Made by a program: the position numbers and the translations under genes. 64,000 bases of DNA from Apostichopus japonicus (lineage: Eukaryota; Echinodermata; Holothuroidea; Aspidochirotida; Stichopodidae), in NCBI RefSeq assembly GCF_037975245.1, contig NC_092568.1:9003001-9067000 (forward strand), read 5' to 3'. Of the stretch, positions 1 through 64,000 are shown in pieces. The notes below the pieces were generated by a model. It searched no databases, was not told where the DNA came from, and was given only the letters and a program-made list of their open reading frames with translations. Each line of letters begins with the position of its first letter. Position 1 is the first letter of the stretch.

Positions 1-3000
1 GAGTAAAATCGCATGAAGCTGATGCTTTTGACCTTGAAAAATACTCCTTAATCACGATGGAGTATAAACGTTTGCAGTGTATGATAACATTTGTAAATTT
101 CTACCTTTTGCTATAGATAGCTCAAAGTAAAAGGAATTTACAAAAAGTATTTGTTTAATGTACCGATCTTCAACTCGTCACAAATGACTTTACATCTTTA
201 TTATTATTATTATTATTATTATTATAATTATTAGGAAGTCGCTTTATAGGTTTGTTGGCAGTCCATCACGGTAGTGTTATGCACCTGCAAAAGGGGAATG
301 AGGTTATAAAACTAGACTTGGTTTCCCCTCATCCCCCCCCCCTCCCCGCCCGTCACTCCCTCATAAAAAAAATCCAATTATAGTATGGCATCTGTGATAT
401 CATCAATTCAATTCGGTAATGTTTAATATACAGATTCTCAATACATCAAAAATCATTTGGCATTTATTTTGTTAGGGCGTTGTTTGCAAGTTTGTTGACC
501 ACCCACGCCTCAGTTGAGTTAATGGGTTTGTCACATTGGAAGGAGGGAAAACAGTGACGGAAATTGGCTTATAAGCCAATTTCCGTCCTCACGGGCCCTC
601 CCCACCATGCCCTTCCATTCAAATAAAACAAGGTCTGTTCTCTTCTAATCTTGGAGGAGGTATAGTTTACATAGCAACATGTACACTTTCATTCCCCTCT
701 ACCTACATAATCAAAATTTGCCTCCTACGTCTTTAGCCTATATGATTGAATGTTTTTTTTTTTTTGGATAGCCTATAATAATATACAGTACATCATTTGC
801 AATAATGACTTGCTGAAACGCGTCATAAACTTTGTCTATTCTCTGCCTTGCATGCATTTGTTTTAATATAAATTAATACATGAAAATAAATTGATGGATT
901 TATATCAATTTTACAGATCGTTTCGTGCAAACTGATCTTCATTATATCTTAATTGCATTATTTGTTTTGTGTCGCGCCGCGCGCGTAAAGTGATTTGTTG
1001 GTGACAAAGAACTCTAAAAATAGCCTTTCAGAGGACAATGAAGCCCACGTAACACCTGCCACAGTTTGGATAATCTAGAAAATGTTTGTAAAGGTTCTAT
1101 TAATTGCGACGTGTGAGTCGAAATTGATTTTTGAAAGGATTTTATAATTTTTCTAATTTTTTTTATTTTAGTCCCTACCCCAACACGGACTATCATACGC
1201 CCTCACACCCCTCCCCCACCCACACCGCATGTGTCGAAACTGGCAATATAGTTGTGTAGTGGTATAACAAAGCAGTCTTTATAGCTCGCCGGATGTTGGC
1301 AAACCTTTGAATGTTTTCACCTCAAGTTACAGGACAAAACTATAAACGGAGGCTCGCCTTATAACTGTTGGTGCCGTCCCCTCCCCACTCCCTCCCCCAA
1401 CTCAGAAACCCCGGCTATGGCCATGGTTTTATATTTGGTAAATGGATGATTCCATTTTTGAGATAGAGGGGAGACATGTTTTTCTATTGATGTCTGGTTA
1501 CTGTTGTTGCCTGTGAGGAATTAACCAGGCTAACAGTCTAGGTGTTAGACTAAGCACTCTCATTGATGAGTGTTTTTTCATTTATATGTTCAATGTGAAT
1601 ATTCTACGTACAATTTGATCATTTTACGTAGCTGTGCTTGCTGGCCAACCCACGCTCATTTATTTTCAACATTTGAGTTGAACAACCTTCATTAATTCAC
1701 CCATAACTCATTAAAAAAGTTCTAATCTAGGCTATGTATGCAACGTCATTATTTGCGTCATGTAGCTAATTTACTGTACGTGTACTGTATAAGTCGCGGT
1801 AGATCACTGTGAAGGTGTTATTAAAGCAGTCACTAACCAGACTGCTTTTGATTTTGAGGGGAGAACACAGATAAACGGATGAAAGCAATTAATCATTTGA
1901 AAAAAAACCCACAAAAAAACAAAACATTTATTTGATATTGCTACTACTTTTGTCGAATTAAAACTTCCGTTCAGCTCGGACGAGGTGTTAGGAGCTCTAT
2001 GGCTTCAATTTTGGGGCCTGGGAAATCTGGGGGAAAAGGACTGCATTCTCACTTTCATAATATACTTCCTGAAAAGTGAAGGTATCAAACGAGAATATGG
2101 TAACATAATTGTTCTGGGGCCCAAACTGGCTCTCGATGGTCCTGTTTTCACCAACCACCAAACATAAACCGGTTGTTCTGACCAGAAAATGAGCTTGAAG
2201 CCACTCGATAATAAATGAACACGACTACAGATACAACAAACCACACGTATACTCATTTTTTATTTTCCAAAATTTTATTGCTTCCTTTTAATTGTTTTGA
2301 ATGCATAGAGTTTTAATTGTAATTCACACAAATACATCTTTATAGGGCAGGTATATCCATCAAGCTAAGCAATCTACCTATTGGTAGTTTCAGACTTAAC
2401 CATCATCAAACAGTCCTAAAAAATGGTTTTGTACTTTTGATATAAAACTTTACGCATCTTACAGCATTGCAAAATTGCCAACGAGATAAAAATACTATAA
2501 ATGTCACTAAATTTGGCAATTACTCTTTAGCGCTTCTTTCCGTTACGACTATTCAAACCCAATGTATTATAAGCTTTCCATATAAATTTTCCTGTGAATG
2601 AATATATAATATCTGCTTTGCACAAAAAGAAAGTCCATCCCAGTAATGATGTCAAGTTTTTCATGGTTTGTATCACTTACTATCGTAAACATTTTCACTT
2701 GAATAAAATAATTTTATTAAAAATATCATATTTTATGCAGACAGAAAGCTTTGACCATTTAAAGACATAATCCTTGGGCTGTGCTGGTTAATAAATCATG
2801 AATCAGTTGATATTTCTAATATTTTATATATTTCATAGACTCCTCTTGTTTGTCTGGCTTGTTTTGTCTACTAAGCATTTCACCAGAGAGATAGGGCAGT
2901 TTTACTTTTAATTTTTTGTCTCTCTCTCTTGGGGGAAACACAATTATGAGTTTGTTGTGAAGTGGAATATGGTTATGTAACTCTAATGGTTATGTAATAC

Positions 3001-3060
3001 ATATGGTTATGCGATATAACTGTAACCAACTGTCGTATATGGACTGTGTTGCAGTTCTAT
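1..3060. other. No gene seen (5' edge of window)
   Basis: AT-rich sequence with short ATT microsatellite runs (about 201-233), C-rich runs and a perfect palindrome at 556-587. None of the small ORFs shows recognisable homology or splice context. Confidence 0.5.
556..587. repeat. Perfect 32-bp palindrome
   Basis: Two 16-nt perfect arms, left gacggaaattggctta, with no spacer. It could be a remnant of a small foldback element or a cruciform-prone site. Confidence 0.9.
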
Positions 3061-3069
3061 GTTATCTTT

Positions 3070-3205
3070 GGCTTGATAACAAGAGAAGGCAATCTTGGCT
3101 TGAAAACAAGAGCAGGTAATCTAGGCTTGAAAACAAGAGATGGTAATTTTGGCTTGAAAACAAGAGAAGATAGTCTTGGCATGAATACAAGAGATGGTAA
3201 TGGGG
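3070..3205. repeat. Short minisatellite, ~27-bp unit
   Basis: About five diverged copies of a unit like ggcttgaaaacaagaga plus about 10 bp. As 27 bp is a multiple of three, it produces spurious ORFs on both strands. Confidence 0.8.
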
Positions 3206-3489
3206 TAGATATGAGGTTAAAGGATGGCTTTAGGCAGAATTTTAGTCTTGATATGTTACAGGCCAAGCAAAGAAAAACAAATTGAGTGCGAGTAAGTTTC
3301 GATAGCCATTTCGATTTTTCAAGATATGCAGCTTTTACTATAATATGTTGAATCTCTGGAACGGTCCTTTAAGACTGTTTTGGCCGAAAAGTTAATGATA
3401 ATCCATTGTTTCTATGAAATCTAATAACTGATCAAAACCAGGATCTTCTAATCTCATAAAACCAGCAGGACATCTCTGGATGGCATAAA

Positions 3490-3675
3490 ATACAATTTTC
3501 CACCGAGTTACTGACCTAATGGATCTGTGTCTTAGACTAAGTGATCCAGCCACTTTGATTAATGACCCTCAAATGTTTAAAGGTTAATTCTTAAAAAATA
3601 TGAAAGTAATATAGAAATACAACCTATCATATCAAAATTAATTTTGTGCCTAAAGTCATCCTCTCAGATGTTGTA
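3490..3675 (+). repeat. SINE-like interspersed repeat, copy 1
   Basis: Shares an ordered set of short blocks with copies near 30180, 59620, 61670 and 62140: gacctaatgg, cttagact, atccagccacttt, atagaaatacaac, cctatcatatcaaaa and aaagtcatc. The head weakly resembles a tRNA A-box; no clear B-box remains. Confidence 0.55.
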
Positions 3676-3699
3676 CATATTTGATTTCATTTCCAAATT

Positions 3700-5190
3700 A
3701 TTGATTATTTATTATTTCTCATGACACCAATTCTCCATGGCTACTTGCACATAACCCTTAGCATTACCTAAACATGTGCATAGCAAAATATAGCATATTG
3801 TTTGCAATTTCAACTTTGGCAATACTTCTTTCTTTTTCTAAAATGAAACATCTACTTACTATGAAAGACTATAAGCAAATCTACTTATAGGTTTTTAACT
3901 TTAATTCATAATTTAATTTCACTCAATTTCTCAAACCACTGTAGTAATGTTTAGTTTATAAACATTCACCTAAAATGACAAAGTTACTGAATGGCAGTGA
4001 AGATGACTATATAGACGTTTGTAGCTAAGATATTAATCCATCATCTTATTAATTATCATTTGAATTTTGTGATTACACAAGTATTGAAAATGGGCAGTAC
4101 TGTTTGTTATCACTCACTAAGCCATTGTGATTATTACTGACTCATCCACGTGGATTACAAAGTTACACTGATTGTCTTGTGACAATTGAACTTTTATATT
4201 TTCCAATCACTTACACTGCAACTAATGAAGGTTATTCAAGTGTATAGTCGATAATGTTCTTTTCATGGAATATTGTTTCAGTTTTTTAATTACTACTTAA
4301 TTCCTTGTCAATCTGCTTTAACGACTTCATTAACAACTTTAGATGTGGCATAGATATCAACAGACCTGTCTGTACTCATGACACATGCAACTGTGATATA
4401 TTTCGCAGGTACTTAGCACACATAACACCATGTGTGATGTGTGTAGCTATTGCATTCACTGTGCATAGTAGGCCTTAACCATTTCTACATATGAAATATC
4501 CCTAACGCTTTGACTGCAAGAGTTACTCAGCACACGTTTCACAATTTCTATTGAACATTCAATATATTCCTGTGATTAATACTGCCAGATGTTCGTATCA
4601 CACACTTCAACTTTGGTTTCTACCTTACAATACATAAAACGATACATTACTAATGCAACTAATGTTCAGGTATTTGTATAGCTTAATAAAGTTCAGCACT
4701 AGCTCTTACAATTGCTAAACTTTGATAGTCATATGCAAATTGAGCCTCATGAATAATTATTTCTTTAACGATTCGTACATTCCTTTTTAAGTGACACAAT
4801 AAATCACACCATTACCGTACATTTCTCTGTCAAATAAATCTGAATAAATATTTCTCTGTTGTTTTATGTTTCCCTCACCCAAAAAGCAGAGATAATGATA
4901 TTTTTATAGGAATGTTACCCTTATAATCCTCAAATATAGTCTTTCATTTCCATGCAATGTACAGAGGTGCCTACAGAATAAATAAAAACAAACAGTCCCG
5001 TTGCTATGACAACCAGCATAACTTCAATAGCAACTAAACGAGAAAACAAAACATTGGATTTTTCAAACGGAAAACATACAGATCGACATGATTGCTCCAA
5101 AATATGCCAGAAAAAGTCGAATAAATTATCGCTGATGATGATGCTTCGATTAAATTCAACAAACACTTTAACATCACCTTCAAAGCATTT
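3700..5190. other. No gene seen
   Basis: AT-rich, unique-looking sequence. A 102-codon minus-strand ORF at 4930-5238 has one hydrophobic stretch but no recognised homology or splice support. Confidence 0.4.
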
Positions 5191-5194
5191 TGCC

Positions 5195-5368
5195 TTACTG
5201 AGACCTTTTAAATGTCTACAAATTAAACCTCTCTTCAATGTAGAAAAATACTGTCTTACTGGGACCTATTAAGTGTCTACAAATTAAGCCTCCCTTCAAT
5301 GTGTAGCAAAATACTATGTCTTACTGAGACCTAGTAAATGTCTACAAATTAAACCCTCTTCAATGTAG
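5195..5368. repeat. Tandem repeat, about 2.5 copies of a ~70-bp unit
   Basis: Repeated order of blocks: gagacct, gtctacaaattaa, cctc(c)cttcaatgt, atactgtcttact. It lies within the likely SELENON 3' UTR or flank. Confidence 0.85.
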
Positions 5369-5958
5369 AAACATCATATGGAAGGTCATGACATCTAGAT
5401 CAGTACTTCTGAAATCTTCTAGCAATCATTAGGCGTGCTAAAATTTGGGGTGTCAGACACTTGATGACCTTTGACCAAATCTCTCGACTACTATTCCGTT
5501 AAGAAATATTTGAAGCAATCTTCTTGTACTTATTGTTGTTACCTTGCTTACGATGATTATCCACCAGAGAAAAACTCTACAAGATCTTCACAGCATATGA
5601 ACATTAAATAAAAAATTAGCACTTACCCCATTTTGCTTGAGACTTGTGTAATAAACAAGAGACACTTTTGAAAAGTAGCATAATCACATGTAAAAATTTC
5701 AAAACAGACAAATTTTGAAATTTTCTGTTTTACGTTCATATTTATGAAATGAAACATGACTAATCAAGGCTGATCATCAGTGATCACTGAACTAATATAT
5801 GGTTTCAGATATCAAATGTCATAAAATTATGAAAAAGCTGCTTAAAAAAGAAACGAAAAACAGAGCTGATGTGTAACCTAAGCAGATCAATTTACAAGAA
5901 GGTAACTACTGTAGCACATCTGGAAAGACTTGGGAATAGGCAAGACTATCAACCTCAC

Positions 5959-6115
5959 CTACTGAGAAAAGAATCCAAGCCTCTTAGCTCGATTAACTCC
6001 TTCTGTCAGAAAGTTTGTGTACACGGTCACCAAAGGATCACTCAATAATCTGAAATCAGATGATAAAACGTTATTAATATCAGCCATTTGTCTTGCCTGA
6101 TATACATGTGTCGAG
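5959..6115 (-). CDS. SELENON: SELENON exon 9 with stop
   Basis: Encodes the C-terminus ending [16 protein letters not shown] and a TAG stop. I chose acceptor tttgcttag (exon start 6115) because it keeps phase and has a pyrimidine-rich tract. A second phase-compatible AG about 30 bp downstream would give a slightly shorter protein. Confidence 0.85.
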
Positions 6116-9100
6116 CTAAGCAAAGTTAAAATGGTCAGGACTTCTTCGAAAGATGAGGGAGAAGGGGGGGGTAATTTTCTTTTCAAATTTTCCTCCATGG
6201 ATAAAAAAGTAAAACTTTATACTCCAAATGATGCATCCTGAGGCATAGTTAGACTATAAATTAGGTTTAAATGCAAACTTGTGCTGATAAGTATTTTTTT
6301 AAATTTTTCAGGGGGGGGGGAAAGGGGGTTGTTCACTCCCACACCTATCGGATCTGCATCTCAGGGCTTTCATGGGCTCTGAGAGCGGTCCAATTAGAGT
6401 GGTCCAATTATTGGAAATATAACAAACACCCTGATGGAATGTTTTTCTGCACAAACTGACAGTGGAGGCAGAAAGATCATAACAATGATCTAACAGACAT
6501 TGACTTACTCAGTGACTGACACGGAAGACTCATGACTCTCATCCAGCATATCGTTGGCATTGACTTCATGAATCACCGTTCCGTTTGGAAGAGAGATCAA
6601 CATTTGGACGGGAAAACTGAAGCGAGATATGAAAAGAGAGTATAAAGTTTTGAGAAAGGCTCCCCACCAACACTTGGCGCACAAGATAAGTGAAATCAAC
6701 TGATATGGTTAAAGAAATGGATATGGGTTTTAAAGATGACAAAGGACTCTACACTTGAATAAAAGTTGAAAGAATTAGTGCAAGAGAAGTCTCATGTCAT
6801 ACACATAGCAGTTTTACAGAATTTCTTCAATCGAAGATTTAAACTTTCTTCGTTTACTACACTGTCTTCAAAAATCGTTATGCAAAAATGGCTGACTACA
6901 TGCAAAGATGGCAGGTTTGGTACATGAAAAAAAATTAAGACACTGTTAGGGAAAATGATAATTCAGAAATATTTCTGTAAAAAGGATAACGCTGAAGTTA
7001 TCCCCTTTCGAGTCTTTCAAACAAGAAGCAACAGGGTTGGCGAAACGAAGGCATGAAAAATTTGTCGGACTTTCAAAGGTGATTTTACTGGAAGTTAATT
7101 TCTCCAAACTTTATATTTTATAGTAAACTAACAGTTGTCAACAATCAATTTACCTGAGAAGTGTCTTCCCTGTCAAACAAAAAAGAGGCATTAACCATGC
7201 TTTGAAATTTCTCTAACATTCTGTAATATCTCGTAAGATTTGCTTAAAAAATTTGCTTAAAGAATTTTTGCAAATTTCTGTCAATGAAAAGCAAAATGTG
7301 TTCTTGCTTTATGCTGCACCCATACTGTCTGCTTTTCGTAGCATGAATTATTATTCTGCCAGGACAAAAACCGTGATTCCTGCTTAAACATATCTGATAA
7401 CTGTGAAGAAGGAAAATTGATGAATCATCTCCTAAATTATGGCATCCACCTTGTGGACTTTTGGTGCACAGGTGTAAAAATAGCAACCCCATGGGGGGAG
7501 ATATACAGTATAGGAGTATGTTCCGCTCCACGTTTTTAGTAGCTTCTTTTGCAACTGTTGTGTCCCTGTTAATCACCATCGAATTTCTGTTTACTTTATA
7601 CTACATTTACCTGAAACTGCAACCCCAAGGAGAAAGATATATCTTTAAGCTCAACAATTACATTATAGGTACGTAAATGCTCATAAATATTACAAACAAA
7701 TTCAAATACCATGACTAACCCTTGTTGTTACCGAGTTGAACAGAGACAACAAGAATGGTGAAAACCTTTTGGCCTATTTAATAATTAAATGGAATGGCCT
7801 CAAATCTATACATGAGAGGAGGAGACTTACTTATACTTCTCTAGACAGAGTGTGGCTAAGTTTGCTGCATAACTATTGACTTGATCATCCTTGGCTTCCT
7901 GCAAGTCCGCGACAAGAGACCAGCTGCTAACGAAGTAAGTCTGTAACAGCTTCAGGACGGGCGGACTCTCGAGAGATGTCTCTCTCAAAGTCCGCCCCGA
8001 ACCTGAGAGCAAATAATCAAAAGGGTTTGGAGCTTTTATTATGTTAGGAGTTTACAGGATGCAATAAAAGCCTTAAGACACGTTTGTGACGATTGGTTAT
8101 TCCAGTTTTGGGGACACGAATTTCGCATCGAACAATTTCGCTAGTTTGATGAATCTATGTCTTGATTGGATTTGTACGATTTTGAGAATCTGTTCCTTTT
8201 TTTCCATCAACATTAGAATCTAGGATGACCACTCTCATATGTGCACTGATCTAGCCTTCTCTGCAAGAATCTAGCCAGACTTGCCACTTTCATTAAATAT
8301 AGAGGCTAAATATTTTGCAACATTGTTGGCATATGTATATTGTGCACAAAATTGTGTCAATTACTAGTGAATCTGGTACAGTGGGTTGCTATAATGTAGA
8401 TGGGGTGGGGAGGGTGGGGGAGCATAACATGTCATGGAAGGGCCAAAGCCACTTGAAGGATTGGGGTGCTTGAAGGTGACCCTCATGTAGGGTAATGTGG
8501 GGGGTCTTAACCCACAAAGAAAATTAAACATTTCAACATAAACTGGTGCAACCTCGCAAGACCATAGATAATGTCATCAATTAGCTCTACACAAAAGGGT
8601 GTACTAATAAACTTTTTTGACTTTGTCTGAGGCAGTGGTCTAATTCTCTCTAAGACTAAATGAAAATCCCGACTGAAACATTCCCCGACTGACGATGGGA
8701 AGTTGGTGGACAAAACCATCCTCCCCCTCCCCCCCTCCTACCTGTCCCCCATGAGCATGTCAGTGAGCTAAATGACATACGAACAAAGTTTTGCAGTTTT
8801 AGAAACAAAAATTGCTCCTTCCCTCTCTCTGTTTCCCTCCCTCTTCTAAATTCCTGATCTCAGCCAGGGCCAGTTAGGATCTTACCTCAGCATGACTGGT
8901 CATCCAGTGCACCCCAAAGGAGGATGCTGTGGACTAACTTCTTCTCTCCTTCTGCACGCTGGAAAGCCTCTTGGAATGGAAGATAAGGAATCTATGAAGT
9001 AGATCAAACAAAATCAAGCATCATAAAAATGGCTGAAATGATTGTTCATAATCATCTATATGATGATATCACTCATTTCTAATAATTTTTTTTGTTTCTT

Positions 9101-12100
9101 TAATAAATTCCAAACATGATGAAATAAAATATAAACTATTAGATTATGATATATTTTAAATCAATTGCAAATCAAAGTACCTGTGAACATAAATGATAAC
9201 TCTTGCTTTTTTGTGGTAGCTGTGTTTCCATATCCATTTTCAAAACAAAGGATGGATTTCAGATTATCAACTTTACAGGGCTAATTTTTAAGGTTTTTTT
9301 TCTTTTTCTGGTTATCCAATGGGCAAACAGGTCTTATTTTTTGGTTATTCGAACGCCCATTTGGTTTTCCATAAAATACAGCAAAGTAACAGAGAACAAC
9401 TGTTATGTAAACTGTAGGAGAGTTCTTTGGTTTGGTTATTAGAACACCAGCTTTGGGCCAAGAGATGGATGATAGGCATACCTCTAGTTTTCTTTTCTTT
9501 CAGTATCTCCAAGTGGTGCAGGGTGGTATCAATTTATCATTAACTATCCATGGCATGGTCAATAAACCATTACCTATCCATGGCATGGTCATTAAACCAT
9601 GACCTATCCATGGCATGGTCATTAAACCATTACCTATCCATGGCATGGTCATTAAACCATTACCTATCCATGGCATGGTCATTAAACCATTATCTATCCA
9701 TGGCATGGTCATTAAACCATTACCTATCCATGGCATGGTCATTAAACCATTACCTATCCATGGCATGGTCATTAAACCATTACCTATCCATGGCATGGTC
9801 ATTAAACCATAACCTATCCATGGCATGGTCATTAACCCATAACCTATCCATGGCATGGCCATTAACCTATAACCTATCCATGGTATGGTCATTAAACCAT
9901 GACCTATCCATGACATGGTGATTAAACCATTACCTATCCATGGCATGGTCATTAAACCATTACCTATCCATGGCATGGTCATTAACCCATAACCTATCCA
10001 TGGCATGGCCATTAACCTATAACCTATCCATGGTATGGTCATTAAACCATGACCTATCCATGACATGGTGATTAAACCATAACCTATCCATGGCATGGTC
10101 ATTAAACCATTACCTATCCATGGCATGGTCATTAAACCATTATCTATCCATGGCATGGTCATTAACCCATAACCTATCCATGGCATGGCCATTAACCTAT
10201 AACCTATCCATGGTATGGTCATTAAACCATGACCTATCCATGACATGGTGATTAAACCATAACCTATCCATGGCATGGCCATTAACCTATAACCTATCCA
10301 TGGTATGGTCATTAAACCATGACCTATCCATGACATGGTGATTAAACCATTACCTATCCATGGCATGGTCATTAAACCATTACCTATTCATGGCATGGTC
10401 ATTAAACCATTACCTATCCATGGCATAGTCATTGAACCATTACTTATCAATGGCATGGGTCTTTAAGTAACAATTTTGGTTTCAAACATATATACACTGC
10501 AATTATTTTTATAGCAAAAGTGTCTTACTGTTTCACCTGTGCACTTACTAAAAATCTTAACTTTATCAACGGACTGCACTTCATAAACATTACATTCATG
10601 TAAATCTACACAATTCTTACCACCACAGGTACATGGTGGGTAGTCAGGTACCCTTTATTCAGGACTTTTTCTTCAAATATTTCTTTATCTTGAATTACAT
10701 AACACAAGCTCAGCATGTTTACAAACAAACAAAAACCTTTTTAAACGGATAAAACTGGAGTTCTATCGCCTTCATCGCCTCCTCTGTGGTGACAGCAAAG
10801 TCCCAAGTTATCGCCTCTCTATATTTCTTGGAGTGATGGTTCTCTGGCTCAAAGAGGACTTCGCCATCTTCACCATAGATTGCTACTTGCATAGATGGTT
10901 CAGGTGACGTCAATCTCATCTCTGGTAAGAACCCAATATCAACCTCCATATTGCTATCGTCGGATGAACCATAAAGCCACTCCATGTCTAGTATGATTAA
11001 TTAAGAATTAAAAAGGATGAACAGTACAAAAGCAAATCGGATGGATTGCATTTGAAGAATGAAAATCCAAGGCATTTTATACACAAGTAGCATGTGATTA
11101 CCAGAATACAAGCTAGGATAAAATTATCTAGTATTTCTAAACTTATATAAATCTTAACCTATTTTTGTGATCTTAAATGACTTGCTTACCATGTAGTACA
11201 AATTTTTCATGGAAAAATGGTGTTGATTTTCATCCAAGTGTGCTCCTTTGTTTGTACCATGAAGTTAAAAGAACACACTTTGGTGGAATTATTGTAAGTT
11301 TCATGAAAAATGGACAAAACGCTACCAAAAAAGAACATGTTAAGAAAGCAAAGTTAGCAACTTTTGTACACTGAAGTTTTACTACTTTCAGTATTTTATG
11401 ATAATTAAATTTATAAATCTGAAAACTGCTGTACAAAATGTGACCACTAAATTAAACAGTGCTATGTTTCTGTGTACAAAAATGGAGCTCCTACATCTTG
11501 GCATCCTTCCCCACCTTTGCACAGCATGTTAATATGTATACTTCATAAAGCTAAAATAGATCCTGGATGCTTACCCACATTAAGGCTCTTATTTGTTGGT
11601 ACGTACAGGCTGAAATGTTCGATATGCGATGAATCCTTCGTGGCTATAATATTACCCACAATCTGGCCAGGGGTAAACCAAAATGGATGATTTGGTGGCT
11701 CATTGAGCTGAAACTCGGCATGAATTCTGTGAAGTAAAAATTCAAAAATAAAGAGCGTCAATAATTCTTACAAACTTGAGCATCCATTTGTATCTTTTCC
11801 TACTCATTTACATCACATACATTCTCACATCTCTATTAACTACATTCAGATCAGACACTGAAATTCAAGTTCAACTGGGAGCTAAAAGAGAAAATTCCGT
11901 CGGTGTAAAAGTAACTTGATCCAAACTTGAAGATTTCAATCTGGAAGCAGAGACCGATATTAAACACAAAACTCTGCAGAATAAAAAAATCAGTGTAATC
12001 TCTCGTTTGGATTAAAGCTGACCTTGATGGGATTGCTCACATTTGAATCAGATCGGACTCTGATCTCAATTAATACACGAAAATTACATCCAGGTGGACA

Positions 12101-14580
12101 TTTTTTTCCCCTGCCCTGTAGGGACATTCAATCCAGATGGCTGGACTACACACTGAAAGCCCATGACTCTACTGTACATATTAAACCTTTGAGTAAATAT
12201 AAAGGTGTCAAATAGGAGGCCTTGTAAAGTTGAAACAACCTATTGCTTAATCTAAACCAATTAAAATACATACAAATCATTTACAACAAATATTCTGGGT
12301 GTCATCATTTCCCTGAAATACACTTTGGTTACACTTTTTAAAGTCTCTCGACCTTATCAAAAGATAAACTCCACTTTGAAGGTTTAATTCTTCGTACTTG
12401 ACCAGTACTTTACATAACGATGGTTTTCTCACCTGAATACAATGTCGACGTATTTCTCATTTTCGGCTCGTATGACTGCCTTAGCTCCCTGAGGACCAAA
12501 CCTGGTATGGACAAACGGTCGCTTATGAAACATACTGAGGAGACGATGAATGACGACCTCGTTGCGTTTGACTTTCGGTGGGTAGAAACGGTTGTTAGAA
12601 AGCGTACTGGAGAAGAGATTGAGGTTACTCTTAATGATGGTGTAAGGTTTGCCAACTGGAGTGACATCATCTGGAAAGAAGGGTTTGAACAACCCCACGT
12701 GAAAGCCAGCAATGGCCTGGTTTGGTGCCGTCCAAGCATTTAGGCCAGATAATGCTGTGACATATCTCTATGGAAACAAAACAGATTTTGAATGGTTTTT
12801 GTTATAAGGTTTGTAGCATGAGCTGCAAGGGAACAAGGCTAGCTCAATAATTATGGAAGAGGGCAATACAAATTCTTTCTATCCCATTGAGCTACAGTAC
12901 TGTATTAATCTGCTGTAGCACAGGAACAATTCTATTGGATATGACTACTGTAGGTCTATTATTTATATGTTACGGTTACCATGGAAACGTTTGAAGTTCA
13001 TACATTCCTTTCAGTGATTCCAGGATGTTTAGAACATTTTCAGAGACAAAGAGTCCTTAATGAATGCTGCAGTTATTGCAGCTTTGCGTACCAAAATCCC
13101 AGACATGTACAATTACTGTAAGCTACCATTTCAGTCATTTCACATAAAATTGACATGTAGATAATAGAGACAGCACATTCCAAAGTTTTCATTATTTAAC
13201 TAAAAGTTTACAGTTAATCCATCATGTCCGGTACTTTCACCTGTGTCAATGGTTATTGATGTGACTAGAAGAGAACTAAAGTAACTCACAGAGCAAGTAC
13301 TACAGAGGAAATACTAAGCATACAATGATACAACTAACTTTCAAATAATATTCCATAGTTTATCTTTAGTTGAGTAATCCACGGAAAGGACAACTTGCCA
13401 GATACTGTTGCCTACATTAACTTGCTTCAAGGGGACTAGGGAAGCAGAGTTACTGTACCCACAGATCAATGAGTTGCACTGACATCTCTTCTATGAGCAC
13501 ATCCTGTGACTGTTTACAAGGAATTTTTAGATTCTTACTTGATGCATACGTGTGTAGGTTGCAAATGTGGGACAATTCCTTCCTCTGTTTTGAGCAAGAG
13601 AAACACCTGCTCAAAGAATGGCCATGCCTAATGTAACTGTACAGTAGGTGATTGATGCATTATAAATCTCTCAATGAGGATGGTGAGAGGAAAATGGTGA
13701 AAACAACTGGGAGTTGCAATTCCAAGTGAGTGGGAGCCACTATTTGGCCCCCAAGCCCCAAGTTGAGATACTCATCCTAGTCAAGTAAGTCAACTGAAGA
13801 TGGTCAATATTTTCTATGATATGGCAGACTGTGGCTTACAGATGATTGAGACTCTTGGGCATTTTTCATGGTTTCTTGTTGTAAAGGTTTAAAGTGAGCC
13901 TCTAGTGTAAGAACTTCCTCTGATGGGTCTACATCTTCTTCTGCAAAGCTGAAATCAACTTCTTCATTCTGTTTTAATGAAACAAAATTAGAACTGTTAG
14001 TGTTGATGGTATCATGACAAATTTGGGGTAAAAATGTCACAGACTTGCTTTTAGGTCAAGAATTGAACAAAGAAAATACTGTAATTTTACAACTCGACTT
14101 TCTGAAAGTGATAACTATCATTTTAATACCAGCATAAAATTTTGATGGCACGAGAAATTAATGTATGCAGATATTGCCATCAGCTGCTTTCAGACCACAG
14201 AAAAGATTTACAATTGAACCGTGTAATTTTCAAGAGAATTAATGAAAGTACTGTAAGTTGTACCTTACCATCAACTCATCAGAAAGAAGCTTTTGTACCA
14301 TAGGTTCGAATTCTGCAATACTGATGAAACCATCCCTATTAAGATCGTATCCTTTGAATAACTCCATCCCTTCTTCTCCAAGTCTTGCTTCAATGTAAGC
14401 TGTTTCTTCAGAAAGACTCTGCAAGTATCTTTGACAAAAATATGCAGTACCAATGGCTAGGCATGCAACCAATGTTGACAGACATATAATTCGTCCAATG
14501 CCACATCCTTGCGATTTTTTCTCAGAACTAGTTTTTCCCTGGCCTCCACCTGGGTCAGGGGTTTTGTTTTGGCGTTTCAT
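5959..14580 (-). CDS. SELENON: Selenoprotein N gene, nine coding exons, complete
   Basis: Selenoprotein N is an ER-membrane protein that senses luminal calcium and supports SERCA and redox homeostasis (known for the family). Joining nine minus-strand exons (14580-14269, 13968-13840, 12767-12433, 11726-11575, 10987-10737, 8991-8886, 8002-7831, 6616-6509, 6115-5959) gives one frame of 573 residues plus stop, with GT-AG introns and matching phases throughout. Residues about 29-48 form a hydrophobic membrane segment. An EF-hand loop starts at D79 with N81, D83, G84 and E90. The middle follows the family in blocks such as [19 protein letters not shown]-like, [10 protein letters not shown] and [18 protein letters not shown]. 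The redox motif S-C-U-G has an in-frame TGA at codon 428, and [14 protein letters not shown] lies near the C-terminus with an NGT sequon. The length is in the range known for vertebrate SelN. The start is the first ATG before the membrane segment; an upstream coding exon is not excluded. Confidence 0.95.
6509..6616 (-). CDS. SELENON: SELENON exon 8
   Basis: Acceptor cgcttcag, donor gtaagt. It encodes [20 protein letters not shown], matching the SelN C-terminal region, including the NGT glycosylation sequon shared with vertebrate SelN. Confidence 0.94.
7831..8002 (-). CDS. SELENON: SELENON exon 7
   Basis: Acceptor ttgctctcag. It encodes [20 protein letters not shown] immediately after the Sec residue, then [12 protein letters not shown] and CLEKY, all family blocks. 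It ends with two bases of a codon before donor gtaagt. Confidence 0.95.
7959..7997 (-). promoter_or_regulatory. Predicted selenocysteine redefinition stem-loop (SRE)
   Basis: In the spliced mRNA the sequence beginning 6-7 nt after the UGA folds as GGGCGGACT paired with AGTCCGCCC (9 bp), a small TT/GAG internal loop, then GAGAGA paired with TCTCTC, closed by a GACA loop. Human SELENON is known to carry a functional SRE stem-loop just 3' of its UGA; this is the positional equivalent. The pairing is visible in the sequence; function is inferred. Confidence 0.8.
8886..8991 (-). CDS. SELENON: SELENON exon 6, selenocysteine exon
   Basis: Acceptor cttcatag. It encodes [30 protein letters not shown], then TGA, then one G before donor gtaag. 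The tract before and after the TGA aligns with the SelN active-site region, so TGA is read as selenocysteine and not as a stop. Confidence 0.95.
8887..8889 (-). other. SELENON: Selenocysteine UGA codon (Sec428)
   Basis: In-frame TGA directly after TGC in the S-C-U-G motif. The frame continues through three more exons of clear SelN homology, which is the evidence for recoding. The codon is the last complete codon of its exon; one base separates it from the splice donor. Confidence 0.95.
9541..10458. repeat. 30-bp minisatellite in SELENON intron 5
   Basis: About 30 head-to-tail copies of a 30-bp unit containing the near-palindrome tatccatggcatggtcatta. Later copies form a four-unit (120-bp) higher-order block (variants ggcatggtc, ggcatggcc, ggtatggtc, gacatggtg) repeated about four times, the last incomplete. 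The 30-bp period leaves long open frames on both strands (up to 290 codons), which are artefacts. Confidence 0.97.
10737..10987 (-). CDS. SELENON: SELENON exon 5
   Basis: Completes the split Asp and encodes [19 protein letters not shown], ending with FYPFKK at phase 0 (donor gttttt). The following intron (8992-10736) contains the 30-bp minisatellite. Confidence 0.94.
11575..11726 (-). CDS. SELENON: SELENON exon 4
   Basis: Starts after acceptor ttcacag, completes the split Arg codon and encodes [20 protein letters not shown]. It ends with one base of an Asp codon before donor gtaagc. Confidence 0.94.
12433..12767 (-). CDS. SELENON: SELENON exon 3
   Basis: This 335-bp exon has acceptor ccatag and donor gtgaga. 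It encodes the [19 protein letters not shown] region followed by [19 protein letters not shown] and FGPQGA, all close to vertebrate SelN. It ends inside the Arg codon completed by exon 4. Long antisense and out-of-frame ORFs over it are shadows. Confidence 0.94.
13840..13968 (-). CDS. SELENON: SELENON exon 2
   Basis: Forty-three codons, phase 0 at both ends, with acceptor aaaacag and donor gtaagc. It encodes the acidic [18 protein letters not shown] stretch and then [10 protein letters not shown], a well conserved SelN block. Confidence 0.92.
14269..14580 (-). CDS. SELENON: SELENON exon 1 (membrane anchor and EF-hand)
   Basis: Encodes residues 1-104: a basic, Gly/Lys-rich N-terminus, a hydrophobic segment (about 29-48) and the EF-hand around [14 protein letters not shown]. 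It ends in phase 0 at an ATG codon followed by the donor gtaagg. Confidence 0.93.
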
Positions 14581-15637
14581 ATCTGATATGTTTAGGCTGA
14601 GTTGTCTTCCAGAATATCAATCATCAGGCCTAGGCCGAACAATGTGATCGCGCAACCGTCCTAAGGCTTTAGCTTTTTTCCATTACTTTCTTAAGGAATA
14701 CGACGTGCTTCCTCACAGCATATGCCACATACTGTACTGCGGAAGGATGTAATTTAAGAGCTGCTGCGATGTAAATCTCAAAGTGCCTAGAAGTTAGGCT
14801 TTATGACTAGCCTAATAATAGTAGTATTAGTAAAACAAATGTGTTGCAAGTACTATCAATGGCTGCAGGCTACATGCCCCTTAATACGTTTATGTTCAGG
14901 GCTCAGGCGTAGGCCTATGGTTAGTTACGAACTTCCTAGTATTAAAGCTGAGTACCATTAAAGGTCTGTTTGCAACTCACTAGCAAGTAGAAATACTCTA
15001 GAATAATTCAACAGAATCGTAAATCTTTCGCAAATTGATCATTCCTGTCAATGAAGTGCCCAATATCCACGGACCAATTCAGTGCTGGGCCTACGTGACG
15101 TTCGCGGAATAGACACGACTGAGTTGGGATCTACCAAACAAATGAATCAGTCAGTTCCGGAAGTGATTTGAAGTGACACATGTTTATACTACGGAAGCCT
15201 CTGTTGTTATTCCTTAAAAGTAGCAAACTTTTCTCACAACCGAATATATGTTACATTCTGTTTACTTTTAAAATGAAGCTCAAAAGAAGGGAGGATTTAT
15301 AATTTTATGAATATTTTGAAGTCTTAACTATTCATAAACTACGAAATTACAAAATATAAGCATCTTTCTCTCTCGAGCGCTTTCATTTATACCTCATACT
15401 GAATTTTGAAGGGCCTTGTAAAGTTCCGTAGAACATATGATTTTTTCAGGTGAAACTGTTTTTTTTTATTATTTCTTTTTTACACATAAATTTAAAAATG
15501 GGACTAATTATACTATGACATTTCTTCTGAAGTTGCAAATGATTATGATGACAGCGTGTATACTTTATCCAGGGGTTACAATAGTTTATCTTAAATCACC
15601 TGAACGTAATTAATAAAATTAAATTCAAGATTCTTTC
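14581..15637. other. SELENON upstream region
   Basis: Contains the candidate promoter at 15091-15165; otherwise no gene or clear repeat was recognised. Confidence 0.5.
15091..15165. promoter_or_regulatory. Candidate SELENON promoter (CRE-like and ETS sites)
   Basis: About 0.5 kb upstream of the SELENON start there is a CRE-like acgtgacgt at 15093-15101 and a perfect ETS-type ccggaagtg at 15157-15165, with a CCAAT box nearby at about 15074. These motifs are typical of housekeeping promoters. No transcription start can be read from sequence alone. Confidence 0.35.
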
Positions 15638-15697
15638 CATAGGCGTACGAGGCGGGGGGGCAGGGGGGGCAGACTGCCCCCCCAAATTTCCAGTGAA

Positions 15698-15826
15698 CAA
15701 GAAATTCGGGCAAAAGTCCTGAAAAATTCGGGCAGCCTAAGAGGAGAAAAAAATATATATATATATACATTTTTTTTTCTCCTCTTAGGCTGCCCGAATT
15801 TTCAGGACTTTTGCCCGAATTTCTTG
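15698..15826. repeat. Foldback hairpin inside the outer hAT-like element
   Basis: Arms of about 55 bp beginning caagaaattcgggcaaaag and closing with its complement, separated by an AT microsatellite loop. Confidence 0.9.
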
Positions 15827-16025
15827 TCCTCTGGAAATATATATATAAATATGCAGTAGCTTGCCCGAATCTTTTTCAAATTTTTGCCCGACAATTCCAT
15901 GATTTTCTTTATTTAGCATCATGATGCCCGAATATTTCCGTGTAGCACCACCGTAAGCGCAGTTCATCTGGGCTACCACGCTTTTTGCATGCTTTTTTTC
16001 TAACTAGTCAATTGTATACCTGGAC

Positions 16026-16676
16026 CAAGGGCGGCGGAACCGGGGGGGGGCACAGGGGGAACGTGTCCCCCCACTTTACCTCAGGTTAAAAATATGCCTT
16101 TTTTACATACAAATTTAGGTGCCTCAAGTTAGCAAGAGGCCAGGGAACCAGAATGAACACTCGGGAAGGGCCGTTTCCGGCCATCTAAGGGGTTTGTAAA
16201 ACCAAAAATTTTCTAGTACGCTCCGCGCCAACCGATGGTGGCGCTCCGCTCAGATAGTCGTGCATACAACTTTGCAAATCCTGACTAAGCCCGTGACTTT
16301 TAATGAATTTCTGTGGGTCAAACTCAAAGCTATTTCAAATGGAAAAAATTGTTAAGATATTAACAGGAAGACGGATTCGGAAGACTCCTACATTAGCAAC
16401 TAACATGATTTCACCTCATTTTGTCTCAAAAGAAAACGTGTTCCTTGTTTCCCAATTTGCGCATTGGATATTGCAGTGCTAGTATCCATATTTTTTTTTT
16501 TTTGGGGGGGGGGGGCGTTGATGGAGTGATGACGGTAAACACAAATAAGATAATACAATAAGAGTTATAAAGGGTACTAAATATAAGGCTGTATTAGTCC
16601 AATCGAATTTCTGCAAAGTGCCCTTTGATGTCGGTGCCCCCCCCCCCCCAGATTAAAAGTGCTTCCGCCGCCCTTG
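16026..16676. mobile_element. Nested hAT-like transposon
   Basis: Exact 14-bp inverted termini caagggcggcggaa (16026-16039) and complement (16663-16676) are flanked by a perfect 8-bp duplication acctggac (16018-16025 and 16677-16684). It sits inside the outer element, so it inserted later. It is non-coding, with G/C runs just inside both ends and a copy of the core module. Confidence 0.94.
16140..16258 (+). repeat. Shared core module, copy 1
   Basis: About 105-120 bp with the blocks gccgtttccggc, aaaattttc, tacgct and gcgccaaccgatggtggcgc, then agatagt. It lies within the nested element. Confidence 0.85.
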
Positions 16677-17049
16677 ACCTGGACATCCCGACATGAGTGT
16701 ATATAAGAAACATTTTCTTTTTCATGAATGGTGGGGGGGGGGAGGGGAGTGCCTACAAGCCTAAAAGTACAGGTTTATCATATTCTTTGTTTTATTTTAT
16801 ACGTTTTTGTGAGACAAATTGCAGTCTCACCCGACACAGCGACATTATCCCGCCTGTATGTTTTTTCTGGCGGTAGCTGAGTACTGTGTTAAAATAATAA
16901 ATAAGGTAACTAAATAGGAGCTTAAAAAATATACTGTCCCATTTTTCCCCTTCAAAGTGATGTTACCATTTTTTCTTCTTCTAATTTACCAAATTTTTGG
17001 GGAAGTGTAAATTTCTAAAACGTGAGATTATAAAATAAAGAATGTTTAG

Positions 17050-17163
17050 ATGCAACTTGCAAGGCTTCAGAAGTGCCGTTTCCGGCAATCTGAGAGGCAT
17101 TGTTTGCCAAAAATTTTCTTGTACGCTACGCGCCAACCGATGGTGGCGCTCCGCTTAGATAGT
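17050..17163 (+). repeat. Shared core module, copy 2
   Basis: Same block order as copy 1, inside the outer element, which has different termini. Confidence 0.85.
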
Positions 17164-17237
17164 GTCACGGGAACTTTCGGGCACAAAAAGTTCTGCCCCC
17201 CCAAACTGAAATGGTCCCGTACGCCTATGATTCTTTC

Positions 17238-18869
17238 TGAGATATTTCCACTGATTGTTAATGAACGAATGGCTACAACATACGCTTAGGAAGATGAGGG
17301 AGGGGAAGATTAGAGTGGGAATCGCCCTACCCCTCCTGTCGGGCCCAGGAAATTTGATCTCATGCACCCGCCCCACTTTCAAGTGTTAAGTTGTAATTAG
17401 ATATGCAATCCACAGTATCATCCTTTGCACAATTTTCCTCTAAATAGATATCTATAACAATGATTGATTTTTGGGGGTTTGAGAATATCCCAGGGATTTG
17501 TTACAAATGGAATTACATTGATAAAGCACTAAATACATTCTACACTGTCCAGCTGTACAACAAAATGAGCCTCGGTAAAATACAATGATCGGAATCAAAT
17601 TTACTTAAAAGTATTCCGGTCTTTATAACTGAGAATGACATCATTTCTATGTATGCGCTAATATCTGCAGGTATAATAAACCATGGTTGAAACTGTTGAT
17701 GACACTGGCAGCTAGCTTTGAGTTTAGTGTACTCGCTGATGTAAACAAACATTTACCACCGGTGCCTCGGAAGTTGTAGTGGGCCACGGAAGTAATATTC
17801 GAACTCCCATCCATGCAGGCAGATGGTTCAGCAGGTTGCATTAATCGGTTTGTCGACTTCCTTAAAAGAACTTGATATCGTAAAATAATATGCCTGTCCG
17901 GCGACCATACGTTAGGCACATTTGTAACTACACGTATGAGTAGATCTTCTAATTCTAAGCCTAACAATTAGTTAAGTTAAGGCTACACTACTGTAGGCTA
18001 GGCCCACACCAGGCAACTATAAATGCACAAGTAGTTTCTGTTAGAAGGTACAACATTGTTCATTAACAACACTGAAAGTTTACTTTATCGTAAGCTCACA
18101 AAGGCGATTGTGCAGAGCATATTGTATAATTTTCCAAAGGACTACTCACTCATCATTTTATTAGTCACTTTCATTTGTTTGGAGCAGGAACTTATGTTAA
18201 GACGTGTCAGAATTTTCATTATTCATTTCTTTATTTCCAGTCACCTTTTTCCATGATTTCATTGCAATGTACCATTATATATGTATTTCAATATAGTGAT
18301 ATTGATAAAAATGTCAAGTTGTTGTGATCATCAGATCTATGCAAATCCAAAACTTTCATTCCTATGGCCTTATTAATTATAGACTAGTCTATATCAGAAC
18401 AACACGGAATCATGTTAGCATACCGGTTTCCCAAGTGTACTACAATTCTAACAGGTCTACATATGGGTTTGGCCAGTCTCTGTGCATCTCACCCTATAGC
18501 AGTCATTGGCAGATATTCATACCTGCCAACTCTCACAGTTTTACCATGAGACTCAGCAGTTTGACAAAATGTCTTATATATGCACAAATCTTATACGTGT
18601 AAAAGCAAAGTATCACAATTTACATGGAGTAACATTACAATGATGGGTCTTATTTGACTACACAATGCATTGTAAATCCTCCAGGTTTTGGGGCACAAGT
18701 CTCCAGGCTGTAATTCGGAAATCTTCATGTTTACACCTTGGTGGGGTAATAGTTCTGGAGTTTGGTGACCAGATTTAATATCTGTACATACCAGGTTGAC
18801 ATAATGGGCTTCACACAGATTATCATTGTTCTATCATTCGTAACATATTAATTTCATTTGAGAAAGTAA
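17238..18869. other. Intergenic region; unassigned ORF
   Basis: A 106-codon minus-strand ORF at 17647-17967 has varied composition and an internal GT donor-like site, so it might be a first exon, but I recognise no homology. Nothing else was identified. Confidence 0.3.
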
Positions 18870-19466
18870 CAATAATAATAATAATAAATTGCATTTATAT
18901 AGCGCTTAAAACAGCGTTTCAAAGCGCTTTACAAAGTAGGAAAGAGACAAAGGAAACCAAGGGAAAAAAAGAAACTAGGAATCAAACAGTGATGTTTAAG
19001 TTGTCTCTTGAAAATACAGGGGGAGGGAGAGTCACAAACGTGAAATGGGAGTTCGTTCCAAAGAGAAGGCACAGCGACAGAAAAAGCATGATCGCCGTCA
19101 CGAGTGCGATTACGTGGATCTGGAGTTCATTGCAAATGCGCATGATAGGAAGAGCAAAGCGTAACTGTAGTTGACCGACGCAAAGGAGTAAGAAGGTCAG
19201 TGATATATTGAGGGGCAAGCCTGTTGATCGCTTTGTAGGTGAGAAGTAGGATCTTAAACTGGATGCTCTGAGAGATGGGAAGCCAATGCAATGAACGGAG
19301 TACAGGAGTGATGTGATCAGACTTTGTAGTGAGTGAGACTAGGCGCGCAGCAGCATTCTGAAATCTCTGAAGGGGAGCTATATGAGAAACTGGCAAATGC
19401 ACATACAATCTGTTGCAGTTATCCAGATAGGAGGAAACAAAAGCGTGAACCAGTCGTTCAGTTGAT
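18870..19466 (-). mobile_element. 3' end of a CR1/L2-like LINE, degenerate
   Basis: On the minus strand the broken frame reads LVHAFVSSYLDNCNRLY, APLQRFQNAAARL, SIQFKILLLTYKAINRLAPQ and then, after frameshifts, DHAFSVAVPSLWNELP. This is the classic C-terminal series of a non-LTR retrotransposon reverse transcriptase ORF. The element ends with gcgctatataaatgcaattt and an ATT microsatellite tail. It is 5'-truncated and inactive. Confidence 0.9.
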
Positions 19467-19786
19467 TATGTTGGGGAGATTTGCCATCAATCCTTCAGTG
19501 AAAGTCATCAAACATTGTTAATGATGCACTGTAGATTGGTGATCGCCTATCATCTTCAAAGTATTTGTGAGAACGTGCAAAACTCATTTCTTCATTAAAC
19601 CTATAATCAGCAAAGTCAACATGGGATAACTCAGTCTTTTTAACTTCCAAGTCAAAAATTGTAGTTTGCTAATATTCCTTGAGCTAAATTAAAAAGTAAA
19701 GGCCTGTTAAACATATGAGGACTATAAATTTTTGCCAACTATCGTTAAGTAGATACTATTATGTAACATATTTTTTTCACCTACAG

Positions 19787-19853
19787 ACAGTACTGAGCAT
19801 ATACATATGATGTCAACAGCGAATACTCGACTTTAGCACTTAGACCCAAGAAT
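19787..19853 (+). other. AP5M1 5' leader with predicted acceptor and short uORF
   Basis: A strong acceptor (pyrimidine run then cacctacag, ending at 19786) lies 67 bp before the start codon, so a non-coding first exon probably lies further upstream. The leader carries a 10-codon uORF, 19807-19836 (starting with two ATGs and ending TAG), before the main ATG. Confidence 0.5.
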
Positions 19854-19918
19854 ATGTCTCTTCGTGGTATTTGGGTCTTTTCTTTGCCCGGTGCCACCCA
19901 TGGCATCTTATTCAGCAA
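19854..19918 (+). CDS. AP5M1: AP5M1 exon 1 (start codon)
   Basis: Encodes MSLRGIWVFS and then a short loop ending LFSK. The RxxW(I/V)xS-type N-terminus and the (S)(R/K)(R/K)YP junction match the vertebrate protein. Donor gtaagt, phase 2. Confidence 0.9.
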
Positions 19919-22900
19919 GTAAGTTCACTAAGAAGAGTATCCTAACTGGTTTTGCAAGGAGAGCAGTATTTTTATTATAATTCTAACAAAAAATAGTGAT
20001 CACAGTTGGAAACGCTGCATTTTGTAATCGATATCACAGTTAAACTCACACATTTGCACAGATTTTCCTGTGAGCCTAAAACAAGTAAAAATGTGAAAAA
20101 ATCGGTGGAGTTTGACATACCTGTTTGACAAGTGAAAAATGTGTGTTTTTAGCTGTACATGCCAAATTTCCTTCAGACAATCTAAGTCAAGAATAGCTGT
20201 AGTAATACATGGACAACTTTGGAAGTTGTGTTTCACCGAAAACCGAAAAAACGTTGAATTTCTTGCCATAGGGTTTCAAGATTCCAGTGTCAACCTTTTT
20301 TGGGGGGTTTCTCCACTTTTTCCAGGATATAACCTGTATGGTAGTGTGTGAGAAGCGGGGAAACCAGCAGATTTGTATCAAAATCACACATTTTTATATA
20401 AAAATCCCCAAGGTTTTCCCGGGACAATCACTGGTTTCCACACAAGAATTTGGAACCTGTCCCACAGGTTTTTTTGTTTGTTTTTGTAAGGGTATACCTC
20501 TTCCATTTTGAATGAGTGTGTTGGCTTTGACATCAAAGCACTAACTATTGAATATAATATGCAGTGGTCATTTACTTTAATATATACAGTGTGCTCAGAA
20601 TTTCTATGTTCTGCACCTCAGTGGTGTGCATTCCATGATGAGAAATCATTAGCCTGATCTGTGAGAGAAACAATCATTTTTCCTCTTTTTCTTGGAAATT
20701 GCATAGGAAATACCCATCAGTGGAGAATCGGGCACGCATCTTAAACAAGGACGGCTATGTGAAACTGCCAACAGATGACGCCATGAGGGAGGCAGTATTG
20801 GCTGAGCTTGGAATTGTTCATCCGATAGAAATGGTATGGAATTAGTTTTAATGGGTGTGAAGACTCGCGCACAAAGAAACGTCTAATGCCGGTAATCTGA
20901 CCTAGTTTCGATTGAGGTGTAACAGAAGTGTTAAACACCACCATCGATCCCAGAAAATACACACACAGCTTGCTACCGTCGGTTATTAGACACTAGTGTA
21001 CAGTCAGTATATACAGCTGCGGTCAATACCCACAGCACAGTGTATAAACGATACAGCGATGGACATCTCAGGTCCAGCTAAAGATAACAAGGTATCACGT
21101 TTCATTACTGTCTGCCTTTTGTAGTGACACAAACAAAACTTCACTTGCAAGCAACAGAAAGTTCACTTTTTTCAGATGGCCGCACACAGTTTGGGGCGAG
21201 TCTTCAATGCCTTTAATGCTATATTTGATTTAAATGAACCTACTGTATAGGTGTTCGTTTGGGGAAAATTTCTTGTCAGGTTATTTTGTAAAACCTCTTT
21301 CAATATTTTTTTAGAGTAAGTTATTCTTGGTTGAGAGATGTTATACCTGTAGTAAATGGTCTTTTCATATTGATTGCTTTGAATGCGTTCTTGTCAGTAC
21401 AAGTTTGATAGAATGTTGATAGAATGTCATCACAATGGTCTTAAATATGTAGAATCTCATGACAAGGAGATACCGTGTAAAGCTTTAAATTTGGAACTTT
21501 GAATTTTAAGGTTTACTTTTTAATTTTTTGAAATTTTTAACTTTAAAGGTGCTGTAAAGTTTCTTGTTTTAATTGTCTGGTGCAGTTTGTAGAGTCCAGG
21601 GATTCCTGCTCCAGAAAGCTCCAGAAACCCGTCTTTGAAATAACTACTTCTAATGGTATTCTCTGGCCTGTTGTCCTGTATGAGAAGGTAATAACTCTCC
21701 TTATGAAATAAAGTGTTTCATAATTTCTAGTTTGGTTCAGAAATGATGAAAACTACATTGATAACCAAGTTTTTCATTCTTGTCGTGGTCTGAATACCTG
21801 AGATGTTTTTATGTGATATGCAATTATACTGTAAAGAAATGCCAAACACTGCCACGCCACTATGAGGGTATAGTAAAACAATAGTACTTACTAACACTGC
21901 ACTTATGCCTGGCAGGCCTGGCAGCATATTTGATAGTACTTCCATCACATATGACCCACAGCATTAGCTAATTAACCAATGATTTCATTATACCTGAATT
22001 GGTTTTGCTGAAAGAGCCGCCACAGTGGTCTGATCTGGCCCTGACTTCAACTCGCTTGTGACCAAAGATGTCTAGAAATCGCATTTGCTTGGTTTGTCAT
22101 GTTAAGTTCTTTTTGTAAATGCTACTGAAATTTATGATAAAATGCTTCCATCAGACAGATTTCGAAATAATATTTCATTAGTAACCATGTCATCTAGATA
22201 CATTGTTCAATATCATCATTGTTTTTCATTTTTAATTTTCAAACTAGTTTGGACTGTTGCTCTGTTGCTTGCCATTGGTGGAGAGTGTGGAAAGACCACC
22301 TGTTATTGATGTGTAAGTAACGCTTACTGTCTTACATAATGTGCTACTGTTATCAATTACGTAAATACAGTCAGTTACAGGTTTTCCATCGTATGTCTAC
22401 ATTACTGTTATCATTCATGTGAACAGGTAGCATGTGCATGTCATGTCTGTTTTTGTAAGTTTTAGTGTTGTATTTAATCTGGATTAACTCATGACAGATG
22501 GCCATTTCTTATTTATTTCCTCTTATCTCCATTAATGTTATTGTTTTGGTTTTAAAGTGCACATGTGCATGTTATTTGTACTGAGAGGTGTCATGTTCCT
22601 AATTAAAAAGTGCCCTTTTGTTATTTACCAATTTTCTAAGTTAAGCAATATGTCCCTAAAACAGTGCGCTTTTGTTGACAAAATTTAACTAGATTATAAT
22701 TTCAAAGTGTTTTTTTTTTATTGAAAAACATTCAAAATTAGTACTAGAATTTGTTCCTGTGTAAGCCACACCTGTACATGTTATATTTGTACTGCTGATA
22801 TCACTGATGTGTAAGCCACAATTTAGCCAAGACATTGAAAGATGGTGACCTCCACTCGACTTCTCCTGGCTACATCACTGATGATAAAGAACTTTAACAA

Positions 22901-25900
22901 ACCTATGGAAATGGAAATTGTATGTTAAATTATCAGATTGACTTCCAATTCTAGAGGAAGAATATAAGATATATCTATATTATATTCCCATCCCCAAATT
23001 CAAAGCCCTTTTAAATACACAAAACTTAACTAAACTGCAGATTTCAAAGTCTAGTTTGTTGATTGACACATAACCTGACATACAGTAAGCTGACTAATGT
23101 TGGCATGGTTACTGGAAACACATTCATGTTGCAAGGCAACAGCTTAAAGTGAAAAGTTTGATGTAAGGATAATACTAGATGTATAAATGTAAAACTATGA
23201 AACACATTCTTACATTTCATGTACTTCTTTCTCTAGGCTTGGTATATCACTTGGTTACGCCCTGCTGCTTCAGATGATTGATGTCATTGGGCCTGTACAG
23301 CAAGGAGTCGACGAGGTAACAAATTTTAGTTTTAAATCATGAAAAATCTTCTCTATGCCAGCATGTCAGAATGACTATTTTTTTCATATTGAGGTTATTG
23401 TGTAGAGCCTCAGAGCGTTATAAGGAATAGAGCCATGAATCAACAGTATAAAGTTAAAGGGTTCCAGTTGTTCCAGAACCAAGATATTATCAGCGCAGCA
23501 AATTTGCAATTAATCATGCTACTTCAAGTTACTTTTAGTCTCATTGAAAAACAAAATTGTCAGGCTAATGAGACAAAATTTAAAATTTCCAGTAGTTTAC
23601 TCTATGTATATTGGAACATGGCCACAAATATAGTTGTTGCTGATGGTATGGTATGTTGAAAAGGAAATTTTAGTCTCATAATTGTTGTAACTGATACTGT
23701 AGGGCTATATTTCATTTGAAATTGGTACAATTCCTTTTAACCAATACTCAACATTAAAGGTTAACGTCTGTTCTCTTTCTATATTCTCTCACTTGAAAAT
23801 TGTCAGAATTGTTGTTTTGGTACATTCTATCATATAGCAGGTGAAAATATGTGGATCAATAACATAGACCAATAAAATATTGATTGTTGATAATTACATG
23901 ATTCGTATGGTGTTTTCCTCCTAGAAGTTCTTAATATTTCTTCTTTTTCCATTAATGTATCTCTTCTCAATATCTGGCTAAACTTGTGAAAAAATATCTA
24001 AAGTATCTAACATCAAGTGGTCTGCTTCTGTCAAATAGCAACAAGGGTTTTCTCGATGGGCTTAACTTCTAGGATCATTTTGAAAGCTGCATTTTGGGTT
24101 GATCTCAAACTTGTGTTGTTTTTGCTTATTGAGAGACACAAAGTTAAATCCTTCTCTAAGATGCATTCCGGATAAATGTCCGATGCTGTCCTCATTTCTT
24201 TCCGATAGACACACCCTCAGATGGTCGATTTACATTCCTACCTGTGCCAAGCTGTACCTTTTGGGACTCTAACGGATATAGAGCAAGCAACTGTGTTTGA
24301 TGCCATCAGTGGTAGAATTGATTCCAGCCATGTAGTCTCAGATGTCAAGGTATTTAAACTACGTTATCTATCTTCTATTAAACTTTGCATCTGCTAAAAA
24401 TGCAGATTGAAAATATGTCTCTGTTTTTATTAATAATAATACAGAAGTTGTAATTTTAAGCAAGTAATGTGGTTGATATTTGATTTCCTCGTCTGATCAT
24501 TATGGAAACGTTAAAGGTGCCGTCAAAATGTTAAGCTCTTTCTCTGCAAATTTGCTGCAATTCATCATTTTGCTGCAAAAATGTTGAAATCATGACATTC
24601 AGATGCGAGTGTAATTAATCATTTTGTTGCAAATATGTTGAATTGACGAGATTTTGAAGGGATCAATTTATGATTTTGCTGCAAATTTTGAAATGATAAT
24701 ATCCATGATATGTGATATTAAAAATATAATTTTGTTTATTGAATTTCTCACTTGTTCAATTCAAGGCATTTGTCATTTTGTTGCAAATTGCATCTGTACT
24801 TACAGAAAGATCCTAAAACATTTTGTCTGCACCTTTAACGTTTCCCTAGATGATGTTTTGACAGGTAGATATGTAATCAATGTGCCTGAGTAGAATAAAG
24901 TTATCAAAGACAACCATTTATTCAATTGACTGCATTCAATGACGATGCAATCTATGGAGCTTTCATTATTCTGTGTGGGGGGGGGTGTGGGGGCTGGGGA
25001 TGTTAGTGTTCAGCATTGTTCATATGGTCATATGGTACTGTAGTTACAGTTTTGAGTACAGCAAAAATTTTACTCACTTGTAAAAATGGAAAGGAATAGA
25101 TTTCATCTAAGGCAAAAGAAGAAAATCTAGTTGATGTGTATTCTCATTATCAGTTTTTCCATTGTATTTTGGGGTAAAAAGAGGGTAAAACAGTTTTTAC
25201 TGTAGGTTCTGCCTCCTGCCTTGATGGTTATGCCACTTGCACCTGTTTGTTAGCATGCTCATTTGTGCTTAGTCTATTTACTTATTAGTGTAAGGAATAT
25301 ATATATAATGATGTAGGGTTCCATAGAGAAGGGGTTCTTGGCCACTGCTCTGGTATATTTTGATGGCCCCATTTGTTGTAGTTGTCTGAGAGAATATTCT
25401 GGCTGCAAGTCCAACACTGATCTCCAGACACCAAAGACTAAACAAGAGGAAAGTGATACCGTTTTAAGTTATATTTAGTCAACACCAAAAATACAGCAAG
25501 TCAGAAAAAAAAACTAAGACACACTACAGTATATAAGAAAACACTATGCTGGCCATATGTAGGTAGAACATAATCTAACCATTTCGATGTCTAAACCAGA
25601 ATTGACCGCTCTACGGTTTCTAAAATAACTAATACACAACTACTGCTGGATGTAGTGACCATGCCTACCTGAAATCAAAATCATCTCATGGATGGACATA
25701 CCTAGACCTGACTACTACATGTAGGTACAGTAGACCCTAACCATTTAATGTCTAAAGCAGAACTGACCACTCTACGGTCTCACAAATAACTAATGCACAA
25801 CTACTGCAATAGATAGTGACCATGCATACATCATCTCATTGGAGGCACATACTGTACCTAGACCTGACTAATAAACCAGAAACCACAGAAGGAAAGAGCA

Positions 25901-28900
25901 AAATTTTCAAAACAAAAGAATAATAGATCCCAGTGCTCTGCACTTCAGATTATAAAGCAATAATGCAATAACATTAATCTTCTGCCTGATGCCTAAATGT
26001 CACTGCTTTCTATTTTTCTGAACCATTTTGTTTCCTTTCTCATATGCCTTCTAATAAAGTTAACTTCTTGTGGGTATAAGTACGTCTTTGCTCATAATTT
26101 CAGCCACCATCTTGGAGACCAATCAGTGTGAAATGCAAAGCAAACATTTCATTCAGAGTAACAGAGCAGATTCAAGCTGTCCTTTATAATAGACCAGACG
26201 TATGGGATGTCTTCCAGATTTATGGTTCTGTCTCCTGCAAGGTTTGTTTTACAATCATGTCTGAGGTTATTCGTTTATAGTTGCAGGGTCGAAATATTGT
26301 AGCCAGTTTGTGTCTAAATAAGTACAATTATGCTATAATAGCTTATAAAAAAAACAAAAATAACAAAGACATAAATATTCTGAAAGAAAGTTTCTTCAGC
26401 ATCATCTTGAATCTTATGGTAGTGAAACTGCTTTTGAGGTTAAAAATATTTTCACTATTTTATGCTAATTAAGGACCGAAGAACTAGAATTAAACAGAAG
26501 GCTTACTGGGTTATACTTAAGTGTTAAAACAGAAACTTGTTATTAAAGAAGGTTTTAGTTACTAAATGAATTTGAATCTGTGTAAAAGTAAGAGGGCCTG
26601 ACGTTTCGATCCTAGCAGGATCTTCTGCAGAGGTTGAAGAAGATCCTGCTAGGATCAAAATGTCAGGGCCCTCTGACTTTTACACATTGTATCACACAGG
26701 CTCTTTAGTGGATAACCAGTTTGCTAACAGTTTTGTATTTATTTAGAATTTGGTTCTGATAGATTGATGCTTTTAAAGTTCTTCAGTCAAAATGCTCGAA
26801 GCAAGTTTTAAAGTATAATTTTGGTAATTTGGTGAAATAATCAAACCTCATGGCCTCCCAAAGAACACACAAAATAACTGTTTCTTTTCGCCTTCTACAA
26901 AGAGCAAAGACATTTATGGCTAGAATGTAATTCGAACCAGACGTTTGCAATCTCAGTCAGTTTTTCCATGATGCATTTACTTACATTTTTTTAAAGTTTT
27001 AATATGTACTATTTTTCTTCTCCAGGCTGACTTAGAGCATCCAGCCCCTCTGATAGCCGTACATCTCAGCGTCGGCAAAGACCAACCTCGGCTCCAGAAT
27101 ATCCTCGTCAATTCCTGTGTTTCGATGGTAGATGATGAGAACAGAACTAAAGGTAAGAAAGAAACTTGTTTCACTTTATTTGCAGCAGGGCTGAATTTTA
27201 AGGGCTGTCCGATCATCCACCATCGTGACTCAAGTTTGTTTCAGATCAGAAAATTTCCCTACCGAGTAGCTTCCAAACATTTTCCCACTTCTAGGCAAAC
27301 TAGTCAAACTGTGACTCATAAATCAGCCCCATCTCACAAGACCTTGTTCCTATCATTCCAGCTATGGTAGATTCAATGAAGGTTATTTTGATGGGTAAAC
27401 CCTAGTTACTCTTTAAAATTGATAATAGTTGGTGGATCTGTCATGGAATCACGGCAAACTTACTTCAAAAGCTTATATTTTTCTTTATAAGCTTCATGTT
27501 GTTTCTAACACTTGAAATTTGACAAATTTGGAATGCTTCTTTTACTGCTCTCAATGTTGTCTGGAGTTTTGAATTTCATCAAGAAGCATCTGTTTTGGGC
27601 TAAAATATTATAGAGAAGTATCTCTAGTTCAATTGCCATGATTTGCTCTCCTTTAACCAGATTCGTTCACAAAATATCACACAATTTGAAAATATATATC
27701 TAAGCAATAGAAAATGATATGAGGAAAATCATGCTTTTGACCTTTAGTGGCAAGTTTGTTAAGCAACCAATTTAATAGCCACTTAAATATTCCCTTTTGA
27801 ACTGACATAATGTATACTTAAGAATGTGTAGCGATCTCACAGTTTTGTAATAGAATTTTTGCTTTGCTCTGTCAGATAAATTTACATACTTCTACATATT
27901 ATATAACTTCCTCTTTTTTTATCCACCGGAAGGAGAGGGACACAGAACGATCACTTTTATTCCACCTAGAGAAAGGTTTGTCCTTTGCAAGTACACAGCG
28001 GCTATATCTCCAACCCAGCTCTCCGCCCCTAACACCTCTACTACTCCGACCCTTTCCAGACGTGGTTCTCTGACCTCCCTCAACTCCACCACGTCCTCTC
28101 TGACGGTGGTAAGCCAGGCATCGCCCGCATCTCTGCCTCTGAGAGCTCACTACGAAATGACGGGCTCTCAAGATGAGGTGAAAATCATCATGAAAGTTAA
28201 ACTTTCAAAAGGGAAAAACATGTTTGAATATTGTGAAGTTCAAATTCCTTTCCACAACCGGTGAGTAGGCATTAAAAGGCCGTTTTAGGAGGTGGTACAA
28301 TTGTAGCATTTAAACAAAAATCAACTTTCGGGTCCAGAAGGTGTGTACCATGCACAAGCAGACTGTAACGTTAGAAAAACAGTGGCCTGTTTACAGTATT
28401 CATTTATCAATATTTTCGTTGGTAGGTATTAATGATTAGCTGTAAGTTTGATTTTGTTGGGGTCAGAAAAGTCCATTTGGCAATTTTATTTTTAAGTTGT
28501 TTTGACTCAGCAACTATTGCTACTGTATAGTGCAGATATTATTCTGAGCATACTGTTAATGATGGTATAAGTTTTACCAATGACTTAATATTAACAATAA
28601 ATAGTATTTTTCATCTCCAAAGCCTGTAACTTTCTTACTTGAGATGTTCCAAAAATTGCTGGATAACATTATTGAGAGTTGGAACCTTTGGGAAAGTTCT
28701 GTCAAGATATTTTGAACTATTTATAACATATGCCAAAAAATTTAAGGTCAACGCAGATGAATATGTTTTAAAGCAACCTTTTATGACTGCAAATGCTACA
28801 TCCCATCGGCATGTAAATAATAAAAAAGTTGAAGGTTAAATATGACAGTATGTAGTCTTGTTTTAAGAGCAAGGTCATCTCACCTGACTTTACAATAGTG

Positions 28901-31900
28901 ACCCCCTGGTCACTTGTCACATCCAATGTTCACAAACTTATACAGTCCCTCCCAGGGCATTACAGTATGCCATCTACAGTATAATGTTCCTGCAAATACA
29001 CTTGGGCAGATAATATGATTTTACTTAATTGTATCAATCTGTCCAAAACCTGGAGAAAGTCTTCCCCCTTTCCAAACGAAAAACTGCATCGACACTTTGC
29101 CTACACCCACAACACATTGTCTCGTCACAGACATGACACAAGGCCTAGACCACTCCATCAATAGGATTCTCAATGGAGTTGTCATTGTCATCATCTGATT
29201 ACGCGAGGGAACCAAGTAAATTACACCTTGTTTGAGTGAGAACATTGATACTTTATTGTTCCCACGGTGATAGTGACACTCGTAACATGAGTGCCTTCAG
29301 TCAAGGCAAAGAGTTGCTTCAGTGTAATTGAGTAATGAATAGCAACCATTAAGCAATCATCAAAATCTGCTAGAAATAGCTAAAATCGTCCCTCTCCATT
29401 GCTGTAGGTTTAATTCGCCACAATTCTGGAGGTACCGTATTAGTCTGTCTACAGTAAAACAAAAAAGACACTTAAAAGGTACCCTGAAATATCTCATTGA
29501 TTCTGCTCCTCTAAAATGATCTCCCAAAATTGGATCCAAAACTTGGATGTTTTGGACAACAAGATAAAAGTTATATCACCAAATTTATGGGACAGAAAAC
29601 TGTTAACAACTGTTTAATTTGTTACTATTCAGCAATTTTCATTGACAAAGATGTCTTAGATTGATTTAACTGAATGCAGTTTGATTTAACTGAATGCAAT
29701 TGATTTAACTGAATGATTTAACTGAATGTGAACATTACATGGCTGACCAGAACCAGATGGAAAGTAACAACCCGATGCAATTTACAACTTTTAGAGGGAT
29801 TTAAATTTAGGCAGAATTTTAGTCTTGATATGTTATATTTTAAGGAAAAAGAAAAAAATGGAGTTTTAGTGATGTTTGTATGCAGCATCTATTGATTTTT
29901 TTCTAGATATTTACCTTTAAAATATGCTAAAATGCTAGAATATTTCTTAATCTTCATATATGATGACATCATCTCCTCTGTGTGGGCCTAGTTGTTAATG
30001 TTAATCCAAATCGTTGTTCCATTAATTCTGATAACTTAACCTAAACATGTTCTTTAAACATTGTATCAACAAGAGACCACCATTGCATGACTTCGACACC
30101 ATTTTCTGTGACAAGTTTGAAATGTATTGTGAACATCTTCATTTGACGCCATATAAATTAAAAAGTGTTTTGCGTTTGGAGGAAGTGACCTAATGGTCTG
30201 TGTGTTAGACTTACTAGTCCAGTCACTTTTATAGTTGATGACCTTCACTTGAAAAATTAAAATGTTTTTAGAAACCCAACATTGACCGATAGCAGTATCT
30301 GGTTTTAAGATGGTGGAGATGGTTGCTGTGAATGACTTTGTTAAACTGTCTTTTTTATCTTCTCAGATGCACAAGATCAATTTGATTATTCATGAAATTG
30401 TGTAGCTGAACTTTAAATTTGTTGTTTGTATGCAACAGTAGATGAATATCCATGATTTCTTTATTCATCTTCGTCAGTGGACCCATTATTTACAAAGAAA
30501 ATACACAGTCAACAGGAGAGATTGTCATCACAAACGACAAGAGAACTCTAGCCTGGAGAATCGGGCAGAAGTTTCCTTCCAGAAGCCACGAAGTTACTCT
30601 AGAAGCAAAGCTGAAATTTGGAAAGCGTTCAAGCATAATGCCAGGTCAAGATGACCCCTTCTGTGTTGGACTCAATTCGTTTGCAATGGTAAATACCGTA
30701 AGAACAATATTAACAATGGACAACAAAATAATTGTTAGTATTAAAGTTGAAACATTGTATTGAGACGTGAATGGATCCGTATGATTCTAAAACATTTCAC
30801 ATTTAGTCTGTCCTGGGATACCAAAACATTGATATTATGAATACCAACAAACACATGATCTTATACATATTCATTTTCTGCAAATTACACTGTAGAGTAT
30901 AAAAACGTATGTAGCCTGTGCTGTTTTACATTGGTAAAGCCCTGTAGGCTGGCAGAAATTTCATCCTCTGACCCAGGTTATGCTCGTTGGCCGATAGGTT
31001 TGTCAAATTCGTGTCACCGTTATTGGACCATACCCACTGAGATTTTCCATTTGTTGTAGAAATTGTGTGACAATTCACAGCTGTTCATCCTACAGCTCCT
31101 ATTCTTTTACCTCTTGCAATTAGCAGAGGCAACTATTAGTCATTGAGATGCTAATTACTGTCTGTATGAATGTCTTTCATTGCTTAACGACATGAAAGAT
31201 CGCATAATTACATGTTCGGAAGCCTACTCTTGCATAATAAAGTATGCATGAATTCTCATTGGTGTCGTTCCTTTTGTATTAACGAAATAACCGTTTACAT
31301 AGCTTAATCCGTAACAAACGCAGTGATTATCTTTGGCCTTCAATGTGTATTTAAGACGATACAAAACATAACTGTGACAAATGACGGAACTAGTGTTCTG
31401 AATTGCAGAATTCTACGAAATTTCCCGGAAAGGAAGTTGATACACATTAGCTCCAAAGCCAATCTCTTGTGTAAAGGCAGTTTTTTTTTATGGTGGTTTT
31501 AATCATTGCATATAACAGACTTCAGAGTTCAACACTGGGTTTCCAGTCACATTTATAGTTGCAAAGATCTCCAAAAACAACGGTGACCCAAGATAAAAGT
31601 TGACATCATTATTTCAAGTGCTCGAATTCTATATAGTCTATATACTGGCTATTAAAATTCCAGTAGATTTTTTTGCAATTTGCCAGTAGAAAAAAAGAAT
31701 CTACTGGCAATTTTCTGCCAGTAGACATTAAGAAGTTCAACTAAAGCTTGTGGTAAGTCGGTTAACAATCGGCAGTCGAAACATCGGCATGATTTCTCTT
31801 CACATTATGTCTTTGTATTACAGCTTACTGTCAGCAAATATTATTGGGTTAATGGTACAGATATTTAAACTGGTATGAATTATAGCTCAGGAATATGCCA

Positions 31901-34900
31901 GTGAAAACTTGATTTTAGCCAGTAGATTGATGAAGCACTGGTATTCTGTTACTGAGGCTAATATTGTGATATTCTAGGTCTGCTATTCATGTAGATAAGA
32001 AAGGTAATACTACTGGGTATTAAACAAACCACTGTTTCTTCTTACTCCAGATCACATGTGGATCTGGAATAAGCACCCTAGATCCTAAATTCCCCCAGGA
32101 AAGGGATCTCCAAAATGGTTTGATGGATTCCATCCAAATCTAGGACAGACAGAGCCTCTAGGACTCTTAAGCTATTTATGGTTTAACTCTCAACTAAAAA
32201 AATAATGCCCCAAAGTTCCTAATGTATTGCGTTTGCGAACATTCCCGACTGTGATTTCAATACGTTAGAAATGAAAGATGATACGTTCAGCTGAATATAT
32301 TTATTTCCTAAAACTTTGAGAAATCATAACATGAACAAACTTTAAAGTGTCCCAACAACAAACTTAAAACTTTCAATCTCTCAGTGCGCCTGTAAAATTC
32401 TGTGTGCAAGTTTGTTCATCCGGCGTGATTACGTGCTTGTGAGTGCTTCAGTTTTAGAGATCTGCAGACCGTTTAGATCATGCACATTATTACCGATGTG
32501 ACAGCCCATCCCCTGTGGAAATGTAGGAGAGCCCCATTGCACATTTTTCTAAATGTTCATATAAAAACTCTTGTGATGAGTCGATTCAAAGCTTGAAATA
32601 TAAATATTGTTATCGTGTCTTTCCGTGGTTGCGTTTAGATTTACTTCAAGATCCCCGATTACACTCACACGTCAGCAACCATCGACCAAAGATCGCTGCG
32701 AGTTCAACCAAATGCCAAACCCAAAGTAACTGTTGGTATGTAAATCTTTCAATTTTGTTCCCTTTTCTTTTTATGATTTTGGCAACATTTATGGTGATTT
32801 ATTGAAAAAGATTAAGATAACAGCTCTTCCATCATATGTGAGAATTTACACAAATGTTTACTGAGTGATTGGAGTTATTCCGGTACAGATATTGTCTACA
32901 ATGACACCACATCTAAAAAGCTAGGCGATGTTAAAGAAATTGAACTCTAAGGAAATTTGTACCATAAGGCAGAATTATACAAATACCATGAGTTTCCATG
33001 CAATTCTTCTATCTTTTCCCTCAAGTATCTATCTTTTCACCCAAGTATTTATTATTAGTGCATCTGACTTGACTTTTTTTCTGTTCTTACCATGGAATGG
33101 TGCAATCAGCTGGCAATGGGTGGTGGTGGGTGTGGGGTGGTGGGGAGAGCAGGGGGGAAATTATGACAGTTGCAACTTTTTTTACAACCTATTTGGTTTT
33201 TATTTTTGTAATTTGTTTTGCACATTATAATATATAATGAAGTAAGGAAACAAGTAGGAACAAGTATGACTGGAGGATAAGGTGTGAACGCTACAGGGCT
33301 ACTCTCTTTGATGGGAAAGAACAAAGAAAATATGACGGTTTAGTCACAAAGAAAGAAGTATGTAGGAACAATACAAGAAAAGAAGAAAGAAAAGTAATGA
33401 CTGTTAGAGCTGAGAACATTCATGTCGCTCAGGTTGACCCCCACCCTCTCACCCTTACCCCAATTATGACAATTAAAGCTTCTTTTTTTTCAAGTAGATG
33501 GGCACAGAGAATCATTTATGCCATATGGCATCGTGAAATGCTTTGCAAAAAGGGGCAAATTGCTGTACAAGTGTACGTAAAGATGCATAGCAGTGTTTGC
33601 TCGCAGAAATTTCGAATCCTTCAAAACTGCAATACAAAATTTGAAAACTAAATTATTCCCCGGGATATATTAAAATGCATTTGTATATTTATGTTGGCTA
33701 TGTACAGTGTAAGGAGACTAGATTAAGAATTTCAAAGCAAATGAACAAAAGATTGGGAGAAACTAAGAAAGTATTCCAAAAGCTTACACTTAAGGCAGGT
33801 TATAGTTACTACTTAATATCACATTTACAGTAAATTTGACAGATGAGTGTAACAAGTGTGTGGCATCTAGACTTGGTAGCTATAAAGTTGCTTCATACCT
33901 TAGCTAATTTTTGATACTTATTTGGGATACTTTTTGCAGTTTTGCAAATGTTTATGTAGCTTCAAAGGTCAGTGGTGACACCAATACAAGAAAACTGACA
34001 ACACATTTTGTGTTTTTAATTTATTTTTTGCTGTCAAAGGCTGGGATATTAAGTTGGAAACATATCCAACTGCTTCACATTCTATGTAAATGTGTCAATT
34101 TGTACCTATTTGTGCCAATAAATCTCAATAAATGTAAAAATTATAAATTATGTGAACATTGATGTTGCCATTGTTTTATTTGAATCCATATAAAGATGAT
34201 GGCCACAGATCAGCAGAGATATGTTTATAGTCATGTAACAAGAATTTTAAAATGAAAAACCTAAATTATATATGTATTGTCTCTGAATTTCAACTTTGAC
34301 CTGTATATCATCCTGGAAGGCAGGTATTTTGACAATGCTAATTGGCTGCCACACATGCATGTAAGAAAACACTCAAATTGGCTGTTGGTTGTCATGTGAT
34401 TTATTACTGTAAATTAGCTTGTTTTTGCTTTTGTTTTAAAAGTGTGGAAGGAATTCAAAGCCCCTTCTGTTTTAGCACCCACAGTGAAGGTACATTACAA
34501 AGAATTATACTATAACTATAAATATACAAAGAATATGAGTAGTTATCAAGGAGAGTAGATTATATGTATAATTGTATATTTTAAATTACATGCACTTATG
34601 AGACGATTTTGAACTAAATAGTAAAAATAACGAAAAATATAAGAGCCAGGACCAAATGTGATGGAAGCAAACATACTGGCAGTGAAGACTTTTTTCTTAA
34701 ATTTCGGACATGTTCTTGCTTCAGTTTTACTCTGTTCATCTTCCTAGGAGATGTATAAGAAAAGAATGTGTCTTATGCCTGGCTGAGTTTTATTATGATG
34801 GTAAAATTGCGATAGCAATCTGCCTCTCAAAGTTAATTTTCATCTTTAAACTCGGAGACAGTAGGATTTCATCAAAAATCTGTTTCATTTTATTGTAAGA

Positions 34901-37900
34901 ACAGTAACTTCAAAGACTACCAGTTGCTTATCTTATCACTGTATCATTAAGTTTATTCTCATTCCCCCTCCCCCAACCACCCTAAAATTGCTAGTTTTAG
35001 TGTTCAACAATTGAACCAGGATTTTGACTTAACTAGAATATTCTTGCGCTACATACATGTCGGGGAAAGACAGGGGTCAAATTCATGCATGGTGGGAAGA
35101 ACTTTTGGTACTTACAAAACTTGATTGCTTCCAGAAGGTGTATTATCATATATAATTACTGTAGTCTTGATATTGAAATAACAATTAAACTATTGCTACA
35201 TGGGATGAGGTGGTCACTGTATACTTACAGTACCCTACCAGTAGGTCATAGGTTCTATTTAAATGTAAAATAAAAAAATTACAACCAAGGCAACCAAGTT
35301 GCCACATCTGCACAAATGATGATGTCAGGGACTAAAAAAATAGACATACTGTACAACTTGATTAAAGAGAAGTAGAATACTGCCAACACTTTAATCTCCA
35401 ATAGAGCAACACGTTGACTTTCTCAGTGTACCCAACTTTCAGAAAAGTTGGCTTCATATAAAGTTTAAAAGAAATATAGGTAAACTTTGCGGCTCATATG
35501 TCATTATAAGCTAAATAATGTAGTTTTATTTCATTTTACAAGCTATAAATAAACTGGTGTTGGTTGCATATACATCCTCATTTGTCACTAGGGGCAGATC
35601 CAGGAATCTAAATAGGAGAAGGGGGTCGCCATAGGGGTCACTGCAGCAGACTCTGGTGTATGGGGTCCTCCCCCCCCCCCTGCAGAAGAAATGAAAATTT
35701 AAAGTGTGAAATGGTGCATAGGCATATTTAGACTTTAAAGTAGATCTACTTGCAAGATTCTGCTGACAATTTCTTTTCAAGTTTTTGTGTGAGGTTGCAA
35801 AGGGGGATGTACCACCCCCTAACCCCCGCCCCATCCCCAACCCTGCCAAGGTCTGTGCCTGATCAATGTCTTAATTCATTGTTGTTGTTTGATATGGCAT
35901 TGATCTCTCTCTGCACAGCCATGTTTAAGGCCGAATTAAGCAGTATTGTAAATACAAAGTACAAGAATGGCTGTGAATGAGAAAAGTGGATTTCATTATT
36001 GGTTTTAAATTTCTTTGCCTTCATCAATATCTTTGTGAACAAGTCAGTGATGAGTTCTGGTGGTCAAACAACCCCTTGGAGCCTGAGTTTCACTATGTTT
36101 ATTTGTCAAAAGATAACTAGTTTTGCAAAAAGACAATTTGTAACCAACCAAGACAAAGCAAATGTTACAGTTGCAGAGTCTGTGCCTTCATGCTGTAGTC
36201 GTACAAGCCGAACGATGAAAATCAATAATGAAGGCTGCTGGAACATATAACATGATACAGCAAGCGCTGGCCCCAAGGGTCCACCAAAGTCTGTTAACTC
36301 CCAATCCTCAAGCATCTTGGAAAGTACTTATTATCATATTTTATATTTTAAATTTTTTCTTCTTTTTGTTGCAATGCACTTTTAATAAGTCTACAGCTGC
36401 TCAGGCTTTAAATTGAGATCTATAAAATAGCGTATCTACTTCTCAGTTCTTTTCCATTTCGTTTGGTTGTCAGGGATAAGAATTTTAGTAGAGGAATATA
36501 ATTCTAACGAGGTTTATTCTTTAATGCAATATCTACATGATGTTCCTTTGTTTTGAGTCACATCAACCCTGAGCTTTATGAATGGTACTCACTTGATAAA
36601 TATTGTATGAATCATAAATCACTCGATGATAGGTGCATGAATCGTAGTCACTCGATAAATAGAGCAGGTACCATGATCGCTAAATACCATAATCAAAGGA
36701 TAAAAAGTGTTTAATTCGTCACCACTCGATAAATATTGCATGAATAATAACCACTTGATAAACAGTGTGTGATTTGTAATAAGTTGACACAAAGTGTATG
36801 AATCATAATAACTTGATAAGAGGTATTAAGAAAATCACTTAAGTAGTAATCACTTGAGGGATGGTATATGAATCATAATCAAAGGATAAAAAGTGTTTAA
36901 TTCGTAATAACTTGATAAATAGTGAATGATTCGTCACCACTCGATAAATATTGCATGAATAATAACCACTCGATAAACAGTGTGTTGAATTGTAATTACT
37001 GGACAAATAGTGTATGAATCATAATCACTTGATAACAAGAAGTATTAAGTAAATCACATTCATAGTAACCACTTGGAGGATAGCGTATGAATCGTAATCA
37101 CTCAATAGATAGTGTATGATTCGTAATCACTCTATAGATAATGTATGAATCGTAATCTCGCCATAGTGTATGAATCGTAATCACTGTATAGATAGTGTAT
37201 CATTTGTAATCATTTATAGATAATGTACGAATCGTAATCACTCTATTGATAGTGTGTGAATCGAAATCACTCGATAGATAATGTAGGAATTGTAATCACT
37301 CTATAGATAGTGTATGAATTGTAATCACTCTATAGATAGTGTATCATTTGTAATCACTCTATAGATAGTGTATCATTTGTAATCACTCTATAGATAGTGT
37401 ATGAATTGTAATCACTCTATAGATAGTGTATCATTTGTAATCACTCTATAGATAGTGTATCATTTGTAATCACTCTATAGATAATGTATGAATCGTAATC
37501 TCGCCATAGTGTATGAATCGTAATCACTCGATAGATAGTGTATGAATTGTAATCACTCTATAGATAGTGTATGAATTGTAATCACTCTATAGATAGTGTA
37601 TGAATCCTTATCACTCTATAGATAGTGTATTATTCATAATATGTACGATTCATAAGCACTCTATGATAATGTATGACTCGTAATCACTCGATAGTGTATG
37701 ACTCGTAATCACTCGATAGGTACAGTAGTGTGTAATTCTTATATATCACTACATAGTGTATGATTTGTAATCTCTCGATAGTGTATGAATCGTAATCACT
37801 CTAGAATAGGGTATGAATCATAATCACTCTATAGAATAGTGTATGAATCGTAATCACTCTATAGATAGTGTAGGAATCTTAATCACTCTATAGAATAGTG

Positions 37901-40900
37901 TATTAATTGTAATCACTCTGTAGATAGTGTGTGATTCTTATATATCACTACATACAGTAGTGTATGATTTGTAATCTCTCGATATTGTATGAATCGTAAT
38001 CACTCTATAGAATAGTGTAGGAATCGTATTCACTGGATACATAATTTATGAATCATATTCACCTAGTAAACAGTATGTGATGTGGATCCAATGCGTTTCA
38101 AATTAATGACGGTAGCACGATACATCGTTTCTTGTTCTTTTAAATAAGTATTTTGCATTTGCACATAAATTTACAGATCTGTTTAATACAATGCACATTA
38201 CCAAGTATTGTTCCAAATCAGATTAAAAAGACTATAGCCAACCTTGGACTTACAGATTCCTAGTAAACCATATTAATGTTAATTATCAATTTCTCTAACA
38301 GTGTCCACCCTACTCTAAAACCTTTTTCCCCCTTTCAAACATTTGCATCAAGGAATTACTTGTTCTCTTTTTCTTTAGGGAGATAAGAGTGAAGTTTATT
38401 ATTGATTAACTTATCCCGTCTAGCTTTAAGTGTTGGTTAAATTAACCATCTTAAAACAGTATTTGTGTTCATGCATCCGGTTAAAGTCTGTACACACAGA
38501 AGTAGTACACACATATTTTTATATCTTCTTGTTCTTTTCTTTGCTTATTTTTATTTCTCTCTTTTTCTTCCTTGGTATCATTCTACTTTTTTATAAAAGC
38601 CCTGAGGCTTCTTGGAACGCTTTCTTTCACAACTATGCATGCTATGTATTTGACTAAATCCTCAATTAGATGTGTATATTATATAATGTCGTGAATATAC
38701 GAATAAATTAAATTGAATGAAACATCTGGTTTTGGTTTTAAGATAATTAGTACTCCACAAAACTTTTCCTATTGCAATGTGTTGGGGTCTTATTTCCTTT
38801 TGCTGCGTTTTCTGGTATGTTTAATTCTAGAGGCATTTCCCAAAGTCTGTAATTTTAAAGTCTAAGCAATAATATCAGTGGGTTGAACACGTCTGCTTAT
38901 GTAAATAGCCGAATGTCAATGCCATTTGACTAAAATTTAGATAAACGTCAAGTGATATCTCCAATGGCTGCCCTACAAGTGGAAACTTAATTTGTACTGT
39001 TTTTAATTATTTTTTAATTATTCTAGAATGTTAAGCTGTAAATATGTCATTTTTTTTTAGAAAAATCTCTGTCTTTTTTTTTCCAGGCATATTTTCAACA
39101 TGTATTCATTACTAACATTGTGCTCTGTAAAGGACCCAGATGCTATCCATATTACACTTATTGTATCCTCAACTTTTCTTGCATAATTTGACAAATTTTT
39201 CCGCCGCTCCAAAAGGCTAACGAAGATATCCTTGTCGAGTATTAGGTGAAGTACTAGAGAAAGAGCTTTGAAGGATTTTGTAATATTATGAGTCCTATCA
39301 GACAAGAATGTGGGTGGGTAGGTATTAAGGATAAAAACAAAAGAAACAACAAGAAGCCCGCCTTCGAGTGGCAGGAGTGAACGACTTTCTTATAGAACAT
39401 ACTCGCCTGTCAAAATCTCCAGGCTGTATGTGTTCCGATTATTTATGAAACGTGTAAGTGGGACAGAAGTGTTGTAAAATTAATTCTCGCATGACGACAG
39501 CTGCGAGAGCCGTCCAATTAGCGAGGCGAGTCACATGGGTTGAGCAATCATTAATGAAACGTAACCAACATCGGGATAAGATCATGACTCCCGCGTACAA
39601 TATATGGAGCTAACTGTACCAGGCCCTTTGGAGTTAATTTACAACTCGGTCTCTAATTAGCAATCTGTTTGTGGCTTTTGTTTTTTGGGTGAAGCAGTGT
39701 TCCAGTTTATCTGAAGACTTGAGTGATTTTGGGTTTTGGTTTTATGAAGAAAGAGCTAGCGAGAGAGAGAGAAAGAGCAAAACGTTGATGGCACACTTTA
39801 TAAATAGACCTTCTTTTTCATTGAGTTAATATGTAGTTTACTGTGTTTAGCTTATACAGTATGTCTTAATTAGACCACTTGTGAGGTGTCATCCATATAA
39901 ATACATAACAGACTGTGTGCTGTTATAAAACATCAAGACAGTAGTTTAATTTATCAAAACCTTCCAACCAGAAAAGCATCTTAGTTTAAGCTTGCAATTA
40001 TAAGGCAGAGAACCCAAATTTGGCACTATGTGGATTATTATTAATAAAGTAACATTTCAACCTTTGTATATACATTTTTCCACCAGTATTAAAAGTTTTT
40101 GTTAGAATTTGGAAATTTATATAAGAGTTTTCTCCATCGTCTGTTAAAGAGTTGATCAAAGAACATAAAAAGCAGGACTTTTGCTTACCCCTATTAGAGC
40201 CATTACTTAGTCCTTACTGGTAACAGATCTAAATGTGTTAATACCGTAAAATAAATCCAGTTCATAAAGTGAGTGATAGGTGGAATACAAATTTTCGGTT
40301 AAATTGACAATCTAAACTTATATGAGGTGAGAAGTCTGTAAGGGAAAAAGTTCTAAGGTACATGTGTAAGAGGACTGTCCCTGCATAACATCATGGTTTA
40401 TCATTTGGCCTGGAAGACAGTTATTTTAATATGTACACTAAGCAGCCACACATATACTGTATACTTTATGTACATAAAGCAGCCCCATATATACATATGG
40501 TAGAACGTATACTTCACGTTTGTTTCTTTTTAGTTCACCAACAAATTTATTCCTGAGTAACACTAGCCCTAGTACACCAGACGATTGTATTATGCAACAC
40601 ATTCTTGATCTAAGTGGACTCTCGGGGATTGTGGAGCTATGCCATACTGTACTTGTCCATAATGTATTCTTTCTCTACTGTTATTGTTGTGGTCTAAGTG
40701 GACTCTCAGGGATTGTGTAGCTATGCCATACTGTCCTTGTCCATAATGTATTCTTTCTCTACTGTCATTTTTTTCTATTTACATGCATGGTTTAATCACA
40801 ATAATCACACTTTAGTTTGAAACTGTCCGGCTGTTATTTCAAATTAGAAAAAAAATATCAGCATTTTTTTTTGTTCTTTTTTTGTCGCTAATCACTTGTT

Positions 40901-43436
40901 TGCCTGCAAGAGAGATTAGATAGAGACAAATGGGATCATTTCTTATCATGGTTAAATGCATAGAATCTAAATACTGAAAGATAGTAGGATATCTTAGTGT
41001 GATGAATCGCAAGCAAATTATACGGATAAATCTGTCGTCTGGTTCATTAAATTTATCAATTTCTACAAAAAGCTAGCAAGCAAAACGATGCTGCAAAACT
41101 ACTCAAGCTATGGTAATTAGATTTTGTAATATATGTTCTGTGCGCACTCTGAGAATTAAGAAAAGAAGCCTCTCCTTGGAATGCTTATGGGAATTAAAAT
41201 GACTGATTCAAACGAACTTAAAAATTGGTTTCTGAACTTGGTGTATGTGATACCGACCTAGTTCCTTTATACTGCACTTTGGACATAGTGAATATTCATA
41301 GAGTTTATGGTAACATTCCATGTGGTTGGACTTACCTTGCCAACCTGCCTTTCTACGGACCTGCCAACCTGTCTTTCACAAAATAGGGACATTTCCAATT
41401 TCCAATTTTCTCAAATATCAGGAGATTAGGTAAATATACTGTAAGGTAGAAATGGGCAAAATAGAACTTAGTATTTATTTGTTTATTCATTATTAATTTC
41501 ATGTTTAACAATATCCAACACATCTAAAAACTGATACATCCCACTTTTGAATTTGAAGATCTGTATTTCATATTATTATTTTTATTTTTCATATTATTAA
41601 TATAACTCTGTTCCTTTCCATGTGTGATATACAATGATATCCACCTCAATTATCTAAGCGGGGGTGGGGGGGGGGGGGGGTGGGGGGGGGTGTCACAGCA
41701 AAGTTACATACACTTAGTGATTCTCATACCTTGCCCTCTTTGCCATCCTGCCACTAAATGATATTACTGTACTTTATGTGCAATTAACAGAATTTAATGG
41801 TATTATTGTCCTGTAATGATGAGGCCGTCTAAATCTGGATCTATGATTTATTTCTTGTTAAAGTTGAAGTCTGCTCATAAAATTTACCTTGACGTGGTCT
41901 TGTCATAGCAAGATTTATTATCCAGTAACCCAAATAGACGGCTTTATCGCATCAGAGCATATATAAAGTTGTAGTCTAATCTAGTTTTAGTCATAAAAAC
42001 ATTTGATGCTTTGGTACCAAAGAGTTTAGATCATTTGCTCATAAAAAGAACTTGTAGAACTGGTAATAACATCAATGAATCTTTGAAGGGGCGGTTTTCT
42101 GGTGACAAACATGACAATGTTACTTGACGGGAAGAATTCACAATATTAGCGGGGTCAGTTTGTGAAAGTCTGGGTCCAGTGTGTGACGTAAATGTCAAAG
42201 TTTCAAATTGGAATTATTTTCAGGTAAAAAATGTGCTATATATAGCGAACAAATTTGGTGAACAGCAATTAAAATGTTGCTTAGCTACATTGAATATTGG
42301 AAAAGTCATTTAAACTGACTTTTGTCTTGCTAGGAAGAGCAGTTCTGACTGTACACTTTCATAATCAGGAATTACTGATTTATTTAAAGTAAAGATCCAG
42401 TCATATGCTGTTTGGTTAATACTTTTTATTAGTAATCAAGAAATCACTGATTTAAAGTAAAGATCCAGTCATCTGCTGTTTGCTCAATACTTGTTCTTAT
42501 GCAGAGAAGAAAAATGTCTGTACTTTATTTAGTTTCCCATGGTATGGATTTCTCAGTTTGATATTTTGTTAAATCTTGCTCTTAAAAAGTGGCCAATAGA
42601 AGGGGGGGGGGGGATGCTCAGCCCTTATTTACATAGAATTATTTGTGAAATTGATTATTTTTTTTGTCACATGTAATTTCTTGTTACATCAAATATTAGT
42701 TCTGTTTTCCAAATTATAACATGCTTACATGTATTTAAGTACCTCTCTGGCTGTAATCTGCTTCGAAGTTTGATTGCATGACTGTTTGCCACTGAAGGCC
42801 AAGTTCCATAGCGAGTGAAGAAAATAAGTGACCGCACACTATCTATACTTTTAACTGCTTTTTCCATTAACAAATTTGTTATTCCCCGTCAAATTATTCA
42901 TGAAGAAATAGCTATCAAACACCTTCAATGAACCCAAGTGCACTGTGGGTTAGTCCCTCTGTGTAGTGTGTCACAATCAAATGTAACATGTGAGAGAACG
43001 AATGTAAATTCTCAGTACAGTACGTAACACCTGCTTATATTCAGATTATGGAGAGTAATCTTGTCATTAATAATGTTTCTGATAAGTTATCCCTGCTCAG
43101 AGTGCGCCCCAACCATCCCCCCCCCCCCTAAGGTAGATCACTTTCTCCTGTTATTTGGCACCTCTCTGGCATTGAAGAGGGACCCATCAAATTGGCAAGG
43201 GAATTTTCCAGTTTACAAAGCAGCAGCTCCTGATGGATTTCTTATAAATATTAAGAAAACATAACTTTGAGATAATATTTCACCTCTCTCTCTCTCTTGT
43301 ACCCTTTTTTATGTCCCTCTTTTTTTTCCGTCTCTTTTATATAGTTCGAGAATTTCTGTCAACGTCGTACAAAGTTTGGAATATCAAAGGAAACTATCTG
43401 GCAACAGACATGTCCGACAGCCTCGAAACTTGGTGA
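19854..43436 (+). CDS. AP5M1: AP-5 complex subunit mu-1 gene, twelve coding exons, complete
   Basis: AP5M1 is the medium (mu) subunit of the AP-5 adaptor on late endosomes/lysosomes, acting with SPG11 and SPG15 (family knowledge). Twelve plus-strand exons (19854-19918, 20707-20833, 21586-21687, 22248-22312, 23237-23315, 24209-24349, 26104-26241, 27026-27152, 27933-28260, 30478-30688, 32639-32735, 43345-43436) join with matching phases into 523 residues plus stop; vertebrate AP5M1 is about 490. Diagnostic blocks are MSLRGIWVFS at the N-terminus, KKYPSVENRARILN, FVESRDSCSR, LWPVVLYEK, QAVPFGTLTD, QIYGSVSCKADLEHP, FEYCEVQIPFHNRGP, RIGQKFPSRSHEVTLEA, IPDYTHT and YKVWNIK. The mu homology domain starts at about residue 200. 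The extra length is a Ser/Thr-rich insertion in exon 9. Confidence 0.95.
20707..20833 (+). CDS. AP5M1: AP5M1 exon 2
   Basis: Acceptor ttgcatag, donor gtatgg. Encodes YPSVENRARILNKDGYV and the rest of the longin-like N-terminal region up to IVHPIEM. Confidence 0.94.
21586..21687 (+). CDS. AP5M1: AP5M1 exon 3
   Basis: Acceptor ggtgcag, donor gtaata; 34 codons in phase 0. It begins FVESRDSCSR, identical to the vertebrate block, and ends LWPVVLYEK. Confidence 0.95.
22248..22312 (+). CDS. AP5M1: AP5M1 exon 4
   Basis: Acceptor aaactag, donor gtaagt. Encodes a hydrophobic strand, then CCLPLVESVERPPVIDV, corresponding to the vertebrate ACVPLVEQ region. Confidence 0.9.
23237..23315 (+). CDS. AP5M1: AP5M1 exon 5
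   Basis: Acceptor tctctag, donor gtaac. Encodes LGISLGYALLLQMIDVIGP. Phase matches both neighbours; homology is moderate, as is usual for this part of the family. Confidence 0.88.
24209..24349 (+). CDS. AP5M1: AP5M1 exon 6
   Basis: Acceptor ccgatag, donor gtattt; 47 codons in phase 0. Contains YLCQAVPFGTLTD, matching the vertebrate QACPFGTLLD block. Confidence 0.93.
24503..24846. mobile_element. MITE with TA target duplication (Tc1/mariner-like)
   Basis: About 30-bp imperfect inverted termini, starting ggaaacgttaaaggtgc and ending with its complement, are bounded by TA on both sides. The interior contains four or five copies of a tcattttgctgcaaa-like block. It lies in AP5M1 intron 6. Confidence 0.85.
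25558..25872. repeat. Two-copy direct repeat, ~171-bp unit
   Basis: Two diverged copies sharing taaccattt, gatgtctaaa, accgctctacggt, acacaactactgc and tacctagacctgactac, in AP5M1 intron 6. Confidence 0.85.
26104..26241 (+). CDS. AP5M1: AP5M1 exon 7 (start of mu homology domain)
   Basis: Acceptor aatttcag, donor gtttgt; 46 codons. Encodes PPSWRP, then the first strands of the mu homology domain (ISFRVTEQIQAVLY) and QIYGSVSCK. Confidence 0.94.
26579..26686. repeat. Foldback hairpin element
   Basis: Arms of about 48 bp (tgtgtaaaagt...gatcctagcaggatcttct and complement) around a loop of about 11 nt, in AP5M1 intron 7. It looks like a small foldback MITE. Confidence 0.9.
27026..27152 (+). CDS. 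AP5M1: AP5M1 exon 8
   Basis: Acceptor ttctccag, donor gtaaga. Encodes ADLEHPAPLIAVHLSVG and LQNILVNSCVS, the vertebrate LQDILVHPCV block. Confidence 0.94.
27933..28260 (+). CDS. AP5M1: AP5M1 exon 9 with Ser/Thr-rich insertion
   Basis: Ends FEYCEVQIPFHNR before donor gtgagt, a clear family block. Between RERFVLCKY and DEVKIIMKVKL lie about 48 Ser/Thr/Pro-rich residues (about 303-350) that the vertebrate protein largely lacks, including RRGS at about 324-327. I placed the acceptor at 27931-27932 after a pyrimidine tract. An in-phase alternative starting at 27876 would add 19 residues and cannot be excluded. Confidence 0.85.
29661..29728. repeat. Short tandem repeat of a tgatttaactgaatg unit
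   Basis: Four near-identical copies with 0-5 bp spacers in AP5M1 intron 9. Confidence 0.9.
30180..30275 (+). repeat. SINE-like interspersed repeat, partial copy 2
   Basis: Contains gacctaatgg, gttagact, agtccagtcactttt and gatgacctt in the same order as the copy at 3490. A second short block shared with 3235-3265 (aggcagaattttagtcttg) occurs at about 29810. Confidence 0.5.
30478..30688 (+). CDS. AP5M1: AP5M1 exon 10
   Basis: Acceptor ttcgtcag, donor gtaaat. Encodes GPIIYKENTQS, then LAWRIGQKFPSRSHEVTLEA and KLKFGKRSS: the conserved WxIGQKFP core of the AP-5 mu homology domain. Confidence 0.95.
32639..32735 (+). CDS. AP5M1: AP5M1 exon 11
   Basis: Acceptor gcgtttag, donor gtatgt. Encodes IYFKIPDYTHTSATID and VQPNAKPKVTV, corresponding to the vertebrate LHFRILDYTLTG...GKPKIS region. 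Confidence 0.93.
32736..36584. other. AP5M1 intron 11, first part
   Basis: No coding exon recognised. At about 35591-35870 there is a segment opening ggggcagatccagga and closing near ggtctgtgcct, resembling a degraded CAGGGGCGGATCC-type element without a clear target duplication. Confidence 0.5.
36590..38066. repeat. Degenerate ~29-bp minisatellite in AP5M1 intron 11
   Basis: About 45-50 diverged copies of a unit like tagatagtgtatgaatcg plus taatcactcta. Some copies are expanded by insertions, others contracted. Both edges are more diverged than the centre (about 37100-37620), the usual pattern of an array grown from the middle. Confidence 0.95.
38070..43344. other. AP5M1 intron 11, last part
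   Basis: Contains two short direct duplications (about 40608-40766, unit ~79 bp; about 42354-42487, unit ~74 bp) and a long G-run near 41660-41690. No exon recognised apart from the terminal one. Confidence 0.5.
43345..43436 (+). CDS. AP5M1: AP5M1 exon 12 with stop
   Basis: After a 10.6-kb intron, acceptor tttatatag joins in phase to give REFLSTSYKVWNIKGNYLA, matching the vertebrate RKLISSDYYIWN block, and ends SLETW before TGA. The short tail differs from vertebrates. An out-of-frame 74-codon ORF overlaps it and is taken as a shadow. The polyadenylation site is not determined. Confidence 0.88.
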
Positions 43437-46400
43437 CATTTTGGATAGATAAGTGGACGATGAAAGATGAAGCTGGCCAATGGATACATCTTCTATATAA
43501 GCCTTATCATTTACAATTTGGAGAAACGATACTTTTTGGGATGGAAATTAGTCAGCTGCCGGTTGAGATCGAGTCGAAGTTGACAAATCTCATTCTCTGA
43601 TTAGTAAAGTTGACTCTCGTCGGTACAATACCCGTCCTCCGATTTACCAAAGTCAGCGAAAACTGAGGAAGAGGTGAAGAGAAGTCCAAACAACTCATGG
43701 CCTCATCATACAGCATGTCTGAGATTTGCAGAAACAATGTGAGGGTGAACGTCATACCAGATATCGAGAGTATGGGTTCTGGTTGATGAGAGCATCTCAA
43801 GGGGAGATGCTGATATGGTCCTAGCAAGACAAGATTTGAAATTTAACACTTTGTTGTTAAGAAAACAAAAAAAAACACCAGCAGAGTTTTGTGTCAAGCT
43901 GTTCAGTAAGTTGACACAGAGTTAAGTTTGATGTAAACAAACCTTGTATTAGAGCTTCAAGGTATGTTAAAGAGTGAGCAAATTCTGGACATTTTCATCT
44001 GTGGTTTTACTGCTTCCCTACAAACGAGACAAAGACCTTATGCTTGTACGTAGAGAACGACAGTCAGCAGAGTGTGGGCCGTGAACATTTATTTAGAGGG
44101 GCACAAGATTATTTCAGACATCAAAAATGTATCTACACATTTCAGAGTTTGCCAACGGAGATTGCTTAAGACTTTTTTTAATAATATGAAGTCCACAGTC
44201 TATAGTCCGGACTGGCTATCGGATACATTCTGAGCATCAACTCTGAGGGGTAGAGTCTGGTCGGTCATGGCTCGGTCCTCATGGAAAATCGTGGACCGAT
44301 TAGTATGAAGATGGCCGATGTCAATTGTAAATTGTTTTAACTTACAGAGCCATATTGAAAATAAGTAATGTGCAATTATGTCAAATGTAAAAACAACAAG
44401 CTGTTCATCAATTTGGTTAATTGCAATATCTAATGTTTGTCCAAACGTGCATCTTGCAAAACAAAACGATTCTCATGAAGTACTGTTTGCATTTTAGTTG
44501 TATGTAAGTTTTAAGAAAACCCAAATTGCTGAGAGTAAGACAGTCTCTTCTCATTAATCATTCTTCCCGGCAATCCATCTTGTTATAAAAAAAAATTTGA
44601 TCAACCATTTGTATTTGGACTCTGGTTTGTGAATTCAATCATATATTCACATCATGAAAATTATCGCATTATGACTCTTGCTAACAGTGTTGGTGGGGGG
44701 TCACTTTATAAAGGTAAAGTATCTGATTAATCTTAACCTTAGTTAATGGCAGATTTTATACTTAAATTAAAGCTAGTTGAGAATACGTTTCTGGTCACGA
44801 CAACAAGTTTCGTCATGTTACTTTAAAAGTAGTCGTTTCTGGACAAATTGTTCCTTTTTTCTGTGAAAATGTTTACTCAGGTAATAATTACAAGATAAAG
44901 GACACACATCATTTCTCTGACTACTTACCTTCTCTGATATTCTGAGTGGTTACTTCCTTTTCACAGACCTGTTTGGTCATTTGTGCATACATATCTGTGT
45001 GTGTGTGTGGGTGGGTGTATGCATGCGGTGTGTGTATGGTGTACATGTAATATGATGCTCTCCTGTGTAAACTTGATACCTCAAGAATAGCTACCACACC
45101 TGATCTCATATGTGGCATGTGGCTTTCCCATGAATTTGAGAACCCTATTGTTTTAGTGGATGTCAGAGGTCATATTCACTCAAACATACTCAGCTTCAAA
45201 ACGAACTCTTCATTGTGAAACTTTAGTGTCAGGACTAAATTTTGTAATATCTCAAGAAAGTCCAATACTTTCACAAATATCGCTACTATTGCTTTAACAC
45301 AAAAATGGTTTTTCGAAACAAAATATAATGCATTTAGTATATGGATTTCGTCCCAACACCTATTGTAACCTCTTCATATCACTTCTGACATTTATCAGAA
45401 TTGATGAAAATGATTTTCCTATAACAGACTTACAGTTACACCTGACTTAATTTGCATCCCATTTGGGAGAGTTCTTTTATCATCAAATTTCTTGTCATTA
45501 TGGAATGTTCGGGGTTAACATTTGCCATTAGGGAATGCCATCAGCCGCAACAATTAAACAAGGCCTCTCTGTATTCAAAACAGGGGGACAAGGGAAGGGG
45601 GGGGTTCCATCTTCGCTATGTTAGAATGATTTTTGACTGAATGACACTTGATCAAGAATAAAATCCCCCCACCCTCCCAATACAGGCAGTATTGAATTAT
45701 TATCACTCCACTGAATATTATTGTTTGTTTGTTGATTTTAGTCAACTTCTAAAAGATTAAAATACCTGTTTCCTTTTTGTGTATCATTTTGTTTTTAAGA
45801 ACGACAGACTGACCTTCTTAAAATCCTCCTTGGAATAAATCTTTCTGACTTTGTCATCTCCTTTCTTCAGAGTGGGTCTCCCACCATTTGTTACTATTAT
45901 CCTACGAGACAGCCTCCAGGAGAAGTCTTAATTGTTTCACACTTTTCTTCAAATATCTGAAGATTTTGGTCACACATCCGTGTCAATTTCTAAATGCACG
46001 GTCGACTGCGTCTCTTCCCCTATATACGAGGACTGTCATCGATACATTCGATCGTTGGAGTGGGAAGACAAAAAAAAAAATGAGTTTCGGAGGCTTGCAA
46101 AAACAACAACAAAAAACGTTCCAAACGTGATAAGTGTAAGGTTGTGAAATTTGTGATAAATGACTCATATGTACATAGAGGCTGGAATGATTTTTTATAC
46201 GGGGGGGGGGGTCTTTTTATTTATTAACTTTTCTGTAATTTTTAATGTATGTGAAGTCCGAAAATTCTTTATTTTTTTTTTGTATTATGTGAGTTTCGGT
46301 AGTCAGGATAATAATTTTTATTGGTTTTTGTTCGTGAACTGTATAGCTCCTTTAAGTCAGACGGCATCAAGGGGCAGATCCATGATCTAAAATAGGATGG

Positions 46401-47463
46401 GAGTGCATGGCTATTGGATCGTTGAAGCAGATTCTCACTTGTGGGGTGGGGAGGGGGGTCTGTAAATTAGTTTCATAATTGGGTCTATACTCAAGTTAAT
46501 GGGAGAGGGGTGGGTTGAATTGAAAAGGGTGGTGTACAACCCCCCCCCCACCCTGAACCCGTGCCTTGTTTGATTAACAAATCACCGCAGAATTGTTCTT
46601 CTGTCGCAAATGAAACTTTTCCCACTAAGAAGTAAATGAAGTGTGAAGAACCTTCACAAAGTGAGATGTACTTGATTATTATAACTTTAACTTGTATGGC
46701 CAAATTGGCCTGTTGAAGTTAACTGAAGGAGATCGTACGGGAGGCGAAAGAAGTACAGACGTACGAACTAGGAATTTAATTTTTATGCTTCTTTTTGCAT
46801 TGGACTCCTACCAAAGGGATGATCGAAGCCCACTAAGGCGAGGGGTATATGTCCCGTATCGAAAACAGACGGCATGGACGCCGACACACATTTGAGGTAA
46901 GGGGGAATGGCGGAGGGGGAGGGTGCAGTAATCAGAGAAATATTCACTGATGTTTCACGGGGTCAGGTATTGACCGGGCATGGGACAAGTCAACCACATG
47001 AACAAATCATAGGATGGGATCGATGAAGAAGTCGGTGACGGGGTACTAGGGGCGGGGGGAGGGGGTGCGTTTCAAGGAATATGTGTAGGATTTCATTAGT
47101 AAAAAGACCGTACTTCGCCCTTTCAACAATAACAATATAGGCTATGTCGGTACTTCAAATCATTTCTATACCATTCAATTACTGATTTTTTTGATAAAGT
47201 ATGGAAGAACTAAGTTAATTCGGGGACTTTCGCCTCTCGTTCCGATAAATTTTTTTCCCCCAGAAATTGCGCGTGCTTTTAATCGGGGTCTTTCAGCAGT
47301 GATGGGAACTCAACACACTGATATATGCATGAACTAATAAACAGCAGACGGAGATTACTTACCCACAACATCCTCCATTACTCCAATCAGTGCTCCCGTC
47401 ACGAGAGACTTGAAACATCTGGGCGTCACTAATTAAGAAACATCCGAGTCTGACAACTACAAG
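43437..47463. other. AP5M1 3' flank; no gene recognised
   Basis: Presumably begins with the AP5M1 3' UTR; the nearest AATAAA-type signals are far off (about 45656 and 45832), so the end is unclear. A GT-rich microsatellite lies at about 44995-45050. A short element-like segment at about 46371-46566 opens aggggcagatcc and ends gaacccgtgcct. Confidence 0.4.
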
Positions 47464-47510
47464 CAGGTGCGTATCCAGGGGGGGGGCGTTGGGGGCGCGC
47501 GCCCCCCGGG

Positions 47511-47670
47511 TAAGAAAAGGAGAAGAGAAAAAAAGAGAAGAAAAAAGGAAAAAAGAGGGGGAAAAAGAGGAGGAGGAGAGGAAGGAAGGGAAAAGAAAAA
47601 GAAGAAAGAGAGAAAAAGGAGAAAAAGAGGGAGTAAAAGCAAAACGCGAAGACACCGGGAAGAGAAAGAA
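47511..47670 (+). repeat. Polypurine tract
   Basis: About 150 nt almost purely A and G on the plus strand, directly after a G/C-rich element end. It generates long lysine/arginine-glutamate or serine-phenylalanine-leucine ORFs that are low-complexity artefacts. Confidence 0.95.
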
Positions 47671-48000
47671 GAACAGTGACATCATTACAGCGCTGAAGGG
47701 TAGCCAGTGACGGATCAATGATTTCGTAAAAGTGTGACTCACCCTACCCCTTACACCGACAACTCCATTTTTTGACGTTTCCATTTTCCTCTCTCACTAA
47801 TGATCTATATATATACTATATATGGTCTATCATAACGCGTGTGTAGAATTGTGCTATGAAACCAACTGTGGCTGGTCTCGAACTCGACCGTGTCGTCGGG
47901 GAACATGACGCATTTTGGGATGGGGGCGACCGCCCGCCCCCCCCCATTCAGCATTTTTTTAAATGATATCGCTAAGTAATTTCAAAATAGAAAGTGCTTA

Positions 48001-48116
48001 GAGACAACTTACAAGGCCTGGGAAGTGTCATTTCCAGCGATCTGGGAGACATTTTCGGCCAAAATTTGCTTGTACGCTTCGCGCCAACCTATGGTGGCGC
48101 TACGCTTAGATAATTT
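48001..48116 (+). repeat. Shared core module, copy 3
   Basis: Blocks ggcctgggaagtg, tttccagcgatctggg and gcgccaacctatggtggcgc in the same order as other copies. Confidence 0.8.
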
Positions 48117-48506
48117 GCCTACAGGCTTCGCCCCTCCCTTGGCAAATTCCTCGCTACGCACCTGTTCGAATTTGTAACGCAAACAGCAGATATAACATCA
48201 TATCAGTGAGCATGAAAATGGCGTTCCAGGATGAAAAGCCTCAAAACTGTCCGACTTGCCTGAAAAAATAACCAAAAATTTTCGCGTTCAACGTGTTCAT
48301 GTCAATATTATATAAGCAAGCATCGGTTATTACATCGCATGCCATCATGTACCGTACGGTCCGATAAAATTCCGCAGTATACCGCGGGATGCTAATGTAA
48401 ACAACGACATGTCTCATGTAGATGTATGAAAAGCATGGATGTCCAATTATGTCAAAACTCTCTTTTACATTAGTAATGGCGAATTAGGGCCTGCACCCCC
48501 GCCGCG

Positions 48507-48881
48507 CAGTGGCGGAGCGTCCATATGGTCAGGGGGCGGATGCCCCCTGACGGACTCAAATGAACTGCTGGCGCCTTTTTCAGCTCTTTACCACTTTTTA
48601 CTTATTCTAGATTATTGACTTTTTTATTGCGCTCTCATCTACTTATTGACATTTGTCACATTTTGTTGGTGTCATTTGGCGATGACACCTTATTCTTCGT
48701 TTATATGCAAATTAGCCAGGCCCGGAAAGGGTCATTTCCGGCGATCTAGGGAGTATCTTTACTCACAAATTTTCTGTACGCTACGCGCCAACCAGTGGTG
48801 GCGCTCCGCTTAGATAGTGTCGAAAGCGCCCCTACAGACCATTATCGCCACTCCTGACCAATACCCCTAGCTCCGCCACTG
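48507..48881. mobile_element. Short hAT-like MITE
   Basis: Termini cagtggcggagc (48507-48518) and exact complement (48870-48881), flanked by the perfect 8-bp duplication ccgccgcg (48499-48506 and 48882-48889). It contains core module copy 4 at about 48708-48822. It is inserted into sequence that ends cctcctacgcctatg, itself an end of the family seen at 15638. Confidence 0.93.
48708..48822 (+). repeat. Shared core module, copy 4
   Basis: Within the 375-bp MITE; contains tttccggcgatct and gcgccaaccagtggtggcgc. Confidence 0.85.
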
Positions 48882-49424
48882 CCGCCGCGCCTCCTACGCC
48901 TATGTGTGTAGTGTTCGGTTTCGGAAATATCTGCTATTTTTTCATTTCCTTCAACCAAGTTTTATAATAGCCGTTATAACAGGTTTTAATATTTGTACAC
49001 CAATAAATTAACTGTGTCTGAATGATCCAAAATTTCTGACCAACATTCTACATCACACTTCCCTCTACTCGTGCAATTTTCACCGGTCTGTTAGGGGTTG
49101 AAGGAAGTTTTTTCTATATTGGTTGTCCATAGATGAAATTTTGTACAACATTATGGGTATGTTTTGAAGTGAGTTTATTCACGAGAAATGTGAATTTTCA
49201 AATTCTGAACAAATATGGGGCTTAAAACCTTGAAAAGTGGGGCTGACGGGTATTGTAGGCCGGGACGTAGAATCACCTACAAAAGCAAAGACCCACAGGA
49301 GATGAGATCAGGTCGAACATGATGTGTGCCGGGTTGACAATCTTCAAAAAGGTTAAGGATGGAAAAAAAAAACTATTAGGAAATACTTGGTTCTCAGGCA
49401 AAAAGTGTACATCTGGTTGGTCAT

Positions 49425-49531
49425 TTCAAGCCCGAGAAGTGCCGTTTCCGGTGATCTGGGGGGTTTCAAAACAAGAAATTTTCTTGTACGCTGCGCGCCA
49501 ACCGATGGTGGCGCTCCGCTTAGATAGTAAT
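49425..49531 (+). repeat. Shared core module, copy 5
   Basis: Contains gaagtgccgtttccggtgat and gcgccaaccgatggtggcgc, directly inside the right end of the 47464-49570 element. Confidence 0.85.
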
Positions 49532-49575
49532 TCGCGCCCCCCGGGTTTGAAAATCCTGGATACGCGCCTGACAAG

Positions 49576-50930
49576 CTTACTCTTACTCTGTCAGCGATAT
49601 TTTGTCATACTTATCTCTGACAAGGAGATATGATTGTGAGATGGCAGAATTTCTATCATTAATGTTTAATGTCTTCATAAATCATAACGCAATTCTAGAA
49701 CTAGGCCAGGCTAAATTCATTGGTTACTACGAAGAGGATAATGTTTTGTGGAGCGGGTGGGGGGGGGGGAGGGGGGATGGGGAGAAGCGGAAGTCCAAGT
49801 ATATAACAGTTCCCTGCTTGATGGTGACGAGATGGTGCTTCGACTAGACAAAGAAAACAAAACGGCTTCTTGATGAGCCGTTGGGGATAGAAGCTAATAG
49901 CCGGAACGCCATGGGGAAGACACAAAAACGGCTTATAACCATCACACATTCCCGGTTGACATACATATCCGTTCTTTGGAACATTTTTCTCTCTTCATAT
50001 CTTAATATCTTTCAAACTGTTGGTGATTGAAACCCTAGTCGCACGGCGAAAAGTCCCTTGGAGGATTTTTTGAGTCACATACCGTTGCGTTCATGTCAAG
50101 ATATCAGAGGTGCCCAAGAGGTAGACGCTTTTTATAGAAAACATACACGGTATTAAATGACACTCTTTTATTGATAATGTCTTATCGCAAAGTATGCTCA
50201 ATATAAGATTTGTTAAATATTACTAATAATTTTATAATTACTTGCAGTCACCGGTTAAATTTATTTTACCACCCTAATGTTGATATGGGGGAGGGGAGGG
50301 AGATGTTGTCCTGGGCGATTGATTTGGGTAAAGTGATGGATCACGAAATGTCTAAAGGAGGGAGAAGAAAAAGCGAATTGTTGAAGGTTTATTAGTGAGT
50401 GAACATTATTTGACCTTTTTGTAGTATTTCGAAATAATTCTGATGACTTTAAATCATGAAGGCTTACATGAAGCGGCGGTTTGATAGTTATTGGTGCTGA
50501 TGTTTATTTTTGACGAGCTTTTTTTTGTACCTCATCACATTTTATTTTTAGAATAAAGATAGGATCTTTTACAGACAATTTACATAGACGCTTAAAGGTA
50601 TTTAAAATTTATGCTGCAATTTCAGGTAATGCTCTGCTTCAGAATTTCCTCGTCTTGTTTCGCTGCTGATATAGCATAATTTCAATATTGTTCATTTTAT
50701 TTAAATTGGTGTATTGTATAATAATTCTATCAGTGTGGGCGGGGTGTGAGGGGCTGGTTCCCCCCCCCCCCCCACCTCAATCATAAGTCGTGGGATTTTT
50801 GTACCTGAAGTCTGGGAAGACTTTGACCACTCCTTCGAGACCAGAGCGCTATCCGGGGGGGGGGGGTGAGGTGGCATACCCCCTATTTTTTTGCAACGTC
50901 CACACAAAAATTATTATATATTATAAATAT

Positions 50931-50961
<31 letters not shown>

Positions 50962-52237
50962 CTACACACACATATATATATATATATATATATTTATATA
51001 TTTATAAATAATTTATATAGAAATTAATAAAGTTTTCACACATAAAGTAGTTCAATGTATTTTAACATACTCATGCAAAAAACTTGAAAAGAAAACTAAA
51101 CAATATACCAAGGCATATTATACTCGTCTGATTTAGTAGCTGAGTGAAAGTGACATCTGTAAAGTCCCCCTGCCCCATCCACAAATCTCTCAACAGTACG
51201 AAAATTGTTATTACATCACAAATTCACCTTCCGACGTAAATAGTGGACCAAAATCAATACAACCCCCCCCCCCCCCCTCCAAAAAGAAAGGGCATTCGGA
51301 GTACTTATTTTAACATATATAAGTTTATCCCATTCATAGACATCTCAGTGTGCAGTGTTCTATTGAGTATGCGGCCCATCCGTGGTTTCAATTTTGGAAG
51401 CAGCATGCTGTGACGTCACAACCATGGTCGCGGTGCTAAAGTTGGGGGAGATGGGTGGAAAGATTTTCAAATGACAATTTCTTTCAACCTGTCACTCATA
51501 TGAGCATATGCTTTGGTGTTGTTTTTTACTTTGGTTAGCCTATCAAGTCTATATCAACACCGCCCCACCCCCCATTTTCCCTCCCTCCTCTTTTTAAACA
51601 GTACGAACATGGTTATGACGTCACCGATTCTCCATGTCAGGACTGCTCAAGTTATCACGAATGCCTCTTTCACTGGGTACTTTGCTGAATATTCTATCTA
51701 AAAGAACCTCTGAACTATTCTTTAGTTTGCTCAGCACTCTTTCATCAAATTGTTGTTACCTGTTAATAAAGTGATAAATTTAATGACGTTCCAATCATTT
51801 CTGTGAACGGCGTTGCAGCTATATAATGCACACATGGGGATAAACCAGCTTAGCTACGATTTAGATGAAATATCTCTCAACAGCTGTCCTCGATCGGTTA
51901 CTGCCTCTCACATCGGACGATTTGATACGGATTATTGCACTCACTTTTTCGACTTTTTGCTATTTGAAGTTAATTTCATCATTCCTCGCCAATGACTATA
52001 TAATCAAGAACAAAATAAACCCAAAAGCACGTGCAAAAATCCCTCAATTAGACCGTCAAGGTCCCTCTTTATTAAGCCAATGACCGAATCATATATTATA
52101 CGGTCTGAATAATATATAGAATTATATTACATATATATATATCCATCCATCATGTATTTATTTTCAAGCACTATAGCAAAATCATGACTACCGTATATAT
52201 ATGTGACATGGGTTATGTGGGGCTTTCAACATATACC
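49576..52237. other. No gene seen; microsatellites
   Basis: AT-rich with several G- or C-runs and a TA/CA microsatellite block at about 50928-51010. No homology recognised. Confidence 0.45.
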
Positions 52238-53140
52238 CATAGGCGTAGGAGGCGGGGGGGGGGGACTGCAGCCCCCAACCAAATATTTTTGTGAAAATTC
52301 GGGCAATATGCTGAGAATTTTTTCGGGCACCTACTGAAAGAAAAACAAATTGCATTGAATTTTTAGAACCAATATTTTACAAAGACTTCAGTTATGATTT
52401 TAATGATTTTAATGACCATTTCAAATTATAGGCTATGTTGAAAAACAAATAGTTTAAGATATATATAGTCCAAAATAAATTTGCCCTCGACCTCAAAAAA
52501 TAGAAAGAAAGTAATTGTGTCAGTATTTTTTAAATGTTTGAAATTTTTCAAGTTTTTAGAACCAATATTTTTACAAAGATTTCAGTTATGATTTTAATGA
52601 TTTTAATGATAATTTCAAATTATATGTTGAAAAAAAAACAAATAGTCTACGGAATAGTCAAAAATAAATTTGTCCTCGACCTAAAAAAAAATAGAAAGAA
52701 AGTAATTGTGTCAGTATTTTTTTTAAATGTTTGAAATTTGTCAAGTTTTTAGAACCAATATTTTACAAAGATTTCAGTTATGATTTTAATGATATTTTCA
52801 AATTATATGTTGAAAAACAAATAGTTCAAGATATAGTCCAAAATAAATTTGTCCTCGACCTAAAAAAAATAGAAAGAAAGTAATTGTGTCAGTATTTTTT
52901 TTAAATGTTTGAAATTTGTCAAGTTTTTAGAACCAATATTTTACAAGATTTCAGTTATGATTTTAAATTATTAATTTCAAATTATATGTTGAAGAAACAA
53001 ATAGTTTACGATGTAGTCTCAAACAAATTTGTCCTCGAACTAAAAAAACAAAGAAAGAAAGAAAATGTGTCAGTATTTCTCTAAAGGTTTGAAATTTGGT
53101 CAAGTTTTCAGAACCAATATTTTACAAAGATTTTAAGCGG
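52238..53140. mobile_element. Partial hAT-like element with ~185-bp tandem array
   Basis: Opens with cataggcgtaggaggcgggg, the terminus type of the 15638 element, followed by similar aattcgggca sequence. From about 52361 a unit of about 185 bp (marker blocks ttagaaccaatattttacaa, cagttatgattttaa, aataaatttg, tcctcgacct, taattgtgtcagta) is repeated four times with a fifth start. No matching right terminus was found. Confidence 0.75.
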
Positions 53141-54047
53141 CGCCTTTGGTACTTCATCAAAAATACACAGCTGTCTTACGAGTTCCGACAGATCTTTGTT
53201 TTTCATTTCGCTGTATCTATATAACAAATATTGAACTTCATTTTTTTTCTCCTTATATATATTTTTTGGGGGGGTAAATTTCATTTTCATAGAGGTCTGA
53301 TCAAAGATGAATATGATCTACTTACGAAAGTTTCTTTATTAGTTTTTTTTTCAATTACACGAATTCGGAAAAAATATATTAAAGATATCTAGATATGTAT
53401 ATAGAATATGTATATATACATAGACTATTTTGAAGAAATAATACTCCTAAAAAATTACCGATCGCCATTAAAATTATAGATTAAAAAAAAAACACCCAGA
53501 TATGAAATACTGTCAAGCTTTTCTCTTTGAAGTGTTTATCTCAGGTCGTACGGTGCCTCAAGGGTCGAAATTTCGTGAGTTCCTCTTTAGCTGAAAAACA
53601 ACTTTGGTATTAAATGTAGGCCGCGGTTTGTTAGGCAGCTTCAATTTACAGGGAGGAGGCAAACATAAAACGGCATTTGCTGTAAGACTCTACAAAGTAA
53701 GTTAAAACAGGAAGAAGTCAGATATAATATAATAACAAGGTTGTGAAAAGAAAAACAATTTTGTAAATCAAGAATGTTTGTCGAAAGGGATATTGTCACA
53801 TTTTGCAACGTACACGCAGGCAGTAGTATATATGATGAAGCGAAATTTGACGGGTTTCACCAGGTTTACGATTTCCCCTTCTCGTGTTTAATTCAAACAT
53901 CCGTTGAGCTCCGCGGAGGCAACGAGCTATTTGTAGAGCCAGAAATTCGCAGCCAGGCCGCATAAAGGTTATGTAGTATAGAGTTTATCATTTTACTTGT
54001 GATTGGGTGGGTGATGGGTAAGGACGGATAATATACTGGGCCCTTTT
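53141..54047. other. No gene seen
   Basis: AT-rich; a 63-codon ORF at 53774-53965 has no recognised homology. Confidence 0.4.
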
Positions 54048-54351
54048 CAGGGGCGGATCCAGGGGGGGGGCCGACCCGGCCCCGGCCCCCCCTTTTTGGA
54101 AATCAGTTGCGTTTTTTTATGTGGGAGTACTTTAAATTCCTAATAGGCATAACTTGGTGAAAGAAAAGCCTAATATATATCCAGCTGCTCTTCCCTGAAA
54201 CGCGATCGTTTTTATTCCAAATTTGAAACTAAGGCAATTATCAGGCCTACGCGACATCACGTATTAATTAGATACGGCTCAGTACTATAGTGCTGACTAT
54301 TACTGTCAGGGAAAATCAATGCACAGTTAGCAAGTATATCATAATTATCTG

Positions 54352-54433
54352 AATGAAACGGGGTGTAGGCGGTTTTACACTATCTAACGCAACGTAGTCG
54401 CCAAGAACCTGAAGTATTTTTAAGGGAGGGCCC
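54352..54433 (+). repeat. Left arm of a long inverted repeat
   Basis: About 82 bp (blocks ggtgtaggcggttttacac, tatctaacgcaacgtagtcg, ccaagaacctgaagtattt), nearly identical to the complement of 56209-56291. A 19-bp sequence at 54332-54350 just outside it recurs in direct orientation at 56295-56313. Confidence 0.93.
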
Positions 54434-54845
54434 AAGGAACATGAACTTATAGCATGCTCCTCGTGGTGAAACATAATTGCACCTATTAGGTGAATTGAGT
54501 GTACTGTTAATAGTAGGAGAGACTAGTGTAGGTTCTTATGACCAACTAGACCGGTTTCTGCTCTCAAACTTTATAGGAGGAGCTTCATCAGTAGTAGCCT
54601 TTGAATATTTTATATTCGGCCTGGGCGTCTCGTTCTCAAAATGCATCTATTTTCTGTGCACGACTTTTTATGGACTCATAGTGCAGCTATAAGAGCATCT
54701 AAAAGAGCTTCGTGTGAACCTTGAGTGTCAGCTGATTCTTCGTTAGTATGAAACCTTGAGTTAACAAGTAAACCTTTGAGATTTTGGGCCCTTTTGTATA
54801 GGCTAGAATCGGTTCTTTTGGAAACAGTTTGGATAATTCCGCGTG

Positions 54846-56138
54846 CAGGGGCGTAGCGAGCGGGGGGGGGGGTGGGTAGTGTATATAATAATTTGGTCGC
54901 TGTCGGCAAATTTTGGGTCTGTCGGCAAAAGGAGAAAAGGTGAAGAGAGCGGAAGGGGAAGAAAGAAGGAAAGCTGAATAGAGAAAAGGAGAACGGAGCT
55001 TCTTTATCGGTTATTTCGATTTTCCAGTTCTTCATCTGATAAACTCATTCACCAATCCAATCACCCGACGCCTGCAAGTTAAAAACCTCTCGGCAAATAA
55101 CTGATAATGTCACGGCCGTCAGTATAGCTACTGTAGCCAGGCTCAGCTAAGCGAGTGCCAGAATCGCTGGCAACTCAGTGAAAGAAATTGAAATAAAGGC
55201 TTCTGTATAGGCCGCGGCGTAGCCCATGAGTCGTGCTATCGTGTGCAACGTGTTGTTATTATCCTCTGTTCAGAATGACGTCATAGCAGATGTCATTCGT
55301 TCTCCGTGGAAAACTTAAGGGCACGGCTCACGAATTGTACACAATTTTTAACGTTTCTCGCTTGTATATCAATGAATGTTGTTATTTCTCATTACCGGAA
55401 AGTTTTCTGAACATTTTCATCACGAAGTTTCACTATTTCAACGATCGGTGAAAGAGAAAACACAGTTCGATAATTGGTCCCAATTAATTCTTCTTCTGCC
55501 GACTGCCATAAAAATAATATCGAAATGGAAATTCTACGGTGCCAAATTTGACATAAAATATGCACCAGATTGCATCTAAGGACGTTTCAAAACTAAAAAT
55601 TTTCCAAAGGGGAGGGGGACACCCCCTCCCCTTAGACCCCTCCCCCATTTCAGTCACCACTTCTAGATCCGTCAGCAAATCAAATTTGACTTAAAATATG
55701 CACCAGATTGCATCTAAGGACGTTTCAAAACTAAAAATATTTCCAATGGGAAGGGGGTCACCCCCTCCCCTTAGTCCCCTCCCCCATTTCAGTCACCACT
55801 TCCAGATCCGTCGGCAAATCAAATTTGAATTAAAATATGCACCAGATTGCATCTAACGACGTTTCAAAACTAAAAATTTTCCAAAGGGGAGGGGGACACC
55901 CCCTCCCCTTAGACCCCTCCCCCATTTCAGTCACCACTTCCAGATCCGTCGGCAAATCAAATTTGACTTAAAATATGCACCAGATTGCATCTAAGGAAGT
56001 TTCAAAACTAAAAAATTTCCAAAGGGAAGGGGGCACCCCCTCCCCTTAGACCCCTCCCCCATTTCAGTCACCACTTCCAGATCCGTCGGCAAATCAAATT
56101 CTCCACGCCCCCAACAAAAACCCCTTCGCTACGCCCTG
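54846..56138. mobile_element. Nested element with CAGGGGCGTAGCGAG-type ends
   Basis: Left terminus caggggcgtagcgag and right terminus cttcgctacgccctg are imperfect inverted repeats. Inside are a G-run, a purine-rich stretch (about 54929-54998) and a ~140-bp tandem array. No target duplication is seen. Confidence 0.75.
55543..56103. repeat. ~140-bp tandem array, four copies
   Basis: Units carry aaatatgcaccagattgcat, cgtttcaaaactaaaaa, a ggggagggggacaccccctc-type hairpin and cagtcaccacttc, agatccgtc. Copies differ by few substitutions, so the array is young. Confidence 0.95.
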
Positions 56139-56208
56139 AATAGGAAGCAAGAAATAGTCCACAAATTCCGATATTTTTTCGGTCGGTGATCCGTTTCCGC
56201 TTATTATC

Positions 56209-56291
56209 GGGCCCTCCTTTAAAAATACTTCAGGTTCTTGGCGACTACGTTGCGTTAGATAGTGTAAAACCGCCTACACCCCCCTTTCATT
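56209..56291 (-). repeat. Right arm of the long inverted repeat
   Basis: Complement of 54352-54433 with a few mismatches and indels. It is followed at 56295-56313 by the direct 19-bp repeat seen outside the left arm. Confidence 0.93.
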
Positions 56292-56676
56292 AATAAGTAT
56301 ATCATAATTATCTCATTGAACATATCTTGTTTTATGTTTTTTCTTGGGGTGAATCTGGCGTCATAATTTTCGCGCAAAAGAAAAAACGAATCGACGCAAT
56401 AATAGTGTATGCATTGTACATGCACTGTTGAGCGTTCTTAAATATGTGTCTATCGAGAAAAATATGTGCACAAAAAAGCGTGTCTGCAACGTTTCTGGTT
56501 TTTCTAGTTTTTGGCGAAATGTTTCACCATTTTGCATCTAAGCACTCACAATTAACCAAAAATTTCCAAGGGGGAGGGGGCCCCTCCCCTAGACCCCTCC
56601 CCCAGGACGCAGATTACTAAAGTGCTACCATCGGGATGTCGGCCCCCCCTTTCTCAAAATCCTGGATCCGCCCCTG

Positions 56677-57878
56677 CTTTTTAGTTCTTTGACTGGGCGC
56701 CATTGGTCGTGGCTCACCGTATGACTGTGCAGGTATTCTTTGATTGGTCAAGACCTTCACACATTGTATGTACGGATTGTCCACGAGGGTTACCTGTGGA
56801 TCACCCGACACCTACGCTGCCCGAGACCTTCGGATTGCCAGACACCTGCTCTGTTCCAGCCTGGATTACCCACCCCCCCCCCCCTTGCGCTGCGGGATAG
56901 TTGGGCTGCTACAGTCAAGAATGGTGCCCGACGTTAAGGCGCGGCTATGTGTTACATATATCTATGTACATTATATAAACTAGTGTAAAGAACGAGATGA
57001 GAAATATCCTTGTTAACCTTATGCTTTCGATGTCTGCTGTCCGGTTTTGAGTTTGACCATGCCCACTCTTATCTTCCCCGCCCCTTCGGTTGGTTCCGGG
57101 ACAGGGAGTTCCCCATCCCTGGACGTTGGCAGCGTTTCAATACATATAGTAGGAGTGATCAACTACCATATGTTTTCAATTATTTGTCAATGTATTGCCG
57201 TTTTGATGTACTTTTTATTTAAATTAAATCGTGTATATTCGAGATTTAAAAATATATTTAAAACAAATTCAGCCGTGCAGTAAAAGTCATTCACGCGGCT
57301 CGCTCGTGTTCATATTTTTTCTTTGTTAGTCAATACATGGAATGGGAAAAGAGAATTGTTTTCATTCAAAGGAGGGGGGCTATGGTCTGTTGGGTTGGGT
57401 CGTGAGGGATTGCTATCGGTTATTTGTCTCTGTCGTATTGTCGTGTATGGGCTATATATTTCGTCTCCGATATACATCGACGGAAGTAGACGGATGGAGG
57501 GGTTTATATGGAGTAGTAGACGGATGGAGCTATTCGGTGTCTGAACGGCGCCGATTAATCTAGTTTGTGTGTGCAGTATCATTAAACATACCGCCATACT
57601 ATACAGTATACGGTAGTGTCTTGTCAACCCACAGTCATGCTATATGATAATGCAGTACAGTACTGTGCATGTATCATATACATTAAATGCATAGAAAGTA
57701 CGTATTATAATATATAAACTGGCAAAACTAGTGTTGTGTTCCGGTATCCGATCAACTAAATCATTTACGTTTGGCGAAATATATTGTGTCTTATTTCAAC
57801 ATTCCCTGTATGTAGTTCTATTGACGATTAGCCATTATAGCGTGATACATATATATAGCACCCGATACACATAGAGAA
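56677..57878. other. No gene seen
   Basis: Several overlapping small ORFs without homology; a C-run at about 56872. Confidence 0.4.
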
Positions 57879-58161
57879 CACAAGTTACTACTGTAAATCT
57901 TACAGTTTTGTACCACAGTAAAAACTGGATCGTGCTATAATACGGTAGCATGTGCTATTATATTATATAGTAAGAACTTAGGATATGTTTAATTCCAACA
58001 AATCCAGTTGTTTGGGATTTGTTGGAATTACAAATATCCTCAGTTCTTACTGTAAACCTAATAGCATATGCTGCCGATTTATCAGATTTATTGTGCACGA
58101 TCCAGTATTAACTGTGGTACAAAATTGTAAGATTTACAGTAGTTACCGTAACCTCTTTGTG
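57879..58161. mobile_element. Long foldback (hairpin) element
   Basis: Arms of about 130 bp fold on a 9-nt loop (58006-58014). The stem includes aattccaacaaatcc, gtaagaact, gatcgtgc and ctgtaaatctta. Termini cacaa/ttgtg. Arms show small indels. It is consistent with a foldback MITE. Confidence 0.92.
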
Positions 58162-58911
58162 AATCGGCTGTATATATATATATCAACGTAACAAACAACG
58201 TGCACGTCTTCCAATAAAACATCAGATATTTAGACTGTTTTTGTTTTTCGTTTTCTTGGTATGTGCGAGGCAGATGTTCATCAACCTCCGAAGCAAACTG
58301 TTAATATTTCATCCAGGATCCTTGATTGGAAAAGAGTAGGAAATGTCAACACGGATTGATTTGGGTAACGAAGTAGGTATGTCAGCCACTCTAGTTTTTT
58401 TTTTGCTTTTCAGTGAGTTAAAGATGCATGTGAGCGGTAATAAACCGACAAGTAGTCTGGGATATTAATAATTAATTATTCTTAACTCCTAAAACTTCGA
58501 AGGAGCTTGATAAATGGATGCCGTCAAGAGGGTTTATGAAGTATAAAGGATAGAGAAAAAAACGTAAACAGGACCTAAATGAGATAATAAGAAAGGAAAT
58601 TTAAAAGGATCAAATAGATGCACTCAGTGTAAATGAAAGCTCTAATTTACAAAGTAAATTTGAGAAGCTACGGAATTTAAAGGTCAGTGATGCATGACAT
58701 GACATGAGAGTGACGTTAGTATAATTTTTGCATATTAATTGTTTTTCAATATAATCACAATAAGAGTATAAATGGGGGTTTTTTTTTGGCGTGAAACTGA
58801 TACGTTTACAAATAAGAAATCCGTATAAGCACGTATACGTGTTAATCACGCACAGACATCTGACTGGGAAAAACAAATAATTTGGAAAGCGCAAAGAGGA
58901 AAATATATATG

Positions 58912-59262
58912 GATGAATATATAGATTAATTAATAACATATATATGCTTAGTTCAGTGGTTCCGCAAGTTCACTTTGTTGTGAGTAAGATACGACTAAGA
59001 AATTTAATTGCAACTAAAAGTTTATACTTTGTAGGAGGGAGATCTTAATTTGGGATAAGTCTTGGACGGATATCTTTAGAGCAAAAGAGCAAACGAGAAG
59101 AAAAATTTCGATGAATATATAAATAAATTAATAGCATATAGGCTTAGTTCAGTGGTCTGCAAGTTAACTTTGTTGTGAGTAAGATGCGACTAAGAAATTT
59201 AATTGCAACTGAAAGTTTATACTTTTTGGGAGAGAGATCTTAATTTGGGATAAGTCTTGGAT
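58912..59262. repeat. Two-copy direct repeat, ~186-bp unit
   Basis: Two close copies sharing gcttagttcagtggt, ctttgttgtgagtaagat, cgactaagaaatttaattgc and gatcttaatttgggataag. Confidence 0.95.
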
Positions 59263-59614
59263 ACCGTTAGGGTAACAAGCGGACCGTTTTATACCTGCGG
59301 AAATTATCAATGGAACGTGGAAAGCCTGTACCCTGAGCCGTAGCTACGGCTCTGGCTTGTACTATATATATACCACTACTAATAAAAACGATAAAACGTT
59401 CCGTTTTGATATCATTGGAAGGCTGCATTTCATGTTTGTCCCTGTCACGTGTTTTAAAGTTAACCAAGAACATCATAATTGTAGATTTTTTCCAGTAATC
59501 TACGGATGCACATGACACCCATATGTTTTCTGATTAATACAAATACGGTTATATCGTAAACATTAACTAAGATCATACATCCTATATTTTCTATTGCTCT
59601 TCGACTCTGCCCCA

Positions 59615-59830
59615 CTGGGCTATGTATATTAGACTCGGTTTTCCAGCCACTTTGTGTAATGAGACTCTGATGTTTAGAGAGTCATTACTCAAAAAGGTGA
59701 AATTGGTATATAAATACAACTGGCACTGGCAGTGGTTGCATGTTGGTAATGCATGGTACCTATCATATCAAAATTTATGAAAATTTATATTTTTTGGTAT
59801 CTTCAGTCATCCTTTGAAATAACTATCTTC
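59615..59830 (+). repeat. SINE-like interspersed repeat, copy 3
   Basis: Blocks ttagactcggttttccagcc, aaatacaac, cctatcatatcaaaa and cagtcatcctt in the same order as copy 1. Confidence 0.55.
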
Positions 59831-61664
59831 TAGAAAAGTTTAAACATATGCACCAGCAGCACCAGACGTATCAACAAGTTCGTCAACTTTTCCACAAAAA
59901 AATTGATGTTCCTGGCTTACGAGAAAAATCTGTCTCACATTAACATTTCTCATCTCAACTCAATCTTACTCTTTTCTATGTTTCTCTTTTCGACCAAAGC
60001 TTCCTTAAGTACTTCATCAAAATTCACGTCGATATCAAGTCACTTATATATCCCCTCCACTCCCCCCCCCCCCCACCCCAGCACGCCCAAACACTATTTG
60101 TAACGTGTCAACATTTCACCGGTCGCTTTCCCTACAATACACTTCACTAACACTTCGTCCATCAGGCAACATTTCCAGACATATTGGCGTCTTTGACCAA
60201 GCATTCCCATAAGTATGATTAAACAAGACCAAAAAAAATGAAAAAGAAGAAATGTCCGACACTTTGTAGTTATAGATCCTGCGATTGGCCTGGAACATTT
60301 GGTTTTCAATTGATATAGTATTATGTTACGGCCCCTTCATATCAACACAGCTGTCTGTTCTACACTTATACTTGAAATTGTAAACACATTCTTTTGCAAA
60401 TTTCCCTTCTTTGATAGAATTCAAAAACACTATTGGTAAACTTAGCTTGGTTTTTTTTTCTTTTTCTAGTCACTTGTGTATGTGTCTAAGTACCCCAAAT
60501 CGACCCCCTCTCAGTTATTATTTTGTTATTGTTTGTTTTTAAGCTTGTTTGGACTACAGTGTCCGCGGGTAAAACTTGTCTTGGGCAGGTCACGGGGGAA
60601 ATCTCAATGGCGACATTAAAAGAGGGAAAAGAAAAAAACATAATTTTTCTTCCGGTTGATATTTCTCAAAGAAGACGACATATGTCCAAACTTAACAAGT
60701 TTAATAATATATTTGGTATCATCAATTATATGGGCCTTGTAAGGTCCGATATGCAATAGAATATAGATTTGCTTCAGAAAGTCGTCAGGTTCGACCAGGG
60801 ATGAAGTCTCACTCCTTGAATATTACAAATTCTCAGTACACTACACCCGTATATATGGATCATAATATCTGTACGATGGTTTCAAGTGTATATACGAGAC
60901 AGTCTTATTCATCTCACACTTTTACAGGGATATTCCGATTACAGACATTGTCAAACTAACGCTATATCTTAAAGAAAAGAAAATATTCCACACTGTTAGA
61001 CTGAAACCCTACCTCAAAATGTTGTTTCTGACTCAAGATATGGCTTATTGAAAGTAAACTATATATTTGACAAAAGTATAATCTCTCCCTTAGGCTTTTT
61101 CAAAAATAAGTGAATAAAAGTATATAGTTGATCTGTAATGTCATTATGAACACGCTCTTCAAAAGACTATACTGTTTATCAAAATGATTATAATAAAGAA
61201 TATTAATAATTTTCTCGTTGATTTATTCTTGAAATGTCATGCATATGGAGTGTTTGCTTAGGCTACCAATGTTATCTGTAATTAAAATTTTCATCTTTCA
61301 TTTTTTTTTTCTCTCACTAGTTTTATTATTTTCTTCTCTTGATTAATAATTTAAATATCAATATAAGGACATTCTTCTCTCCTTTCCTTAATCCCTGTAT
61401 ACCTTTTCGTCATCTCCCATGACATAATGCACCTTTAGGCATCTCTGGAATTCCTTTAAAGGTCAATTGATGATGACGTCAACTTCCCAGTGAAGGCCTA
61501 GAAATGTTAATAATGTTAATCCTTCTTTAATCAAATTTAATAACTCAACCATTTTTTTTTTCGTTTAACACCGTTTGTCATAGCTAAATTTGTAACACAT
61601 AATAATCATGTTATTTTAAAAGGTCATTTAAGTCTTAAAATGTTCTCCCATGGAGTTTTGTGTC

Positions 61665-61865
61665 ACATCTGAGGTATTGACCCAATGATCTAAGTGTTAG
61701 ACTTTATTATCCAGTCGCTTCTTTAATTGACGAGTTTCATCTCAGTTGAAGGTTCATTTCTCAAAACTTATAGGGTTATATAGAAATACAGCATAAAATG
61801 ATAACTATGATTGTAACTGTCCGTATATTAAAATTAAGTTTGTGTTTAAAGTCACCAGTTTAATG
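61665..61865 (+). repeat. SINE-like interspersed repeat, copy 4
   Basis: Blocks gacccaatgatct, gttagact, atccagtcgctt, tatagaaatacagc, attaaaattaag and aaagtcacc in the same order as copy 1. Confidence 0.6.
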
Positions 61866-62129
61866 CATTACTAAACTTGGATCGGTGCCAAGGGATCGAA
61901 CTTAATTATTTAGAAAGTTGCCGGAGATAAATATTTAGGAGTAATGGGTAAATGTATACCACCTAATGTACTTATTTAGCTTGTCTGTCCGATTTATAAA
62001 TATGTAAAAATGTCCATCGATTTACATATGTGTGCCCATTTGTATATATGGGTTCGCTGACCCTGTATGTGTATGCAATTAATTGATGACTTTTGGCGCA
62101 AATTTCATTTTGATATGTTGTTGAAAATT

Positions 62130-62225
62130 AAAACACACTGTTATCAGTCTAACACTTATTGAGTTTTGCTGGACTATGATATATTCAGATTAAAAGTTTG
62201 CATAAAGTCATCATTTTAATCCTAA
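62130..62225 (+). repeat. SINE-like interspersed repeat, partial copy 5
   Basis: Contains gtctaacact, gatatattcagattaaa and cataaagtcatc; only the right part matches clearly. Confidence 0.4.
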
Positions 62226-63569
62226 AATCAGAAAAGGCTGCTTGTACCATTTAACTCTATAAAAATTTTTAAAAAAAACGCTAAATAAAAAGAGCCCACA
62301 GTATATGAACGAAAAATTCGAGCAAAAATGAAAAGTGAAAATATAAAGTTAGGATAAAGCTCTAGACATTACAGTTCATATATTTGGTAAAGTGTTAAAT
62401 TCGTTGCGATCACTAACATTTCAAAACAGGAAGTAGATAAAAAAAATGAGTTCAGTATGAGTATAAGGAAATATGTGTTTTGTTTGTTGTTGCGAGATTA
62501 TATTCTCAAAATTATACAGAGAGAGAGAAACATATCACTATATATTAGGAATCCAACACTGCATGATGCTTTAACATCTCCTTTTAATTGGGACATCTGT
62601 CTACAATTGATTTTCCGGGTGATTGTTTTAATATATAGTTTTTATTACACCCATGTACTTTGAAAGTAATGTACTACGCATGCGCATAGCAAGATGTTTC
62701 TTACCTATTGTTATTGCTGCTACCCCGAGGGATGTTCATGTCAATAATGTTTCATGTTACATTCCCCCAGAGTATATGTAAGTACATATGTTATGGTCTT
62801 AACAGCCGATATACTTGCAAGAACTCATGTTGTTATCACCTCGCTATTATTCTTGCTCTGTGGCAATGGCTCAAATATCTCATCATAACGCGACAAAATA
62901 ATAATAAAAATAGTAGTAGTAATAATAATAATAATAAAGGAAAGAGAAGAGAAGGTGGTGAAGACTCACGCAAGATTTTGACGAAAACAAGGTGGACGAC
63001 AAACCTGACCAAGAAAACGGATTACTTTCGTGGAATATGGCGGGGATTTTTGTTTTAATTTATATGTTTGTTTCTTATAATATTTTGTCTGCATTATGCA
63101 TTCTATGTATCGAAAATTTAGTTTCTCTCTCCACCTCTCTCTCTCCACCCACCTCCTCTCTCTCTCAATTTCTTTGGTTGTTAATCATTAACTTGTTGAA
63201 TATGCATTGATTGTTGGGACAATTCTTTGTATAGTGTACTGTCAGACCACACGTATTGTCAGTATGAGCAGTATGAATATCATGTTTCTATCAGATAAAG
63301 ATGAGGAACTGTTTGTACTGTCAATACCAGTGCTTTGAGAGCATCATATTGGAGTACAGGTTAAAGAGGTATTAGTATTAGGAAATTGTCCCAAATGGCT
63401 GGCACAAAGGTATGTAGGCTATGTATTTTAGATCCTCCTGCAAGCATGAACTCGCGAAGAAGCCTCATTGGCTTATCAAAGCCGCATGCTGACCGAAGTC
63501 AGTCTCTTAGATTCATATTTAACGTCCATGATTATGAATTGTCAATTGTCAACAACTCTGTAACTGTAC

Positions 63570-63650
63570 GACATACATTAATCTTGGAGTGACTCGAACT
63601 CGGGACATTATGATTGGAAGGCACCGGCGTTAACCACTGAATGAAATATG
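63570..63650 (-). repeat. tRNA-Gly-like SINE head or tRNA pseudogene
   Basis: The minus strand reads cagtggttaacgccggtgcc, ttccaatcat, then gagttcgagtcactc: A-box and B-box order with a TCC anticodon-like loop. T-stem and acceptor pairing are broken, so it is not a functional tRNA gene. Confidence 0.45.
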
Positions 63651-64000
63651 AAAAATGAAAAGTGAAAAAAGATGGTTAAACTAAGTGACAAAATATAGGC
63701 AACTGTCAGAGAGGCTAAAGTGTCGGCACTCGAATTACGAACGTGTGTTTGTATGTAAAACAAATAAATGGTCAATCGTAATAATACTCCGTTATGTTTT
63801 GATTCATCTGTTGTATTGTGTAATGAACTTAAGCTCTGACGTCACATCTAACAGCAGCTGGTACCGCACGGGGTAAATTTTCTGTGGCCCCGCGGGAAGT
63901 TTGAAAAATCCTTTACTTTTATTGTGGCTCGCAGAACCTTATTAGCAAGTAAAAAACTGAAATATGTGTAATGAATGTAGGGCCTTCTTGTGATAGCATA

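Follow-up and report, generated by a model that had tools for sequence, protein, structure and literature searches.

The question raised by this locus is whether the in-frame UGA of a SELENON-like gene in the sea cucumber Apostichopus japonicus, together with the strong stem-loop that follows it, forms a selenocysteine redefinition element (SRE), and from where such an element may have come. SREs are structures of the coding region located 3' of UGA codons for selenocysteine (Sec), and mutations made in SELENON are described as showing that the stem, the loop and the spacer curb termination and boost Sec insertion (PMC8704476). The window, meaning the whole stretch of 64,000 nucleotides that was analysed (contig NC_092568.1, positions 9,003,001 to 9,067,000), carries on its minus strand a nine-exon SELENON gene, recognized by translation of that strand and by a check of the splice borders.

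All features of this gene lie on the minus strand and are given in positions of the window. Exon 1 (14269-14580) contains the start codon, a hydrophobic segment and an EF-hand, and was placed by translation, its donor and Pfam, while exons 2 (13840-13968), 3 (12433-12767) and 4 (11575-11726) were placed by GT-AG borders and an open frame. Exon 5 (10737-10987) ends at a weak donor, AAG followed by GTTTTT, which was chosen because it keeps both the frame and the homology. Exon 6 (8886-8991) ends with TGC TGA G, exon 7 (7831-8002) opens with GT TCG GGG at 8002, and exons 8 (6509-6616) and 9 (5959-6049) follow, the last including the final stop. GT-AG borders are read at all eight introns. The predicted spliced frame has 552 codons, with the final stop as codon 552 and a single internal stop, the UGA of codon 428 (8887-8889), which is the proposed Sec codon and falls one base short of the end of exon 6. 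An earlier note had placed an in-frame UGA between exons 6 and 7, with SelN homology on both sides, and this is borne out by the joined frame, which is open across the junction, and by alignments to the bacterial SelN-like proteins described below. The intron that separates exons 5 and 6 carries a minisatellite (9538-10466) with a 30-nt unit repeated about 31 times. At 18932-19465 on the minus strand there are open frames that by eye resemble the terminal part of a reverse transcriptase from a non-LTR retrotransposon, with no Pfam match for 19130-19465.

Family models did not name the gene. Pfam returned only EF-hand models for the protein, four of them in the N-terminal region with E values from 2.4e-6 to 1.3e-3 and each below its curated cut-off; the best, EF-hand_7 over exon 1, reached 28.2 bits (E 2.4e-6) under a cut-off of 30 bits. 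In the PDB, the best matches were likewise EF-hands of calmodulin (E 0.0011), calmodulin being the name of 8 of the 9 matches. Since Pfam offers nothing beyond these sub-cut-off EF-hands, the name SELENON rests on the human Sec motif and on published residue positions. The Sec UGA sits in a SELENON-type motif, as a member of the family should have it, and residues G, R and R stand at +1, +4 and +7 from the UGA. With the human SELENON Sec taken to be residue 462, these three would align with human G463, R466 and R469. Changes at G463, R466 and R469 are listed in a review as disease changes of the human SRE. The C-terminal part of the protein, compared with the whole genome, gave four matches, every one of them at this same locus.

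The message after the UGA reads through a 6-nt spacer, GGUUCG, and then enters the foot of a hairpin (7959-7997, minus strand), in agreement with the distance of about 6 nt in the spliced message that the earlier note had proposed. In the minimum-energy fold, the lower stem of 11 bp is made by GGGCGGACUUU pairing with AGAGUCCGCCC, above it lies a single bulged G, and the upper stem GAGAGA/UCUCUC of 6 bp closes a GACA loop; in the centroid fold the bulge is moved by one base, giving 7 + 10 bp. The stem had been expected to consist of 9 bp plus 6 bp, an expectation right as to a strong hairpin and wrong as to the sizes. The hairpin lies wholly inside exon 7, hence only its distance from the UGA depends on splicing. 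Its upper stem-loop, GAGAGA-GACA-UCUCUC (7971-7986, minus strand), occupies nucleotides 18-33 past the UGA, the site that matches the hairpins of the bacterial SelN-like genes.

The stability of this structure stands out within the gene and against several kinds of randomization. The 45 nt that start with the stem fold at -31.3 kcal/mol and rank first among 537 codon-stepped stretches of the coding sequence, and neither 5000 synonymous-codon permutations, whose energies average -8.9 (sd 3.4), nor 5000 uniform synonymous recodings contained a sequence as stable. Dinucleotide shuffles gave z = -5.75 for 7958-8002 and z = -4.33 for 7946-8002, with no equally stable sequence among 200 in either case. 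As the permutation, recoding and shuffle tests are all near zero, the structure far exceeds the constraint imposed by the protein, and folding of the spliced exon 6-7 region, the check that had been suggested, yields a stable hairpin beyond that constraint. The idea that the hairpin simply follows from the conserved amino acids after Sec (GSGRTLRE...), with no selection on the RNA, is thus already disfavoured and highly improbable, for the stretch does permit weak hairpins (1345 of 5000 synonymous permutations hold a contiguous stem of at least 6 bp), but an 11-bp contiguous stem was reached in only 4 of 5000 permutations and 7 of 5000 uniform recodings, and -31.3 kcal/mol in no permutation at all. 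Over the hairpin, Rfam gave mir-4743 as its best match (E 0.97, 21.5 bits under a cut-off of 72), which was judged to be due to chance.

Another function could be imagined for the same structure, namely that it acts chiefly in splicing or in mRNA stability and not in recoding. Its 5' foot at 7997 is separated from the acceptor by five bases of exon 7, a closeness that would suit a role in splicing; nevertheless, the place that the hairpin takes with respect to the UGA agrees with the published recoding element, no finding hints at a splicing role, and there is very little chance that this is its main function. The feature is best read as the SRE of an intact SELENON gene, an element of a known kind, with a probability of about 0.88. 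SelN is listed among invertebrate selenoproteins, and a sponge SelN is among the SECIS elements described there (PMC3473315); because SREs of SELENON are established and SelN is known in invertebrates, the element of the window is a further member of that kind. The earlier suggestion that it is the counterpart of the human SELENON redefinition element finds support in its position, spacing and strength.

In both animals, SELENON has in its coding sequence a stem-loop close behind the Sec UGA, set off by a short spacer, presumably also of 6 nt in the human gene (SEPN1). In the window hairpin the two stems run almost into each other (17 bp with one bulge and a 4-nt loop), which seems to set it apart from the human element. 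By analogy, the element would work as the human SRE does: when the UGA of the spliced message occupies the ribosomal A site, the foot of the hairpin would lie 6 nt ahead; the hairpin would most likely slow the ribosome and disfavour termination; and the extra time may allow Sec-tRNA, aided by a SECIS in the 3'UTR, to decode the UGA, so that the gene of the window would insert selenocysteine.

A candidate for that SECIS was sought with a pattern of the SECISearch type. With the longer apical gap, the plus strand of positions 1-5958 had no site, and the strand of the gene had two downstream of it, at 3922-3850 and 2406-2359. The second (2359-2406, minus strand), about 3.5 kb past the stop codon, is a candidate eukaryotic SECIS of type II shape with AUGA, a UGAU/UGAU quartet, AA and an apical mini-stem CUACC/GGUAG. 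Its 48-nt core is more stable than most shuffles (z -2.44, 1 of 200 equally stable), and with flanks (98 nt) the value is z -1.74, with 10 of 200 equally stable. The shorter apical gap, which drops 3922-3850, gave at a cost of at most 2 two sites on the plus and four on the minus strand of the window, and 0 and 1 in the sequence L001; with a dG of -9 or lower there remained one on each strand of the window, and 0 and 0 in L001, and a second pattern site of similar energy lies on the opposite strand at 35691. No Rfam family of any kind, SECIS included, scored above its gathering score in the window, and the SECIS family was absent from the eight matches with E up to 10 in positions 1-9100. A search of the whole genome with SECIS models found no match, and the same was true of the controls, hence that search is uninformative. 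The site at 2406-2359 is a likely SECIS of SELENON, as yet a candidate at the level of the pattern. Tandem arrays were also observed in the 3' flank, at 3068-3201 (27 nt x 5) and 5194-5371 (61 nt x 2.9), possibly within the 3'UTR.

As for the machinery of Sec synthesis, a SepSecS gene is present in this genome, with three matches above the cut-off and a best score of 370.8 bits. The tRNA-Sec model gave 13 matches in the whole genome, none above the cut-off, and it matches 14 of 14 control genomes as well. A pattern of the tRNA-Sec anticodon arm had one match with one mismatch, which looks like chance, and a T-arm pattern had none in the genome; these searches are limited and give no sign that the tRNA is absent. 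Tandem clusters of 81-base tRNA-like sequences were seen just under the tRNA-Sec cut-off (G000 C13:21196887-21199047 and C8:33343258-33343908) and are perhaps tRNA-Ser arrays.

The origin of the animal element is a separate matter, on which bacterial sequences bear. SelN has been said to appear animal-specific (PMC2375036). A term search of two reviews of prokaryotic selenoproteins (PMC13188914, PMC9312934) found no mention of SelN, and no report of a bacterial SelN was seen in the titles and abstract openings of the literature searched. When 84,980 genomes, one per species, were searched (contigs of at least 3,000 bases) with an exact degenerate pattern that encodes DQSCUGSGRT, a single contig matched, and it did so twice: JASBRJ010000095.1, of 4074 bases, from a bacterial metagenome-assembled genome (MAG). 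Positions 1158-3690 of this contig hold two tandem SelN-like frames, copies A and B, of 407 and 425 residues, which are 37% identical to each other in alignment and both of which have a UGA aligned with the animal Sec residue. Compared with the protein of the window, the two copies gave E values of 4e-37 (28% over 298 columns) and 3e-34 (32% over 275). Pfam and NCBIfam gave only sub-cut-off matches for them, the best being Thioredoxin_7 (E 0.029) and a glutaredoxin-like model (E 0.064), and by eye both proteins open with a lipoprotein-like signal.

In the same MAG, a selA match of 405 bits stands beside a partial selB match of 329 bits, the latter above its cut-off. Contamination of the contig by animal DNA is unlikely, because the third-position GC of the SelN-like pair (0.58 and 0.63) is like that of selA (0.57), selB (0.68) and the neighbour frame (0.61), the animal gene having 0.44; the contig is short, however, and the frame next to the pair matches models only below their cut-offs, some of them cyclase models. 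Within the phylum of the MAG (149 genomes), the protein query matched 2 genomes and the alignment query 3, with full-length matches in the genome of JASBRJ010000095.1 only and, in the others, short matches around the UGA or its counterpart. Thioredoxin-like relatives with a UGA were seen in the same phylum at G001:C71, G135:C27 and G134:C229, with the contexts WCUTNARIVR, FCUTNARTLR and RCUPAGS, in that order; a sixth match of the alignment query, G135:C34, has one TAA inside and was left out of all hairpin counts. Queried with the protein of the window, the pattern search gave 32 matches in genome contigs and 3 in viral contigs, of which tblastn confirmed none, and in viral contigs the alignment query had 16 pattern matches, again with none confirmed, and a longer pattern had no match. 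The shorter CUGSGRTLR occurred in 10 viral contigs, none of them SelN as judged from the translated flanks.

The hairpins past these bacterial UGAs can be compared with bacterial SECIS elements (bSECIS), for which PMC13188914 gives limits: the loop has 3-9 nt and a G within its first two bases, the stem has 4-16 bp, the loop lies 16-37 nt from the UGA, and the energy is at most -7.5 kcal/mol. Hairpins within these limits follow the UGA in both copies, at -10.7 (A) and -9.4 kcal/mol (B), with the loop GGUC after 24 nt, and GCAGGUCUGC is common to A, B and E. coli fdhF (K-12 record), whose loop lies closer to the UGA (18 nt when measured likewise). A bulged U is described in the upper stem of bacterial SECIS elements (PMC8704476); it is absent from the stems of A and B, which are continuous over 6-7 bp. 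In the three distant relatives, the best hairpin has its loop after 23 nt in each case, and only that of G134 reaches the limit of -7.5 kcal/mol. When the upper region of the animal hairpin is treated as one unbroken stem of 9 bp, with an energy of -9.8 kcal/mol and 23 nt between UGA and loop, it too lies within the loop, stem, spacing and energy limits, and like a bSECIS such as that of fdhF it is placed 3' of the Sec UGA. It differs in its loop, which is GACA where fdhF and the bacterial SelN copies have GGUC, and in being accompanied by an extra lower stem and by the candidate SECIS in the 3' flank. SelB is not known from animals.

These likenesses bring up the possibility, tentative and rather doubtful at present, that the SRE of SELENON descends from a bacterial SECIS, which as an account of origin is compatible with its identity as an SRE. 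A related idea is already in print: Mariotti et al. 2015 speculate that SREs derive from bSECIS at least in SPS genes (PMC4561486). Those elements too are coding hairpins at the UGA, though they belong to a different gene and, in the HRE, overlap the UGA and take a three-stem form (PMC4561486). A bacterial SelN with a bSECIS-shaped hairpin at the SRE site is what that speculation predicts. The tandem bacterial genes, whose UGAs stand at the homologous residue and precede hairpins within the bSECIS limits, in a genome where selA and selB matches adjoin, speak for descent. So do the upper 9-bp stem of the animal hairpin, with its loop after 23 nt as against 23-24 nt in bacteria, and the three distant relatives from the same phylum, with their best loop after 23 nt.

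Several observations weigh on the other side. The five bacterial sequences lack the nine outer base pairs that build the animal's lower stem, with 1-4 of the 9 positions pairing; the animal loop lacks the GG or GU of most bSECIS loops; and the energy limit is missed by two of the three distant relatives. The limits themselves are permissive, being satisfied at 60 of 386 codon positions in A and 37 of 404 in B (8 of 531 in the animal gene), and among 4000 synonymous permutations any hairpin of bSECIS type appeared in 268 (A) and 247 (B), with an equally good one in 51 and 140. The 45 nt past the bacterial UGAs are ordinary in energy, since 126 of 3000 permutations of A and 1411 of 3000 of B were as stable. 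The shared register of the loop is weak evidence because the protein sequence itself pushes hairpins into it: 426 of the 1345 permuted animal hairpins also place the loop after 23 or 24 nt, a register found for 9 of 177 hairpins at any animal codon. At the observed energy, this register arose in 7 of 5000 animal permutations, and only 1 of 531 animal codon positions, which must be the UGA itself, combines the limits with a best loop after 23 or 24 nt. With permissive limits, a register favoured by the protein and a lower stem absent in the bacteria, descent stays a conjecture.

Should descent nevertheless hold, for which the odds appear to be clearly against, SelN would be no animal invention: it and its UGA would have come from bacteria, where a lipoprotein-like pair with UGA and bSECIS would exist and the hairpin would have bound SelB. 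The SRE would then be that bSECIS, retained after gene transfer, extended by a lower clamp stem, and kept by animals as the helper of a new 3'UTR SECIS once the latter did the main decoding. The wider bacterial group with UGA tends to favour a transfer from bacterium to animal over one from animal to bacterium, which is the less likely direction.

SREs tune the amount of selenoprotein N, and changes in the human SRE are linked to muscle disease, as stated in a review. The strong SRE in this sea cucumber is an added case of a known kind. The most interesting consequence of finding it in the window is the bacterial counterpart of SelN and of its hairpin, since the bacterial SelN pair makes the idea of descent from bSECIS testable for SELENON, the gene of a functionally characterised SRE.
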